A DNA stretch of 44,107 nucleotides from an uncultured Bacteroidales bacterium (GTDB lineage: Bacteria > Bacteroidota > Bacteroidia > Bacteroidales > Muribaculaceae). Position 1 is the stretch's first letter. Each line of letters starts with the position of its first letter. The DNA is taken from NCBI GenBank assembly GCA_902772455.1, contig CACYAW010000008.1:1-44107 (forward strand), written 5' to 3'. The notes beneath the pieces are model-generated. The model made no database searches and was not told the DNA's origin. It was given only the letters and a program-made list of their open reading frames with translations. This document shows, one piece after another, positions 1 to 44,107 of the stretch. The position numbers were made by a program, and so were the translations under genes.

Positions 1-161
1 CCCCAACAGACTTTAGCACCAACAATGACGGCTCAGCATTACCCGTCTTGGTAGTGATAAAACGTATTAATCTGTCAACTTTTTTTAGGACGAGTCAGGT
101 TCGCCGATTGAATTGAGAGTATGGGTTCGCCGTTTTGAGAAATGTTGTTTTTGGCACTCAT
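1..161 (-). other. Possible 5' end of a leftward gene, frame broken at A7
   Basis: On the minus strand an ATG at 161 opens a 28-residue frame (starting MSAKNNISQNGEP) that stops at 75. Just before the stop is a run of seven A residues (plus-strand T run at 80-86). If one A is skipped there, an open frame continues to the window edge (KVDRLIRFITTKTGNAEP...). This could be the start of a real gene with programmed frameshifting, a pseudogene, or chance, since the downstream open stretch is only about 28 codons. A GAGGACA motif lies 15-20 bases upstream of the first in-frame ATG at 176. I do not recognise the product. Confidence 0.25.
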
Positions 162-474
162 AATATATATGTTCATCTGTCCTCAAAAAGTTATTAACAA
201 GTAAGGAAACGCCCTAATTATAGGATTGTTTTGGTCAATTATGGTCGAAAATAGCTGTTTTTTTTGTTAAAATCTAAATGTTAAAGGGTGTTGTTTTTAA
301 CATTTAATTTTGAATAGTACTTTTTTATTCAAAAAGTTTAGATTTTATTATAATTATTTGATTATTAAATTATTAATATATTTTTTGTTTGGTTTTATCA
401 TTTTTTTGCATTTTTTTTTCAAACGTCCCGAAAAGACAGAAAATAAGGGCATTTAGTTAAAATCTTTCTTTTGT

Positions 475-506
475 TTTGCCCATTTCACATTTTTTGACTA
501 GTTTTG
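475..506 (+). promoter_or_regulatory. Bacteroidota promoter for the first susC operon
   Basis: A TTTG (-33) at 475-478 and TAGTTTTG (-7) at 499-506 are separated by exactly 20 bases, matching the sigma-ABfr consensus TTTG-N19-21-TAnnTTTG. The predicted start, near 512, leaves a leader of about 110 bases before the ATG at 624. Bases 181-474 are very AT-rich and show no gene. Confidence 0.7.
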
Positions 507-623
507 CGTACTTGTAATTTATCGATTGCGGCTATTGGAAAGCACCATCGAGACCTTACTCGTAACTGATAAAAAGAAACACATTTTTTTAATTATTTTA
601 TTATTAATAAACATCACTATTTT

Positions 624-3600
624 ATGAAGAAGCTATTTCTGCTGCTGATAGCCATTTGTGCTATCTCACTGGGCATGAGTGCCCAACAAGTAGTGAGGGG
701 ACAGGTTACTGACGCCAATGGCGAACCGCTCATTGGTGCCACTATCCAACCCATTGGCGGAGGAAACGGCGCAGCTACCGACGTAAACGGTGAGTTCTCG
801 CTGAATCTTCCCTACAATGTGAAGACCCTCAAGGTTTCGTATGTGGGTTACAAGACCCAGGAACTTCCTATTCAGCCCAGCATGGCCATCACGATGACTG
901 ACGATGGCACCGCTCTGGACGAGGTGATGGTAGTTGCCTATGGTACTGCCAAGAAGACCTCTTACACCGGTTCGGCCGAGGCTGTGACTAACAAGAAACT
1001 GGAATTGCGTCCCGTGACCGACGCTACCAAGGCCCTCGAGGGTAACGTAGCTGGTCTTCAAGTGACTAGCGCATCTGGTCAGCCCGGTTCATCACCTGTC
1101 ATCCACATCCGTGGTTATGGTTCAATCAATGCTTACAGCACCCCGTTGTATGTTGTGGATGGTGCTCCCTTCGATGGCAACCTGAGCTCGATCAATCCCT
1201 CGGATATCGAGTCGATGACTGTCCTCAAGGATGCAAGTGCCGCCGCTCTGTACGGTGCTCGTGGTGCCAACGGTGTTGTGATGATTACCACCAAGAAGGG
1301 TGTTGAAGGCCGCAGCAACATCATGTGGCGTTCAACCTTCGGTTGGTCATCACGTGCCACCAAGCGCTATGACCTTGTTGATCAGAAGCAATTCGTTCAG
1401 TTGATGTATGAATCACTGCGTAACGATTACGTTTACAACAACGGCATGGACTGGAAGGAAGCTGAGGCTGCTGCCCGCGCCAGCATGAGTGATGTCGATT
1501 ACGGTGGTGGTGAGCAGTACAACCCCTTCAAGAACTATAAGTGGGATCAACTGATCGACCCCGCCACTGGTCAAGTTCGTGCTGATGCACAATCTGCTTG
1601 GCAAGAGGACTGGTATGACAGCGTTATCCGCAACAATGCCTTCCGTCATGAGCACCAGCTGCAGGTAACCGGTGGTAGCGAACACGCACAGTACATGATG
1701 TCATTGGGTTACTTGAACGAGGATGGTATCTTGAAGACCACCAACTATGAGCGTTATACTGGCCGTGCCAACGTCAACAGCCAGATTACCGACTGGTTGG
1801 GTATGAACTTGAACGCTTCATTAGCTCACTCCGTTTCTAACTTCAGTGACTATGATGGCACCAGCACCAGTAACCCCTGGTACACCGCACAGTTCATCAA
1901 CCCGCTGTTCCCTGTTTACCTCAAGGACGCTAGTGGTAAGAACGTGCTCGACAGCGATGGCAATTTACAGTATGACTGGGGTGAGGCAACCCAAAATGGC
2001 ACCCGTCCCGGTTCGTTGAGCGACTTCTCGTCACTTGGTATGCTGATGCTCGATAAGGCTGACAACAAGCGTGACGTTGCTGGTCTGCGCACCGGTATCG
2101 TGCTGGGTAGCGACCTGGCCAAGTACGGCTGGCGTCAGGGCCTCAAGTTAGCTGTGAACTTCAGTTTGGACTATGTGAACCGCAACTACATGCGTTACAT
2201 GAACTCTCAGCACGGTAACCAGGCTAACGCTGGTGGTCTGTTGAGAAAGACCAACAGCCGTACCCAGAGCTACACCTTCAACCAGTTGCTGACCTGGGAT
2301 CGCACCTTTGGTGATCACACCATCGGTCTGTTGGCTGGTCACGAGTGGTATGCTTACAAGTACAGCTACCTGCTGGCTGGTAAGACCAACCTCGTTGATG
2401 GTATCTACGAGTTACGTCCCGCAACTACCTTGCTCGAGGCTGACTCCTATAGCGACAATTATCGCATCGACTCTTGGCTGGGCCGTATCAACTACAACTA
2501 CGGCGGCCGCTACTTCTTGAGCGCTTCGCTGCGTCAGGATAAGTCTTCACGTTTCCACCCCAAGCACAACAAGGGTACCTTCTGGAGTGTTGGTGCTAAC
2601 TGGCGTGTATCGGGTGAGAAGTTCATGCAGAACGTGGGTTGGATCAACAACCTGTCTGTTAAGGTCAGCTATGGTGAGCAGGGTAACGATATGCTCTCTA
2701 CTTACTATGCATGGCAGTCACTCTATGACCTGAGCTATAGCAATGCTTCCAACATTGGTGCAATGATTGCTTCACTGGAGAACCAGAACGTATCTTGGGA
2801 GAAGAGCCAGAACTTAAATGCTGGCTTCGACGCCATTCTGTTCAACCACCGCTTGCAGTTGAACTTTGAGTTCTACAACCGCTTGACCAAGAACATGCTG
2901 CTTAACCGCCCGATGGCCCTCTCAACCGGTTTCACTGGTTACATGGACAACGTAGGTGATATGCGCAACCGCGGTATCGAGGCTTCACTGCGCATCACTC
3001 CCGTCCGCACCTCTGACTTTGAGTGGAATATCACTGCGATGGCTACCCACAACAAGAACAAGGTCATTAAGCTGACCAAGGAGGCTCGCCAGATCATTAG
3101 CGGTGTACGCGTGATTGAAGAAGGTCTGCCCATCTATACTTATTATTTGAGTAAGAGCGCCGGTGTTGATCCAACCACTGGTACACAACTCTATTGGGCT
3201 TATAAAACCGATGATGATGGCAATATGATCGATGGCAGTGAATACATCACCACCGACAAGACTGTTGCTACTTCATGCAAGTACTACCAGGGTAGCCGTG
3301 AGCCGGACATCTTTGGTTCACTGGGTACTGATTTCACATGGAAGGGTCTGACCCTGAGCGTGCTGACTACCTACTCGCTGGGTGGCAAGGTTTATGATGG
3401 CCTGTATGCTTCCAACATGAGTATGTCATACCTCAGCTCCACTTGGAGTTCCAACATGTTGCGCCGTTGGCAGAAGCCCGGTGACATCACCGACGTGCCT
3501 CGCGCTTCACTGCAAGATAATTATCTGTCATCTGACCGTTTCCTGATCAATGCCAGCTATTTTGCTATCAAGAACATCACCCTTTCCTACGCATTGCCCA

Positions 3601-4328
3601 TAAGCTGGATTAGCAAGCTGGGTATGACGGGTGCCCGTATCTTCGGTTCGGTGGATAACTTGGCTCTGTGGACACACCTCAATGGTATGGATCCTCAGTA
3701 CAACTTCACTGGTGGCACTGACTATGACTATAGCCCCAACAAGACCTACACCGTAGGTATTGAGCTGAACTTCGGTAAGACCTATGCCGCTGCCGCTCCC
3801 GCCGTTAACGTGAACCTGCTGAACAGTCAGATCAACGATCTGCGCGCTCAGCTCGCCGAGGCTCAGGGTGTCGCTGCCGATGCTAACAGCCGTCTGGCTC
3901 AGCTGCAGAACGACCTGAATGCCGCTAACCGCGCACTCAACAGCTGCAAGAACGACTTGGCTGCTGCCAAGAATGCCGCTCCCAAGGTGGTTGACAACAG
4001 CAAGCAGTACATGAACATTCTGGTTCACTTCCCCAAGTCACAGACCAACATCACTGCCGATCAGCGTGCTAATGTAGAGCGCGTAGCTGCTTACCTCAAG
4101 AGCCATCCCGAGGCAACCTGCGTTATCAAGGGTTATGCTTCGCCCGAGGGCAAGGAGGACGTTAATGTCAAGCTCGCTAATGGCCGTGCCGCTAGCGTGA
4201 AGGATATGCTCGTCAAGAAGTATGGTATCGCTGCCAACCGCATCAATGCCGCTGGCCAGGGTATCAGCAACATGTTTGACGAATTGAGCTGGAACCGTGT
4301 TTCGATTTGCGAAATCATCGTGAAGTAA
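624..4328 (+). CDS. SusC/RagA-type TonB-dependent receptor with C-terminal OmpA domain
   Basis: Outer-membrane nutrient transporter of 1234 residues, driven by TonB and expected to work with the SusD lipoprotein encoded next. Visible in order: signal peptide (1-20, cleavage after MSA); carboxypeptidase-regulatory-like domain (about 22-95, with GEPLIGAT); TonB-box-like DEVMVVAYG (99-107); plug domain with LEGNVAGLQV, a VVDG motif, VLKDASAAALYGARGANGVV and ITTKKG; then the barrel, which ends at a typical final strand (YTVGIELNFGK, about residue 1052). Unusually, the chain continues with a 66-residue Ala/Asn/Leu-rich coiled coil (1053-1118) and a 116-residue OmpA-like domain (1119-1234) containing GYASPEG, NGRAASV and a WNRVSI end. 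Arg1188 matches the conserved peptidoglycan-binding Arg of OmpA; the usual Asp is Ser1173. Substrate unknown: no glycoside hydrolase or peptidase is encoded beside it. Confidence 0.95.
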   Translation: MKKLFLLLIAICAISLGMSAQQVVRGQVTDANGEPLIGATIQPIGGGNGAATDVNGEFSLNLPYNVKTLKVSYVGYKTQELPIQPSMAITMTDDGTALDEVMVVAYGTAKKTSYTGSAEAVTNKKLELRPVTDATKALEGNVAGLQVTSASGQPGSSPVIHIRGYGSINAYSTPLYVVDGAPFDGNLSSINPSDIESMTVLKDASAAALYGARGANGVVMITTKKGVEGRSNIMWRSTFGWSSRATKRYDLVDQKQFVQLMYESLRNDYVYNNGMDWKEAEAAARASMSDVDYGGGEQYNPFKNYKWDQLIDPATGQVRADAQSAWQEDWYDSVIRNNAFRHEHQLQVTGGSEHAQYMMSLGYLNEDGILKTTNYERYTGRANVNSQITDWLGMNLNASLAHSVSNFSDYDGTSTSNPWYTAQFINPLFPVYLKDASGKNVLDSDGNLQYDWGEATQNGTRPGSLSDFSSLGMLMLDKADNKRDVAGLRTGIVLGSDLAKYGWRQGLKLAVNFSLDYVNRNYMRYMNSQHGNQANAGGLLRKTNSRTQSYTFNQLLTWDRTFGDHTIGLLAGHEWYAYKYSYLLAGKTNLVDGIYELRPATTLLEADSYSDNYRIDSWLGRINYNYGGRYFLSASLRQDKSSRFHPKHNKGTFWSVGANWRVSGEKFMQNVGWINNLSVKVSYGEQGNDMLSTYYAWQSLYDLSYSNASNIGAMIASLENQNVSWEKSQNLNAGFDAILFNHRLQLNFEFYNRLTKNMLLNRPMALSTGFTGYMDNVGDMRNRGIEASLRITPVRTSDFEWNITAMATHNKNKVIKLTKEARQIISGVRVIEEGLPIYTYYLSKSAGVDPTTGTQLYWAYKTDDDGNMIDGSEYITTDKTVATSCKYYQGSREPDIFGSLGTDFTWKGLTLSVLTTYSLGGKVYDGLYASNMSMSYLSSTWSSNMLRRWQKPGDITDVPRASLQDNYLSSDRFLINASYFAIKNITLSYALPISWISKLGMTGARIFGSVDNLALWTHLNGMDPQYNFTGGTDYDYSPNKTYTVGIELNFGKTYAAAAPAVNVNLLNSQINDLRAQLAEAQGVAADANSRLAQLQNDLNAANRALNSCKNDLAAAKNAAPKVVDNSKQYMNILVHFPKSQTNITADQRANVERVAAYLKSHPEATCVIKGYASPEGKEDVNVKLANGRAASVKDMLVKKYGIAANRINAAGQGISNMFDELSWNRVSICEIIVK

Positions 4329-4339
4329 GAATAATTAAA

Positions 4340-4449
4340 GTTGTAAGTTTTAAGTTGTAAGTTTTTAAGTATGGAATGTACCGCCTGAAATTATATTGAC
4401 AGTAGTATTATTACTTAAAACTAAAAACTTAAAACTAAAAACTAAAAAA
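4340..4449. repeat. Heptad inverted-repeat element between susC and susD (copy A)
   Basis: The left arm (4340-4370) is built of 7-base units such as GTTGTAA and GTTTTAA. The right arm (4413-4449) has complementary units such as ACTTAAA and ACTAAAA. The arms can pair into a long AU-rich stem around a 42-base centre that contains CGCCTGAAA at 4382-4390. The same design, with the same central motif 12 bases after the left arm, lies between the other susC and susD at 38848-38952. It may lower transcription or stabilise mRNA between the two genes; that role is inference. Confidence 0.8.
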
Positions 4450-4462
4450 CAACGATATAAAC

Positions 4463-5989
4463 ATGAAAAAGATATTTAAATATTTGTTGATTGGAATGTT
4501 CGGCATGCTCGTCCTCTCGTCATGCGACAGCAAGTTGCTCGAAACCGAGCCTACCGACTCCATGTCGGGTTCTACCTTCATGGGCGACGCCACCAAGGCA
4601 CTCATCCCCCTGAATGGTATCTACCGCTCGATGTACACTTCTGGTTGGTCCACCACCGGTAATACCCATCAGTGTTTCGGCATCAGCGCCTATAACCTGA
4701 TGGCCGAGGTCATGGGTGATGACTTCATCATGGGTGCAATGGGAAGCGGCTGGTTCTGGTATGACGCAACCTATGACGTCAAGGATCTGTTTACCCGTTC
4801 GTCCTGGCGCAGCTATGACCTGTGGATGGCCTACTACACCTGGATTGCCAACGCCAACTACATCATCGCCGCCGAGGAAACCATGGAAGGCTCCAGCGAG
4901 GATGTAAGTTATGTCATTGGTCAGGCTTATGCCATCCGTGCCTACAGCTACTTCATGCTGGCTCAAACATTTGCTCGCACCTACAAGGGCCATGAGAGTG
5001 ATCCCTGTGTGCCTATCTATAATGAGCCTACAATGACCACAACTACCGGTCAGCCTCGCTCGACCGTAGCTCAGGTGTATGAGCAGATCGACAAGGACAT
5101 CAACAAGGCCGTTGAGTTGCTGGCCAAGTCGCCCGCTCAGCGCCATCCCAGCCACATGAGCTATGCTGTTGCTTTGGGTCTGAGAGCCCGTATCGACCTG
5201 GTTGAGGAGAAATGGGATAATGCTCTCAACGACGCAAAGGCTGCCATCGATGCCAGTGGCTGTGCTATTGGAGCCGTTGGTTTAGTCAACAGTGTTGATG
5301 CTTCGGACGTCATGTGGGGTGCACAGATTGTCAGCGACCAGTCTGGTATGTTCGCTTCGCTGTTTGCTCACATGAGCACCGATATTTCCTATGGTCAGCG
5401 TGCTCCCAAGCAGATCAGTACTTGGCTGTATAACAAGATGAGCGATACCGATGCACGTCGTGCTTGGTGGGATCCCTCCAGCAGTTACAGCACTGGCGGT
5501 TATATCCAGAAGAAGTTTGACTTTACCGACCTTCAGACCTGGACCGGTGACTACGTATGGATGCGTGTTGAGGAAATGTACCTCACCGCTGCCGAGGCTG
5601 CTTGCCGCAAGAGTGATGACGCTACTGCCAAGCAGTACCTCATGGCCCTCATGAGCAAGCGTGATGCTAACTACACCTGCAATAAGACCGGTAACAGGCT
5701 TGGTACTCTTACCGATGAGATGACAGGTTCTCTGCTTGAGGAAATCCTTATCCAGCGCCGTATTGAGTTGTGGGGTGAGGATGGCCGTATCTACACTATC
5801 CGCCGTCTGCGTCAGGGATTTGAGCGCAAAGCTGACTATGGATGGCCTGACAAGCTGTTGCTGCCCAACAGGCCTTCTACTGATCCTGAATGCTACATGT
5901 GGGTTCTTACCATTCCTCAGGCTGAGTTCGATGGCAATGAGAACTTGAATATTGCAACAGACCAGAATCCTGTTGGTGATTACAAATAA
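4463..5989 (+). CDS. SusD/RagB-family surface lipoprotein
   Basis: Substrate-capturing lipoprotein of 508 residues that should form the lid of the preceding SusC receptor. It has a lipoprotein signal with lipobox LSSC (Cys21), the N-terminal LLETEPTDSMSG segment typical of SusD proteins, a TPR-rich core (AYAIRAYSYFMLAQTF, then VYEQIDKDINKAVELL), and a C-terminal part with VWMRVEEMYLTAAEAA and EEILIQRRIELWGEDGR, all standard for this family. It lies 134 bases after susC and 20 bases before the next lipoprotein gene, so the three are probably one operon. The spacer before it holds the heptad inverted repeat, which could set the SusC:SusD ratio. The ligand cannot be read from sequence. Confidence 0.93.
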   Translation: MKKIFKYLLIGMFGMLVLSSCDSKLLETEPTDSMSGSTFMGDATKALIPLNGIYRSMYTSGWSTTGNTHQCFGISAYNLMAEVMGDDFIMGAMGSGWFWYDATYDVKDLFTRSSWRSYDLWMAYYTWIANANYIIAAEETMEGSSEDVSYVIGQAYAIRAYSYFMLAQTFARTYKGHESDPCVPIYNEPTMTTTTGQPRSTVAQVYEQIDKDINKAVELLAKSPAQRHPSHMSYAVALGLRARIDLVEEKWDNALNDAKAAIDASGCAIGAVGLVNSVDASDVMWGAQIVSDQSGMFASLFAHMSTDISYGQRAPKQISTWLYNKMSDTDARRAWWDPSSSYSTGGYIQKKFDFTDLQTWTGDYVWMRVEEMYLTAAEAACRKSDDATAKQYLMALMSKRDANYTCNKTGNRLGTLTDEMTGSLLEEILIQRRIELWGEDGRIYTIRRLRQGFERKADYGWPDKLLLPNRPSTDPECYMWVLTIPQAEFDGNENLNIATDQNPVGDYK

Positions 5990-6009
5990 TCTTTAAAAAG
6001 TAAAGAACT

Positions 6010-6795
6010 ATGAAATTTGGTAAATATATTTTAGGATTAGCTATTGTTGCTGCCAGTTTGTCTTTGACCAGCTGTGACCAGGACAATGAGGGCGCTATCT
6101 TTGAGGGTCCGGCTCTGGCGAATGTATCATTCACCCAGAAGGCTATAAATACCGAGACCGAAGAGTCGACAATGACCATTCCCGTAGTGGTTACGCGCAA
6201 CTACTCTACCGAGCCCTACACTGCCACTATCACTATGACAGATGCCAGTGGCAACAATTTCAAATTGCAGAACAATCAGGTGACATTTGCTGCGGGTGAG
6301 CAGAAAGCCCAGACTGCGGTTGTCATCACCGATATCCAGGAGGGTAACCTCTATACCTGTAAGTTGCAGCTGTCAGACGCTGATGTTCAAACCGCAAATC
6401 AATTCGAGAACCAGATTCACAGCATGACCATTGAGGTTTTGCGTCGAGCATGGATTTCGTTGGGTATGGCTCACTACAACTCGCCCGAGTGGTGGGAAGA
6501 GGAGTTTGATGTTGAGGTGAAACAGGCCGAGGGCACCAATCTTTACAAGCTGATAGGTCTTTTCCAGGCTGGCTACGACATCTCCTTCACTATCGAAGAC
6601 AACAAGGTTTATGTTCCCAAGCAAGTATCTTGGGTTCATAGCGGTTATGGCCCCGTTTCGCTGTGTGGCTATGCTGGTGATAATAACTATGCCGGTCCCT
6701 ATGATCCCGAGACCAAGACGGCCACGCTCGACCTTGTTCACACGGTAAGCGCCGGTTCGTTTGGTGACTATGTTGACTATCTGACCATGCCGTAA
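6010..6795 (+). CDS. Putative surface lipoprotein, Calx-beta-like
   Basis: Lipoprotein of 261 residues with lipobox LTSC (Cys22) followed by an Asp/Glu-containing stretch (DQDNEGAIF), as in exported Bacteroidota surface lipoproteins. Residues of about 35-145 look like a beta-sandwich of the Calx-beta or related type (TIPVVVTRNYSTEPYTATI, then VTFAAGEQKAQTAVVITD). The second half, rich in Trp and Tyr (AHYNSPEWWEEEFDVEV and onward), is not recognised. As the third gene after susC and susD, with only 20 bases between stop and start, it fits the place of the accessory ligand-binding lipoprotein in an uptake locus. That role is inferred from position, as no binding site can be identified. Confidence 0.75.
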   Translation: MKFGKYILGLAIVAASLSLTSCDQDNEGAIFEGPALANVSFTQKAINTETEESTMTIPVVVTRNYSTEPYTATITMTDASGNNFKLQNNQVTFAAGEQKAQTAVVITDIQEGNLYTCKLQLSDADVQTANQFENQIHSMTIEVLRRAWISLGMAHYNSPEWWEEEFDVEVKQAEGTNLYKLIGLFQAGYDISFTIEDNKVYVPKQVSWVHSGYGPVSLCGYAGDNNYAGPYDPETKTATLDLVHTVSAGSFGDYVDYLTMP

Positions 6796-6834
6796 TCGTC
6801 AGCAAGTTCTTAACTAGAACATAATCTACACTGC

Positions 6835-6873
6835 AAGGGTGGGCGCTCCCGCAAGGGGAAGGTGCCCACCCTT
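6835..6873 (+). terminator. Hairpin after the first SusC/SusD operon
   Basis: AAGGGTGGGC (6835-6844) and GCCCACCCTT (6864-6873) form a perfect 10-bp stem with a further small CCC/GGG pairing in the loop, 40 bases after the last stop. There is no strong T-run, so it could also be a 3' stabiliser. Confidence 0.6.
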
Positions 6874-6900
6874 CATCATTGACTCAATTCATTCTCCAAG

Positions 6901-6926
6901 TAGAGACGCAAAATTTTGCGTCTCTA
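6901..6926. repeat. 26-bp perfect palindrome
   Basis: TAGAGACGCAAAA is followed at once by its exact reverse complement. A looser copy with the same AGACGCAA...TTGCGTCT core and a 4-base spacer is at 7177-7196. The two copies bracket the longer inverted repeat at 6969-7121, giving a repeat cluster like bacterial interspersed extragenic elements. Confidence 0.85.
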
Positions 6927-6968
6927 TTGGTTCAATGGGGTAATCAAGTCATGGTTTTATGGCATGTC

Positions 6969-7121
6969 TCACCCAAAGGGTGATCTTTGAGTAACCCCCT
7001 TGCCAATCGTGATCCGAAGCATAGCGAGGAGAGCGAGGGCAAATATCCCCGCCAACCGGCACTCCTCGCTACGCTTCGGAAGCCGATTGGCGGGGTTACT
7101 AAAAGGACACCCTTCGGGTGA
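6969..7121. repeat. 153-bp long inverted-repeat element
   Basis: Arms 6969-7031 and 7062-7121 (63 and 60 bases) are reverse complements with one 3-base gap and a handful of mismatches, around a 30-base loop. Each arm also starts with its own small hairpin (ACCC/GGGT around AA or TTCG). The short frames that cross it are by-products of the repeat. Without transposase or clear target duplications it may be a MITE-like or REP-type element. Confidence 0.8.
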
Positions 7122-7176
7122 TAATTCGGGATGCGTAGCATTAGGTTTTACAGATGACAGACATCACCTGCACCCA

Positions 7177-7196
7177 AGACGCAAAATCTTGCGTCT
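7177..7196. repeat. Second copy of the AGACGCAA palindrome
   Basis: AGACGCAA and TTGCGTCT flank AATC. It is the diverged partner of the 26-bp palindrome at 6901. The rest of the spacer up to 7306 shows nothing else that I can support. Confidence 0.75.
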
Positions 7197-7306
7197 CTAT
7201 GAGAACATTTTGAGTGGATACCTAAAAAAAACTCGATTTTTTGAAACTTTTTGGCCCCCTTGTGCGTCTATAGTATAGAAACAAATAATTAAATCATTGA
7301 TAAGAT

Positions 7307-8089
7307 ATGAAAAAGGTATTGGTAATGAGCCTCTTGGCTCTTGTGGTGATGACGATGTCGTCATGCCTGCGTGTGAAAATTGACGGTAAGGATTGGAATT
7401 TTGGCGGTCACACCAACGACACTCCCACCCAGGTGCATCAGGTGGGACAGGTAACGTCGATGAATGCGTTTGATGCAGTGGGTGTGGCTGGTCCCTTCAA
7501 TGTCATCTTTGAGCAGGGTGAGAGCCACACCGTGCGTGTCGAGGGTACGCCCGAGCAGTTGAGCAAGATGACTATCTATGTCAAGGATAATGAGTTGGTT
7601 ATTGACCAGCGCAAGAATGAGTCCAGCGGCACATTTGATGGCTTGCAAGTCTTTGTCACCTCGCCCATGGTTGACGCTCTTGAACTGGCGGGGTCAGGAA
7701 AAATCTCGGCACCCAAAGCATTGGCTGTGAACGATATCAGATTGGAGATTGCCGGTTCGGGCGACATCACACTCGCTCAGCTCACCAGCAAGAATTTGAA
7801 CATGGAGATTGCCGGATCGGGTGACATCACCTTGGGCACTGTCCAGGCCAATGAGGTGAGGAGTGAAATTGCCGGCTCGGGTGATATCGAACTGGCTAGC
7901 CTCGTCTGCAAGAACGTGAAAAATGAGATTGCCGGCTCGGGAAATATTACACTCAACAACCTCAACGTTGACCATGTCAAGAGCGAGATTGCCGGCTCAG
8001 GTGACGTCATCCTGCGCGGCAAGGTGGGCTCTCACGACGAGGAAACCGCCGGCAGTGGCAAGGTAGATGTCTCAGGCCTGAAGAATTAA
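7307..8089 (+). CDS. DUF2807 (head GIN domain) lipoprotein
   Basis: Lipoprotein of 260 residues with lipobox MSSC (Cys20). It begins with the conserved DUF2807 pattern: a segment saying the value depends on an internal signal (FDAVGVAGPFNVIFEQGE), then HTVRVEGTPEQLSKMTIYVKDNELVI. From residue 147 it has five copies of a 20-residue unit EIAGSGDITL..., likely coils of a right-handed beta-solenoid, ending in AGSGKVDVSGLKN. At DNA level the units recur every 60 bases exactly (7745, 7805, 7865, 7925, 7985), so unit number could change by recombination. The family is common in Bacteroidota and its function is not settled; adhesion has been proposed. The stop codon directly abuts a heptad repeat tract. 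Confidence 0.88.
   Translation: MKKVLVMSLLALVVMTMSSCLRVKIDGKDWNFGGHTNDTPTQVHQVGQVTSMNAFDAVGVAGPFNVIFEQGESHTVRVEGTPEQLSKMTIYVKDNELVIDQRKNESSGTFDGLQVFVTSPMVDALELAGSGKISAPKALAVNDIRLEIAGSGDITLAQLTSKNLNMEIAGSGDITLGTVQANEVRSEIAGSGDIELASLVCKNVKNEIAGSGNITLNNLNVDHVKSEIAGSGDVILRGKVGSHDEETAGSGKVDVSGLKN
7745..8044 (+). repeat. Five 60-base tandem repeats inside the DUF2807 gene
   Basis: GAGATTGCCGG-type starts occur at 7745, 7805, 7865, 7925 and 7985. All units encode a variant of EIAGSGDITL plus ten more variable residues, so selection appears to keep the coil-forming positions while the rest drifts. Confidence 0.9.
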
Positions 8090-8090
8090 G

Positions 8091-8234
8091 AGTTAACAGT
8101 TAACAGTTAATAGTTAACAGTGAACAGTTAATAGTGAAGAGTTGTATCAAGACGAAAGTTACTCCTAACTGCTCACTCCTAACTTTTCACTGTTCACTCT
8201 TCACTTTTCACTTTTCACTCTTCACTCCTAACTG
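8091..8234. repeat. Heptad inverted-repeat tract between convergent genes (copy B)
   Basis: Left arm 8091-8142 is a run of 7-base units (AGTTAAC, AGTTAAT, AGTGAAC, AGTGAAG). Right arm 8161-8234 has complementary units (CACTCCT, AACTTTT, CACTGTT, CACTTTT). An 18-base centre separates them. It can fold as a long hairpin in either direction and probably works as a bidirectional terminator. The right arm encodes the last residues and the stop of the leftward gene ending at 8208. Confidence 0.8.
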
Positions 8235-9194
8235 AGTAAGCATCTCGGCGGTGGTGCTGTGGCGCTTGCCGTTGAGGTCACTAAGATAGGCGTTCACGTC
8301 GGTGGGCGCCATTTTTTGTGCGTTGTTGAAGCGTTCGGGGCGAGTGATGCGGGTGAAGACCACGCGCTGGATTTCATTCTTGTGGCAGCGGCCCATGCTG
8401 TAGCCCATCTGTTCAGGGTGCTTGCCAGGCCCGTTCGAGGACCAGTAGGTGACGGTGTCACCCTTACAGCCCATAAAGATGACGCTGTGCCCGGCTTCTT
8501 GGTCAGCGGTCTTGTCGTCGTTGCAGCCGATGATGGCACCGCTGTCGCTGCCACGGCTATCGTTGCGGTTCCAGAAGATTTTCATCAGGTCTCCTGGCAC
8601 AGCGCGCGTCCAGATGTCGAGTGTACACCACTCATGATCAGACAAATAGCGCTCGTCGGGCATTTCGCGGTTGCGCTCGCTCTTGGCGCCGCGGTAGGCT
8701 GTAAAGCTGTAGCCGGCGCCCAGTTCACGCACCAGCACGCCCAGTCCAGGCCCGTTGGCGTTGGCACGTCCCCAGAATCCCACGCCATCGTCTTGCCCCA
8801 CCCCATCAGGGTTAAAGGCATCAGCAATGCCGACACGGGGTTTCATGTTCTCCCATGCCTTGCGTTTGATTTTGTGCCGGGTATCCCAGATGAGCAGGGC
8901 CTTGATGATGACCGCGTAGGTCGCGCTGGAGCAGAACGACGGCTGGGCCAGCATAGGTTCAAAGCGTGGCCGTTCGTCGCCTGGCGACATCTGATAAGCC
9001 TCATGCAGGCCGCGCCAGGTGGTCTTGGCAAACAGGTCGTTGGGGCGCCCACCGGTGTAGTAGCCTCCCCTATCGGGAAAAGAGTCAATTGCTGCGAGCA
9101 CTGCCTGCTGCCACCGCTCGTTCACCTTGTCGCCGGCGGTAGCTGTCACGTATAGGCACAATAGCGCCAAAAACGCAAAAAATGCCCTTTTCAT
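8208..9194 (-). CDS. Secreted cysteine-hydrolase-like protein (NlpC/P60- or CHAP-like, tentative)
   Basis: Exported protein of 328 residues (signal peptide 1-20, TATA before Gly21). Three features suggest a papain-fold hydrolase such as a cell-wall amidase: QPSFCSSATYAVIIKALL with candidate nucleophile Cys88, an intermediate AVPGDLMKIFWN segment (GD motif common before the active His), and AGHSVIFMG with candidate His236, then YWSSNGPG with a possible third residue Asn254. The overall similarity is by motif only, so the enzyme class is uncertain. The gene starts 12 bases after the superoxide dismutase stop and is probably cotranscribed with it. Its final residues LGVKSEK and the TGA stop are made from the heptad repeat, implying that repeat growth or insertion replaced the original end. 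Confidence 0.7.
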   Translation of the reverse strand: MKRAFFAFLALLCLYVTATAGDKVNERWQQAVLAAIDSFPDRGGYYTGGRPNDLFAKTTWRGLHEAYQMSPGDERPRFEPMLAQPSFCSSATYAVIIKALLIWDTRHKIKRKAWENMKPRVGIADAFNPDGVGQDDGVGFWGRANANGPGLGVLVRELGAGYSFTAYRGAKSERNREMPDERYLSDHEWCTLDIWTRAVPGDLMKIFWNRNDSRGSDSGAIIGCNDDKTADQEAGHSVIFMGCKGDTVTYWSSNGPGKHPEQMGYSMGRCHKNEIQRVVFTRITRPERFNNAQKMAPTDVNAYLSDLNGKRHSTTAEMLTQLGVKSEK

Positions 9195-9206
9195 CGACTT
9201 TTTTGA

Positions 9207-9818
9207 CTATTCTTCGTACCGTGCCGCTACCACGTCCCAGTCGATAATCTGCCACAAGGCGGACAGGTGGTCGGGACGGCGGTTCTGGTAGTCGAGATAG
9301 TAGGCGTGTTCCCACACGTCCATCGTCAGCAGCGGGCGCATGCCATGCTGGATGGGATTGGCAGCGTTGGGCTCTTGGGAAATCTTCAGGTTGCCTTTAG
9401 CGTCGGCGCTGAGCCAAACCCATCCCGAGCCAAATAACGTTGCCCCGGCTTTGGCAAAAATCTCCTTGAAGTCCTCAAATGAACCGAATTCCTCGTTGAT
9501 GGCCTGAGCCAAGCGTCCTGTGGGAGCATTGTCGGCTTGAGGAGCCTTGAACTGCGAGAAATACAGGTTATGGTTCAGGATTTGCCCTGCATTGTTGAGC
9601 ATGCCCCCCTGAGAGTTGAGCACTACTTCCTCAAGAGCTTTGCCCTCAAGTCCACTTCCTGGCAACGCAGCATTCAGGTTGTTCACATAGGCGGCCAGGT
9701 GCTTGCCGTGGTGAAAAGCCAGCGTGTTGGCACTGATGACAGGTTCCAAAGCGTCGGGCGCATAGGGTAATGCCATCAACTCAAATTTCCCTTCTACAGG
9801 CATTGTCTGCTTCATCAT
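9207..9818 (-). CDS. sodB: Superoxide dismutase, Fe/Mn type
   Basis: Cytoplasmic enzyme of 203 residues that converts superoxide to hydrogen peroxide and oxygen. The four metal ligands are in place: His36 (AFHHGKH), His83 (QILNHNLYF), Asp167 and His171 (DVWEHAYYLDYQN). Gln79 in NNAGQILNH is where iron-type enzymes carry the active-site Gln; Bacteroides relatives with the same pattern can use either Fe or Mn, so metal use may be flexible. The start has AAAGGATT six to eight bases upstream; a second ATG follows at once. It leads a two-gene unit with the secreted hydrolase-like gene. No clear -7 element was found in the repeat-filled upstream region. Confidence 0.96.
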   Translation of the reverse strand: MMKQTMPVEGKFELMALPYAPDALEPVISANTLAFHHGKHLAAYVNNLNAALPGSGLEGKALEEVVLNSQGGMLNNAGQILNHNLYFSQFKAPQADNAPTGRLAQAINEEFGSFEDFKEIFAKAGATLFGSGWVWLSADAKGNLKISQEPNAANPIQHGMRPLLTMDVWEHAYYLDYQNRRPDHLSALWQIIDWDVVAARYEE

Positions 9819-9841
9819 CGTAATCCTTTTTTTTTATTTTT

Positions 9842-10045
9842 GTCTACGAATTAACCGAATTAAGCTAATTGGCATCCGCCTTCAAGTTAATCATAATTCG
9901 TTTGATTCGTAGACTGTTATTATGTAGTTAATAGGTTTCTTTTTTATGCTGTCGAATTATCCGAATTCAACTAATTCTGTATCACAGTTTCAAATATATA
10001 GATAATTCGTCTAATTCGTTTAATTCGTAGACTGTTATTATGTAG
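9842..10045. repeat. AATTCG-type repeat cluster next to the GxxExxY gene
   Basis: A 34-base segment ending TTCGTAGACTGTTATTATG occurs twice in direct orientation, at 9894-9927 and 10012-10045, with one difference. An inverted relative (GTCTACGAATTAACCGAATTA) is at 9842-9862 and can pair with 9894-9914. The second direct copy runs into the coding end of the nuclease gene, whose TAA stop at 10038-10040 lies inside it. Other AATTCG-rich scraps lie at 15680-15743. The region has no gene. Confidence 0.8.
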
Positions 10046-10445
10046 GCTCTTGGCTCCATTTTGAGTTAGGGAGAATGCGCTTGTATTCTAGTGACCTCTT
10101 GCCAAAATTGATAAGAAGGCCAAGCTGCATTCCTGTTGCCTTTAAATAATTGTACACTTGAGCATAATGCTCATCCGAGATTTCGTCTACGGTTTTCAAT
10201 TCAACGATTACCTTGTCATAACAGACAAAGTCAGGCCTGAAAGTCTTATCTAAGCGTTTCCCTTTGTAAGTGAAATAGTAAGTCTTTTCTCTTTCATAAG
10301 GAATATTTCGCAAACGCAATTCTTCTTCCAGGGCATCTTGGTAAAGAGGCTCGGTAAATCCGCATCCAACAACATTATGGACTTCCATTGCCGCCCCAAT
10401 GATATTGAAAGCTTCTTCTTTATGAATAATTCTATGAATCATCAT
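10038..10445 (-). CDS. GxxExxY protein, PDDEXK nuclease fold
   Basis: Protein of 135 residues with the signature G29-x-x-E32-x-x-Y35 that names the family and a PDDEXK-type core: Asp72 (FRPDFVCYD), Glu82 and Lys84 (VIVELKTV), and Gln97. The length is normal for the family. It is AT-richer than the adjoining genes. A TATCTTTG -7 element on its own strand at 10477-10470 gives a short leader of about 18 bases, so it is a single-gene unit. The gene's last codons and stop lie within a repeat found again 118 bases away, as if gene and repeat moved together. Biological role unknown; nuclease activity is inferred from the fold. Confidence 0.88.
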   Translation of the reverse strand: MMIHRIIHKEEAFNIIGAAMEVHNVVGCGFTEPLYQDALEEELRLRNIPYEREKTYYFTYKGKRLDKTFRPDFVCYDKVIVELKTVDEISDEHYAQVYNYLKATGMQLGLLINFGKRSLEYKRILPNSKWSQEPT

Positions 10446-10469
10446 CTATTCTTGTTTAATGCCCAGGGG

Positions 10470-10477
10470 CAAAGATA
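10470..10477 (-). promoter_or_regulatory. -7 element for the GxxExxY gene
   Basis: TATCTTTG on the minus strand, 24 bases before the ATG at 10445. No TTTG at the ideal distance upstream. Confidence 0.5.
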
Positions 10478-10531
10478 GTGACAAATCTTGATTCTGGGAT
10501 GGGAAGGGCTACGGTTTTTTTGAAAAAGTTA

Positions 10532-10539
10532 TACCTTTG
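10532..10539 (+). promoter_or_regulatory. -7 element directly before the HAD gene
   Basis: TACCTTTG ends 5 bases before the ATG at 10545. Transcription should therefore begin at or next to the start codon, giving a leaderless or almost leaderless mRNA. Confidence 0.6.
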
Positions 10540-10544
10540 CAGCC

Positions 10545-11414
10545 ATGATAGTTAGCCATGACCATAGTGGGCCAACGCTCTATGTGAGCGACTTGGACGG
10601 GACCTTGCTGGGCGAGGATTCGCTGCTGTCGGCCGTGACGGTGGCAACGTTGAACCGTGTCATCGGCGAGTTGGGTGGCTTGTTCACCGTGGCCACGGCG
10701 CGCACTCCTGCCACGGTGGTGCCGTTGATGCAGGAGGTGCATGCCAGGTTGCCTTTCATCGTCATCGGTGGCTCGGCAATGTGGAACCCCGTGACCATGA
10801 GCTATGAGCACACGCGTGGTATTGATGACATGACGGTGAATGCTGTTGCCGATGTGTTTGAGCGCCATGATGCCCACCCCTTTATCTACCGCCGCCATGG
10901 TAAAGGCCTGTTGCATACCCACCATTATGGTCCATTGTCACTCCAGGAGGAACGTTTTATCGCTGCCCGCCAGCATCTACCCTTGAAAAAGTTCTTTCTT
11001 GATGACTGCAATTACCGCCATAACGATGACGAGGCGCTGCTCATCTTCTCGATGAACAGATATGCCGTACTCAAGGCCATTGCCGCCGACCTCCAGGCGT
11101 CGGTTCCCACGTGTTCGGTGATGTTATACCACGATATCTTTGACGAGAGTGAGGGCTATCTGGAGATCTTCACAGCAGGCACCAGCAAGGCGGGTGCCAT
11201 CCGTGAGTTGGCGCGCGAGGTGGGAGCCGGGCGTATTGTCGTTTTTGGTGACAACCGCAACGATATTGCCATGATGCAGGCTGCCGACCACAGCGTTGCC
11301 GTGGGAAACGCCTTTGACGAGGTCAAGGCCGTTGCCAGCGAGGTCATCGGCCCCAACACCGCCGACAGCGTTGCGCGATGGATCGAACAGGAACTTGTAG
11401 TTAACGGCAAATAG
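10545..11414 (+). CDS. HAD-superfamily Cof-type phosphatase
   Basis: Cytoplasmic hydrolase of 289 residues. HAD motif I is SDLDGTLL (nucleophile Asp16, acid Asp18), motif II is around VATAR, motif III includes the Lys of GTSKAGAI, and motif IV is FGDNRNDIAMM. The large insert between motifs II and III is the type IIB cap of Cof-like enzymes, which remove phosphate from sugar phosphates, nucleotides or flavin precursors. The exact substrate cannot be read from sequence. The ATG at 10545 is the only good start because motif I follows after 15 residues. It lies 5 bases after a -7 element. A heptad repeat tract and the histidine kinase promoter follow. Confidence 0.92.
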   Translation: MIVSHDHSGPTLYVSDLDGTLLGEDSLLSAVTVATLNRVIGELGGLFTVATARTPATVVPLMQEVHARLPFIVIGGSAMWNPVTMSYEHTRGIDDMTVNAVADVFERHDAHPFIYRRHGKGLLHTHHYGPLSLQEERFIAARQHLPLKKFFLDDCNYRHNDDEALLIFSMNRYAVLKAIAADLQASVPTCSVMLYHDIFDESEGYLEIFTAGTSKAGAIRELAREVGAGRIVVFGDNRNDIAMMQAADHSVAVGNAFDEVKAVASEVIGPNTADSVARWIEQELVVNGK

Positions 11415-11432
11415 TTTACCCCCTATTCATGA

Positions 11433-11464
11433 AACTATTAACTCTCAACTGTTAACTATTCACT
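11433..11464. repeat. Single-arm heptad tract (copy C)
   Basis: Units AACTATT, AACTCTC, AACTGTT and AACTATT, then CACT, repeat every 7 bases. They match the units of the large tract at 8091-8234. There is no facing arm here. It ends 10 bases before the -7 element of the histidine kinase gene, so it overlaps that promoter's -33 region. Confidence 0.6.
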
Positions 11465-11474
11465 AAAAAAGTAT

Positions 11475-11482
11475 TACTTTTG
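11475..11482 (+). promoter_or_regulatory. -7 element of the histidine kinase operon
   Basis: TACTTTTG ends 6 bases before the ATG at 11489. It overlaps the TTG at 11480 that would extend the reading frame, which argues against that start. Confidence 0.6.
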
Positions 11483-11488
11483 CAACGC

Positions 11489-12736
11489 ATGGCAAACCTG
11501 CGCAACATATATGACTCTCGACGCATCTGGAAGGTGGTTTTCCTGGCCATCTCGCTGGTGCTTGTGGCATTGTTCCTCTATATCTCCAATAATCTGGTGA
11601 AAGACCTTGCCGAGCAGGAACGTGAGCGAATGGAGATTTGGGCAAATGCCACTCAGGAACTGGCGACTATGGGTAACGGCAGCGAGGTGGATGCCGACGG
11701 CAACCCCATCGAGTCGAGTGCCACCGATGTTGACTTCCTGCTGAGCATCATCGAGGCCAATCACAACATTCCCGTGCTGCTGGTCGATGATAAGGATAAC
11801 ATCCTGTTGCACCGCAACTTCCGCTTGCCTGAGCCCGAGGACAGCCTGGCGTTTGAAATCTCGCCCACCAACCTGGAATACCTCAACAAGAAACTGCGCC
11901 ACCTCAAGAACAGCGAGAACAAGATTGATATCCAGATTGATGAGAGCACAACGCAGTACCTCTATTACGAGGACTCGACGCTGCTGCGGCGACTGTCCTA
12001 TTTCCCCTATATCCAGCTGGCAGTACTCATCCTGTTCTTCGCCATTGCCTATTTTGCGCTGATGAGCATCAAGCGTGCAGAGCAGAACAAGGTGTGGGTG
12101 GGTCTGTCAAAGGAGACCGCTCACCAGCTGGGCACGCCCATCTCGTCTCTCATGGCATGGACACAGTTGCTGGACTCGCTGGGTGTGGACAAGAGTATCG
12201 TCAGTGATATGGACAAGGACGTGAAACGTCTATCGACCATTGCCGACCGCTTCTCCAAAATCGGTTCCATGCCTGACAAGGAGCTCACCCCCATCAACGA
12301 GGCCGTCGTGAATAGCTTGGAATATATGCGGGCCCGCATCCCCAAGCGCGTGAGTCTGTACATCCACACCAATGACCAGACCAACAACGGCGTGATGCTG
12401 AGTCAGACGCTGTTTGCATGGGTAATGGAAAACCTGACGAAGAACGCCGTCGATGCCATGGATGGCGAGGGACGTCTGGACATCACCGTCGAGGACAGCC
12501 CCAATAGTGCCGTCATTCTGGTCAAAGACACAGGCAAGGGCATTCCGCGCAAGAACTTCAAAAACGTCTTTAATCCCGGCTTCACGACCAAGAAGCGCGG
12601 CTGGGGCTTGGGTTTGACGCTCGTCAAGCGCATTATCGAGGAATACCACAACGGTCAGATTTATATCAAGGAATCGGAGGTGGGCAAGGGTACCACATTC
12701 GGCATTGAACTCCCCAAAATCAAGTCAGAATCATGA
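11489..12736 (+). CDS. Membrane sensor histidine kinase
   Basis: Protein of 415 residues from the ATG chosen on promoter position. It has a first membrane helix (14-33), a periplasmic sensor region of about 140 residues, a second helix (174-193), then a catalytic part: H-box SKETAHQLGTPISSL with phospho-acceptor His212, N-box ENLTKNAVDAM, G1-box KDTGKGIP, and F/G2 region NPGFTTKKRGWGLGLTLVKRI. Autophosphorylation is expected, but no response regulator gene is in the window, so its partner is elsewhere. The next gene overlaps by 4 bases (ATGA), and the third starts 1 base inside the second, so all three should be one transcript and may serve one envelope-related response. The signal sensed is unknown. 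Confidence 0.92.
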   Translation: MANLRNIYDSRRIWKVVFLAISLVLVALFLYISNNLVKDLAEQERERMEIWANATQELATMGNGSEVDADGNPIESSATDVDFLLSIIEANHNIPVLLVDDKDNILLHRNFRLPEPEDSLAFEISPTNLEYLNKKLRHLKNSENKIDIQIDESTTQYLYYEDSTLLRRLSYFPYIQLAVLILFFAIAYFALMSIKRAEQNKVWVGLSKETAHQLGTPISSLMAWTQLLDSLGVDKSIVSDMDKDVKRLSTIADRFSKIGSMPDKELTPINEAVVNSLEYMRARIPKRVSLYIHTNDQTNNGVMLSQTLFAWVMENLTKNAVDAMDGEGRLDITVEDSPNSAVILVKDTGKGIPRKNFKNVFNPGFTTKKRGWGLGLTLVKRIIEEYHNGQIYIKESEVGKGTTFGIELPKIKSES

Positions 12737-13584
12737 TAACCTCAGGAAACACCACTTCACGCATCACCATGTTGGGCACGGGTAACGCCATGTGCGTCAA
12801 CTGCTACAATACCTGTTTCTACCTGCGCTCGCCGCGCGGTGGGATGCTGGTGGACGGTGGTGGAGGCAATGGCATCCTGCGTCAGCTCATGTCGGCTAAA
12901 ATCCCCTTTGAGTGCATCCGTCATATGTTTGTGACGCATTGCCACACCGACCACATCATGGGCGCCATCTGGATGATTCGCAAGATTTCGCCCCTGATTT
13001 TCAAGGGCAAGCACAAGGGGCCCTTCACCATTTACTGTAACGATGAGGTGCGTCATGCGCTTGAGACGATGGCCAGGCTGATGATTCCCGCCAAAATATT
13101 GAACTCTCTGGGTTCATCTGTCATCCTGCGTGAGGTGAAGGATGGTGAGCAGGTCGAGGTCGATGACATGAAAGTGACCTTCTTTAACATCGGCTCGACC
13201 AATTTCAAGCAATATGGCTTCCAGGCAGTGTTGCCCGACGGGCAGCGCCTTGTGTGCCTGGGCGATGAGCCTTACAGCATGCAGTGCGAGCCCTATGCGC
13301 GTGACTGTGACTGGCTGATGTGCGAGGCCTTTTGCCTGTATAAGGACCGTTTCGTCTTTAACCCTTACGAGAAAAACCATAGCACCGCTCTCGATGCCGG
13401 TATGCTCGCTCAGGAGCTGAATGTCAAGAATATGGTGCTCTACCACACCGAGGATACCCATCTCGACACCCGTGCGGCCACTTTCACAGCCGAGGCCGCC
13501 CAGTACTTCAAGGGCCGCATCCTGGTCCCTGCCGACCTGGAAACCATTGAACTCACTCTCAGACAAAAGAACACAAACAACTAA
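12733..13584 (+). CDS. Metallo-beta-lactamase-fold hydrolase (RNase Z-like)
   Basis: Protein of 283 residues without signal peptide. The metal-binding motif HxHxDH is THCHTDH (His69, His71, Asp73, His74). A later Asp is in VCLGDEPYS and more ligands may come from the KNHSTALDAG and LYHTEDTH regions, resembling the RNase Z/phosphodiesterase branch of the fold. The start MITSGNTTSRITMLGTGNAM is normal for this branch (TMLGTGNA). It overlaps the histidine kinase gene by 4 bases and its TAA shares one base with the next ATG. The substrate is unknown; tRNA 3' processing, cyclic nucleotides or small molecules are all possible. Confidence 0.88.
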   Translation: MITSGNTTSRITMLGTGNAMCVNCYNTCFYLRSPRGGMLVDGGGGNGILRQLMSAKIPFECIRHMFVTHCHTDHIMGAIWMIRKISPLIFKGKHKGPFTIYCNDEVRHALETMARLMIPAKILNSLGSSVILREVKDGEQVEVDDMKVTFFNIGSTNFKQYGFQAVLPDGQRLVCLGDEPYSMQCEPYARDCDWLMCEAFCLYKDRFVFNPYEKNHSTALDAGMLAQELNVKNMVLYHTEDTHLDTRAATFTAEAAQYFKGRILVPADLETIELTLRQKNTNN

Positions 13585-15677
13585 TGAAGGGACGTTGGAC
13601 ATACTGGTTGATGATGATTGCCGTGGGCGCTCTGCTCGTGGCGTGTGCCAGCATCGGATCGCCGGAGGGCGGGCCGCGGGATTACACGCCGCCACAGGTG
13701 GTGAAGTCGTCACCGGCCCCCGGTACGCTCAACTTCAAGGGCAACAAGGTGGAAATCGTCTTTGACGAGATTATTAACCTCAAGGACCAGCAGAAGAAGG
13801 TGATCATTTCTCCTGCTCCCAGGACACAGCCGCTCATCCGCACGGTGGGTAAGAAGGTGACCATCGAGTTCCGCGACACGCTGCAAGACAACACAACCTA
13901 TGTCATCGACTTCTCTAATGCTATCGAGGACAACAACGAGAGCAATCAGCTGGATGGTTACACCTTTGCCTTCTCGACAGGCGACCACATCGACACGCTG
14001 GCCGTTTCGGGCATTGTGCTGCGAGCCAATGACCTGGAGCCGATGCAGCACGTCATTGTGGGCCTGCACAGCAACCTTGACGACACCGCCTTCACCAGCA
14101 TTCCGCTGGAGCGCGTGAGCCGCACCAACGACCGTGGATTATTCACGATCCGCAATCTCAAGCCCGGCAATTACCATGTGTTTGCCCTCAACGACGTTGA
14201 CGGCGACTACCACATGGCGCGCACCGAGGATATCGCCTTCCTCGACGAGGTCATCGTGCCATCGACAAGCGAGTACACGTCCCAGGACACGGTCTTCACC
14301 TTTGACCGCCGCGTTGATACGGTGATGACGGCCACCCACACCCTTTATCTGCCCAACGATTTGTTGCTGTGCATGTTCAACGAGGGTTACAAGTCGCATT
14401 ACATCAAGCAGACCAACCGTCCTGATGCCAACAAACTGCATGTGCTCTTTGGCGCCCCCAATGACACCTTGCCTCAGCTCGATATCATCCGTCCTGCCGA
14501 GCATGTGCGTGACTGGTACCGTGTGGAGCACACCCCGGCCAACGACTCGCTTTTCTACTGGATTACCGATTCGGCCTTGATCAAGACCGACACCATCATT
14601 GTGGCGATGACCTATTTGCGCACCGACACTGCTGACCAGCTCGCACAGGTTACCGACACTATCCGCTTTGGTTACCGCAAGCCCGCCTCACAGGTTAAGG
14701 AAGAGGAAAAGAAGGCCAAGGAACGCGAAGAGCGGGCCAAACGGCTTGCTCAACTGCTTGAGAAACAGGAAAAAGCTGTCGCTCAAGGCAAGGACCTCAA
14801 CGAGGGAGAACTGGAAGAACTCAAGGAATTGCAGCGCATCGATCCCAACGAGATTCCCAAAGTCAAGATGGAACTGGTCAAGGCTGGGACCGTTGATGTG
14901 GGCGACTCGATTGTCCTCAAGTTTGACACGCCCATTGCCGCTATCGACCCTGGCGGCGTGCACCTGGAGGTGAAGCGGGACACACTGTGGGTGCCCTATA
15001 GTGGCATGGTGCCACAGCTCCGTCTTGTTGATGACGGCAACCCCATGCGTTACTGGCTGCCTGTCACTACCCTGCCCGACTCCACCTACAGCCTGACCAT
15101 CGACAGCGCCGCGGTGACCTCGGTCTATGGCTTGCACAATGACAAACTGAGCAAGGAACTGAAGGTGAAGGGTTTGGAACAGTATGCGAACGTCTTTTTC
15201 AAGGTCAACGTCAAGGATAGCGCCTTTGTTGAACTGCTGGGCAGCAGCGAGAAAGTGCTGCGCACCGTGCCTGTCGTCAATGGCGCGTTTGAGCTGATCA
15301 ATGTCTCACCAGGCACCTATTTCCTGCGCCTGACCATCGACAGCAACGGCAATGGCAAGTGGGACACCGGCAATTATAAGAGCCACCTGCAGCCCGAGGA
15401 AGTATATTATTATCCCAAGAAACTGCGCCTGCGCGCCAACTGGGATATGGATGAGAGCTGGAACATCTACCAGACCGCTTTGGATTTACAGAAACCCGAA
15501 GACATCCGTCGCAACAAGCCCGAACAGTCCAAGAACAAGATCGAGAAAAAGAATTCCCGCAATGGCACTGACGAGGAAGAGGAGGAAGACGAATTCAGCA
15601 CTGGCATCACCAACACCTACACTGGCAACAAATACAATGACGCCAAGAACAACCGTCGCCTCAACCGTCAGCGCTAA
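13584..15677 (+). CDS. Large Ig-like-domain (Big_5) lipoprotein
   Basis: Lipoprotein of 697 residues with lipobox LVAC (Cys21) followed by ASIGSPEGGPRDYTPPQVVKSSPAP, the usual start of this Bacteroidota family. Residues 35-130 form a bacterial Ig-like (Big_5) domain. A beta-sandwich of carboxypeptidase-regulatory type follows (TNDRGLFTIRNLKPGNYHVFALND). In the middle is a highly charged helix (about 370-415; EEEKKAKEREERAKRL). Near residue 560 comes another ...GTYFLRLTIDSNGNGKWDTGNY motif, and the tail is acidic then basic (TDEEEEEDEF to RRLNRQR). It is cotranslated with the preceding hydrolase gene by TAATG overlap. A structural or sensory envelope role is likely, but not shown. Confidence 0.85.
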   Translation: MKGRWTYWLMMIAVGALLVACASIGSPEGGPRDYTPPQVVKSSPAPGTLNFKGNKVEIVFDEIINLKDQQKKVIISPAPRTQPLIRTVGKKVTIEFRDTLQDNTTYVIDFSNAIEDNNESNQLDGYTFAFSTGDHIDTLAVSGIVLRANDLEPMQHVIVGLHSNLDDTAFTSIPLERVSRTNDRGLFTIRNLKPGNYHVFALNDVDGDYHMARTEDIAFLDEVIVPSTSEYTSQDTVFTFDRRVDTVMTATHTLYLPNDLLLCMFNEGYKSHYIKQTNRPDANKLHVLFGAPNDTLPQLDIIRPAEHVRDWYRVEHTPANDSLFYWITDSALIKTDTIIVAMTYLRTDTADQLAQVTDTIRFGYRKPASQVKEEEKKAKEREERAKRLAQLLEKQEKAVAQGKDLNEGELEELKELQRIDPNEIPKVKMELVKAGTVDVGDSIVLKFDTPIAAIDPGGVHLEVKRDTLWVPYSGMVPQLRLVDDGNPMRYWLPVTTLPDSTYSLTIDSAAVTSVYGLHNDKLSKELKVKGLEQYANVFFKVNVKDSAFVELLGSSEKVLRTVPVVNGAFELINVSPGTYFLRLTIDSNGNGKWDTGNYKSHLQPEEVYYYPKKLRLRANWDMDESWNIYQTALDLQKPEDIRRNKPEQSKNKIEKKNSRNGTDEEEEEDEFSTGITNTYTGNKYNDAKNNRRLNRQR

Positions 15678-15808
15678 AATTCGCGAAATTCGCATTAAAA
15701 AAGTGGCAGCGAAGGCCGCAGATAGTCCCCGCAATTCGTAATTCAAGAGGAAAAATCGTTTTTTGCGCATTTTTTTTGCCAAAATGCTTGTATATTAAAA
15801 AAAAGTAC

Positions 15809-15816
15809 TACCTTTG
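15809..15816 (+). promoter_or_regulatory. -7 element for tRNA-Leu
   Basis: TACCTTTG, 37 bases before the mature tRNA 5' end. A TTG at 15788-15790 lies 18 bases upstream as a possible -33 element. Between the preceding gene's stop and this promoter are AATTCG-type scraps (15680-15743) related to the repeats by the GxxExxY gene. Confidence 0.6.
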
Positions 15817-15853
15817 CACCGCTAAACGCAAAACGTATAGCGCAAATCAACAA

Positions 15854-15938
15854 GCCCAGGTGGCGGAATTGGTAGACGCGCACGTTTCAGGTGCGTGTGC
15901 CGCGAGGTGTGCGGGTTCGAGTCCCGCCCTGGGCACCA
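15854..15938 (+). tRNA. tRNA-Leu (anticodon CAG)
   Basis: Class II tRNA of 85 bases including an encoded CCA end. The acceptor stem GCCCAGG pairs with CCTGGGC. The D-arm has GGTAGACGC. The anticodon stem CACGT/GCGTG closes the loop TTCAGGT, so the anticodon is CAG and it reads CUG. A long variable arm follows, then the T-arm GCGGG-TTCGAGT-CCCGC, then A and CCA. Confidence 0.95.
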
Positions 15939-15939
15939 C

Positions 15940-15980
15940 GAGTCCTCGACAATCAACTGATTGCCGGGGACTTCTTTTTT
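15940..15980 (+). terminator. Intrinsic terminator after tRNA-Leu
   Basis: GAGTCCTCGACAATCA pairs with TGATTGCCGGGGACTTC around a 2-base loop with few mismatches, followed by a run of T (15975-15980). Confidence 0.85.
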
Positions 15981-16055
15981 ATTATCTCCTGCTGGTGCGT
16001 CTATAAAAACAACTCAGTCAACCTAGACAACAATTCCCTTAAAAGGAAGACAATC

Positions 16056-16108
16056 AATACAATAAACACAAAATCAACTGATTATCAATGATTTGTGTTT
16101 ATTGTATT
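16056..16108. terminator. Hairpin between tRNA-Leu and the leftward sulfatase-like gene
   Basis: AATACAATAAACACAAAATCA and its reverse complement (one A shorter) are separated by about 12 bases. It lies 26 bases downstream of the leftward stop at 16134, so it probably terminates that operon and may act in both directions. Confidence 0.7.
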
Positions 16109-16133
16109 TGTTGTTGTTTTGGGCCTGTTGTTT

Positions 16134-18107
16134 TTAGTTGTTTTTTGTATTGGAGGATGGGAGTAGTCGGTTTTCGTTCATGCGGGACATGTATTGCTGG
16201 ATAAGGGCTTTGATGAACTGCTCCATGGGTTGCTGTTCAGGCAGTTGGCCAACCAGGTTGTTTTTCAGTAGTTTGTCGGTCTTGAAACGATAGACGGCGG
16301 TGGTCTTTGTGCCGTCGAACTGGAGCAACAGGTCGCCCTTGGCCAGCTGATAGATGCCTGCGTTGTAGTTGAAGGCCCACGTGCCTGACGGGTCGGCGGC
16401 GAGCACATCGTCTCCAAAGGCCAGGTAAGGCTTGCTGTAGCCCAGCAGATGCAGCAAGGTGGGCGTGATGTCGGTCTGCTGGACGATGACATCGTCGCGC
16501 AGCATGGGCGCTAAGGTGCCGTCGGGCGTGAAGAAGATGATGGGTATGCTGTACAGGCCCAAATCGGTCTTGTAATCCTCGTGGCTAGCCTGGTTGGTAT
16601 GGTCGGCTACAAGGACAAAGATGGTGTTCTGGTACCACGGCTCGCGGCTGGCGCGCTCAAAGAAACGGCGCAGTGCCAGATCGGTGTATCGCACACACTT
16701 GTGGATGGGCTGGCCGCCCTCGTCAAGCAGGCTGTCGCGGTACTGCTCGGGCACGTTGAAGGGGTGATGGGACGAGGCGGTGAACACGGTGGCCAGGAAG
16801 GGCTGCTTCATCTCCTCGATATTGTCGAGCGTGAACTGCAGGAAGGGCTCGTCCCAGATGGCCCACTTGCCGTCAAAATCGTCCATTCCATCGTATTTTT
16901 TCGACATGCAGTACTCGTCCAGGCCATAGTAACGTTCATAGCCGATGCTGTGGGCATAGGCGCTGAAGCCCATCGAGATGTTGTGCCCGCCGTGGAAGAA
17001 GGCGGTGCTGTAGCCCTCACGGTCCAGCATCGACGAGATGCCGTCCACGTCGTTGAGCGAGGCCGGCGTGAGGAAGAACGACTCGACCATCATGGGAAGA
17101 CCCGACAGGATCGAGGGCATGGCGTCCATGCTGATGCGGCCGTTGGCGTAGCTGTACTTAAAAGTCAGCGACTGTGTAATCAAGCTGTCGATAAAAGGCA
17201 TATACCCCTTGTACTGGCCGCCGTCCAGGTCGGGGTTGAGCGATCCGATGTATTCTTTGCCCATACTCTCGACGATGAGGATGACGACGTTCTTGCCCGG
17301 GTGGCTTAACTCATCGGTCACGGGATGGCCGTGAACGGGGCTGTAGATGGACTCCATCTGTGCGGTGGGCATGTAGTCGGGCGTGACAAAGGCCTTCTTG
17401 CCGATGCTGCGGATCATCGAGAACGGCGTGTTCAACACCACCGAGGCCTCGACAGGACGGTTGACGAACTCGTTGGCATTGCTGATGGTGATGGGGCGTG
17501 TGCCTGCCGTGACGCTGCCGCGGATGCCCACAATGGCCAGCGGCACCATTACCAGCAAGGCGATGGCTTGGGATACATAGTACTGAAAACCAAACCGATA
17601 GACCTCCAGCCTGGGCTTGGTATAACAACGCCACAAGATGAATACCAGCGCGATGAATGCCAGCACCAGGTACCAGTGGCGGACAAATTCGGTCAAAATG
17701 ATGGACGTGATGTTGCCCTCGTTGGCAAACTCGGTAAAGACCATGACTGTCGAGCGGCGGCCCGTGTACTGGAAATAGACGGCGTCCATCAGGTTGCTGG
17801 CGATGGCAATGGCATTCGTCAATACAAAGAGCCACTTGATGCCCTTGTGGAAGGCCCGGCGCTCCTTGAGGTGCAGCGGCAGCAGCATGAGTGCCAGATA
17901 GAGGCCATTGATGTAGAGCAGTGCCGAGGTGTCGAACACCAGCGCCCCGTGCAGCATGCTCTTGAGCAGCGGCCACGACATATATGGCGCAAAGGTGGAC
18001 CAGTTCTCAAAAAAGAACGCTACCCTCGGCAGCATCCACACGAGATAGGCCACCAGCATATTCAGCACTGCGGCTCCGATATTACTATGAATCAACTTCT
18101 TCCACAT
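16134..18107 (-). CDS. LtaS-like sulfatase/alkaline-phosphatase-superfamily membrane protein
   Basis: Membrane enzyme of 657 residues (from the ATG at 18107; a TTG at 18128 would add seven). Five membrane helices (about 13-33, 60-80, 93-113, 147-163, 180-200) precede an extracytoplasmic catalytic domain, the same plan as lipoteichoic acid synthase and related phosphoglycerol or phosphoethanolamine transferases. Metal-site residues visible are Glu280 (VILIVESMGKEY), candidate nucleophile Ser326 (YANGRISMDAMPS, where LtaS has Thr), and Asp502-His503 (VLVADHTN). Gram-negative bacteria lack LTA, so the acceptor may be a glycan, lipid or capsule; that is open. It is the last gene of a leftward three-gene run beginning with the GH3-like gene. 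Confidence 0.88.
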   Translation of the reverse strand: MWKKLIHSNIGAAVLNMLVAYLVWMLPRVAFFFENWSTFAPYMSWPLLKSMLHGALVFDTSALLYINGLYLALMLLPLHLKERRAFHKGIKWLFVLTNAIAIASNLMDAVYFQYTGRRSTVMVFTEFANEGNITSIILTEFVRHWYLVLAFIALVFILWRCYTKPRLEVYRFGFQYYVSQAIALLVMVPLAIVGIRGSVTAGTRPITISNANEFVNRPVEASVVLNTPFSMIRSIGKKAFVTPDYMPTAQMESIYSPVHGHPVTDELSHPGKNVVILIVESMGKEYIGSLNPDLDGGQYKGYMPFIDSLITQSLTFKYSYANGRISMDAMPSILSGLPMMVESFFLTPASLNDVDGISSMLDREGYSTAFFHGGHNISMGFSAYAHSIGYERYYGLDEYCMSKKYDGMDDFDGKWAIWDEPFLQFTLDNIEEMKQPFLATVFTASSHHPFNVPEQYRDSLLDEGGQPIHKCVRYTDLALRRFFERASREPWYQNTIFVLVADHTNQASHEDYKTDLGLYSIPIIFFTPDGTLAPMLRDDVIVQQTDITPTLLHLLGYSKPYLAFGDDVLAADPSGTWAFNYNAGIYQLAKGDLLLQFDGTKTTAVYRFKTDKLLKNNLVGQLPEQQPMEQFIKALIQQYMSRMNENRLLPSSNTKNN

Positions 18108-18130
18108 GGTGGATAGGTTATTAAGCAATT

Positions 18131-19231
18131 CTATTGATTATCGTTTAGAAAAGAACAAAACTCATCCAATGATTTTTGAATAACCTCTTTGGGAATCAGT
18201 TGCCGGTGATACTCAGCGACCATGGTGGGACTCATGCTCCGGTTCATTGCATATTCGACTACATGATGATCAGCAGACTGGCAAAGAAGAATACCGATAC
18301 TAGGATTCTCATTACTTCGTTTTACATCTCTGTCTAGAGCTTCGAGATAGAATTCGAGTTGGCCGACATATTCGGGCTTAAATTGCTTTGCTTTTAATTC
18401 AATGGCGATCAGGCATTGCAAACCTCTGTGGTAAAAAAGCAAATCGATTTTAAAAGTTGAACCACCCACCTTAATCGGGAATTCACTATCGACAAACAAA
18501 AAATCTTTCCCTAATTCCAAAACGAACTGCTTGATGTGTTCTAGAATCCCTTTGTGTAGGCGCTTCTCGTTGTGTCTAATCGGTAAACTCAGGAAATCCA
18601 GGAAAGCCCTGTCCTTGATAAGAGCTGGAGCTTGTGGGTAAACCATTTTCAAACCTGATGAAAAATTAGTTTTATCACCTCCAATCAAAGAACCATAGGT
18701 ATCATTCAAGATGCACCGCTTCAATTCTTTGTTATTCAATCGCTCTTTATAGGTATAGAGTATATAGAAAATTCTCTTTTCTATTGTTTTACAGTGAGTT
18801 AAAATCTCGACGTGGTTAGAAAAAGTAGTGAGTAGGAGAATCTGTGGTAATTGTGCAGATGACATCTGCACAATTATGTCTTTATTCTGTGCAGTTTCGG
18901 TCTGCACAAATTCGGGTAGAGCCAATCCTTGGACCTTGTCTACAAATTCATCACAGGAATACTCGTTGTAAAACATAGCCATGTTATACAGATTCCTGCG
19001 GCTGTATCCTTTTAAGGAGGGATCCTGTGTTCGCAAGTATTCTGAAAGCAGCGTTACCACCTTACTTCCCCATTCATTACTCTTTAACCGCTGGGATACA
19101 AGTTTCCCGACTTCCCAGCTCATCATCAAGGATTCCTCATTAACGCTTTGTAATGCTCTTGACCGATGAAACTGGATTATGTGAAGAACTTCTTCAAACT
19201 GTTTTTCTCTATTCTCTAGTTTGTTGTTCAT
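18131..19231 (-). CDS. YhcG/DUF1016-type PDDEXK nuclease
   Basis: Protein of 366 residues. The N-terminal DUF1016 part (MSWEVGKLVSQRL, then YSRRNLYNMAMFYNEY) is followed by the C-terminal PDDEXK nuclease domain: Asp263 (FKIDLLFYHRGL), Glu278 and Lys280 (AIELKAKQF), Gln291 (GQLEFYL). Members are common near restriction or defence genes and are predicted nucleases; an exact role is not settled. Here it sits between two long GC-richer genes, 11 bases after the GH3-like stop and 23 bases before the sulfatase-like ATG. Its lower GC and accessory family suggest it entered an existing operon. No methylase or restriction partner is in the window. Confidence 0.9.
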   Translation of the reverse strand: MNNKLENREKQFEEVLHIIQFHRSRALQSVNEESLMMSWEVGKLVSQRLKSNEWGSKVVTLLSEYLRTQDPSLKGYSRRNLYNMAMFYNEYSCDEFVDKVQGLALPEFVQTETAQNKDIIVQMSSAQLPQILLLTTFSNHVEILTHCKTIEKRIFYILYTYKERLNNKELKRCILNDTYGSLIGGDKTNFSSGLKMVYPQAPALIKDRAFLDFLSLPIRHNEKRLHKGILEHIKQFVLELGKDFLFVDSEFPIKVGGSTFKIDLLFYHRGLQCLIAIELKAKQFKPEYVGQLEFYLEALDRDVKRSNENPSIGILLCQSADHHVVEYAMNRSMSPTMVAEYHRQLIPKEVIQKSLDEFCSFLNDNQ

Positions 19232-19242
19232 GTTTGGTGTAT

Positions 19243-20760
19243 TTACTGGTCAATTAGAGCAAGCATCTGTTCGATGATTTTGCGGTTGTTGCTCAGGCGG
19301 GGAACCTTGCGCTGGCCGCCCAGTTTGCCGGTGGAGGCCAGCCAGCGGTCGAATAGTCCCGCAGGTGCGACTACCAGCGACGGTGGGGCCAGGAATATGT
19401 CGCCTGTGCGCTTGGCGTCGTAGTCGCTGTTGACCTCTCGCAGGTGCTGATCAAGCAGTTGCATGAAACGGTCCTTGTCCTGAGGCTCGCGGGCAAACTC
19501 AACGAGCCACTGGTGATGGCCTTTTTTGCCATCCTGGGCATAAACCGGTGCAGCGGTATAATTGAGTACCTCGGCACCCGTCTCCTTTTCGGCCATTGCG
19601 ATGGCGTGGTCGGCATTGTGCACCATCAGCTCTTCGCCGAAGGCGTTGATAAAGCTGCGTGTGCGACCCGCGATGGTGATTTTCACGGGATTGAGCTGCT
19701 CGACCTTTACAGTGTCGCCCAGACGGTAACGCCACAGGCCGTTAGCGGCGGTGATGATGAGCTCATAGGTGCGTCCGGCCTCAATCTCCCAAATCGGGAA
19801 GACCTCGGGCGTCTCGCTGTCGCTCTCCTCTACAGGGAGGAACTCGTAGAACACACCCACGTCAAGCAGCAACAGCATCGCTTCGGTCGACCAGTCGCTC
19901 TGCACGGCAAAGAAACCCTCGCTGGCATTGTAGGTGTCCAAGAAGTGCATCTTGGACATGTCGCAAATCTGTTCATATTGCTGCCTGTATGGCTCAAAGG
20001 CAATGCCGCCGTGGAAGAATACCTCCAGGTTGGGCCACACCTCGTGGATGCTCGATTTTCCGCTCTTCTTGAGCACTTCGCGCAGGACGGTGAGGAACCA
20101 TGAGGGCACACCGCTCAGGTTGGTCACATTCTGGCCGATAGAGGCATTGACGATGAGGGGCAGCTTTTCGTTCCAGTCTTCTAAGAGGGCCACTTGCTTG
20201 CTGGGAATGCGCGCCAGATTGGCAAGGGGGTTCATGTTCTCGATGAGGTTGGCACTCAGGTCCCCTACCCTCACCCCGGGTTTCAACTGCAGGTTGTTGG
20301 CAAAACTGCCTCCCAGAATCAAGGCTTTTCCCGAAAAGATGCGGCTGCCGGGATTCAAATTCAGGTAATGGGACACGACATCGCTGGCTCCGGGATAATG
20401 GTTCCACTGGAACGATTCGCGCGTGATAGGGATGTACTTGCTGCGACCGTCGCTGGTGCCCGATGACTGCGCGAAATTCATGCAGCGCCCTGGCCACAGT
20501 TCATCCTTGATGCCGTTAACCATGCGCATGATTTGAGGGCGCAGGTCTTCATAGGAATATAACGGCAACGTTGACGCAAACTGCCGGTAAGTCCTGATGG
20601 ACGAAAAGTCATATTTGCGCCCGATGCGCGTCAAAGCCGCTTTCTCGATCAGGCGCACCAGCTCACCCTGTTGCACCGCATCGGCATGGTCGATGTAGCG
20701 CGCATGCTCCTGCAAGCGGCTCAGGAAATGGTTGCGGACGATAGGCGTGAAGTCGAACAT
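19243..20760 (-). CDS. GH3-family adenylate-forming enzyme
   Basis: Protein of 505 residues of the GH3 group (auxin-responsive promoter family), which in plants joins amino acids to carboxylic acids via acyl-adenylates. Visible are the ATP-binding segment NFAQSSGTSDGRSKYIPIT, the DTYNASEGFFAVQ motif, and the ANGLWRYRLGDTVKV motif, as expected for adenylate-forming enzymes. Bacterial members are widespread in Bacteroidota with unknown substrates. The ATG at 20760 was chosen over a GTG at 20793 because TAATTTTG lies inside that extension, 6 bases before the ATG. It is the first gene of the leftward run with the nuclease and LtaS-like genes; a role in envelope-lipid or metabolite conjugation is speculation. 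Confidence 0.88.
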   Translation of the reverse strand: MFDFTPIVRNHFLSRLQEHARYIDHADAVQQGELVRLIEKAALTRIGRKYDFSSIRTYRQFASTLPLYSYEDLRPQIMRMVNGIKDELWPGRCMNFAQSSGTSDGRSKYIPITRESFQWNHYPGASDVVSHYLNLNPGSRIFSGKALILGGSFANNLQLKPGVRVGDLSANLIENMNPLANLARIPSKQVALLEDWNEKLPLIVNASIGQNVTNLSGVPSWFLTVLREVLKKSGKSSIHEVWPNLEVFFHGGIAFEPYRQQYEQICDMSKMHFLDTYNASEGFFAVQSDWSTEAMLLLLDVGVFYEFLPVEESDSETPEVFPIWEIEAGRTYELIITAANGLWRYRLGDTVKVEQLNPVKITIAGRTRSFINAFGEELMVHNADHAIAMAEKETGAEVLNYTAAPVYAQDGKKGHHQWLVEFAREPQDKDRFMQLLDQHLREVNSDYDAKRTGDIFLAPPSLVVAPAGLFDRWLASTGKLGGQRKVPRLSNNRKIIEQMLALIDQ

Positions 20761-20766
20761 AGTTCG

Positions 20767-20774
20767 CAAAATTA
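20767..20774 (-). promoter_or_regulatory. -7 element directly before the GH3 gene
   Basis: TAATTTTG on the minus strand ends 6 bases before the ATG. A TTG lies 18 bases further upstream (20795-20793). The spacing implies a leaderless or near-leaderless transcript. Confidence 0.65.
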
Positions 20775-20959
20775 CTAATAAACCCCGAAACACAACTCTA
20801 ACATGCTAGGAAAAATCAAGAAAAACGCTTGCGTTGTCGATGAAAACATGCTCTTTGGCGTTTGATTTGGCCATTCGGGTGGTTTCAATGTCTCACAGGC
20901 ATGAAATATGCAGATTGAGGGTTGATTAGTCGATTATTTATGAATATTTGTCTAAAAAA

Positions 20960-20991
20960 TTTGCAGCAGTTCATCAATAAGACTAATTTTG
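20960..20991 (+). promoter_or_regulatory. Promoter of the small secreted protein gene
   Basis: TTTG at 20960-20963 and TAATTTTG at 20984-20991 are exactly 20 bases apart. The leader is about 35 bases. Confidence 0.7.
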
Positions 20992-21030
20992 AGGCAACAA
21001 ATATTTATAAACAGTTAAAACATACGCACT

Positions 21031-21627
21031 ATGAAAAGGTTTATCTTAACAATGGTGGCAGTGCTGACCCTTGGGGCGGCCGCCAATGCGATGAGTTACA
21101 AGTCGGCCCGCGATCAGGCTTTCTTCCTGACCGACAAGATGGCCTATGAACTTGGACTGAGTGACGACCAGTATAATGCCGTGTTTGAAATCAATATGGA
21201 TTACATCATGTGTCTGGACGTGTATGATGACATCTTCGGCACCTTCTGGACCCGTCGCAATAACGAACTCAGGTTTGTGCTTTCACCTGCACAATACCAG
21301 TACTACATGCAGTTGGAGTACTTCTATCGCCCTGTCTCGTGGGAGAACAAGAAGTTTGTGTTCACCATCTATAACCGGTATCCCAAGAACCGCTACTATC
21401 GTGCTGCACCTCCGGGCTATCAGGTTTATAAGGGTTCCAACCGCTACTTTGACCACAGTGCATACAACGGACGCACCTTTGGCGCTCCCTCTGACAGATC
21501 GCAGCCCAAGCCTAGCGTGAGCACTCCCAGGAGCCAGCCCGGCAGCAGGAGCCAGCCTGGTATGATGACCAAAAAGCAGGCCGTCAATCAAGGCAAGCAG
21601 CAGATGAACAAACCGCCTCGCCGTTAA
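21031..21627 (+). CDS. Small secreted protein with basic Gln/Pro/Ser-rich tail
   Basis: Exported protein of 198 residues (signal peptide 1-20, AANA before Met21). The mature part begins with helices including SYKSARDQAFFLTDKMAYELGLSDDQYNAVFEINMDY. The L-S-D-D-Q-Y-N-A-V pattern resembles periplasmic Spy/CpxP-like or related LTxxQ proteins. An aromatic middle (YYMQLEYFYRPVSW, NRYPKNRYYRAAPPGY) leads to a low-complexity basic tail (SQPGSRSQPG, KQQMNKPPRR). No catalytic motif is visible. It has its own promoter and terminator, so it is a single-gene unit. Function unknown; the Spy-like resemblance is weak. Confidence 0.72.
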   Translation: MKRFILTMVAVLTLGAAANAMSYKSARDQAFFLTDKMAYELGLSDDQYNAVFEINMDYIMCLDVYDDIFGTFWTRRNNELRFVLSPAQYQYYMQLEYFYRPVSWENKKFVFTIYNRYPKNRYYRAAPPGYQVYKGSNRYFDHSAYNGRTFGAPSDRSQPKPSVSTPRSQPGSRSQPGMMTKKQAVNQGKQQMNKPPRR

Positions 21628-21653
21628 CATTCAGGCAGGAGACATAAAAATCA

Positions 21654-21682
21654 GGGGAAGGCCTTCATCGCCTTCCCCTTTT
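21654..21682 (+). terminator. Strong terminator after the small secreted protein
   Basis: GGGGAAGGC and GCCTTCCCC (perfect 9-bp stem, 7-base loop) are followed by TTTT. It lies between convergent genes. Confidence 0.9.
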
Positions 21683-21705
21683 CGTTGTAATGATCAGATG
21701 ACCTA

Positions 21706-22317
21706 CTATTTCTTGAGTTCAAAGCCCACCATCACGTCCTCGTAATTGTCGAGAAGCGTAGATAGGGCTTTAATGGCCGAGCTGTCGCTGAAACGGCCCA
21801 TCAGGCTCAGGAGCTTCAGCAATTTGTCTGCATCAAAGGTGAGATGCAGTTTCTTTCCGTCGCGCCTGAGGTTGGCACTAAGGGGAACGCCATGCCACTT
21901 GAAGGAGATTTTCTCGGTCGTCGGGTTATAATTGTAGGTACCCTTAAGGCCCATTCCAAACATCTTTACCGAGCAAGAACCGTCAGCATCGAACTCGAAT
22001 TGGGGACGGGCTTTATCGAGTCCAATCTGCTTGAAGGCATTCTTGAGCTTTTTCTTCAACTTGCTCTTGGCGATAGGCTTAGCTATGCCTGAGAGCATAT
22101 TCCTGCCGCTCATGCCAACGCTAGGCCCGTTATATTTCCACTCACCCTGCAGGGCACGGTTAATCCTCAGTGTCTCGTTGGCGATATCGTCATCGGTCAC
22201 TGTAAACACCTCACTAGGAGACAGGTCTCGTGTATTGTGTCGTGAGGAACTGCAGCTGCTGGTCACGGGAAGCATCATAGCTGCCATGACAAGAAAAATC
22301 GTTACTAATCGTTTCAT
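21706..22317 (-). CDS. DUF4923-type lipoprotein
   Basis: Lipoprotein of 203 residues with lipobox TSSC. The start is the ATG at 22317; a TTG at 22338 lies inside the -7 element TAAATTTG and is unlikely. After an SSSR linker comes a region typical of DUF4923 (LQGEWKYNGPSVGMSG..., a hydrophobic/Lys-rich helix SGIAKPIAKSKLKKKLKNAFKQIG, then FEFDADGSCSVKMFGMGLKGTYNYNPTTEKISFKW) and a small beta-domain with LHLTFDADKLLKLLS. The family is restricted to Bacteroidota and its function is unknown. The gene stands alone. Confidence 0.8.
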   Translation of the reverse strand: MKRLVTIFLVMAAMMLPVTSSCSSSRHNTRDLSPSEVFTVTDDDIANETLRINRALQGEWKYNGPSVGMSGRNMLSGIAKPIAKSKLKKKLKNAFKQIGLDKARPQFEFDADGSCSVKMFGMGLKGTYNYNPTTEKISFKWHGVPLSANLRRDGKKLHLTFDADKLLKLLSLMGRFSDSSAIKALSTLLDNYEDVMVGFELKK

Positions 22318-22335
22318 CGCATTCAAATTTTGGTG

Positions 22336-22343
22336 CAAATTTA
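22336..22343 (-). promoter_or_regulatory. -7 element for the DUF4923 gene
   Basis: TAAATTTG on the minus strand, 18 bases before the ATG at 22317. It decides against the TTG start. Confidence 0.55.
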
Positions 22344-22396
22344 ACTCAATTATCCAAAAAACAGGCAGAAAGGGAGCATAGAAAGAAAAAAAATAT

Positions 22397-22432
22397 TACC
22401 TTTGCAGATTGTCAACAGTTTGAGAACTGTTG
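22397..22432 (+). promoter_or_regulatory. Promoter and 5'-terminal hairpin of the glycosyltransferase gene
   Basis: TACCTTTG (-7) is at 22397-22404. Near the predicted start of the mRNA is a perfect hairpin CAACAGTT-TGAG-AACTGTTG (22413-22432), followed by AAGGAGTG. The leader is about 70-75 bases, longer than its neighbours'. The hairpin may protect the 5' end or be a regulatory leader. Confidence 0.6.
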
Positions 22433-22483
22433 AAGGAGTGAATCAATAACTAACCAGGACAAAACGACAAAACATAAAGAATT

Positions 22484-23626
22484 ATGGTAGTAGGTTACGG
22501 TGGTCGCAAGATTATCATGGAGAATGACGATACGTCTTACTATGGACGCATCCTGATTAAGGCTTTGGCAAAGAATTATCCTGATAATTACTACATCCTG
22601 TACTCTCCCAAGAACGAGTCAAACAAGCGTCTCACGGCATTGTTCAACGAGGACAGTGTGCGTGTGAAATTCCCCCGCAATTATGTTCACAGCAAGAGCC
22701 GTTGGTACACGGGAAGCGGCATTGTCAGGTCGGCAAAGGGTCATGGCGTGAACACGTTCCATGGCATTGACGATGGTATAGCATCGGGTTTTGCAGGCAG
22801 CAATTTCCCCACGGTGTTTACCATGACCGACCCCTTGTATCATTGTGCCAATGGGTGGGTAGAACGCATGCTCATGCAGCGCCGTGCGCGCAAGGCTTGC
22901 AAGATTGCCAAGCGTGTCATTGCCCTCAATGAGGTGGACCGTCAAGCCATCATCGACCACTATCATGTGAATCCCGACAATGTCGAAGTGGTACATCCCT
23001 GCTTCTTTGACGGATGTGATGATTCGGTTCCCGACAACATGTTCGAGATCCTGCGCGAGAAGTATCACCTGCCCCAAAAGTTTATTTTGTATAAGGGACG
23101 CCTTGACAAGGATGATAACCTCATTGAGGCGATGAAGCTCATCCACGAGTTGCGCAATCGCAAGATTTCTGTTGTGATGATTGGCTACCGCACCGACTTC
23201 TTTGATCATGTCATCAAGGAGGAGGCTCACAATCTGCACATATTCCACCGCTTCAAACAGGTGGACAAGGTGCACCAGGCCGACCTTACTGCCGTGTGCA
23301 AAATGGCTCAGGCCGTTATTCTCCCCACTTCTGAACGCTCACGTGACCTCTTCAAGATTATCAATGCACAGCGCAGTGGAGCCCTCGTTATCTGCAAAGA
23401 CTCGGCCAAAGCGCGTGAATTTGGTGCTGACGGTGTCATCTACTATGATAGCCCTCATGACGGTGCCGAGAAACTGAGTGATGTTCTGGAGGATGAAAAC
23501 AGGAGAGCTGAGATTCTGAAAGCTGCTTATGCCAATACCGAACGCTTTACGGCAAAGGAGTTGGCCGATCACATGATTCATATCTACAGGTCAGTATTGA
23601 CTCATCGTCGCCTCTACATCGAGTAA
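22484..23626 (+). CDS. Glycosyltransferase, GT-B fold (GT4-like)
   Basis: Cytoplasmic or membrane-associated glycosyltransferase of 380 residues. The N-terminal half begins VVGYGGRKIIMENDDTSYYGRIL and contains FHGIDDG; the C-terminal half carries FILYKGRLDKDDNLIEA and ILPTSERSRDLFKIINAQRSGA, the donor-binding region of GT4-like enzymes, in which an E-x7-E pattern is loosely kept. No signal or membrane helix is seen. Donor and acceptor are unknown; it may act in capsule, O-glycan or lipopolysaccharide assembly, although it is not inside a polysaccharide cluster here. It is a single-gene unit with its own promoter and a strong terminator. Confidence 0.85.
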   Translation: MVVGYGGRKIIMENDDTSYYGRILIKALAKNYPDNYYILYSPKNESNKRLTALFNEDSVRVKFPRNYVHSKSRWYTGSGIVRSAKGHGVNTFHGIDDGIASGFAGSNFPTVFTMTDPLYHCANGWVERMLMQRRARKACKIAKRVIALNEVDRQAIIDHYHVNPDNVEVVHPCFFDGCDDSVPDNMFEILREKYHLPQKFILYKGRLDKDDNLIEAMKLIHELRNRKISVVMIGYRTDFFDHVIKEEAHNLHIFHRFKQVDKVHQADLTAVCKMAQAVILPTSERSRDLFKIINAQRSGALVICKDSAKAREFGADGVIYYDSPHDGAEKLSDVLEDENRRAEILKAAYANTERFTAKELADHMIHIYRSVLTHRRLYIE

Positions 23627-23646
23627 TTGAGACGACTCACCCAATA

Positions 23647-23691
23647 CAAGCGGCAATAGACGTAAACTAATGAAACGTCTGTTGCCGCTTG
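23647..23691. terminator. Hairpin between the glycosyltransferase and nadK
   Basis: CAAGCGGCAATAGACGT pairs with ACGTCTGTTGCCGCTTG (one wobble) around an 11-base loop. It lies between convergent genes and may serve both. Confidence 0.8.
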
Positions 23692-23720
23692 ACTTATCAA
23701 TTGAGGCTATGTTTGTGGTA

Positions 23721-24593
23721 TCACCGCTTATCGGTGCCCCAGAGGAGTTTCTGGCGCAGGGTGCTTGCAAAGTTATTGCCTGCAAGCTGAACCACACGGG
23801 CGCAGTGGTCGGCGCGATTGATGGTCAGCGTTGAACCTGTGGGGCAAAGGGTGACCTCGCCGTCGATACTCACTTCGTAATGGGTGGCGCGCGTGTGGGT
23901 GCGCACCACGATGATGCTGTCGTCGCGAACGACAAGAGGACGCATCGTCAACGAGTGGGGAGAGATGGGAGACAGTACCAGGCAAGATGTGGTGGGCTCC
24001 AGAATAGGGCCGCCAACGCTCATGTTATAGGCCGTTGAACCCGTGGGGGTGCTCACGATCAAGCCATCACCGCGATAGGTGGTGAGGATGTGGCTGCGCA
24101 AACGGGTTTCCATATCCAGCATCGATGACGTGTCATGGCGCAGGATGGCCACCTCGTTGAGCGCCCACGGGTGGGGAATGTCCACCTGGTCGCACTCGAC
24201 TTGCAGCATCGTGCGTTCCTCGATGCGGTAATTCCCCGCAAGCACCTCGTCGATGACTTTGCGGTTCTCGTCGAGATGCCCCGTGGTGAGATAGCCCAGA
24301 CGCCCCAGGTTGATGCCCAGGATGGGCATGCCCTGCCGTGACACCCACATGGCAGTGGTGAGGAATGTGCCGTCACCACCCAGCGAGAGGGCCATGTCGG
24401 CCTCGGGCACTTCACTTGCTTCAAACGAGGCAATACCGTCGCTGTTACCATAACCCAAATAATCCAGATACTCACGCTCCACTGCTATGTCTAGACCGTG
24501 TTGGCGCAGGTATTCTAGCAATGCCTTGACGTCGTTGGTGTCGTCGCGCTGATAGGTGTTTCCAAAAATGACGAAGCGTTTCATCTTAATCAT
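23721..24593 (-). CDS. nadK: NAD kinase
   Basis: Cytoplasmic enzyme of 290 residues that phosphorylates NAD to NADP using ATP or polyphosphate. The signature GGDGTFL is at 72-78. Other family motifs are LGINLGRLGYLT, the ALNEVAI segment carrying the substrate-binding NE, the STPTGSTAYNMSVGGP loop and, near the end, SIDGEVT. An ATG three codons further (24584; MKRFVIFGN) is an equally good start. It lies 14 bases after the uvrC stop and is the last gene of the leftward housekeeping run. Confidence 0.96.
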   Translation of the reverse strand: MIKMKRFVIFGNTYQRDDTNDVKALLEYLRQHGLDIAVEREYLDYLGYGNSDGIASFEASEVPEADMALSLGGDGTFLTTAMWVSRQGMPILGINLGRLGYLTTGHLDENRKVIDEVLAGNYRIEERTMLQVECDQVDIPHPWALNEVAILRHDTSSMLDMETRLRSHILTTYRGDGLIVSTPTGSTAYNMSVGGPILEPTTSCLVLSPISPHSLTMRPLVVRDDSIIVVRTHTRATHYEVSIDGEVTLCPTGSTLTINRADHCARVVQLAGNNFASTLRQKLLWGTDKR

Positions 24594-24607
24594 TGATATT
24601 TTGGTGT

Positions 24608-26470
24608 TTACTGATTATTCTCTTTGTCTTGCCCGGTGCCGGTGGCAGGCTCTGGCTGTTCAGTCAGGGCATTGATGATTGCTTGGGCTTTAGCTGGGCC
24701 GATAACGGCTGCAAGTTCTTCTTCGCTGGCCTCGCGGATGCGTTTGACCGACTTGAACTGCTTGAGCAGCGTCGTGCGTGTCTTGGGGCCAATGCCAGGC
24801 ACGTTGTCAAGAGCGCTGCGCACCTGCCCCTTGCTGCGTTGCTTGCGGTGGAAGGTGATGGCAAAGCGGTGTGCTTCGTCCCTCAGGCGCTGGATGACGT
24901 GCAGTGTCTCGCTGTTCTTGTCGATGTACAATGGAATACTGTCGCCAGGGAAATAAACCTCGTTGAGGCGCTTGGCAATGCCCACAACGGCCATTTGGCC
25001 TTGCAGGCCGATGCTTTCGAGCGCTTCGAGCGACGAGGTCACCTGACCCTTGCCTCCATCGACAATCAACAGCTGCGGGAGCTCTTGACCTTCCTGCATC
25101 AAGCGGCTGTAACGGCGGATGATGACTTCACGCATTGATGCGAAGTCGTCACTCCCTTCTACCGTCTTGATGTTGAAGTGCCGGTATTCTTTCTTTGAAG
25201 GCTTGGCATTGCGGAAAACCACACAAGAGGCAACAGGGCTTGATCCGCTGATGTTGCTGTTGTCAAAGCACTCCACATGCCGCGGCAGCACCGCCATGCG
25301 CAGGTCGCGCTGCATCGTGGTCAGCGTGCGTGTCATGCGTTGCTCTGGATTGAGTTTTTCCATGGCGCGCAAGCGGTCGGTACGCTTTTGGATGGCGTTC
25401 TTGACGGCGATGTCAAGCAGGTGTTTCTTGTCACCCCGTTTGGGTATGGTGAACGTGATGCCCTCAAACTCTACATCGGGCAGGACGTTGACGATGACCT
25501 CGTTGACACGGTCCCGCTGGTAGGTCTCGGAAAAGCGCTGCCGCACCTCGGCAAAGGCCATCGACATGATTTCGTCATCGGTCTCATCGCCGGTCGAGAG
25601 ACGGTATTCCAAGGTGATGGACTGCACCACTGCCCCACCCCGCATGTGCATGAAGTTGACCCATGCCGCGTCATCGTCACGCAGCATTCCCAAGACGTCG
25701 ATATTGTGGATACTGGGACTCACAATGACCGAACGGCGCCGCACATGCTCCAACAGTTTGTAACGCCGCTTCACGGCTTCGGCTTCTTCAAACCTCAGTT
25801 CACTGGCCAGTTGCTGCATCTGCTCCACCAGCAGATCCATCAACTGGTGGGTATCGCCATTAAGAATCTGGCGGATCTCGCTGATATAACCGCCATATTG
25901 TTCAGCGCTGACGAGGCCTTTGCAGCAACCTTCACACCTGTGGATGTGGTATTGCAGGCACAAGCGGTGCTTGTCCGCTTCGATTGTTTCACGTGAAACA
26001 TGCAGGCGGCATGTGCGCAGCGGGTAAATCTGGCGGATAGTATCGATGAGCACCTTGGCGACTTCAACTTTGGGGTACGGGCCGTAGAACCGCTCGCCCT
26101 TGGCGCGTGCCTCGCGGGTGATATAAACCCGTGGATACAGGTCTCCCGTGATGCATATCCAAGGATAACTCTTGTCGTCCTTGAGAAGGACGTTGTAGCG
26201 GGGCTGGAATTCCTTGATAAGGGCATTTTCCAGATCAAGGGCCTCTTCCTCTGTGTTGACGACGGTGTACTCTAGGTCGGCGATGTTACGCACAAGCATG
26301 GTCGTGCGCAACGAGGCGTGTTCCCTGTTAAAGTAGGAATTGACCCGTCTCTTGAGGTTTTTTGCTTTACCGACGTAGATGATGGTGCCCTCCCGATTGC
26401 GGTAGCGGTAAACGCCAGGCTCATCGGGAAGCAGCGATAGCTTCAACTTCAAGTCGTCGGTCATCGTCAA
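24608..26470 (-). CDS. uvrC: UvrABC excinuclease subunit C
   Basis: Nucleotide-excision repair endonuclease of 620 residues, which cuts both sides of a DNA lesion marked by UvrAB. In order: GIY-YIG domain with GVYRYRNREGTIIYVGKAKNLKRRV (about 18-45), a UVR helix pair near 210-240 (LASELRFEEAEAVKRRYKLLEHV), the RNase H-like endonuclease domain (VECFDNSNISGSSPVAS; LLIVDGGKGQ), and C-terminal helix-hairpin-helix motifs (LDNVPGIGPKTRTTLLKQFKSVKRIREAS). The length matches the family (about 610). A perfect parS-type palindrome is embedded in the codons for VSRET. The gene sits between apt and nadK on the same strand. Confidence 0.97.
   Translation of the reverse strand: MTMTDDLKLKLSLLPDEPGVYRYRNREGTIIYVGKAKNLKRRVNSYFNREHASLRTTMLVRNIADLEYTVVNTEEEALDLENALIKEFQPRYNVLLKDDKSYPWICITGDLYPRVYITREARAKGERFYGPYPKVEVAKVLIDTIRQIYPLRTCRLHVSRETIEADKHRLCLQYHIHRCEGCCKGLVSAEQYGGYISEIRQILNGDTHQLMDLLVEQMQQLASELRFEEAEAVKRRYKLLEHVRRRSVIVSPSIHNIDVLGMLRDDDAAWVNFMHMRGGAVVQSITLEYRLSTGDETDDEIMSMAFAEVRQRFSETYQRDRVNEVIVNVLPDVEFEGITFTIPKRGDKKHLLDIAVKNAIQKRTDRLRAMEKLNPEQRMTRTLTTMQRDLRMAVLPRHVECFDNSNISGSSPVASCVVFRNAKPSKKEYRHFNIKTVEGSDDFASMREVIIRRYSRLMQEGQELPQLLIVDGGKGQVTSSLEALESIGLQGQMAVVGIAKRLNEVYFPGDSIPLYIDKNSETLHVIQRLRDEAHRFAITFHRKQRSKGQVRSALDNVPGIGPKTRTTLLKQFKSVKRIREASEEELAAVIGPAKAQAIINALTEQPEPATGTGQDKENNQ
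25985..26000. other. parS-type centromere site 1 (inside uvrC)
   Basis: TGTTTCACGTGAAACA is a perfect 16-bp palindrome and matches the ParB (Spo0J)-binding parS consensus. Such sites nucleate ParB spreading for chromosome segregation and lie near the replication origin in many bacteria. Here it lies within codons of uvrC. Confidence 0.85.
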
Positions 26471-26494
26471 CTGATGTGTGTCCCGTCAACTGTG

Positions 26495-27028
26495 TCAGAA
26501 GGTGAACAGCGAGGTTACCTCCACATCTTTAGGGAAGACGTCACGTCCGTGCAGGTCGGCCAGGTCACAGATAAAGTTGATATAAATCTTCTTGGGATTC
26601 ATCGACTTCACCAGTTCATATGCAGCGAGCATGGTGCCTCCAGTGGCAAGGAGATCGTCATGGATTACAACCACGTCATCGGGTGTGATGGCGTCCTTGT
26701 GGATCTCGATGGTGTCGGTGCCATATTCCTTGGTATAGGATTTCTGGATGACTTCGGCGGGCAATTTGCCGGGCTTGCGCAGGGGTACGAAACCGGCATT
26801 CAGCTGGGTGGCGAGGATAGCGCCACCGATAAAGCCTCGCGCCTCAATGCCCACGACGCGGGTCACGCCTTTGTCGCGGTAAAGGTCGGCCATGGCACGC
26901 GTCATGATCTGTAAGGCTTCAGTGTCCTTAAAAGCGGTGGTCAGGTCCTTAAACTGGATGCCTGGAACAGGAAAGTCCGGAATGTTGCGGACCACGCTTT
27001 TTACTTTTTCTAATTCTTGTTTATTCAT
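26495..27028 (-). CDS. apt: Adenine phosphoribosyltransferase
   Basis: Cytoplasmic purine-salvage enzyme of 177 residues that makes AMP from adenine and PRPP. The PRPP-binding motif VVVIHDDLLATGGTM is at about 119-133. The adenine-side segment GIEARGFIGGAILA (60-73) and the flexible loop with RKPGKLPAEVIQKSYTKEYGTD are typical. It begins 44 bases after the mnmG stop, with a parS site in between, and 24 bases before the uvrC start. Confidence 0.96.
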   Translation of the reverse strand: MNKQELEKVKSVVRNIPDFPVPGIQFKDLTTAFKDTEALQIMTRAMADLYRDKGVTRVVGIEARGFIGGAILATQLNAGFVPLRKPGKLPAEVIQKSYTKEYGTDTIEIHKDAITPDDVVVIHDDLLATGGTMLAAYELVKSMNPKKIYINFICDLADLHGRDVFPKDVEVTSLFTF

Positions 27029-27054
27029 TGTAAATCAGTATGTTAAGTTAATAT

Positions 27055-27070
27055 TGTTTCACGTGGAACA
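27055..27070. other. parS-type centromere site 2 (mnmG-apt gap)
   Basis: TGTTTCACGTGGAACA, whose reverse complement TGTTCCACGTGAAACA is the well-known Bacillus-type parS sequence. It lies 1.07 kb from the first site, directly after the mnmG stop. Confidence 0.85.
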
Positions 27071-27071
27071 A

Positions 27072-28949
27072 TTATCTGCCCAGCAGGGCTAACAGGATAT
27101 TGATATCGCTAGGCGAGACTCCTGGGATGCGTGACGCCTGCCCAACGGTCTCGGGATCGATGGCTTGTAGTTTTTGCCGGGCCTCGGTGGAAATTTGATG
27201 GATTTGCGTGTAATCGAATTTTCCCTTCAAGGTCACGTTGTCAAGGCGTGAAACCCGGTCGGCAATCAAACTCTCGCGTTCAATGTAGCCTTTATACTTG
27301 ATGGCTATCTCTGCGGCCTCGATAATCTCTTCCTGGCGGTCGTTTTCCAGATTGTCGAGCTGCTCACGCAATTCGGGGAGCGCCGTGGCTAGCATGTCCA
27401 TGTTGAGCTGCGGCCTCAGCAACAAGTCGTGCAGGCGTTGCCCTTGGGTGAGCGGTTGCGCGTTGTTGGCCTCCAGCATGGGATTGATGACAGCGGCTTT
27501 GACGGTGAATTGTCGGCAAAAGGCGGTCAGTTCATCCATCTGTTTGCGCTTGGAGCACATCAGGTCATATCTCTCACGGGAGGCAAGGCCCAAACGGTAA
27601 CTTTTTTCGGTGAGGCGCATGTCGGCATCATCTTGCCGCAGCAGGATGCGGTGCTCGGCACGTGAGGTGAACATGCGGTAGGGCTCGTCCACTCCACAGG
27701 TCACAAGGTCGTCGATGAGCACTCCGATATAGGCCTCGTTGCGGGCGAGTGTGAAGGGCTCTCCACCCGTGACGTTCTGGTGGGCATTGATGCCGGCGAT
27801 AAGTCCTTGTCCGGCGGCTTCTTCATATCCCGTTGTGCCGTTTACCTGCCCGGCGAGGAAGAGGTTCTTGACGAGTTTTGACTCCAGCGTGTGATAAAGC
27901 TGCGTGGGGTCAAAGAAGTCATACTCGATGGCATAACCAGGACGGAATGCGTGCACATCGCGCAGGGCAGGAATGTGGCGTAATGCCTCGATCTGGACAT
28001 CCCAGGGTAGTGAGGACGAGAAGCCGTTGAGGTACATCTCATGGGTGGTGGCACCTTCGGGCTCGATAAAGAGCTGATGAGAGGTCTTGTCGGCAAAAGT
28101 GACGATTTTTGTCTCGATACTGGGGCAATAACGGGGACCGATGCTGGTGATTTGACCATTGTAGAGGGGGGATTGGGGAAGCCCCTTGCGCAACACCTCA
28201 TGGACCTCGTCATTGGTATGAACGATCCAGCAAGGACGTTGTGGCAACCGTGAACCGATGCCGGGCAGAAATGAGAAATGATGAAAATCATGCTCTCCGT
28301 CCTGTCTGATGCATTGTGAAAAGTCAATGGAACGCTCGTCAAGGCGTGGCGGAGTTCCCGTTTTCATGCGGCCAACAGTGAATCCGAGCTGCGCCAGCTG
28401 GTCGGTGATGCCTCGTGCGGGAGGCTCTGAAACGCGTCCGCCTGGTGTCTGCACCTTTCCCACATGCATCAATCCGTTAAGGAATGTGCCTGCAGTGAGG
28501 ATGACGGCTTTGGCTGTAAAAGTCAGTCCCAGGACGGTCTTGACACCTGTCACTACCCCACCCTTGATGACGAATTCATTGACTGAATCTTGCCACATGA
28601 ACAGGTTTGGCGTGTTTTCCAGCACCTCTCTCCACTCCAGGATGAACTGCTGGCGGTCACTTTGGGAACGGGGGCTCCACATGGCAGGACCTTTACTGCG
28701 GTTGAGCATTCTGAACTGGATGCTGCTGCGGTCCGTGACGATACCCATTTGTCCGCCCATGGCGTCAATTTCACGCACAATTTGCCCCTTAGCGATGCCT
28801 CCAACGGCAGGATTGCAGCTCATTTGAGCAATTTTGTTCATGTCGATAGTGATGAGCAGCGTGCGTGAACCCAACCGGGCAGCCGCGCTGGCTGCCTCGC
28901 AACCGGCATGGCCGGCTCCCACCACGATGACATCATAGTCGTTTCTCAT
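27072..28949 (-). CDS. mnmG: tRNA uridine-5-carboxymethylaminomethyl modification enzyme MnmG (GidA)
   Basis: Large subunit (625 residues) of the MnmE/MnmG complex that modifies U34 of certain tRNAs. FAD-binding motif VVGAGHAGCEAASAAARLG begins at residue 9. Further signatures are SCNPAVGGIAKGQIVREIDAMGG, PARGITDQLAQLGFTVGRMKTGTPPRLDERSID and GQVNGTTGYEEAAGQGLIAGINA. The C-terminal MnmE/tRNA-binding domain contains DYTQIHQIS and GVSPSDINILLALL. The length is standard. Its ATG overlaps the ybeY stop by 4 bases, giving translational coupling. Nearness to parS sites agrees with its usual origin-proximal position. Confidence 0.97.
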   Translation of the reverse strand: MRNDYDVIVVGAGHAGCEAASAAARLGSRTLLITIDMNKIAQMSCNPAVGGIAKGQIVREIDAMGGQMGIVTDRSSIQFRMLNRSKGPAMWSPRSQSDRQQFILEWREVLENTPNLFMWQDSVNEFVIKGGVVTGVKTVLGLTFTAKAVILTAGTFLNGLMHVGKVQTPGGRVSEPPARGITDQLAQLGFTVGRMKTGTPPRLDERSIDFSQCIRQDGEHDFHHFSFLPGIGSRLPQRPCWIVHTNDEVHEVLRKGLPQSPLYNGQITSIGPRYCPSIETKIVTFADKTSHQLFIEPEGATTHEMYLNGFSSSLPWDVQIEALRHIPALRDVHAFRPGYAIEYDFFDPTQLYHTLESKLVKNLFLAGQVNGTTGYEEAAGQGLIAGINAHQNVTGGEPFTLARNEAYIGVLIDDLVTCGVDEPYRMFTSRAEHRILLRQDDADMRLTEKSYRLGLASRERYDLMCSKRKQMDELTAFCRQFTVKAAVINPMLEANNAQPLTQGQRLHDLLLRPQLNMDMLATALPELREQLDNLENDRQEEIIEAAEIAIKYKGYIERESLIADRVSRLDNVTLKGKFDYTQIHQISTEARQKLQAIDPETVGQASRIPGVSPSDINILLALLGR

Positions 28950-29386
28950 GCCTGAAATACGTTTTTGGGCAGTATGGCCAATGCTTCGTTTTCGTGTTGC
29001 TCCATGATCTCACGCTCGCCTTCACCCTTGTCGTTGATGCCGCACAGATGGAGCACGCCATGAATGATGACGCGCATGAGCTCATTCTCGTATGGCACAC
29101 CCAGCATGTCGGCATTGCTTTTCACGGTGTCGAGCGAGATGACCATATCACCCGCGATGTGGCGGGAGTTAGTGTAGTCAAACGTGATAATGTCTGTGTA
29201 ATAGTCATGCCCAAGAAATTCGCGGTTGGTGGCAAGGATGTATTCGTCATCGCAAAAGACATAGGTCAGGCATCCAACGCGCTGGCCATGATGTTGTGCT
29301 ACCTGCACAATCCAGTCCTGCACGGCCTGATGGTTCAAGCGGGGCATCTGGACATCGCCTTGAGTCATGTAATTGATTTCGGTCAT
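28946..29386 (-). CDS. ybeY: Endoribonuclease YbeY (16S rRNA maturation)
   Basis: Metal-dependent RNase of 146 residues that acts in 16S rRNA 3' maturation and ribosome quality control. The start is the ATG at 29386 (MTEINYMTQG); a GTG further up crosses the promoter. The metal motif HGVLHLCGIND carries His109 and His113, and the third ligand position, His124 in the E. coli enzyme, is Asp119 here. From memory this substitution is common in Bacteroidota, so activity is probably kept. FDY and AGDMVISLDTV segments fit the family. It is the first gene of the leftward ybeY-mnmG-apt-uvrC-nadK run. Confidence 0.93.
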   Translation of the reverse strand: MTEINYMTQGDVQMPRLNHQAVQDWIVQVAQHHGQRVGCLTYVFCDDEYILATNREFLGHDYYTDIITFDYTNSRHIAGDMVISLDTVKSNADMLGVPYENELMRVIIHGVLHLCGINDKGEGEREIMEQHENEALAILPKNVFQA

Positions 29387-29414
29387 ATCGGGTTGAGTTT
29401 TGAAAAGCGGGACA

Positions 29415-29422
29415 CAAAGATA
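29415..29422 (-). promoter_or_regulatory. -7 element of the ybeY-nadK operon
   Basis: TATCTTTG on the minus strand, 28 bases before the ybeY ATG, with a possible TTG at about the -33 position (29443-29441). Confidence 0.6.
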
Positions 29423-29671
29423 ACACATTATTTTTATAAACAAGCATATTTGGGCAAGTTTTGAACGCTTGTTTTCATGCGATATGGTTGTTGGACCGCT
29501 GTAATGCGCTAATTGTGCCACTGATCCCCCCTACCCGATTTTCTGAACCTTTGGCAAAAAACGCTAATTGCATGAAAAACAGCTCAAAATCGCGTTTTGA
29601 CCGCTTGAGATTTCAAAATTTGCCTTTACTCGTGTGATTGTGCGTGTTTTTTTGATTATTTTGGCATGAAA

Positions 29672-29703
29672 TTTGCATGGATAACAATAAATAACTATCT
29701 TTG
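29672..29703 (+). promoter_or_regulatory. Promoter of the nfeD-SPFH pair
   Basis: TTTG at 29672-29675 and TATCTTTG at 29696-29703 are exactly 20 bases apart. The leader is about 60 bases. The rest of the divergent ybeY/nfeD spacer shows no gene. Confidence 0.75.
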
Positions 29704-29771
29704 TGGAGACCTTACTCCTCTTCTGCTAGGATACGTCTATGAATTGAGTTAACCGTTAAAAATGATAAGTT

Positions 29772-30221
29772 ATGATCGAGTATTTCACATCCAACCTCTG
29801 GCTCATCTGGGTAATCATTTCCATTGTGTGCCTAATCCTTGAATTATCCTCAGGCGATTTCTTCATTTTGTGTTTCGCTATTGGCGCAGCTGTTTCGGCC
29901 ATCATTGCCGGTTGTGGCGCATCACTCACTTGGCATATTATCATTTTTGCTATCGTTTCGGCTTTAAGCCTTCTGCTTGTTAGGCCTGCGCTCATCAAGA
30001 AGCTTCACAAGCCCAACCGCGAGCGTCTCAGCAACGCCGAGGCTATGATTGGCCAGGAAGGACGCGTTAGCGAAGACATCGTTGCCGGCGGATATGGACG
30101 TGTTGCCATTGATGGCGATGACTGGAAGGCACGCAGTGCCGACGGTAGTGCTATCGCTCAGGGCGCCCGCGTTCGCGTCGTCAAGATGGACAGCATCATC
30201 GTCACCGTTGAACCTGTCTGA
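29772..30221 (+). CDS. NfeD-like membrane protein
   Basis: Protein of 149 residues with two or three membrane helices (about 8-25, 30-48, 54-70) followed by a soluble OB-fold domain of the NfeD type (MIGQEGRVSEDIVAGGYGRVAIDGDDWKARSADGSAIAQGARVRVVKMDSIIVTVEP). It is the short NfeD1b-like form without the protease domain. It is encoded 77 bases before an SPFH gene, the usual partner: NfeD and SPFH proteins assemble in membrane microdomains linked to membrane-protein quality control and stress. Confidence 0.92.
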   Translation: MIEYFTSNLWLIWVIISIVCLILELSSGDFFILCFAIGAAVSAIIAGCGASLTWHIIIFAIVSALSLLLVRPALIKKLHKPNRERLSNAEAMIGQEGRVSEDIVAGGYGRVAIDGDDWKARSADGSAIAQGARVRVVKMDSIIVTVEPV

Positions 30222-30298
30222 CTCCAGCTGTCAAACTTAAAGAATATGGTGTTTTACTGACTAGATACAAAGAATTATCAACTTAAAACTATAGAATT

Positions 30299-31267
30299 AT
30301 GCCATCCACATTAACAATTTTTCTGATCGTCGTTATTCTGTTGGCCCTCATTCTGGTAAAGAATAGCCTTGTAATCATCCCGCAGAGCGAGACCAAGATT
30401 ATCGAACGCCTGGGTAAATATTATGCCACTCTCAAGCCCGGTATCAATATTATTATCCCGTTCATCGACCGCGCCAAGAGCATTGTGGCCTATGAACACG
30501 GCCGTTACCGCACCACCAATGTCATCGACCTGCGCGAGCAAGTGTATGACTTCGACAAGCAGAACGTGATTACCAAGGATAACGTAATGACGCAGATCAA
30601 TGCACTGCTTTATTTCCAGATTATGGATCCCTTCAAGGCTGTGTATGAAATCAATAACTTGCCCAACGCTATCGAGAAACTGACCCAGACCACCTTGCGT
30701 AACATCATCGGTGAACTGGAACTGGACCAGACGCTTACCTCGCGTGACACCATCAACTCCAAACTGCGTGCCGTGCTTGACGACGCTACTAACAAGTGGG
30801 GTATCAAGGTCAACCGCGTTGAGCTGCAGGATATCCAGCCGCCTCAAACCGTACTCCAGGCTATGGAGAAGCAGATGCAGGCCGAGCGTAACAAGCGTGC
30901 CACCATTCTTACCAGCGAAGGTCAGAAACAAGCCGCCATTCTTCAGTCCGAGGGTCAAAAGACCGCACGCATCAACCAGGCCGAGGCCGACAAACAGACC
31001 GAAATCCTGCGCGCCGAGGGTGAGGCACAGGCCCGTATCCGTAAAGCCGAGGCCGAAGCTGTAGCCATCGATAAGATCACGCAGGCTGTGGGCAAGAGCA
31101 CCAATCCCGCCAATTACCTGCTGGCCCAGAAGTACATCCAGATGCTCGATACTGTTGCTAGCGGTGACAAGACCAAGACCGTTTACCTGCCTTATGAGGC
31201 TACCAACCTGTTAGGCTCCATTGGAGGCATCAAGGAGCTGTTCACAGGCGAAGCACAAAAGGAATGA
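30299..31267 (+). CDS. SPFH/Band 7 membrane protein (QmcA/stomatin-like)
   Basis: Protein of 322 residues with one N-terminal membrane helix (about 4-22), the SPFH domain (VIIPQSETKIIERLGKYYATLKPGINIIIPFIDR ... GELELDQTLTSRDTIN), a long Ala/Glu/Lys/Gln-rich coiled coil (about 190-262, with repeated ILTSEGQKQAAILQSEGQK units) and a conserved end (NPANYLLAQKYIQMLDTVASGDKTKTVYLPYE). This is the paraslipin/QmcA type. It oligomerises into membrane platforms and usually pairs with NfeD, as here. A terminator hairpin follows. Confidence 0.93.
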   Translation: MPSTLTIFLIVVILLALILVKNSLVIIPQSETKIIERLGKYYATLKPGINIIIPFIDRAKSIVAYEHGRYRTTNVIDLREQVYDFDKQNVITKDNVMTQINALLYFQIMDPFKAVYEINNLPNAIEKLTQTTLRNIIGELELDQTLTSRDTINSKLRAVLDDATNKWGIKVNRVELQDIQPPQTVLQAMEKQMQAERNKRATILTSEGQKQAAILQSEGQKTARINQAEADKQTEILRAEGEAQARIRKAEAEAVAIDKITQAVGKSTNPANYLLAQKYIQMLDTVASGDKTKTVYLPYEATNLLGSIGGIKELFTGEAQKE

Positions 31268-31307
31268 TAGAGTAGGGGAGTGGTCCCCCATCTGTCTAAA
31301 AGACTAT

Positions 31308-31342
31308 CAAGGCACGATCGCTTTATTGCCGGTCGTGCCTTG
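31308..31342. terminator. Hairpin after the SPFH gene
   Basis: CAAGGCACGA and TCGTGCCTTG make a perfect 10-bp stem with a 15-base loop, between convergent genes. Confidence 0.85.
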
Positions 31343-31362
31343 TTCTGTGTTTGACAACGGTT

Positions 31363-32466
31363 TCACTGTTGCTGTTGTTGTCTCCAGACTCCAGGGGTGC
31401 AGCCCTCATGAGTCTTGAATGCCGAGATAAATTGCGCCTTGTTAGAGAATCCTGCCCTTGCGGCTACCATGTCGATTGTAATGGACGTTGTGACAAGCAG
31501 TTGCTTGGCATAATTGATTCGTAGCCGGGCAATCCAGCTCTTGAAATTGCAGCCGTAGTGTGTGTTGATATATTGCGACAGATAGACAATGTTGGTTGAC
31601 ATTTCCTGAGCGGCTTGCGTCATTGTGATTCCCGACATGCGGTAGCCTCCGTTCTCTACCCATTGCTTCACCTTGGGGGATAAGTCGCCATGTATAGAGG
31701 CTTGATTGGGTTGTTCATTTAGCTGTGTTTGTTCACTTATGTTATTGATTGACAGTGTATTAAAGTTTATTATAGTGTTAATGAACGAGACAAACAAGTA
31801 TCCCCATACCAGCAGCATAGCCAGGTGATAGATTGCCTTGTATTGTTGCGCCAATACAACCGAGAGCATATACAGGGCAGCGCTAATGCTCAGCACGATA
31901 ATGATGTTCACGCTCATGTTCAGAACATTCCAGCGCCTTCCTTCTTCGCTATCTGGTTCAGGATGTGAGTCGCTAAGCGTCTTATAATTGTAGAAGAAGA
32001 CGATGTTCACGCGGACTAACTCAAAGAAAAACAGACCGATAGAAATGACTAATATGATTCGGGAGAGGGTGGGGGATCGCGTTATCGAGGTCCACAAGAG
32101 GGTCATGTATGCCAGAAATGTGGTGAAGATGATGAATTGGCGAACTCTTGTCAGTTTGATGGGCCCGGTAAGCGGGACAAAGGCTAAATAAAACAGTAAG
32201 AATCCGGTAGTCACCAGCGTGACGTTTAGTGCTGATTCGGCAAGAGGATTGGTCTCGCTCAGCTGCATTGACCACTGCAGGGCCGCAGTGCCCCCGACAA
32301 GCAACAGGACTATGGAAAAGGCCAGTTTCAACTTTTTTAGATAGGGAGAACTAGAGACTTTTGCGTTGCCTGCGCATAGTAGCACAAGTCCAAAAGTTGT
32401 CGTAACAGCCATTGAACATATCAGTGAGATGTCATATAAAGTGTTAGATAACATATTGTTTGGCAT
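31363..32466 (-). CDS. Membrane-anchored AraC-type regulator 1
   Basis: Protein of 367 residues with about six hydrophobic helices in the first 250 residues and a C-terminal AraC/XylS double helix-turn-helix (GITMTQAAQEMSTNIVYLSQYINTHYGCNFKSWIARLRINYAKQLL, then ITIDMVAARAGFSNKAQFISAFKTHEGCTPGVWR), ending in five Gln. It is anchored in the membrane and may sense the envelope or a lipid while binding DNA. The ATG at 32466 was chosen because TATTTTTG lies 11 bases upstream; a longer frame to 32601 crosses both divergent promoters. Its paralogue faces away across 118 bases. Confidence 0.88.
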   Translation of the reverse strand: MPNNMLSNTLYDISLICSMAVTTTFGLVLLCAGNAKVSSSPYLKKLKLAFSIVLLLVGGTAALQWSMQLSETNPLAESALNVTLVTTGFLLFYLAFVPLTGPIKLTRVRQFIIFTTFLAYMTLLWTSITRSPTLSRIILVISIGLFFFELVRVNIVFFYNYKTLSDSHPEPDSEEGRRWNVLNMSVNIIIVLSISAALYMLSVVLAQQYKAIYHLAMLLVWGYLFVSFINTIINFNTLSINNISEQTQLNEQPNQASIHGDLSPKVKQWVENGGYRMSGITMTQAAQEMSTNIVYLSQYINTHYGCNFKSWIARLRINYAKQLLVTTSITIDMVAARAGFSNKAQFISAFKTHEGCTPGVWRQQQQQ

Positions 32467-32477
32467 AAATAGTTGCG

Positions 32478-32485
32478 CAAAAATA
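32478..32485 (-). promoter_or_regulatory. -7 element for AraC regulator 1
   Basis: TATTTTTG on the minus strand, 11 bases before the ATG at 32466. Confidence 0.6.
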
Positions 32486-32557
32486 AAACAAATCAAGAAA
32501 ATATGCGAATCTTTTAGCAAAAGGGCACCAAATAAACGGATAACTGTGTTTTTTTTG

Positions 32558-32565
32558 TATTTTTG
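32558..32565 (+). promoter_or_regulatory. -7 element for AraC regulator 2
   Basis: TATTTTTG on the plus strand, 19 bases before the ATG at 32585. The two -7 elements of the divergent pair are 72 bases apart, so one bound regulator could affect both. Confidence 0.6.
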
Positions 32566-32584
32566 CACCCGCTTCATAACGGAA

Positions 32585-33724
32585 ATGGATTTTATTACCA
32601 TTGAATATTATCTTGTGTTGATCGGCTGGGTGGTGGCTATCCTGCTGGGTGTTCTCTTGTTGTTAGTCAGGATACCTGGTGAAAAAGCACATTTTTCTTA
32701 CCGCAGGGCCAAGAACACATGTGCGTTAACCATTCTGTTGTTTGGGTTGGAGATACTGTTCCAGTGGTTGATACGCTTCTTTTTCGCTATCAATGACCCT
32801 GCGCTATCGGTTTCCGTTTACTTGTTCACCTATTGCGCGGCTACATTGTTGTTCACTGCCGGCTTCTGTGCCATGCTTGCTCCGTCATTGATGGTAAGGA
32901 GACAGCGTTTGATTGCGCTCGTTACGGTGTTATCCTATGCTATTTACTTGTCTATCAATTATTTTATAGACAATCGTCGCATCCAGTCTTTTGGTGTTCT
33001 CCTCGCCTGCGTTGCGTTGTTTATCATCACGTGTATATTGATCTATAAGTGTGTGGTCATTTATCGTCGTGCCATCAAGGACCTGAAAACCTATTACTCC
33101 GATGTCGTTGAGAATCTCATGCACTGGATGCCTGGAGTAGGGGTGGGAATCATGGTGTACATCATTTCGGCTCCCATTGTATGTTTGTGCCCCAGATGGG
33201 TGGGTGTCTATCAATTGGCATTGGGTATTGTCCTGTTCATTTATACCTTTATCTATACCATCGAGTTCTCGTTCAGCTTCAATACGGTGGCTGCAGCTAT
33301 TCTTCAGCCTGAGGATACTGAACAGATTGATGCCCAGGACTATAATGATGATGTTGAAAAGAATGGAATTTCAACCTTGAGCGAACCTTTGCAACAGGTC
33401 ATGCAGGACAAGGAGATGCGCTGGCGTGAGCAAGGCGGCTACCGCACCGCTGGCCTGACTATCGAACAGGCGGCACGCGCCATGGGAACCAACCGCAGCT
33501 ATCTATCACGCTACCTAAACGAGGTGCGGCACATGACTTTCTATGAGTGGGTGGCCAAGATGCGTATACATGAGGCGCAATCCATCATGCTCCAGGAGCC
33601 TGAAACATCGATGGAACAGATTGCCTCAAGGGTGGGCTTCAGCTCCCTTTCCACGTTCTCAAGCACCTTCAAGAAAATGGTCGGTAAGAGCCCGGTTAAC
33701 TGGCGTAACACCAAAGAAAATTGA
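32585..33724 (+). CDS. Membrane-anchored AraC-type regulator 2
   Basis: Protein of 379 residues with six or seven hydrophobic helices (starting YYLVLIGWVVAILLGVLLLL) and a C-terminal AraC-type DNA-binding domain (LTIEQAARAMGTNRSYLSRYLNEVRHMTFYEWVAKMRIHEAQSIML, then TSMEQIASRVGFSSLSTFSSTFKKMVGKSPVNWR). The plan matches the divergent neighbour, so the pair probably arose by duplication, although the membrane parts have diverged strongly. The start is the ATG at 32585, just after its -7 element; a longer frame to 32366 would cross the neighbour's gene. Target genes are unknown. Confidence 0.88.
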   Translation: MDFITIEYYLVLIGWVVAILLGVLLLLVRIPGEKAHFSYRRAKNTCALTILLFGLEILFQWLIRFFFAINDPALSVSVYLFTYCAATLLFTAGFCAMLAPSLMVRRQRLIALVTVLSYAIYLSINYFIDNRRIQSFGVLLACVALFIITCILIYKCVVIYRRAIKDLKTYYSDVVENLMHWMPGVGVGIMVYIISAPIVCLCPRWVGVYQLALGIVLFIYTFIYTIEFSFSFNTVAAAILQPEDTEQIDAQDYNDDVEKNGISTLSEPLQQVMQDKEMRWREQGGYRTAGLTIEQAARAMGTNRSYLSRYLNEVRHMTFYEWVAKMRIHEAQSIMLQEPETSMEQIASRVGFSSLSTFSSTFKKMVGKSPVNWRNTKEN

Positions 33725-34177
33725 ATTTTGCTTGTATTCTAAAATCGCCATTTCAACGTGTTTTTTCGGTATTATTTTGGTATTAAAATATCAAGAATAT
33801 TTACTAGCAACAATTATTGATGTTATGGATTTGTAAAAATCATTTCCATGTTTGAATTATTTGTATTTTTGCTATTGCAATCATAACCATAATTCAAGTA
33901 TAAAGGCAAAATCCATGACATGACTTTAGGTTTTATGGATATAGAGTAATAGAAATAACTGTGCAATAGAAGAAATTAGTATCCTTTAAGTGTTAATCGA
34001 GAAATGGTATGGCCCCATCATCAGGGCCTGCTATGTATGAACTAGTTAAGCAAGAATAAAAATCAGTTAGCCTGGGAAGGTTGACTGTTTTTTATGTTTA
34101 TTGATGGCAGTCACAAAAAAAAATTGTAATTTCGTGCCGTCGCAGGACAAGATTAAAATCCTGTGCCACATTGTTGA
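33725..34177. other. AT-rich 453-bp spacer without gene
   Basis: No coding frame of note. A lone TATTTTTG is at 33864-33871 with no TTTG at the right distance. A GC-richer stretch at about 34010-34030 can make a short hairpin (GGCCCCATCATCAGGGCC). Such a layout could hide a small RNA, but nothing proves it. A degenerate -7 element TAATTTCG at 34127-34134 is the likely promoter of the next gene. Confidence 0.4.
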
Positions 34178-35311
34178 ATGATCAACGTTTTCCATATCGT
34201 TTCTAACAAGCATTGGACTGGTGCCGAGCAGTATACCTATGACTTGGTGGACCGTTTGCGCAATGATAAGGATTTCTATGTCGAGGTGGTATGCCGCAAA
34301 CGTCCCATCGTGCTCAAGCAGTACCGTCGTCTGGAACTCCCGATCTCTATTCTCCCGCTCAAGGGTGTGACCGACATCGACAGTCCGGTGCGATTCGCCC
34401 GCCTGCTGCGCAAGGGCAAGAACATCATACATGTGCACAGCTTCAAGGACGCCTTCATGGCGGTGATGGCGCGCCGCATCAGCGAGAACCGTGACACACG
34501 CGTCGTCGTGAGCGTGCACGGCGTTTACAGGCCCAAGAAGAATTACATGTACACCAAGTTGTACAAGTCCATCGACTGCTTCGTTTTCTCTTCCGAGATG
34601 GCGCGCGACGCTTTCTTGGGCAAGGCCAAGAAAACCTATGCTGACCGGGCTGTGGTCCTTCGCGACAGCGTCTGTGACAGCCACATCGGCACTGTAGTGC
34701 CTGAACTGCGCCGTGAGTTAGGCTTGGCCCCTCACCAGGCATTGATCATGTACCATGGCAAACTGGCCCCAGAAAAGGGCATAGATACGCTCCTGGGAGC
34801 GTTGACCCATGTGGACAAGTCAAAGTACCACCTGGCCATCATCGGCGAAGGAGAGCCCAAATACAAGGCAAAAATCAAGGGGTTTATCGTGGCTGCAGGC
34901 ATGGTCAACAACGTCACCTTGCTCGGTTTCAGGGATAACATCCTGGAATACCTGCGGCAGGCCGACTTTGGCATCCTGCCCTCCATCCAGCAGGAAGCGT
35001 TGGGAATCAGCAATTTGGAGTATATGATGGCCGGCAAAGCGCACATCTGCAGCAACAACGGAGCCCAGCCCGAGTATGTTCAGGACGGCGTGAACGGACT
35101 GCTTGTGCCTCCCGGCGACGAGCAAGCCTTGACCACCGCCATCAATCTGCTGCTCAACGACACCGCCACGCGTTCACGAATGGGTGCGCATGCGCAGAAG
35201 GACTTCCAGGAAAACCTTGACTATCCCGCCTTCTACAAGAAGATGACCGACCTGTACCGCAAACTGCTTGAGACCGCTCCCGTCGTGGACATCGATACTG
35301 GTGACAACTGA
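34178..35311 (+). CDS. Glycosyltransferase family 4 protein
   Basis: GT-B enzyme of 377 residues. N-terminal acceptor half: VFHIVSNKHWTGAEQYTYDLVDRL, IIHVHSFKDAFMAVMARR, VVVSVHGVYRPKKNYMYTKLYKSID. C-terminal donor half: IMYHGKLAPEKGIDTLLGAL, LAIIGEGE, VTLLGFRDNILEYLRQADFGILPSIQQEALGISNLEYMMAGK and ICSNNGAQPEYVQDGVNGLLVPPGD. The E-x7-E motif of GT4 is EALGISNLE. Sugar donor and target are unknown. The gene is not in a polysaccharide cluster. Its stop is 8 bases from the convergent ATPase gene, and TGATGGG/CCCATCA across the two ends may act as a shared hairpin terminator. Confidence 0.92.
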   Translation: MINVFHIVSNKHWTGAEQYTYDLVDRLRNDKDFYVEVVCRKRPIVLKQYRRLELPISILPLKGVTDIDSPVRFARLLRKGKNIIHVHSFKDAFMAVMARRISENRDTRVVVSVHGVYRPKKNYMYTKLYKSIDCFVFSSEMARDAFLGKAKKTYADRAVVLRDSVCDSHIGTVVPELRRELGLAPHQALIMYHGKLAPEKGIDTLLGALTHVDKSKYHLAIIGEGEPKYKAKIKGFIVAAGMVNNVTLLGFRDNILEYLRQADFGILPSIQQEALGISNLEYMMAGKAHICSNNGAQPEYVQDGVNGLLVPPGDEQALTTAINLLLNDTATRSRMGAHAQKDFQENLDYPAFYKKMTDLYRKLLETAPVVDIDTGDN

Positions 35312-35319
35312 TGGGAGTG

Positions 35320-36690
35320 TTAAAAGGTCGACCAGTCATCCCCATCACTTGATGACACACGGTTGGCGTCCAAAAACATTGTGAAATAGATAGGGAGATA
35401 AACAATGTTGCCAATAGTTTTTATCTCCCTCTCATTTGAGAGGACCCAAGCATGCTTTACATGATAATCAGGTACACTCAACAGCCTGTTGAGTGCACTG
35501 TGAATTGTATAATCCTTACCAGACTTGACTTCAATAGGCAATATGCTTAAGTTAGTATAGTCATTGACAAGGAAATCCACTTCTCCATTATGACGATTAT
35601 CGTAATAATACAGTTGATGGTTATGAGCTGCCAATTCCTGCGCGACAACGCTCTCATAGACCGACCCTAGGTTGATGCTAGCCAAATCTTCCAAAATTCC
35701 GGATACATTATTCTTGAATAGCATCATTGTCAATAGCCCAACATCATTCAAATAGAGTTTGAGTAGATTCTTTTGCAGGCTCTCGTTGAGAGGGAACTTC
35801 GGATTTGATACCGCATGAGCGGGAACAGTAATTCCAGAAGAGATAAGGTATTCAAAATCTGATTGGTAGCGGTCAAAACGGTCACCTTTGACCCCTTGGA
35901 TATCCTTGGCTACAATGCGTTTCTTTTTATTCTCCATTTGTGATGGAATCATTTCATAAATTCGCCCTATATGCAGATGCGAAGCGGCATCCTTCTCATA
36001 CTTTGAGGCATCATCTTTGTACATTTGCACAATAGAGGACTGCACTTCCCTCACTTTTACAATGTTATGTGTCTCAAGATATATATTTACCACATCGGGT
36101 AATCCTCCTACAACGAGATATCTACGGAATAGCTTCATCACATAATTGTGCAATTCCTCGGATAATGGCTCTGAGCGATTAAATTTGGATCTGATATCGT
36201 AGAGAGCAGTCGGGCTGACACCATTTGCTACCAAGAACTCCTCAAAATCAAGCTGATACATTCGTTTGGGCAAGATGCTGCCAATTGGGATTGACGTTGT
36301 TGACCGCAATGCGATACCCAATAAACTGCCACTAGCGATGAAACGATATCGTCGTTCCTGTCTGAAAAATTTCAGCATCGTCAGGTATTGGGGATAATGC
36401 TGTATTTCATCCAAGAAAATGAGTGTGTCTTCGTAAGTATCAAGTTTTTCACCAGCAATCATGCTGACAGTGAAATAAAAGTCTTTGGTCGAATGAATGT
36501 TCTTGAATAGACGTGGACCTTCATCATCCTCGGCAAAATTGATTTCCACAAAATTCTTGTAAAGATGAGTGCCGACTTTTCTGATAATAAAGGATTTGCC
36601 TACCTGTCGGGCCCCCTCAAGCACTAGAATCTTGTCATCTGCCGATTTCAAGAAATCTTCAATCTCTGCTTCAATTTTCCTATATAACAT
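35320..36690 (-). CDS. AAA ATPase with DUF4143 domain
   Basis: Protein of 456 residues. Walker A is GARQVGKS (26-33) and Walker B is LIFLDE (90-95), within an AAA_14 domain; a sensor segment FIASGSLLG follows. The C-terminal DUF4143 region ends in a nuclease-like core with Asp372 (GEVDFLVND), Glu387 and Lys389 (LPIEVKSGK), as in PDDEXK folds. Members are frequent in Bacteroidota in multiple, strain-variable copies; the role is not established. The gene is AT-rich compared with its neighbours and stands alone, with three iterated repeats in its upstream region. Acquisition by transfer is likely. Confidence 0.9.
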   Translation of the reverse strand: MLYRKIEAEIEDFLKSADDKILVLEGARQVGKSFIIRKVGTHLYKNFVEINFAEDDEGPRLFKNIHSTKDFYFTVSMIAGEKLDTYEDTLIFLDEIQHYPQYLTMLKFFRQERRYRFIASGSLLGIALRSTTSIPIGSILPKRMYQLDFEEFLVANGVSPTALYDIRSKFNRSEPLSEELHNYVMKLFRRYLVVGGLPDVVNIYLETHNIVKVREVQSSIVQMYKDDASKYEKDAASHLHIGRIYEMIPSQMENKKKRIVAKDIQGVKGDRFDRYQSDFEYLISSGITVPAHAVSNPKFPLNESLQKNLLKLYLNDVGLLTMMLFKNNVSGILEDLASINLGSVYESVVAQELAAHNHQLYYYDNRHNGEVDFLVNDYTNLSILPIEVKSGKDYTIHSALNRLLSVPDYHVKHAWVLSNEREIKTIGNIVYLPIYFTMFLDANRVSSSDGDDWSTF

Positions 36691-36731
36691 TACTAATCAA
36701 TTATTTAGATGTTTTATTCTCTATCTTGTTG

Positions 36732-36807
36732 ACACTTTTCAATAGATAATTGCTCTCAAAAAATACATTTTTCAATATAATTTTCGCCTACAAAAATACA
36801 CTTTTCA
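36732..36807 (-). repeat. Three 32-33-base iterated repeats upstream of the DUF4143 ATPase
   Basis: On the minus strand TTGAAAAGTGT or TTGAAAAATGT recurs with starts at 36807, 36774 and 36742 (spacings 33 and 32). Units 1 and 2 continue with A-T-rich TATTTTT-G sequences that look like -7 elements (clean TATTTTTG at 36798-36791). The repeats therefore contain the likely promoter of the ATPase gene and could be bound by the protein itself or mark a mobile unit. Confidence 0.75.
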
Positions 36808-36864
36808 AAGTTATAGACCAAATTTTTACAACAAAAAACAGAGAGGAAAGAGAGAAGGATAATG

Positions 36865-36899
36865 AAAAAACGCCGCCGGGGCTGCGAGAGCCTCGGCGG
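36865..36899 (-). terminator. Terminator of the second SusC/SusD operon
   Basis: CCGCCGGGGCT and AGCCTCGGCGG pair (one G-T wobble) around GCGAG. On the minus strand the hairpin is followed by a run of six T (36870-36865). It lies 29 bases after the susD stop. Confidence 0.9.
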
Positions 36900-36927
36900 A
36901 CGTCGTTAAGTCAAACAGGGTAGGGGA

Positions 36928-38829
36928 TTACTGCTGGTCGCTGTCCCACCATACGGGGATAGTCCAAGCGTCATCCTGACGGTTCCAGAGCAGAGTGTTA
37001 CCCTCACCATCAGCCATGCGTGCACCGGGCACCTTCTCACCAATTGCCTGCAGGTTCTTGCTGTTGTAGTTATACTCGTGTGAGCACTGACGCCAGCGGC
37101 GATACTGCTTGCCCTCGGGGATAGCCTTGGTTGCATTTGCTACCTGATAGTGATAAGCGGGAATCGACCAACCGAAGAAAATGTTGGGATCGAAGTCATA
37201 ACGGCGCATGTCATTCCAGATCTCATAAGAGAACATCAAAGCGATACGCTTCTGAGTCAGAATGTGGCCCAAGGTGATGTTACCGGCATTACCGATACCG
37301 TTCTCAACAAAATTGTCGATGGCATCTTGAGTCATGGGAGTGAATGACGGGCAGTCAGCAAGACTGGCATCTCCACCTTGAGGATTGATCCATTCATTCA
37401 GTTTGTCATTCATCAGCTCGCAGCTAGCCTTTACACCAGCTTTGTAGGCTGCAAAGGCGCCGGCCTTGTCGCCCTTCTTAAAGAGCACCTCAGCACGAAT
37501 GAAGCAGCACTCAGCATAAGTGCCTACGTACGTGGGTGAGCTTACACGGGTGTAGAAAGTGCCAGATTCCATTGAATTAGCATTAACGGGAGAGCCATTC
37601 TTCATGCCTGAACGGTAATAGATAATGCTTGGATTACCAAAGTAACCTTTACAGTCGCTGGTGCACTCTACATAAACAGTGTCACCCAGGCGAGCCTCGC
37701 TCTTCGTGTCAATATACCAACTGCTGGTTTCACTATTATACGCTGCGCGCAGGGGGCCACCATTGCTGTTAATATCGCTAGCCATGTCAACGCCCAATGA
37801 ACGGCGCCAGTTGCCTACCCACTTCACATCAGTGCGTGAATTGTCATCCTTGTTAGCGCTGTAAGCCCAGGGGATAATGTGGTCGGCACGGGGATCCTCA
37901 ACGCCAAAACCACCAAAGTTAGTCAGGTTGTCATAGAGCATCTTGGTCACCATGTAACCGGCATTCATACCGCAAACCGAGAACAAGGGAGAATAATCAA
38001 CAGGCTCATCCCATCCCAGCACATCATGCGTTGGGCCGTTATCATCGGTGTGGTTAATAATAGTGTTGTCAGCATTGTTCTGCATGGCCTTATCAAGACA
38101 GCGCAGGATTTCATCGGCATCATACTTGCCATCCTTATAACTACCAGTACCTTTCTTGTTAAGTTTGTTGATCCAACGAGCCTTCAACAGATAAGCCAGT
38201 TTAGTCCATTTGTTCACGTTACCGCCGTTCCACCAGTCATTGCCACTACCCAGAGTGGGCAACACTGGATTCTGGTTTGGGCTTTTCTCGAGGTATTCAA
38301 TGGCCTTGTCAATATCGCTCAAACAACCCATGTAAATAGTCTTGCCGTCAGCATAGCGAGGAGTCGCAGTGGTATCAACACCTGCTTCTTCATAGGGCAT
38401 TTCACCATAAAGGTCGGTCATGGCCATAAAGCCATAAGCCCTGATCAGTCGGCCTACACCTGCAAATTGCCAATTCTCGGCAGCTTCGGCCTTTTGAATC
38501 ATGTCAAGGACATTGGCGTATGCGCCAACAAACCACCATTGATAAGTCGTTGTAACTTGACCATCAACGGGATACCAGTAGGATACATGCCAATAGTTGC
38601 CACCATTATAGTAGCGGGTCCAGTCACCCATCGCCATGGTAGTGCGCCATGCGCTGAATTGCAAACCACTATTGGTATAGAACTCAATGTGAGCCAGACG
38701 CTGGTCATAATTTACGGCAATCGACGAGGGACTGTCAGGATTGACATTCACATCCAGCCAATCATTGCAAGAGGTTAGCGACAATGCCATTACCCCCAGG
38801 CCACATATAATTGATTTGAATAGTTTCAT
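36928..38829 (-). CDS. SusD/RagB-like outer-membrane lipoprotein (SusD_2 type)
   Basis: Lipoprotein of 633 residues with lipobox LTSC (Cys21) followed by NDWLDVNVNPDSPSS, the N-terminal signature of the SusD_2 (PF12771-like) subfamily. TPR-type helices include VGRLIRAYGFMAMTDLYGEMPYEEA and KLAYLLKARWINKLNKK. A later part has CCFIRAEVLFKKGDKAGAFAAYKAGVKAS and LTQKRIALMFSYEIWNDMRRYDFDPN, both standard. It is longer than the first SusD and from a different subfamily, so the two loci take up different ligands. It lies 131 bases downstream of its susC, separated by the second heptad inverted repeat. Only these two genes form the unit. Confidence 0.93.
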   Translation of the reverse strand: MKLFKSIICGLGVMALSLTSCNDWLDVNVNPDSPSSIAVNYDQRLAHIEFYTNSGLQFSAWRTTMAMGDWTRYYNGGNYWHVSYWYPVDGQVTTTYQWWFVGAYANVLDMIQKAEAAENWQFAGVGRLIRAYGFMAMTDLYGEMPYEEAGVDTTATPRYADGKTIYMGCLSDIDKAIEYLEKSPNQNPVLPTLGSGNDWWNGGNVNKWTKLAYLLKARWINKLNKKGTGSYKDGKYDADEILRCLDKAMQNNADNTIINHTDDNGPTHDVLGWDEPVDYSPLFSVCGMNAGYMVTKMLYDNLTNFGGFGVEDPRADHIIPWAYSANKDDNSRTDVKWVGNWRRSLGVDMASDINSNGGPLRAAYNSETSSWYIDTKSEARLGDTVYVECTSDCKGYFGNPSIIYYRSGMKNGSPVNANSMESGTFYTRVSSPTYVGTYAECCFIRAEVLFKKGDKAGAFAAYKAGVKASCELMNDKLNEWINPQGGDASLADCPSFTPMTQDAIDNFVENGIGNAGNITLGHILTQKRIALMFSYEIWNDMRRYDFDPNIFFGWSIPAYHYQVANATKAIPEGKQYRRWRQCSHEYNYNSKNLQAIGEKVPGARMADGEGNTLLWNRQDDAWTIPVWWDSDQQ

Positions 38830-38847
38830 AATTATATTTCTGTTTTT

Positions 38848-38952
38848 GTTGTAAGTTTTAAGTTGTAAGTTTTAAGTAGGATTTGTGTCGCCTGAAAACT
38901 GTATCGTCATGAGGTGATATGACTTAAAACTAAAAACTCAAAACTAAAAACT
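38848..38952. repeat. Heptad inverted-repeat element between susC and susD (copy D)
   Basis: Left arm 38848-38877 (GTTGTAA, GTTTTAA units), right arm 38922-38952 (ACTTAAA, ACTAAAA, ACTCAAA units). The centre has CGCCTGAAA at 38889-38897, 12 bases after the left arm, exactly as in copy A. Read on the plus strand it has the same orientation as copy A, though these genes lie on the minus strand, so it is reversed relative to transcription. Confidence 0.8.
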
Positions 38953-38960
38953 GATTAAAC

Positions 38961-41900
38961 TTACTTCACGATGATTTCGCAAATCGAAACGCGGTTCCAG
39001 CTCAGTTCATCAAACATGTTGCTGATGCCCTGGCCAGCAGCATTGATGCGCTTGGCATCGATACCATACTTCTTCACGAGCATGTCCTTCACGCTGGCGG
39101 CACGGCCCTCAGCGAGCTTGATGTTGTTCTCAGCGGGACCCTCGGGAGAAGCATAACCCTTGATGGTGCAGGTTGCCTCGGGATGGCTCTTCAGGTAAGC
39201 AGCCACGCGCTCAACGTTGGCACGCTGATCGGCGGTGATGGAGGTCTTGTTCACGGGGAAGTGAACGAGCACGTTCATGTACTGCTTGCTGTTGTCAACC
39301 AACTTGGGAGCAGCGTTCTTGGCAGCGTTCAGGTCGTTGCGGCAGTTGTTCAGCGCACGGTTAGCAGCAGCGAGGTCGTTCTCGAGCTGTCCAATGCGGG
39401 CGTTGCTGGCGTTCTGGGCGTTAGCAAGCTGGTTGCGCAGGTCGTTGATCTGAGCGTTCAGGTTATCGAGTTCGATGTTGTTCACGCGGGCAGGAGCCTC
39501 GTTGTCAGCACCGAACACCAGGTTAATGCCCAAAGCATACTGGCGGGTAGCGGGAACACCGCAGTAGTCAAAGCCTACCGACGATGAACCACCAACACCA
39601 GCACCAGAAGCAGCTACCTCGGGATCACCATCATAGTTAGTGAACAGCAGCAGGTTGTTGGCCGATGCAGTGATAGAAGCGCGCTTGAGATACTTGGTGC
39701 GGGCAAGCAAGCTGCGAGGCACGTCATAGGTCAACGAGATGGTACGCAGACGCAAGCTCTTCACGTAAGTAATCCAGTTGCGGGTTTCATAGTTATAAGC
39801 TCCAGTGTAGTAGTCCTTAATGATGTTATAACCACTCTTCATCTTGCCGTCAAACATGTACATCTGATCGGCTTCCCAAGTGTTGGATACCTCCTCGCCA
39901 GCAGAATTTACACCGCTGATAGTAAGAGACTCGTTGCGCCAGTCTGCTGAGAGTTGGCTTACACCAGACATCGACATAGCATACTTGGTGCCGTTGAAGA
40001 CGTCACCACCATAACGGAACTCCCACAACATGTTGAAGGTCCAGTTCTTGAAGAAGGTGATGGTGTTATTCCAACCACCCTGGAACTTGGCCTCGCGGTC
40101 ACCCACCTCATAACCAACACTGTTGGTAGTGGGGAAGCCGTTCTTGTCGAGGACGAGTTTGCCATCGGCATTGCGGGTCCACTTGTAACCCTCAATACCC
40201 ATGAAGTTACCGTGATTGTAGCTGGCAGCCTTAGCATTGCCATACTGCACATCGGTCAGATACATGACATCAAGGCCCTGAATCAGGTCGCCAATGGTAC
40301 CGCGGTTACCGGCAATATTGATGCCGGTTTCCCAAATGAAGTTCTCGCGTTGGATGGGCGTGCCGCTCAAGCTGATCTCCAAACCCTTGTTATAAATGTC
40401 ACCAGCATTGGTCGAGCAGAAGATGTAAGCAGTTGATTGAGCCGTACGCGGTGAGAGGATCATGTCAAATGAGTTGTTGGTATAGTAAGCAACATCAAAT
40501 TTCAAGCGGTTCTGCAAGAAGCGCAGTTCCAGACCAACCTCGGTCGAACGGGTGCGCTCAGGTTTCAGATAGGGGTTACCGCGAGACCAGCTGTTACCCA
40601 AACCAACAGCATCTCCAATATAGGAACCGACAGGCCACTGATAAGTAAGAGTCTCATAGGGGCCTGTATCCTTACCTACCTCAGCCCAGCTGGCACGGAT
40701 CTTACCAAATGAGAACCAGTCGGGCAGGCTCTCACGGAAGAGCTCGGTGAAGGCGATAGCACCACTCACGCTGGGATAGAAATAGCTCCAGTTGTCCTTG
40801 GGCAGAGTTGATGACCAGTCGTTACGGCCAGTCACAGTCAAGAAGATGGCGTTGCGCCAGTCCATGCGGAACTCACCGAAAGCCGATACCATGCGTTTCT
40901 TGCTGCTGCCATGCTTAAAGGCTTGATCGCTCTGGCGGGCATTGTCGAAACTATAAAATTCTGGAACGATAAAGTTCCAAGCTCTCTCATAGTCGGTGCG
41001 AGTCTTAATATAGTCAGTCGATCCACCCAACATCAGGTTGATATTGAAGTCACCAAACTGCTTGTTCCAGTTCGACATCAGGTTGTTGCTCAAGTAGCGA
41101 TACTTGTAAGTATTGATACTGTACATACCATTCTCCCATACCTTCTTGATGGCACCTCCAGGAGCAATCTGGTTAGCGCTCTCGGTTGTGTAGGTGTCAA
41201 CACCCATGCGATAGCTAATCCACCACCAGTCAAACAAATCCCACTTCACGTTCACGTTACCAGTGAAACGCTCCGTGTCATCGGTCATCTTGTTTTTGTT
41301 AACAATCCAATAGGGGTTGTCTCGTTCGTCCCAGGGATCAAGATTGGGAATCAGGTGGTAGCGCAGGCCGTTCTCATCCAGATAATGACGCATGTCATCA
41401 ACGGGAGACCAGTTGTAGGCGGCATAGAGCGTACCAGTACCCGATGAACCGTACAGGGCGGCACCCGTCAAGGTCTTGGTAGTGCGGGCATCACTGTAGG
41501 CGGCATTAGCGCCAAAAGTGAAGCGTCCTACCCTCTGCTCACCGTTGAAACGGAAGGTTGTCTTTTTGTAACCGGTGGTGGGAACGATACCGTCCTGATC
41601 GTAGTATGAACCGCTCAGGAAGAAGTTGTTGTTCTTGGTACCACCGCTAACGCTCAAGTTGGTATCCCAAATCAGACCTGTCTCCAAGAAGTTCTTCAGA
41701 TTGTCATAGGTGGGAGTACCTGCAGCAGCCTTTGGGCCCCAACTATTGTATGAGTCGGTCTTATTCTCAAGGCCAGTGAAGTTACCAGCAGTATAATTCT
41801 CTTGAATATAACCGCGGGTGTATTCTTTCTGATACTTGGGAAGGTTGCTGGCCATCGAGGCAATCATTCTGGTGGTCAAGCTGACCTCAGTGTGGCCTTC

Positions 41901-42704
41901 TTGACCTTTCTTGGTGGTGATAATAACAACACCGTTGGCGGCGCGCGAGCCGTAAAGTGCGGCAGCGGCGGGGCCTTTCAGAATCGACATATTGTCGATA
42001 TCTTCGGGGTTGATATCCATCACACGGTTAGAAGACGTTGTGGCACTGTTCATGATACCGTCAAATGCTGAGTTGCCCACAACGCCTGCCGAGTTGTCAT
42101 AAATGACACCATCTACAACAAACAACGGCTGACTGTCGCGGTTCTCGGCTAATGACGTACCACCACGCAGGATAATCTGAGCGCCCGAACCGGCAGCACC
42201 CGATGACTGGGTGATGTTCACACCAGCAATCTTACCCGACAGGGAGTTGATGGCATTGGCGCTCTTGTTGCGCATCAGTTCCTCGGCCTTCAAGTCGTCA
42301 ACGGCATAACCCAGCGACTTCTTGTCCTTGCGGATACCGAGTGCGGTAACTACAACCTCGTCGAGGACTTGGTCATTGGCTGTCATGTCAATGTCCATGT
42401 TGCCGCGGCCCACGATAACCTCCTTGGGCTTGCTGCCGATGTAGGACACGACGAGCACATCGCCAGGATTGGCGTTGATCGAATACTTGCCGTCCATATC
42501 GGTGGCGGTACCGCGGTTGGTACCCTTGACCTTAACGGTCGCACCGATGAGGGGCTCACCTTGTGCGTCACGTATGACGCCTGTAACTTTGTTAGCCTGG
42601 GCGCTGGCTGTGAAGCCCGTGCTGGGAAGCGATGTCATCCCGGCAGGTGCTCCGCAGGCGATTGCCAGAGCGGCCAACAGTGCTAATTGTTTTTTCATAC
42701 GCAC
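38961..42704 (-). CDS. SusC/RagA-type TonB-dependent receptor with C-terminal OmpA domain
   Basis: Receptor of 1247 residues. Signal peptide to about residue 35 (TASA), carboxypeptidase-regulatory-like domain (38-108, GEPLIGATVKVKG), TonB-box-like LDEVVVTALG (114-123), plug with SLSGKIAGVNITQSSG, VVDGV, ILKGPAAAALYGSRAANGVV and ITTKKG, then the barrel ending at YALGINLVFG (about 1065). A 66-residue coiled coil (1066-1131) and a 116-residue OmpA domain (1132-1247) follow, with Arg1201 at the peptidoglycan-binding position. The coiled coil and OmpA part closely copy those of the first receptor, while the plug and barrel are clearly different. MRMKK gives two possible starts; the first ATG is used here. 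It is divergent from the third receptor. Confidence 0.95.
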   Translation of the reverse strand: MRMKKQLALLAALAIACGAPAGMTSLPSTGFTASAQANKVTGVIRDAQGEPLIGATVKVKGTNRGTATDMDGKYSINANPGDVLVVSYIGSKPKEVIVGRGNMDIDMTANDQVLDEVVVTALGIRKDKKSLGYAVDDLKAEELMRNKSANAINSLSGKIAGVNITQSSGAAGSGAQIILRGGTSLAENRDSQPLFVVDGVIYDNSAGVVGNSAFDGIMNSATTSSNRVMDINPEDIDNMSILKGPAAAALYGSRAANGVVIITTKKGQEGHTEVSLTTRMIASMASNLPKYQKEYTRGYIQENYTAGNFTGLENKTDSYNSWGPKAAAGTPTYDNLKNFLETGLIWDTNLSVSGGTKNNNFFLSGSYYDQDGIVPTTGYKKTTFRFNGEQRVGRFTFGANAAYSDARTTKTLTGAALYGSSGTGTLYAAYNWSPVDDMRHYLDENGLRYHLIPNLDPWDERDNPYWIVNKNKMTDDTERFTGNVNVKWDLFDWWWISYRMGVDTYTTESANQIAPGGAIKKVWENGMYSINTYKYRYLSNNLMSNWNKQFGDFNINLMLGGSTDYIKTRTDYERAWNFIVPEFYSFDNARQSDQAFKHGSSKKRMVSAFGEFRMDWRNAIFLTVTGRNDWSSTLPKDNWSYFYPSVSGAIAFTELFRESLPDWFSFGKIRASWAEVGKDTGPYETLTYQWPVGSYIGDAVGLGNSWSRGNPYLKPERTRSTEVGLELRFLQNRLKFDVAYYTNNSFDMILSPRTAQSTAYIFCSTNAGDIYNKGLEISLSGTPIQRENFIWETGINIAGNRGTIGDLIQGLDVMYLTDVQYGNAKAASYNHGNFMGIEGYKWTRNADGKLVLDKNGFPTTNSVGYEVGDREAKFQGGWNNTITFFKNWTFNMLWEFRYGGDVFNGTKYAMSMSGVSQLSADWRNESLTISGVNSAGEEVSNTWEADQMYMFDGKMKSGYNIIKDYYTGAYNYETRNWITYVKSLRLRTISLTYDVPRSLLARTKYLKRASITASANNLLLFTNYDGDPEVAASGAGVGGSSSVGFDYCGVPATRQYALGINLVFGADNEAPARVNNIELDNLNAQINDLRNQLANAQNASNARIGQLENDLAAANRALNNCRNDLNAAKNAAPKLVDNSKQYMNVLVHFPVNKTSITADQRANVERVAAYLKSHPEATCTIKGYASPEGPAENNIKLAEGRAASVKDMLVKKYGIDAKRINAAGQGISNMFDELSWNRVSICEIIVK

Positions 42705-43147
42705 TAAACTTTAATTATTAAAAAATTGAAATTTACTTGCTTTTCTTTATTGGTGGTTTTTTAGCGTTCAGGGCTTGGTTACATCTTTGTTGAGAAGCAA
42801 AATGCTGTGCCTCTATCACCTTAATGTCCAATACCTAAAGTCTATAAGAGTAGGCAAATTTGCAAACAAAAATTCACATGACCAAACAATTTGGAAAAAA
42901 AATACTTTTATCCCTACCATAAATAATAGTTTTTGGTTAAAAATTTTGTGTTTTGTACAGTTTTTCGATGTTTTTAACATTTGCGTTTGTGAAATTATCC
43001 ACCTTTTTTTGGCTAATTCAAAAATTATATAGAATTTTGCACCTTAGTTAAAAAATATAAACAATAATAGAGCTGCTCTTGGAGAGTGGCTGCGGCAAAA
43101 GATAATTCAGATTTTTCAACTTAATATTAACAAATTAAAACGTGCTT
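42705..43147. other. Divergent regulatory spacer between two susC genes
   Basis: An AT-rich 443-base region without gene. The rightward promoter is described separately. For the leftward gene only a weak candidate is seen (TTTG, then TAGACTTTAG about 20 bases on). TTATCCACC at 42996-43004 resembles a DnaA box but stands alone. Confidence 0.5.
43008..43039 (+). promoter_or_regulatory. Promoter of the third susC
   Basis: TTTG at 43008-43011 and GAATTTTG at 43032-43039 are 20 bases apart; the -7 element differs from consensus at its first base. The leader is about 100 bases, with a possible small GCTGC/GCAGC-type fold near 43072-43093. Confidence 0.5.
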
Positions 43148-44107
43148 ATGAAAAGACATTTAGCTCTTTTGGGCGCATTGTTGATGCTATGCGGCACTGG
43201 TTACCAGGCCCAGGCAGCACCCGCGCCCCAGGTGACGGCAAGCTCCGCCACCAGCATTGTGACAGGCCGAGTGGTCGATGAACAGGGGGAACCCGTCATC
43301 GGCGCCAGCATTGTCGAGGTTGGAACGACCCGTGGCACATCTACCGATGTGGACGGTAACTTCTCGTTACGGGCAGGCGTTAATGCCAAGCTCCAGATTT
43401 CGTTCATCGGTTTCAAGACGGTGGAAACCCGCGCTAGCGCGAACATGAGAATCGTCATGGCCGAGGACAAGGCCCTCCTTGATGAGGTCGTTGTTGTGGG
43501 TTACGGTACGCAGAAGAAGGTGAACCTGACCGGTGCCGTATCGACAGTAGATGTTGACAAGACCTTCAACTCACGTCCCGAGCAGGATGTGTCGCGTGCC
43601 TTGCAGGGTGCCGTTCCCGGCTTGAGCATCATCAACGCCAGCGGTGACATCGACGGCAATCCCACGATGCGCATCCGCGGCGTGGGTACGCTGAGCAACG
43701 ACCAGAACTCGCAGCCCATGATCGTCATCGACGGCGTGGTAAGCGATATGGACGGTCTGCAGCTGCTCAACGGCAATGACATCGCCACGGTATCGGTATT
43801 GAAGGACGCTGCTTCGTCTTCGATCTACGGTACCCGTGCTGCCTTTGGTGTGCTGTTGATCACCACCAAGAAAGGCCAGAAGGGTGAGCGTGCCACTGTG
43901 AGCTACTCTAACAACTTCGGTTGGGACGATCCCACCTTCCTGCCTGACTTCCCCGATGTTCCCACCCAGTTGAAGTCGGCCATCATGGCTAAGAAGCGTG
44001 AGGGTTCAGACGCTGTCGAGCTCTTCGGTATGTACTTCGACCAGCTGCTGCCCTATGCCGAGGCATGGCAGAAACAGAACGGCGGCAAGAAGATCGGCTA
44101 CGGCGTG
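43148..44107 (+). CDS. SusC/RagA-type TonB-dependent receptor (partial, N-terminus)
   Basis: The frame is open from the ATG at 43148 to the window end: 320 residues of an outer-membrane receptor. Signal peptide 1-23 (QAQA), carboxypeptidase-regulatory-like domain (about 37-105, GEPVIGASIVEVG), TonB-box-like LDEVVVVGYGTQKKVNLTGAVS (111-), then plug motifs ALQGAVPGLSI, MRIRGVGTLSN, VIDGVV, VLKDAASSSIYGTRAAFGVLLITTKKG. The last residues are within the early barrel region. Whether it carries the OmpA tail of the two others cannot be seen. A susD would be expected next, outside the window. Confidence 0.95.
   Translation, partial: MKRHLALLGALLMLCGTGYQAQAAPAPQVTASSATSIVTGRVVDEQGEPVIGASIVEVGTTRGTSTDVDGNFSLRAGVNAKLQISFIGFKTVETRASANMRIVMAEDKALLDEVVVVGYGTQKKVNLTGAVSTVDVDKTFNSRPEQDVSRALQGAVPGLSIINASGDIDGNPTMRIRGVGTLSNDQNSQPMIVIDGVVSDMDGLQLLNGNDIATVSVLKDAASSSIYGTRAAFGVLLITTKKGQKGERATVSYSNNFGWDDPTFLPDFPDVPTQLKSAIMAKKREGSDAVELFGMYFDQLLPYAEAWQKQNGGKKIGYGV

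Follow-up and report, generated by a model that had tools for sequence, protein, structure and literature searches.

SusC-type importers with an OmpA-like tail, putative outer-membrane-to-wall tethers of an uncultured lineage of gut Bacteroidales

The window analyzed here, a 44,107-nucleotide stretch of DNA from an uncultured Bacteroidales bacterium (contig CACYAW010000008.1), carries close to its start a gene for a 1234-residue protein (susC1; 624..4328, plus strand) in which a SusC-type outer-membrane receptor is followed by a coil and an OmpA domain. The SusC part (624..3773) consists of the N-terminus, a carboxypeptidase-like regulatory domain (CarbopepD_reg_2, residues 24-103), a plug (residues 111-218) and the barrel. 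The NCBIfam model TIGR04056 covers residues 23-1050, corresponding to positions 2-981 of the 981-position profile and thus extending to its final position, with a score of 813.8 bits against a cut-off of 368.25. The final residue of the barrel is Phe1050 (codon 3771-3773); the original prediction had set the barrel end near residue 1052, which is close. Behind this Phe lies a tail of 184 residues, arranged in the order linker, coil and OmpA domain. The long helix or coil linker comprises residues ~1060-1117 (3801..3974, from the AlphaFold models of the tail and the full protein), whereas the OmpA domain occupies residues ~1130-1234 (4011..4325, supported by Foldseek), with a match to PF00691 at residues 1136-1216 (49 bits, cut-off 27.2). 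Pfam, TIGR04056 and AlphaFold therefore all confirm the originally predicted architecture of SusC, coil and OmpA domain. The fusion gene is followed on the same strand by susD1, encoding the partner lipoprotein (4463..5989; SusD-like_3 and SusD_RagB), and by a gene for a 261-residue protein to which the Pfam scan assigned no family (6010..6795) and whose relatives are also found behind susD1 in other tailed genomes.

Structure prediction, which had been proposed as a check of this architecture, does not render the tail as additional barrel strands. In the full AlphaFold model, which covers residues 110-1234 and was built with 35 related fusions (36 rows, chosen from 73 loci), the final barrel strand is followed by a helix (residues 1063-1116) and then by an OmpA-like fold. 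The overall confidence of this model is low (mean pLDDT 64.8, pTM 0.62). A model of the tail only (38 rows; pLDDT 79.5, pTM 0.52) contains a 58-residue helix at tail positions 13-70, and extra barrel strands are ruled out on both models, which show a helix and an OmpA fold instead. At 1.5 angstrom per residue, a helix of 54-58 residues would measure ~80-87 angstrom. In Foldseek searches, the best solved matches of the predicted tail were the OmpA-like domains 3td3 (E 1e-10) and 5u1h, and the best structural match of the whole model was RagA of the RagAB peptide transporter (PDB 6sln).

The window contains two further genes of this kind. One of them, susC2 (38961..42704, minus strand), encodes a fusion of 1247 residues, counted from the listed GTG, with the barrel ending at Phe1064 and the tail of coil and OmpA domain encoded by 38961..39512 (minus strand); its partner gene susD2 (36928..38829, minus strand; SusD-like_2) lies next to it. 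The other, susC3 (43142..44107, plus strand), is represented by its N-terminal part and was split by the assembly: the final 99 bases of the window are identical to the first 99 of contig C69, on which the gene (L019) continues and ends in a tail of the same type, and full-length tailed susC3 orthologues exist in relatives. The susC1 tail is 75% identical to that of susC2, each taken with the last barrel strand, and 62% identical to that of susC3. At the DNA level, the first four 60-base bins, which consist mostly of barrel, show an identity of 0.38-0.66 between the three fusions of this genome, and the final bin one of 0.82-0.92. Together with a fourth paralogue, susC4, found in other genomes, the tailed receptors have barrels with a pairwise identity of 25-35% over aligned columns, as determined for reference copies taken from the window and from two other genomes, and a SusD-type partner was found for each of them (susC1 and susC2 in the window, susC3 and susC4 in G081). 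The window's own genome, which is 87% complete, contains 13 SusC matches above the cut-off; among the 12 with a readable C-terminus, three are tailed and nine stop at the barrel, in agreement with the initial assumption that ordinary SusC proteins end there. These nine proteins, the untailed orthologues described below and the family and phylum samples also rule out the tail as a standard feature of SusC.

Searches with a profile made from the three tails of the window genome yielded 104 fusion-grade matches (E <= 1e-69) in 38 of the 101 genomes of the genus, with one to four per genome, among matches listed down to E about 1e-53; the open reading frames comprise at least 1000 residues in 94 cases and 223-851 residues in the other ten. 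With such recurrence, neither chance nor faulty assembly can account for the extension. When named genomes were scanned with patterns derived from the fusions, the best 80 of 103 relatives yielded 73 loci, 71 of them SusC fusions (21 susC1, 13 susC2, 18 susC3 and 19 susC4) and two short frames cut by contig ends. The records concerned are labeled as Muribaculaceae, Prevotellaceae, Porphyromonadaceae or Bacteroidales bacteria and are mostly metagenome-assembled genomes, and all tailed genomes seen are uncultured assemblies. Where a source animal is given, it is goat, sheep, roe deer or water buffalo, while many records give none; the RUG series is presumably derived from the rumen.

Outside the genus, the family and phylum samples contained no fusions at the thresholds used. 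In a family sample of 297 genomes, 18 had matches at E <= 1e-70, confined to one of 30 genera. Among 109 genomes of a smaller sample of the family, searched at E <= 1e-25, the matches listed beyond the three fusions described above were frames of 142-489 residues, and a phylum sample (148 genomes, E <= 1e-14) gave no match except in the window's own genome. The tail profile also matched residues 758-834 of 872 of a photosystem I chain (PDB 7f4v_aB), an unrelated protein, presumably from Gloeobacter, that does not reside in an outer membrane. Because these profiles detect kin of the tails considered here, a SusC protein fused to an unrelated OmpA would escape them. For independent fusions in the class, 11 long OmpA frames were fetched from the matches listed for 19 genomes and eight of them were scanned: seven were OmpA proteins with PD40 and mostly also TPR or other domains, none of them containing a plug or a TonB barrel, and the eighth, L184, turned out to be a frame other than the OmpA one, without any domain match. 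SusC fusions with unrelated OmpA tails may thus exist elsewhere in the class. A prior description of a SusC-OmpA fusion was not found in the open-access library searched, with most subscription papers lying outside the scope of the search.

The genomic surroundings of the fusions are partly conserved. In the window, G081 and G058, the fused susC genes flank a housekeeping block containing mnmG, uvrC, nadK, ybeY and a superoxide dismutase gene, and in G052, the segment from mnmG to nadK is enclosed by susC2 and susC1; the other regions fetched end short of this block or are spread over several contigs. No glycoside hydrolase family was found beside the fusions among the 26 window proteins scanned, and a sulfatase-domain protein is encoded ~12 kb from the fusions. 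In the untailed genome G004, susC2 and susC4 adjoin each other as well, both without tails. Two window proteins without a Pfam family (21031..21627 and 8208..9194) have counterparts with 79-93% identity in those tailed genomes in which they were met. In G029 and G054 (L051-L054), the block reaching from susC1 to a Big_5 protein is located on the opposite side of susC2 compared with the window, indicating a large rearrangement.

A comparison of tailed and untailed orthologues shows that the tail was gained on pre-existing receptors. The susC1 orthologues (38 rows) comprise 21 sequences at 81-100% identity with frames of 1122-1260 residues, 11 at 65-69% identity with frames of 1048-1058 residues, and six fragments or interrupted rows; those of susC2 (62 rows) comprise 24 frames of at least 1209 residues, 29 of 972-1106 residues and nine fragments. 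All 18 untailed orthologues that were read (ten of susC1, six of susC2 and one each of susC3 and susC4) stop exactly at the barrel Phe at which the tailed ones run on. In the sole tailed/untailed pair profiled along its length, susC2 of the window and the untailed susC2 of G064 share 84% protein identity and align through the barrel. The G064 operon has no counterpart of the tail, DNA identity returns to 0.71-0.81 downstream, and the two operons are collinear except for ~550 bases. On a barrel tree obtained by a quick method (53 rows, 35 tailed and 18 untailed, two long untailed rows being placed unsurely), the tail label needs seven changes, six of which are forced by well-supported branches. 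The untailed susC2 genes of G064 and G033 (L069, L071) are nested among tailed genes on this tree, and the OmpAs of these two genomes fall outside the tailed clade on the OmpA-domain tree, hinting at a transfer of the receptor without its tail. Another untailed SusC (G018:C38:47582-50710), 53% identical to susC2, shares its contig with two fusions.

The OmpA-domain tree (59 rows, midpoint root; its 111 columns are few for so many rows) places every SusC tail in one clade (99/88), whose sister group (100/94) comprises the major OmpAs encoded by the tailed genomes, with 99/95 for both groups together. An OmpA of the sister clade is also present in G073, yet this genome has no fusion-grade match. 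A single tail clade speaks for one origin followed by distribution over four receptors, not for four separate fusions. Most likely, as judged from the sequences, the tail arose once and was later put on four SusC receptors: the periplasmic half of the lineage's major OmpA, comprising coil and OmpA domain, would have been fused behind a SusC barrel on a single occasion, and the fused tail would then have been copied to further SusC paralogues, four in all. It is highly improbable that the tail senses the state of the wall or the substrate and thereby regulates import or gene expression, since it is sister to the corresponding half of a standalone OmpA and the Pfam scan found no signaling domain on the susC1 fusion.

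Within the lineage, the receptor and its tail do not always share the same history. The susC3 proteins form two barrel subgroups with ~51% protein identity between them. In two cross-subgroup pairs, the barrel bins have a DNA identity of 0.44-0.76 but the final 500 bases of the gene one of 0.74-0.94; the values are still 0.71-0.82 at 100-200 bases past the stop codon and 0.49-0.60 farther away. Since the tail is not more alike than the barrel in a within-subgroup pair (G081 and G084; 0.80-0.92 versus 0.87-0.94), this pattern points to recombination near the tail rather than to stronger conservation alone. A nearest neighbor from the same paralogue was found for 37 of 38 tails, so that swaps between paralogues appear to be infrequent and frequent exchange is mostly ruled out; the one clear swap is susC2 of G066, which bears a susC3-type tail. 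In G047 and again in G050, the OmpA-domain tree joins the susC2 tail with the susC4 tail of the same genome. The susC3 pattern and the swap in G066 are what would be expected if the tail DNA mainly provided shared homology for exchanging receptor barrels at these loci, its function as a protein being secondary. We consider this explanation quite unlikely, given the 37 tails nearest to their own paralogue, the predicted OmpA fold and the selection acting on the protein sequence. In 25 pairs of susC1 or susC2, dN/dS values (Nei-Gojobori) are 0.10-0.29 for the tails and 0.08-0.21 for the SusC parts; the tail is under purifying selection.

The invariant columns show that, within the tail, the OmpA domain is kept more strongly than the coil. 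The usual Asp and Arg of this domain form its diaminopimelate site. As stated in the original prediction, the Asp is replaced by Ser and the Arg is retained in the susC1 tail, but the Ser does not mark the fusion: the motif GYAS, with an Arg fifteen residues on, is present in 110 of 111 fusion rows, which include the two contig-cut loci and are not independent because some share metagenome-assembled genomes, and likewise in 21 of 21 standalone OmpAs of the genus. The remaining row (L135) reads GFAS. The Ser was thus most likely inherited from the parent OmpA, and it cannot be explained by a wall site that decayed once the fusion had formed. With the Asp replaced by Ser in fusions and parent OmpA alike, the usual peptidoglycan-binding chemistry is not intact. 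The missing Asp contact is compatible with the idea that the coil pairs the C-termini of a SusC dimer or links SusC proteins with OmpA, the OmpA domain being a passenger or a protein-binding module. In line with such a brace, the susC1 coil has a heptad-like spacing: when the best of seven phases is taken, hydrophobic residues, among which Ala is included, occupy 14 of 15 a/d positions. The fit is only moderate in the coils of susC2 and susC3 (9 of 14 positions each), and it is the OmpA domain, not the coil, that is more strongly kept, making this role appear rather unlikely.

Standalone members of the OmpA family are retained in tailed genomes, suggesting that the fusions add to existing proteins and are not a needed replacement. 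Eight tailed genomes have 7-9 OmpA-family matches each, 4-6 of them outside the fusions, and eight untailed genomes have 4-6 each. The notion that the tails replace lost tethers is thus unsupported. Putative PorE frames comprise 667-686 residues in the eight tailed genomes and 790-831 residues in six of the eight untailed ones, while those of the untailed genomes G068 and G072 (681 and 666 residues, respectively) resemble the frames of the tailed genomes.

Taken together, we think it probable that the fusions are TonB-dependent SusC importers that also act as outer-membrane-to-wall tethers by means of their OmpA tail. TonB-driven import is predicted for susC1 from its plug domain, and binding to the wall, the tethering role and the cause of the selection are likewise inferred from sequences and models. 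In outer-membrane barrels, the C-terminus points into the periplasm. The barrel and its SusD lid would reside in the outer membrane, with the helix of 54-58 residues spanning the periplasm and the OmpA domain docking on peptidoglycan. The likely gain would be an importer held at the wall, additional membrane-wall links and resistance to displacement under TonB pull. A related proposal, in which the benefit of tethering is a different one, regards the tail as a sorting tag that holds the importers in the outer membrane and keeps them out of shed vesicles. Arguing against it, SusC of Bacteroides thetaiotaomicron is already retained, with no tail mentioned in the consulted part of the source, although other SusC-like proteins are described there as enriched in vesicles as well as in the outer membrane; we regard this proposal as unlikely. 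Hold against TonB pull, extra wall links and exclusion from vesicles are gains that sequence alone cannot distinguish.

Among known systems, RagA and other SusC proteins share with the fusions the full-length TIGR04056 match, the plug, the carboxypeptidase-like domain and the SusD partner, while the fusions add the coil and the OmpA domain. The two-domain porins of the OmpA/OprF type, represented in this lineage by its major OmpA (~420 residues), possess a related coil and OmpA domain with the same Ser, whereas the fusions have a SusC barrel, a plug and a SusD partner, and hence the parts of an energized importer, in place of the N-terminal part of OmpA. A published precedent for uniting channel and tether is OmpM of Veillonella and other diderm Firmicutes, described as a single polypeptide that serves both as a nutrient channel and as a link to the wall (PMC10628300). 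This protein works alike but is not a relative by any test applied here: it belongs to another phylum and consists of an SLH domain at the N-terminus and a porin barrel, and no SLH domain was found on the susC1 fusion in the Pfam scan. A C-terminal OmpA-like domain is also found in PorE, a proposed outer-membrane-to-wall tether of Bacteroidetes (PMC12204202), but PorE, as far as it is described in the consulted part of that source, is a lipoprotein with TPR (CpoB-like) and TolB-like parts and without a barrel. The susC1 fusion reaches 24.1 bits with the PorE model NF052230 (cut-off 600), gives no TPR or PD40 match, and scores 35.1 bits with the Pal equivalog TIGR02802 (cut-off 125.35). One survey is reported to have detected no pal genes among Bacteroidetes (PMC12204202), so that any extra tether in this group is of interest.

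Collectively, our findings bear on the question of how a barrel that is pulled by TonB is held in place. SusC importers are the main route of glycan and peptide uptake in gut Bacteroidota, and the existence of natural tailed and untailed orthologues, which differ by ~550 bases in the compared pair, makes wall-tethering of an energized importer directly testable. It is tempting, if still tentative, to speculate that one reusable OmpA tail has turned core importers of this uncultured gut Bacteroidales lineage into wall anchors, having arisen once, moved onto four SusC proteins that are 25-35% alike, and stayed at its locus while the receptor was exchanged, thus following the host lineage more than the receptor. 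If this is true, TonB-powered import would be physically coupled to the cell wall, and the tail would provide an example of a domain that spread over diverged paralogues after a single fusion.
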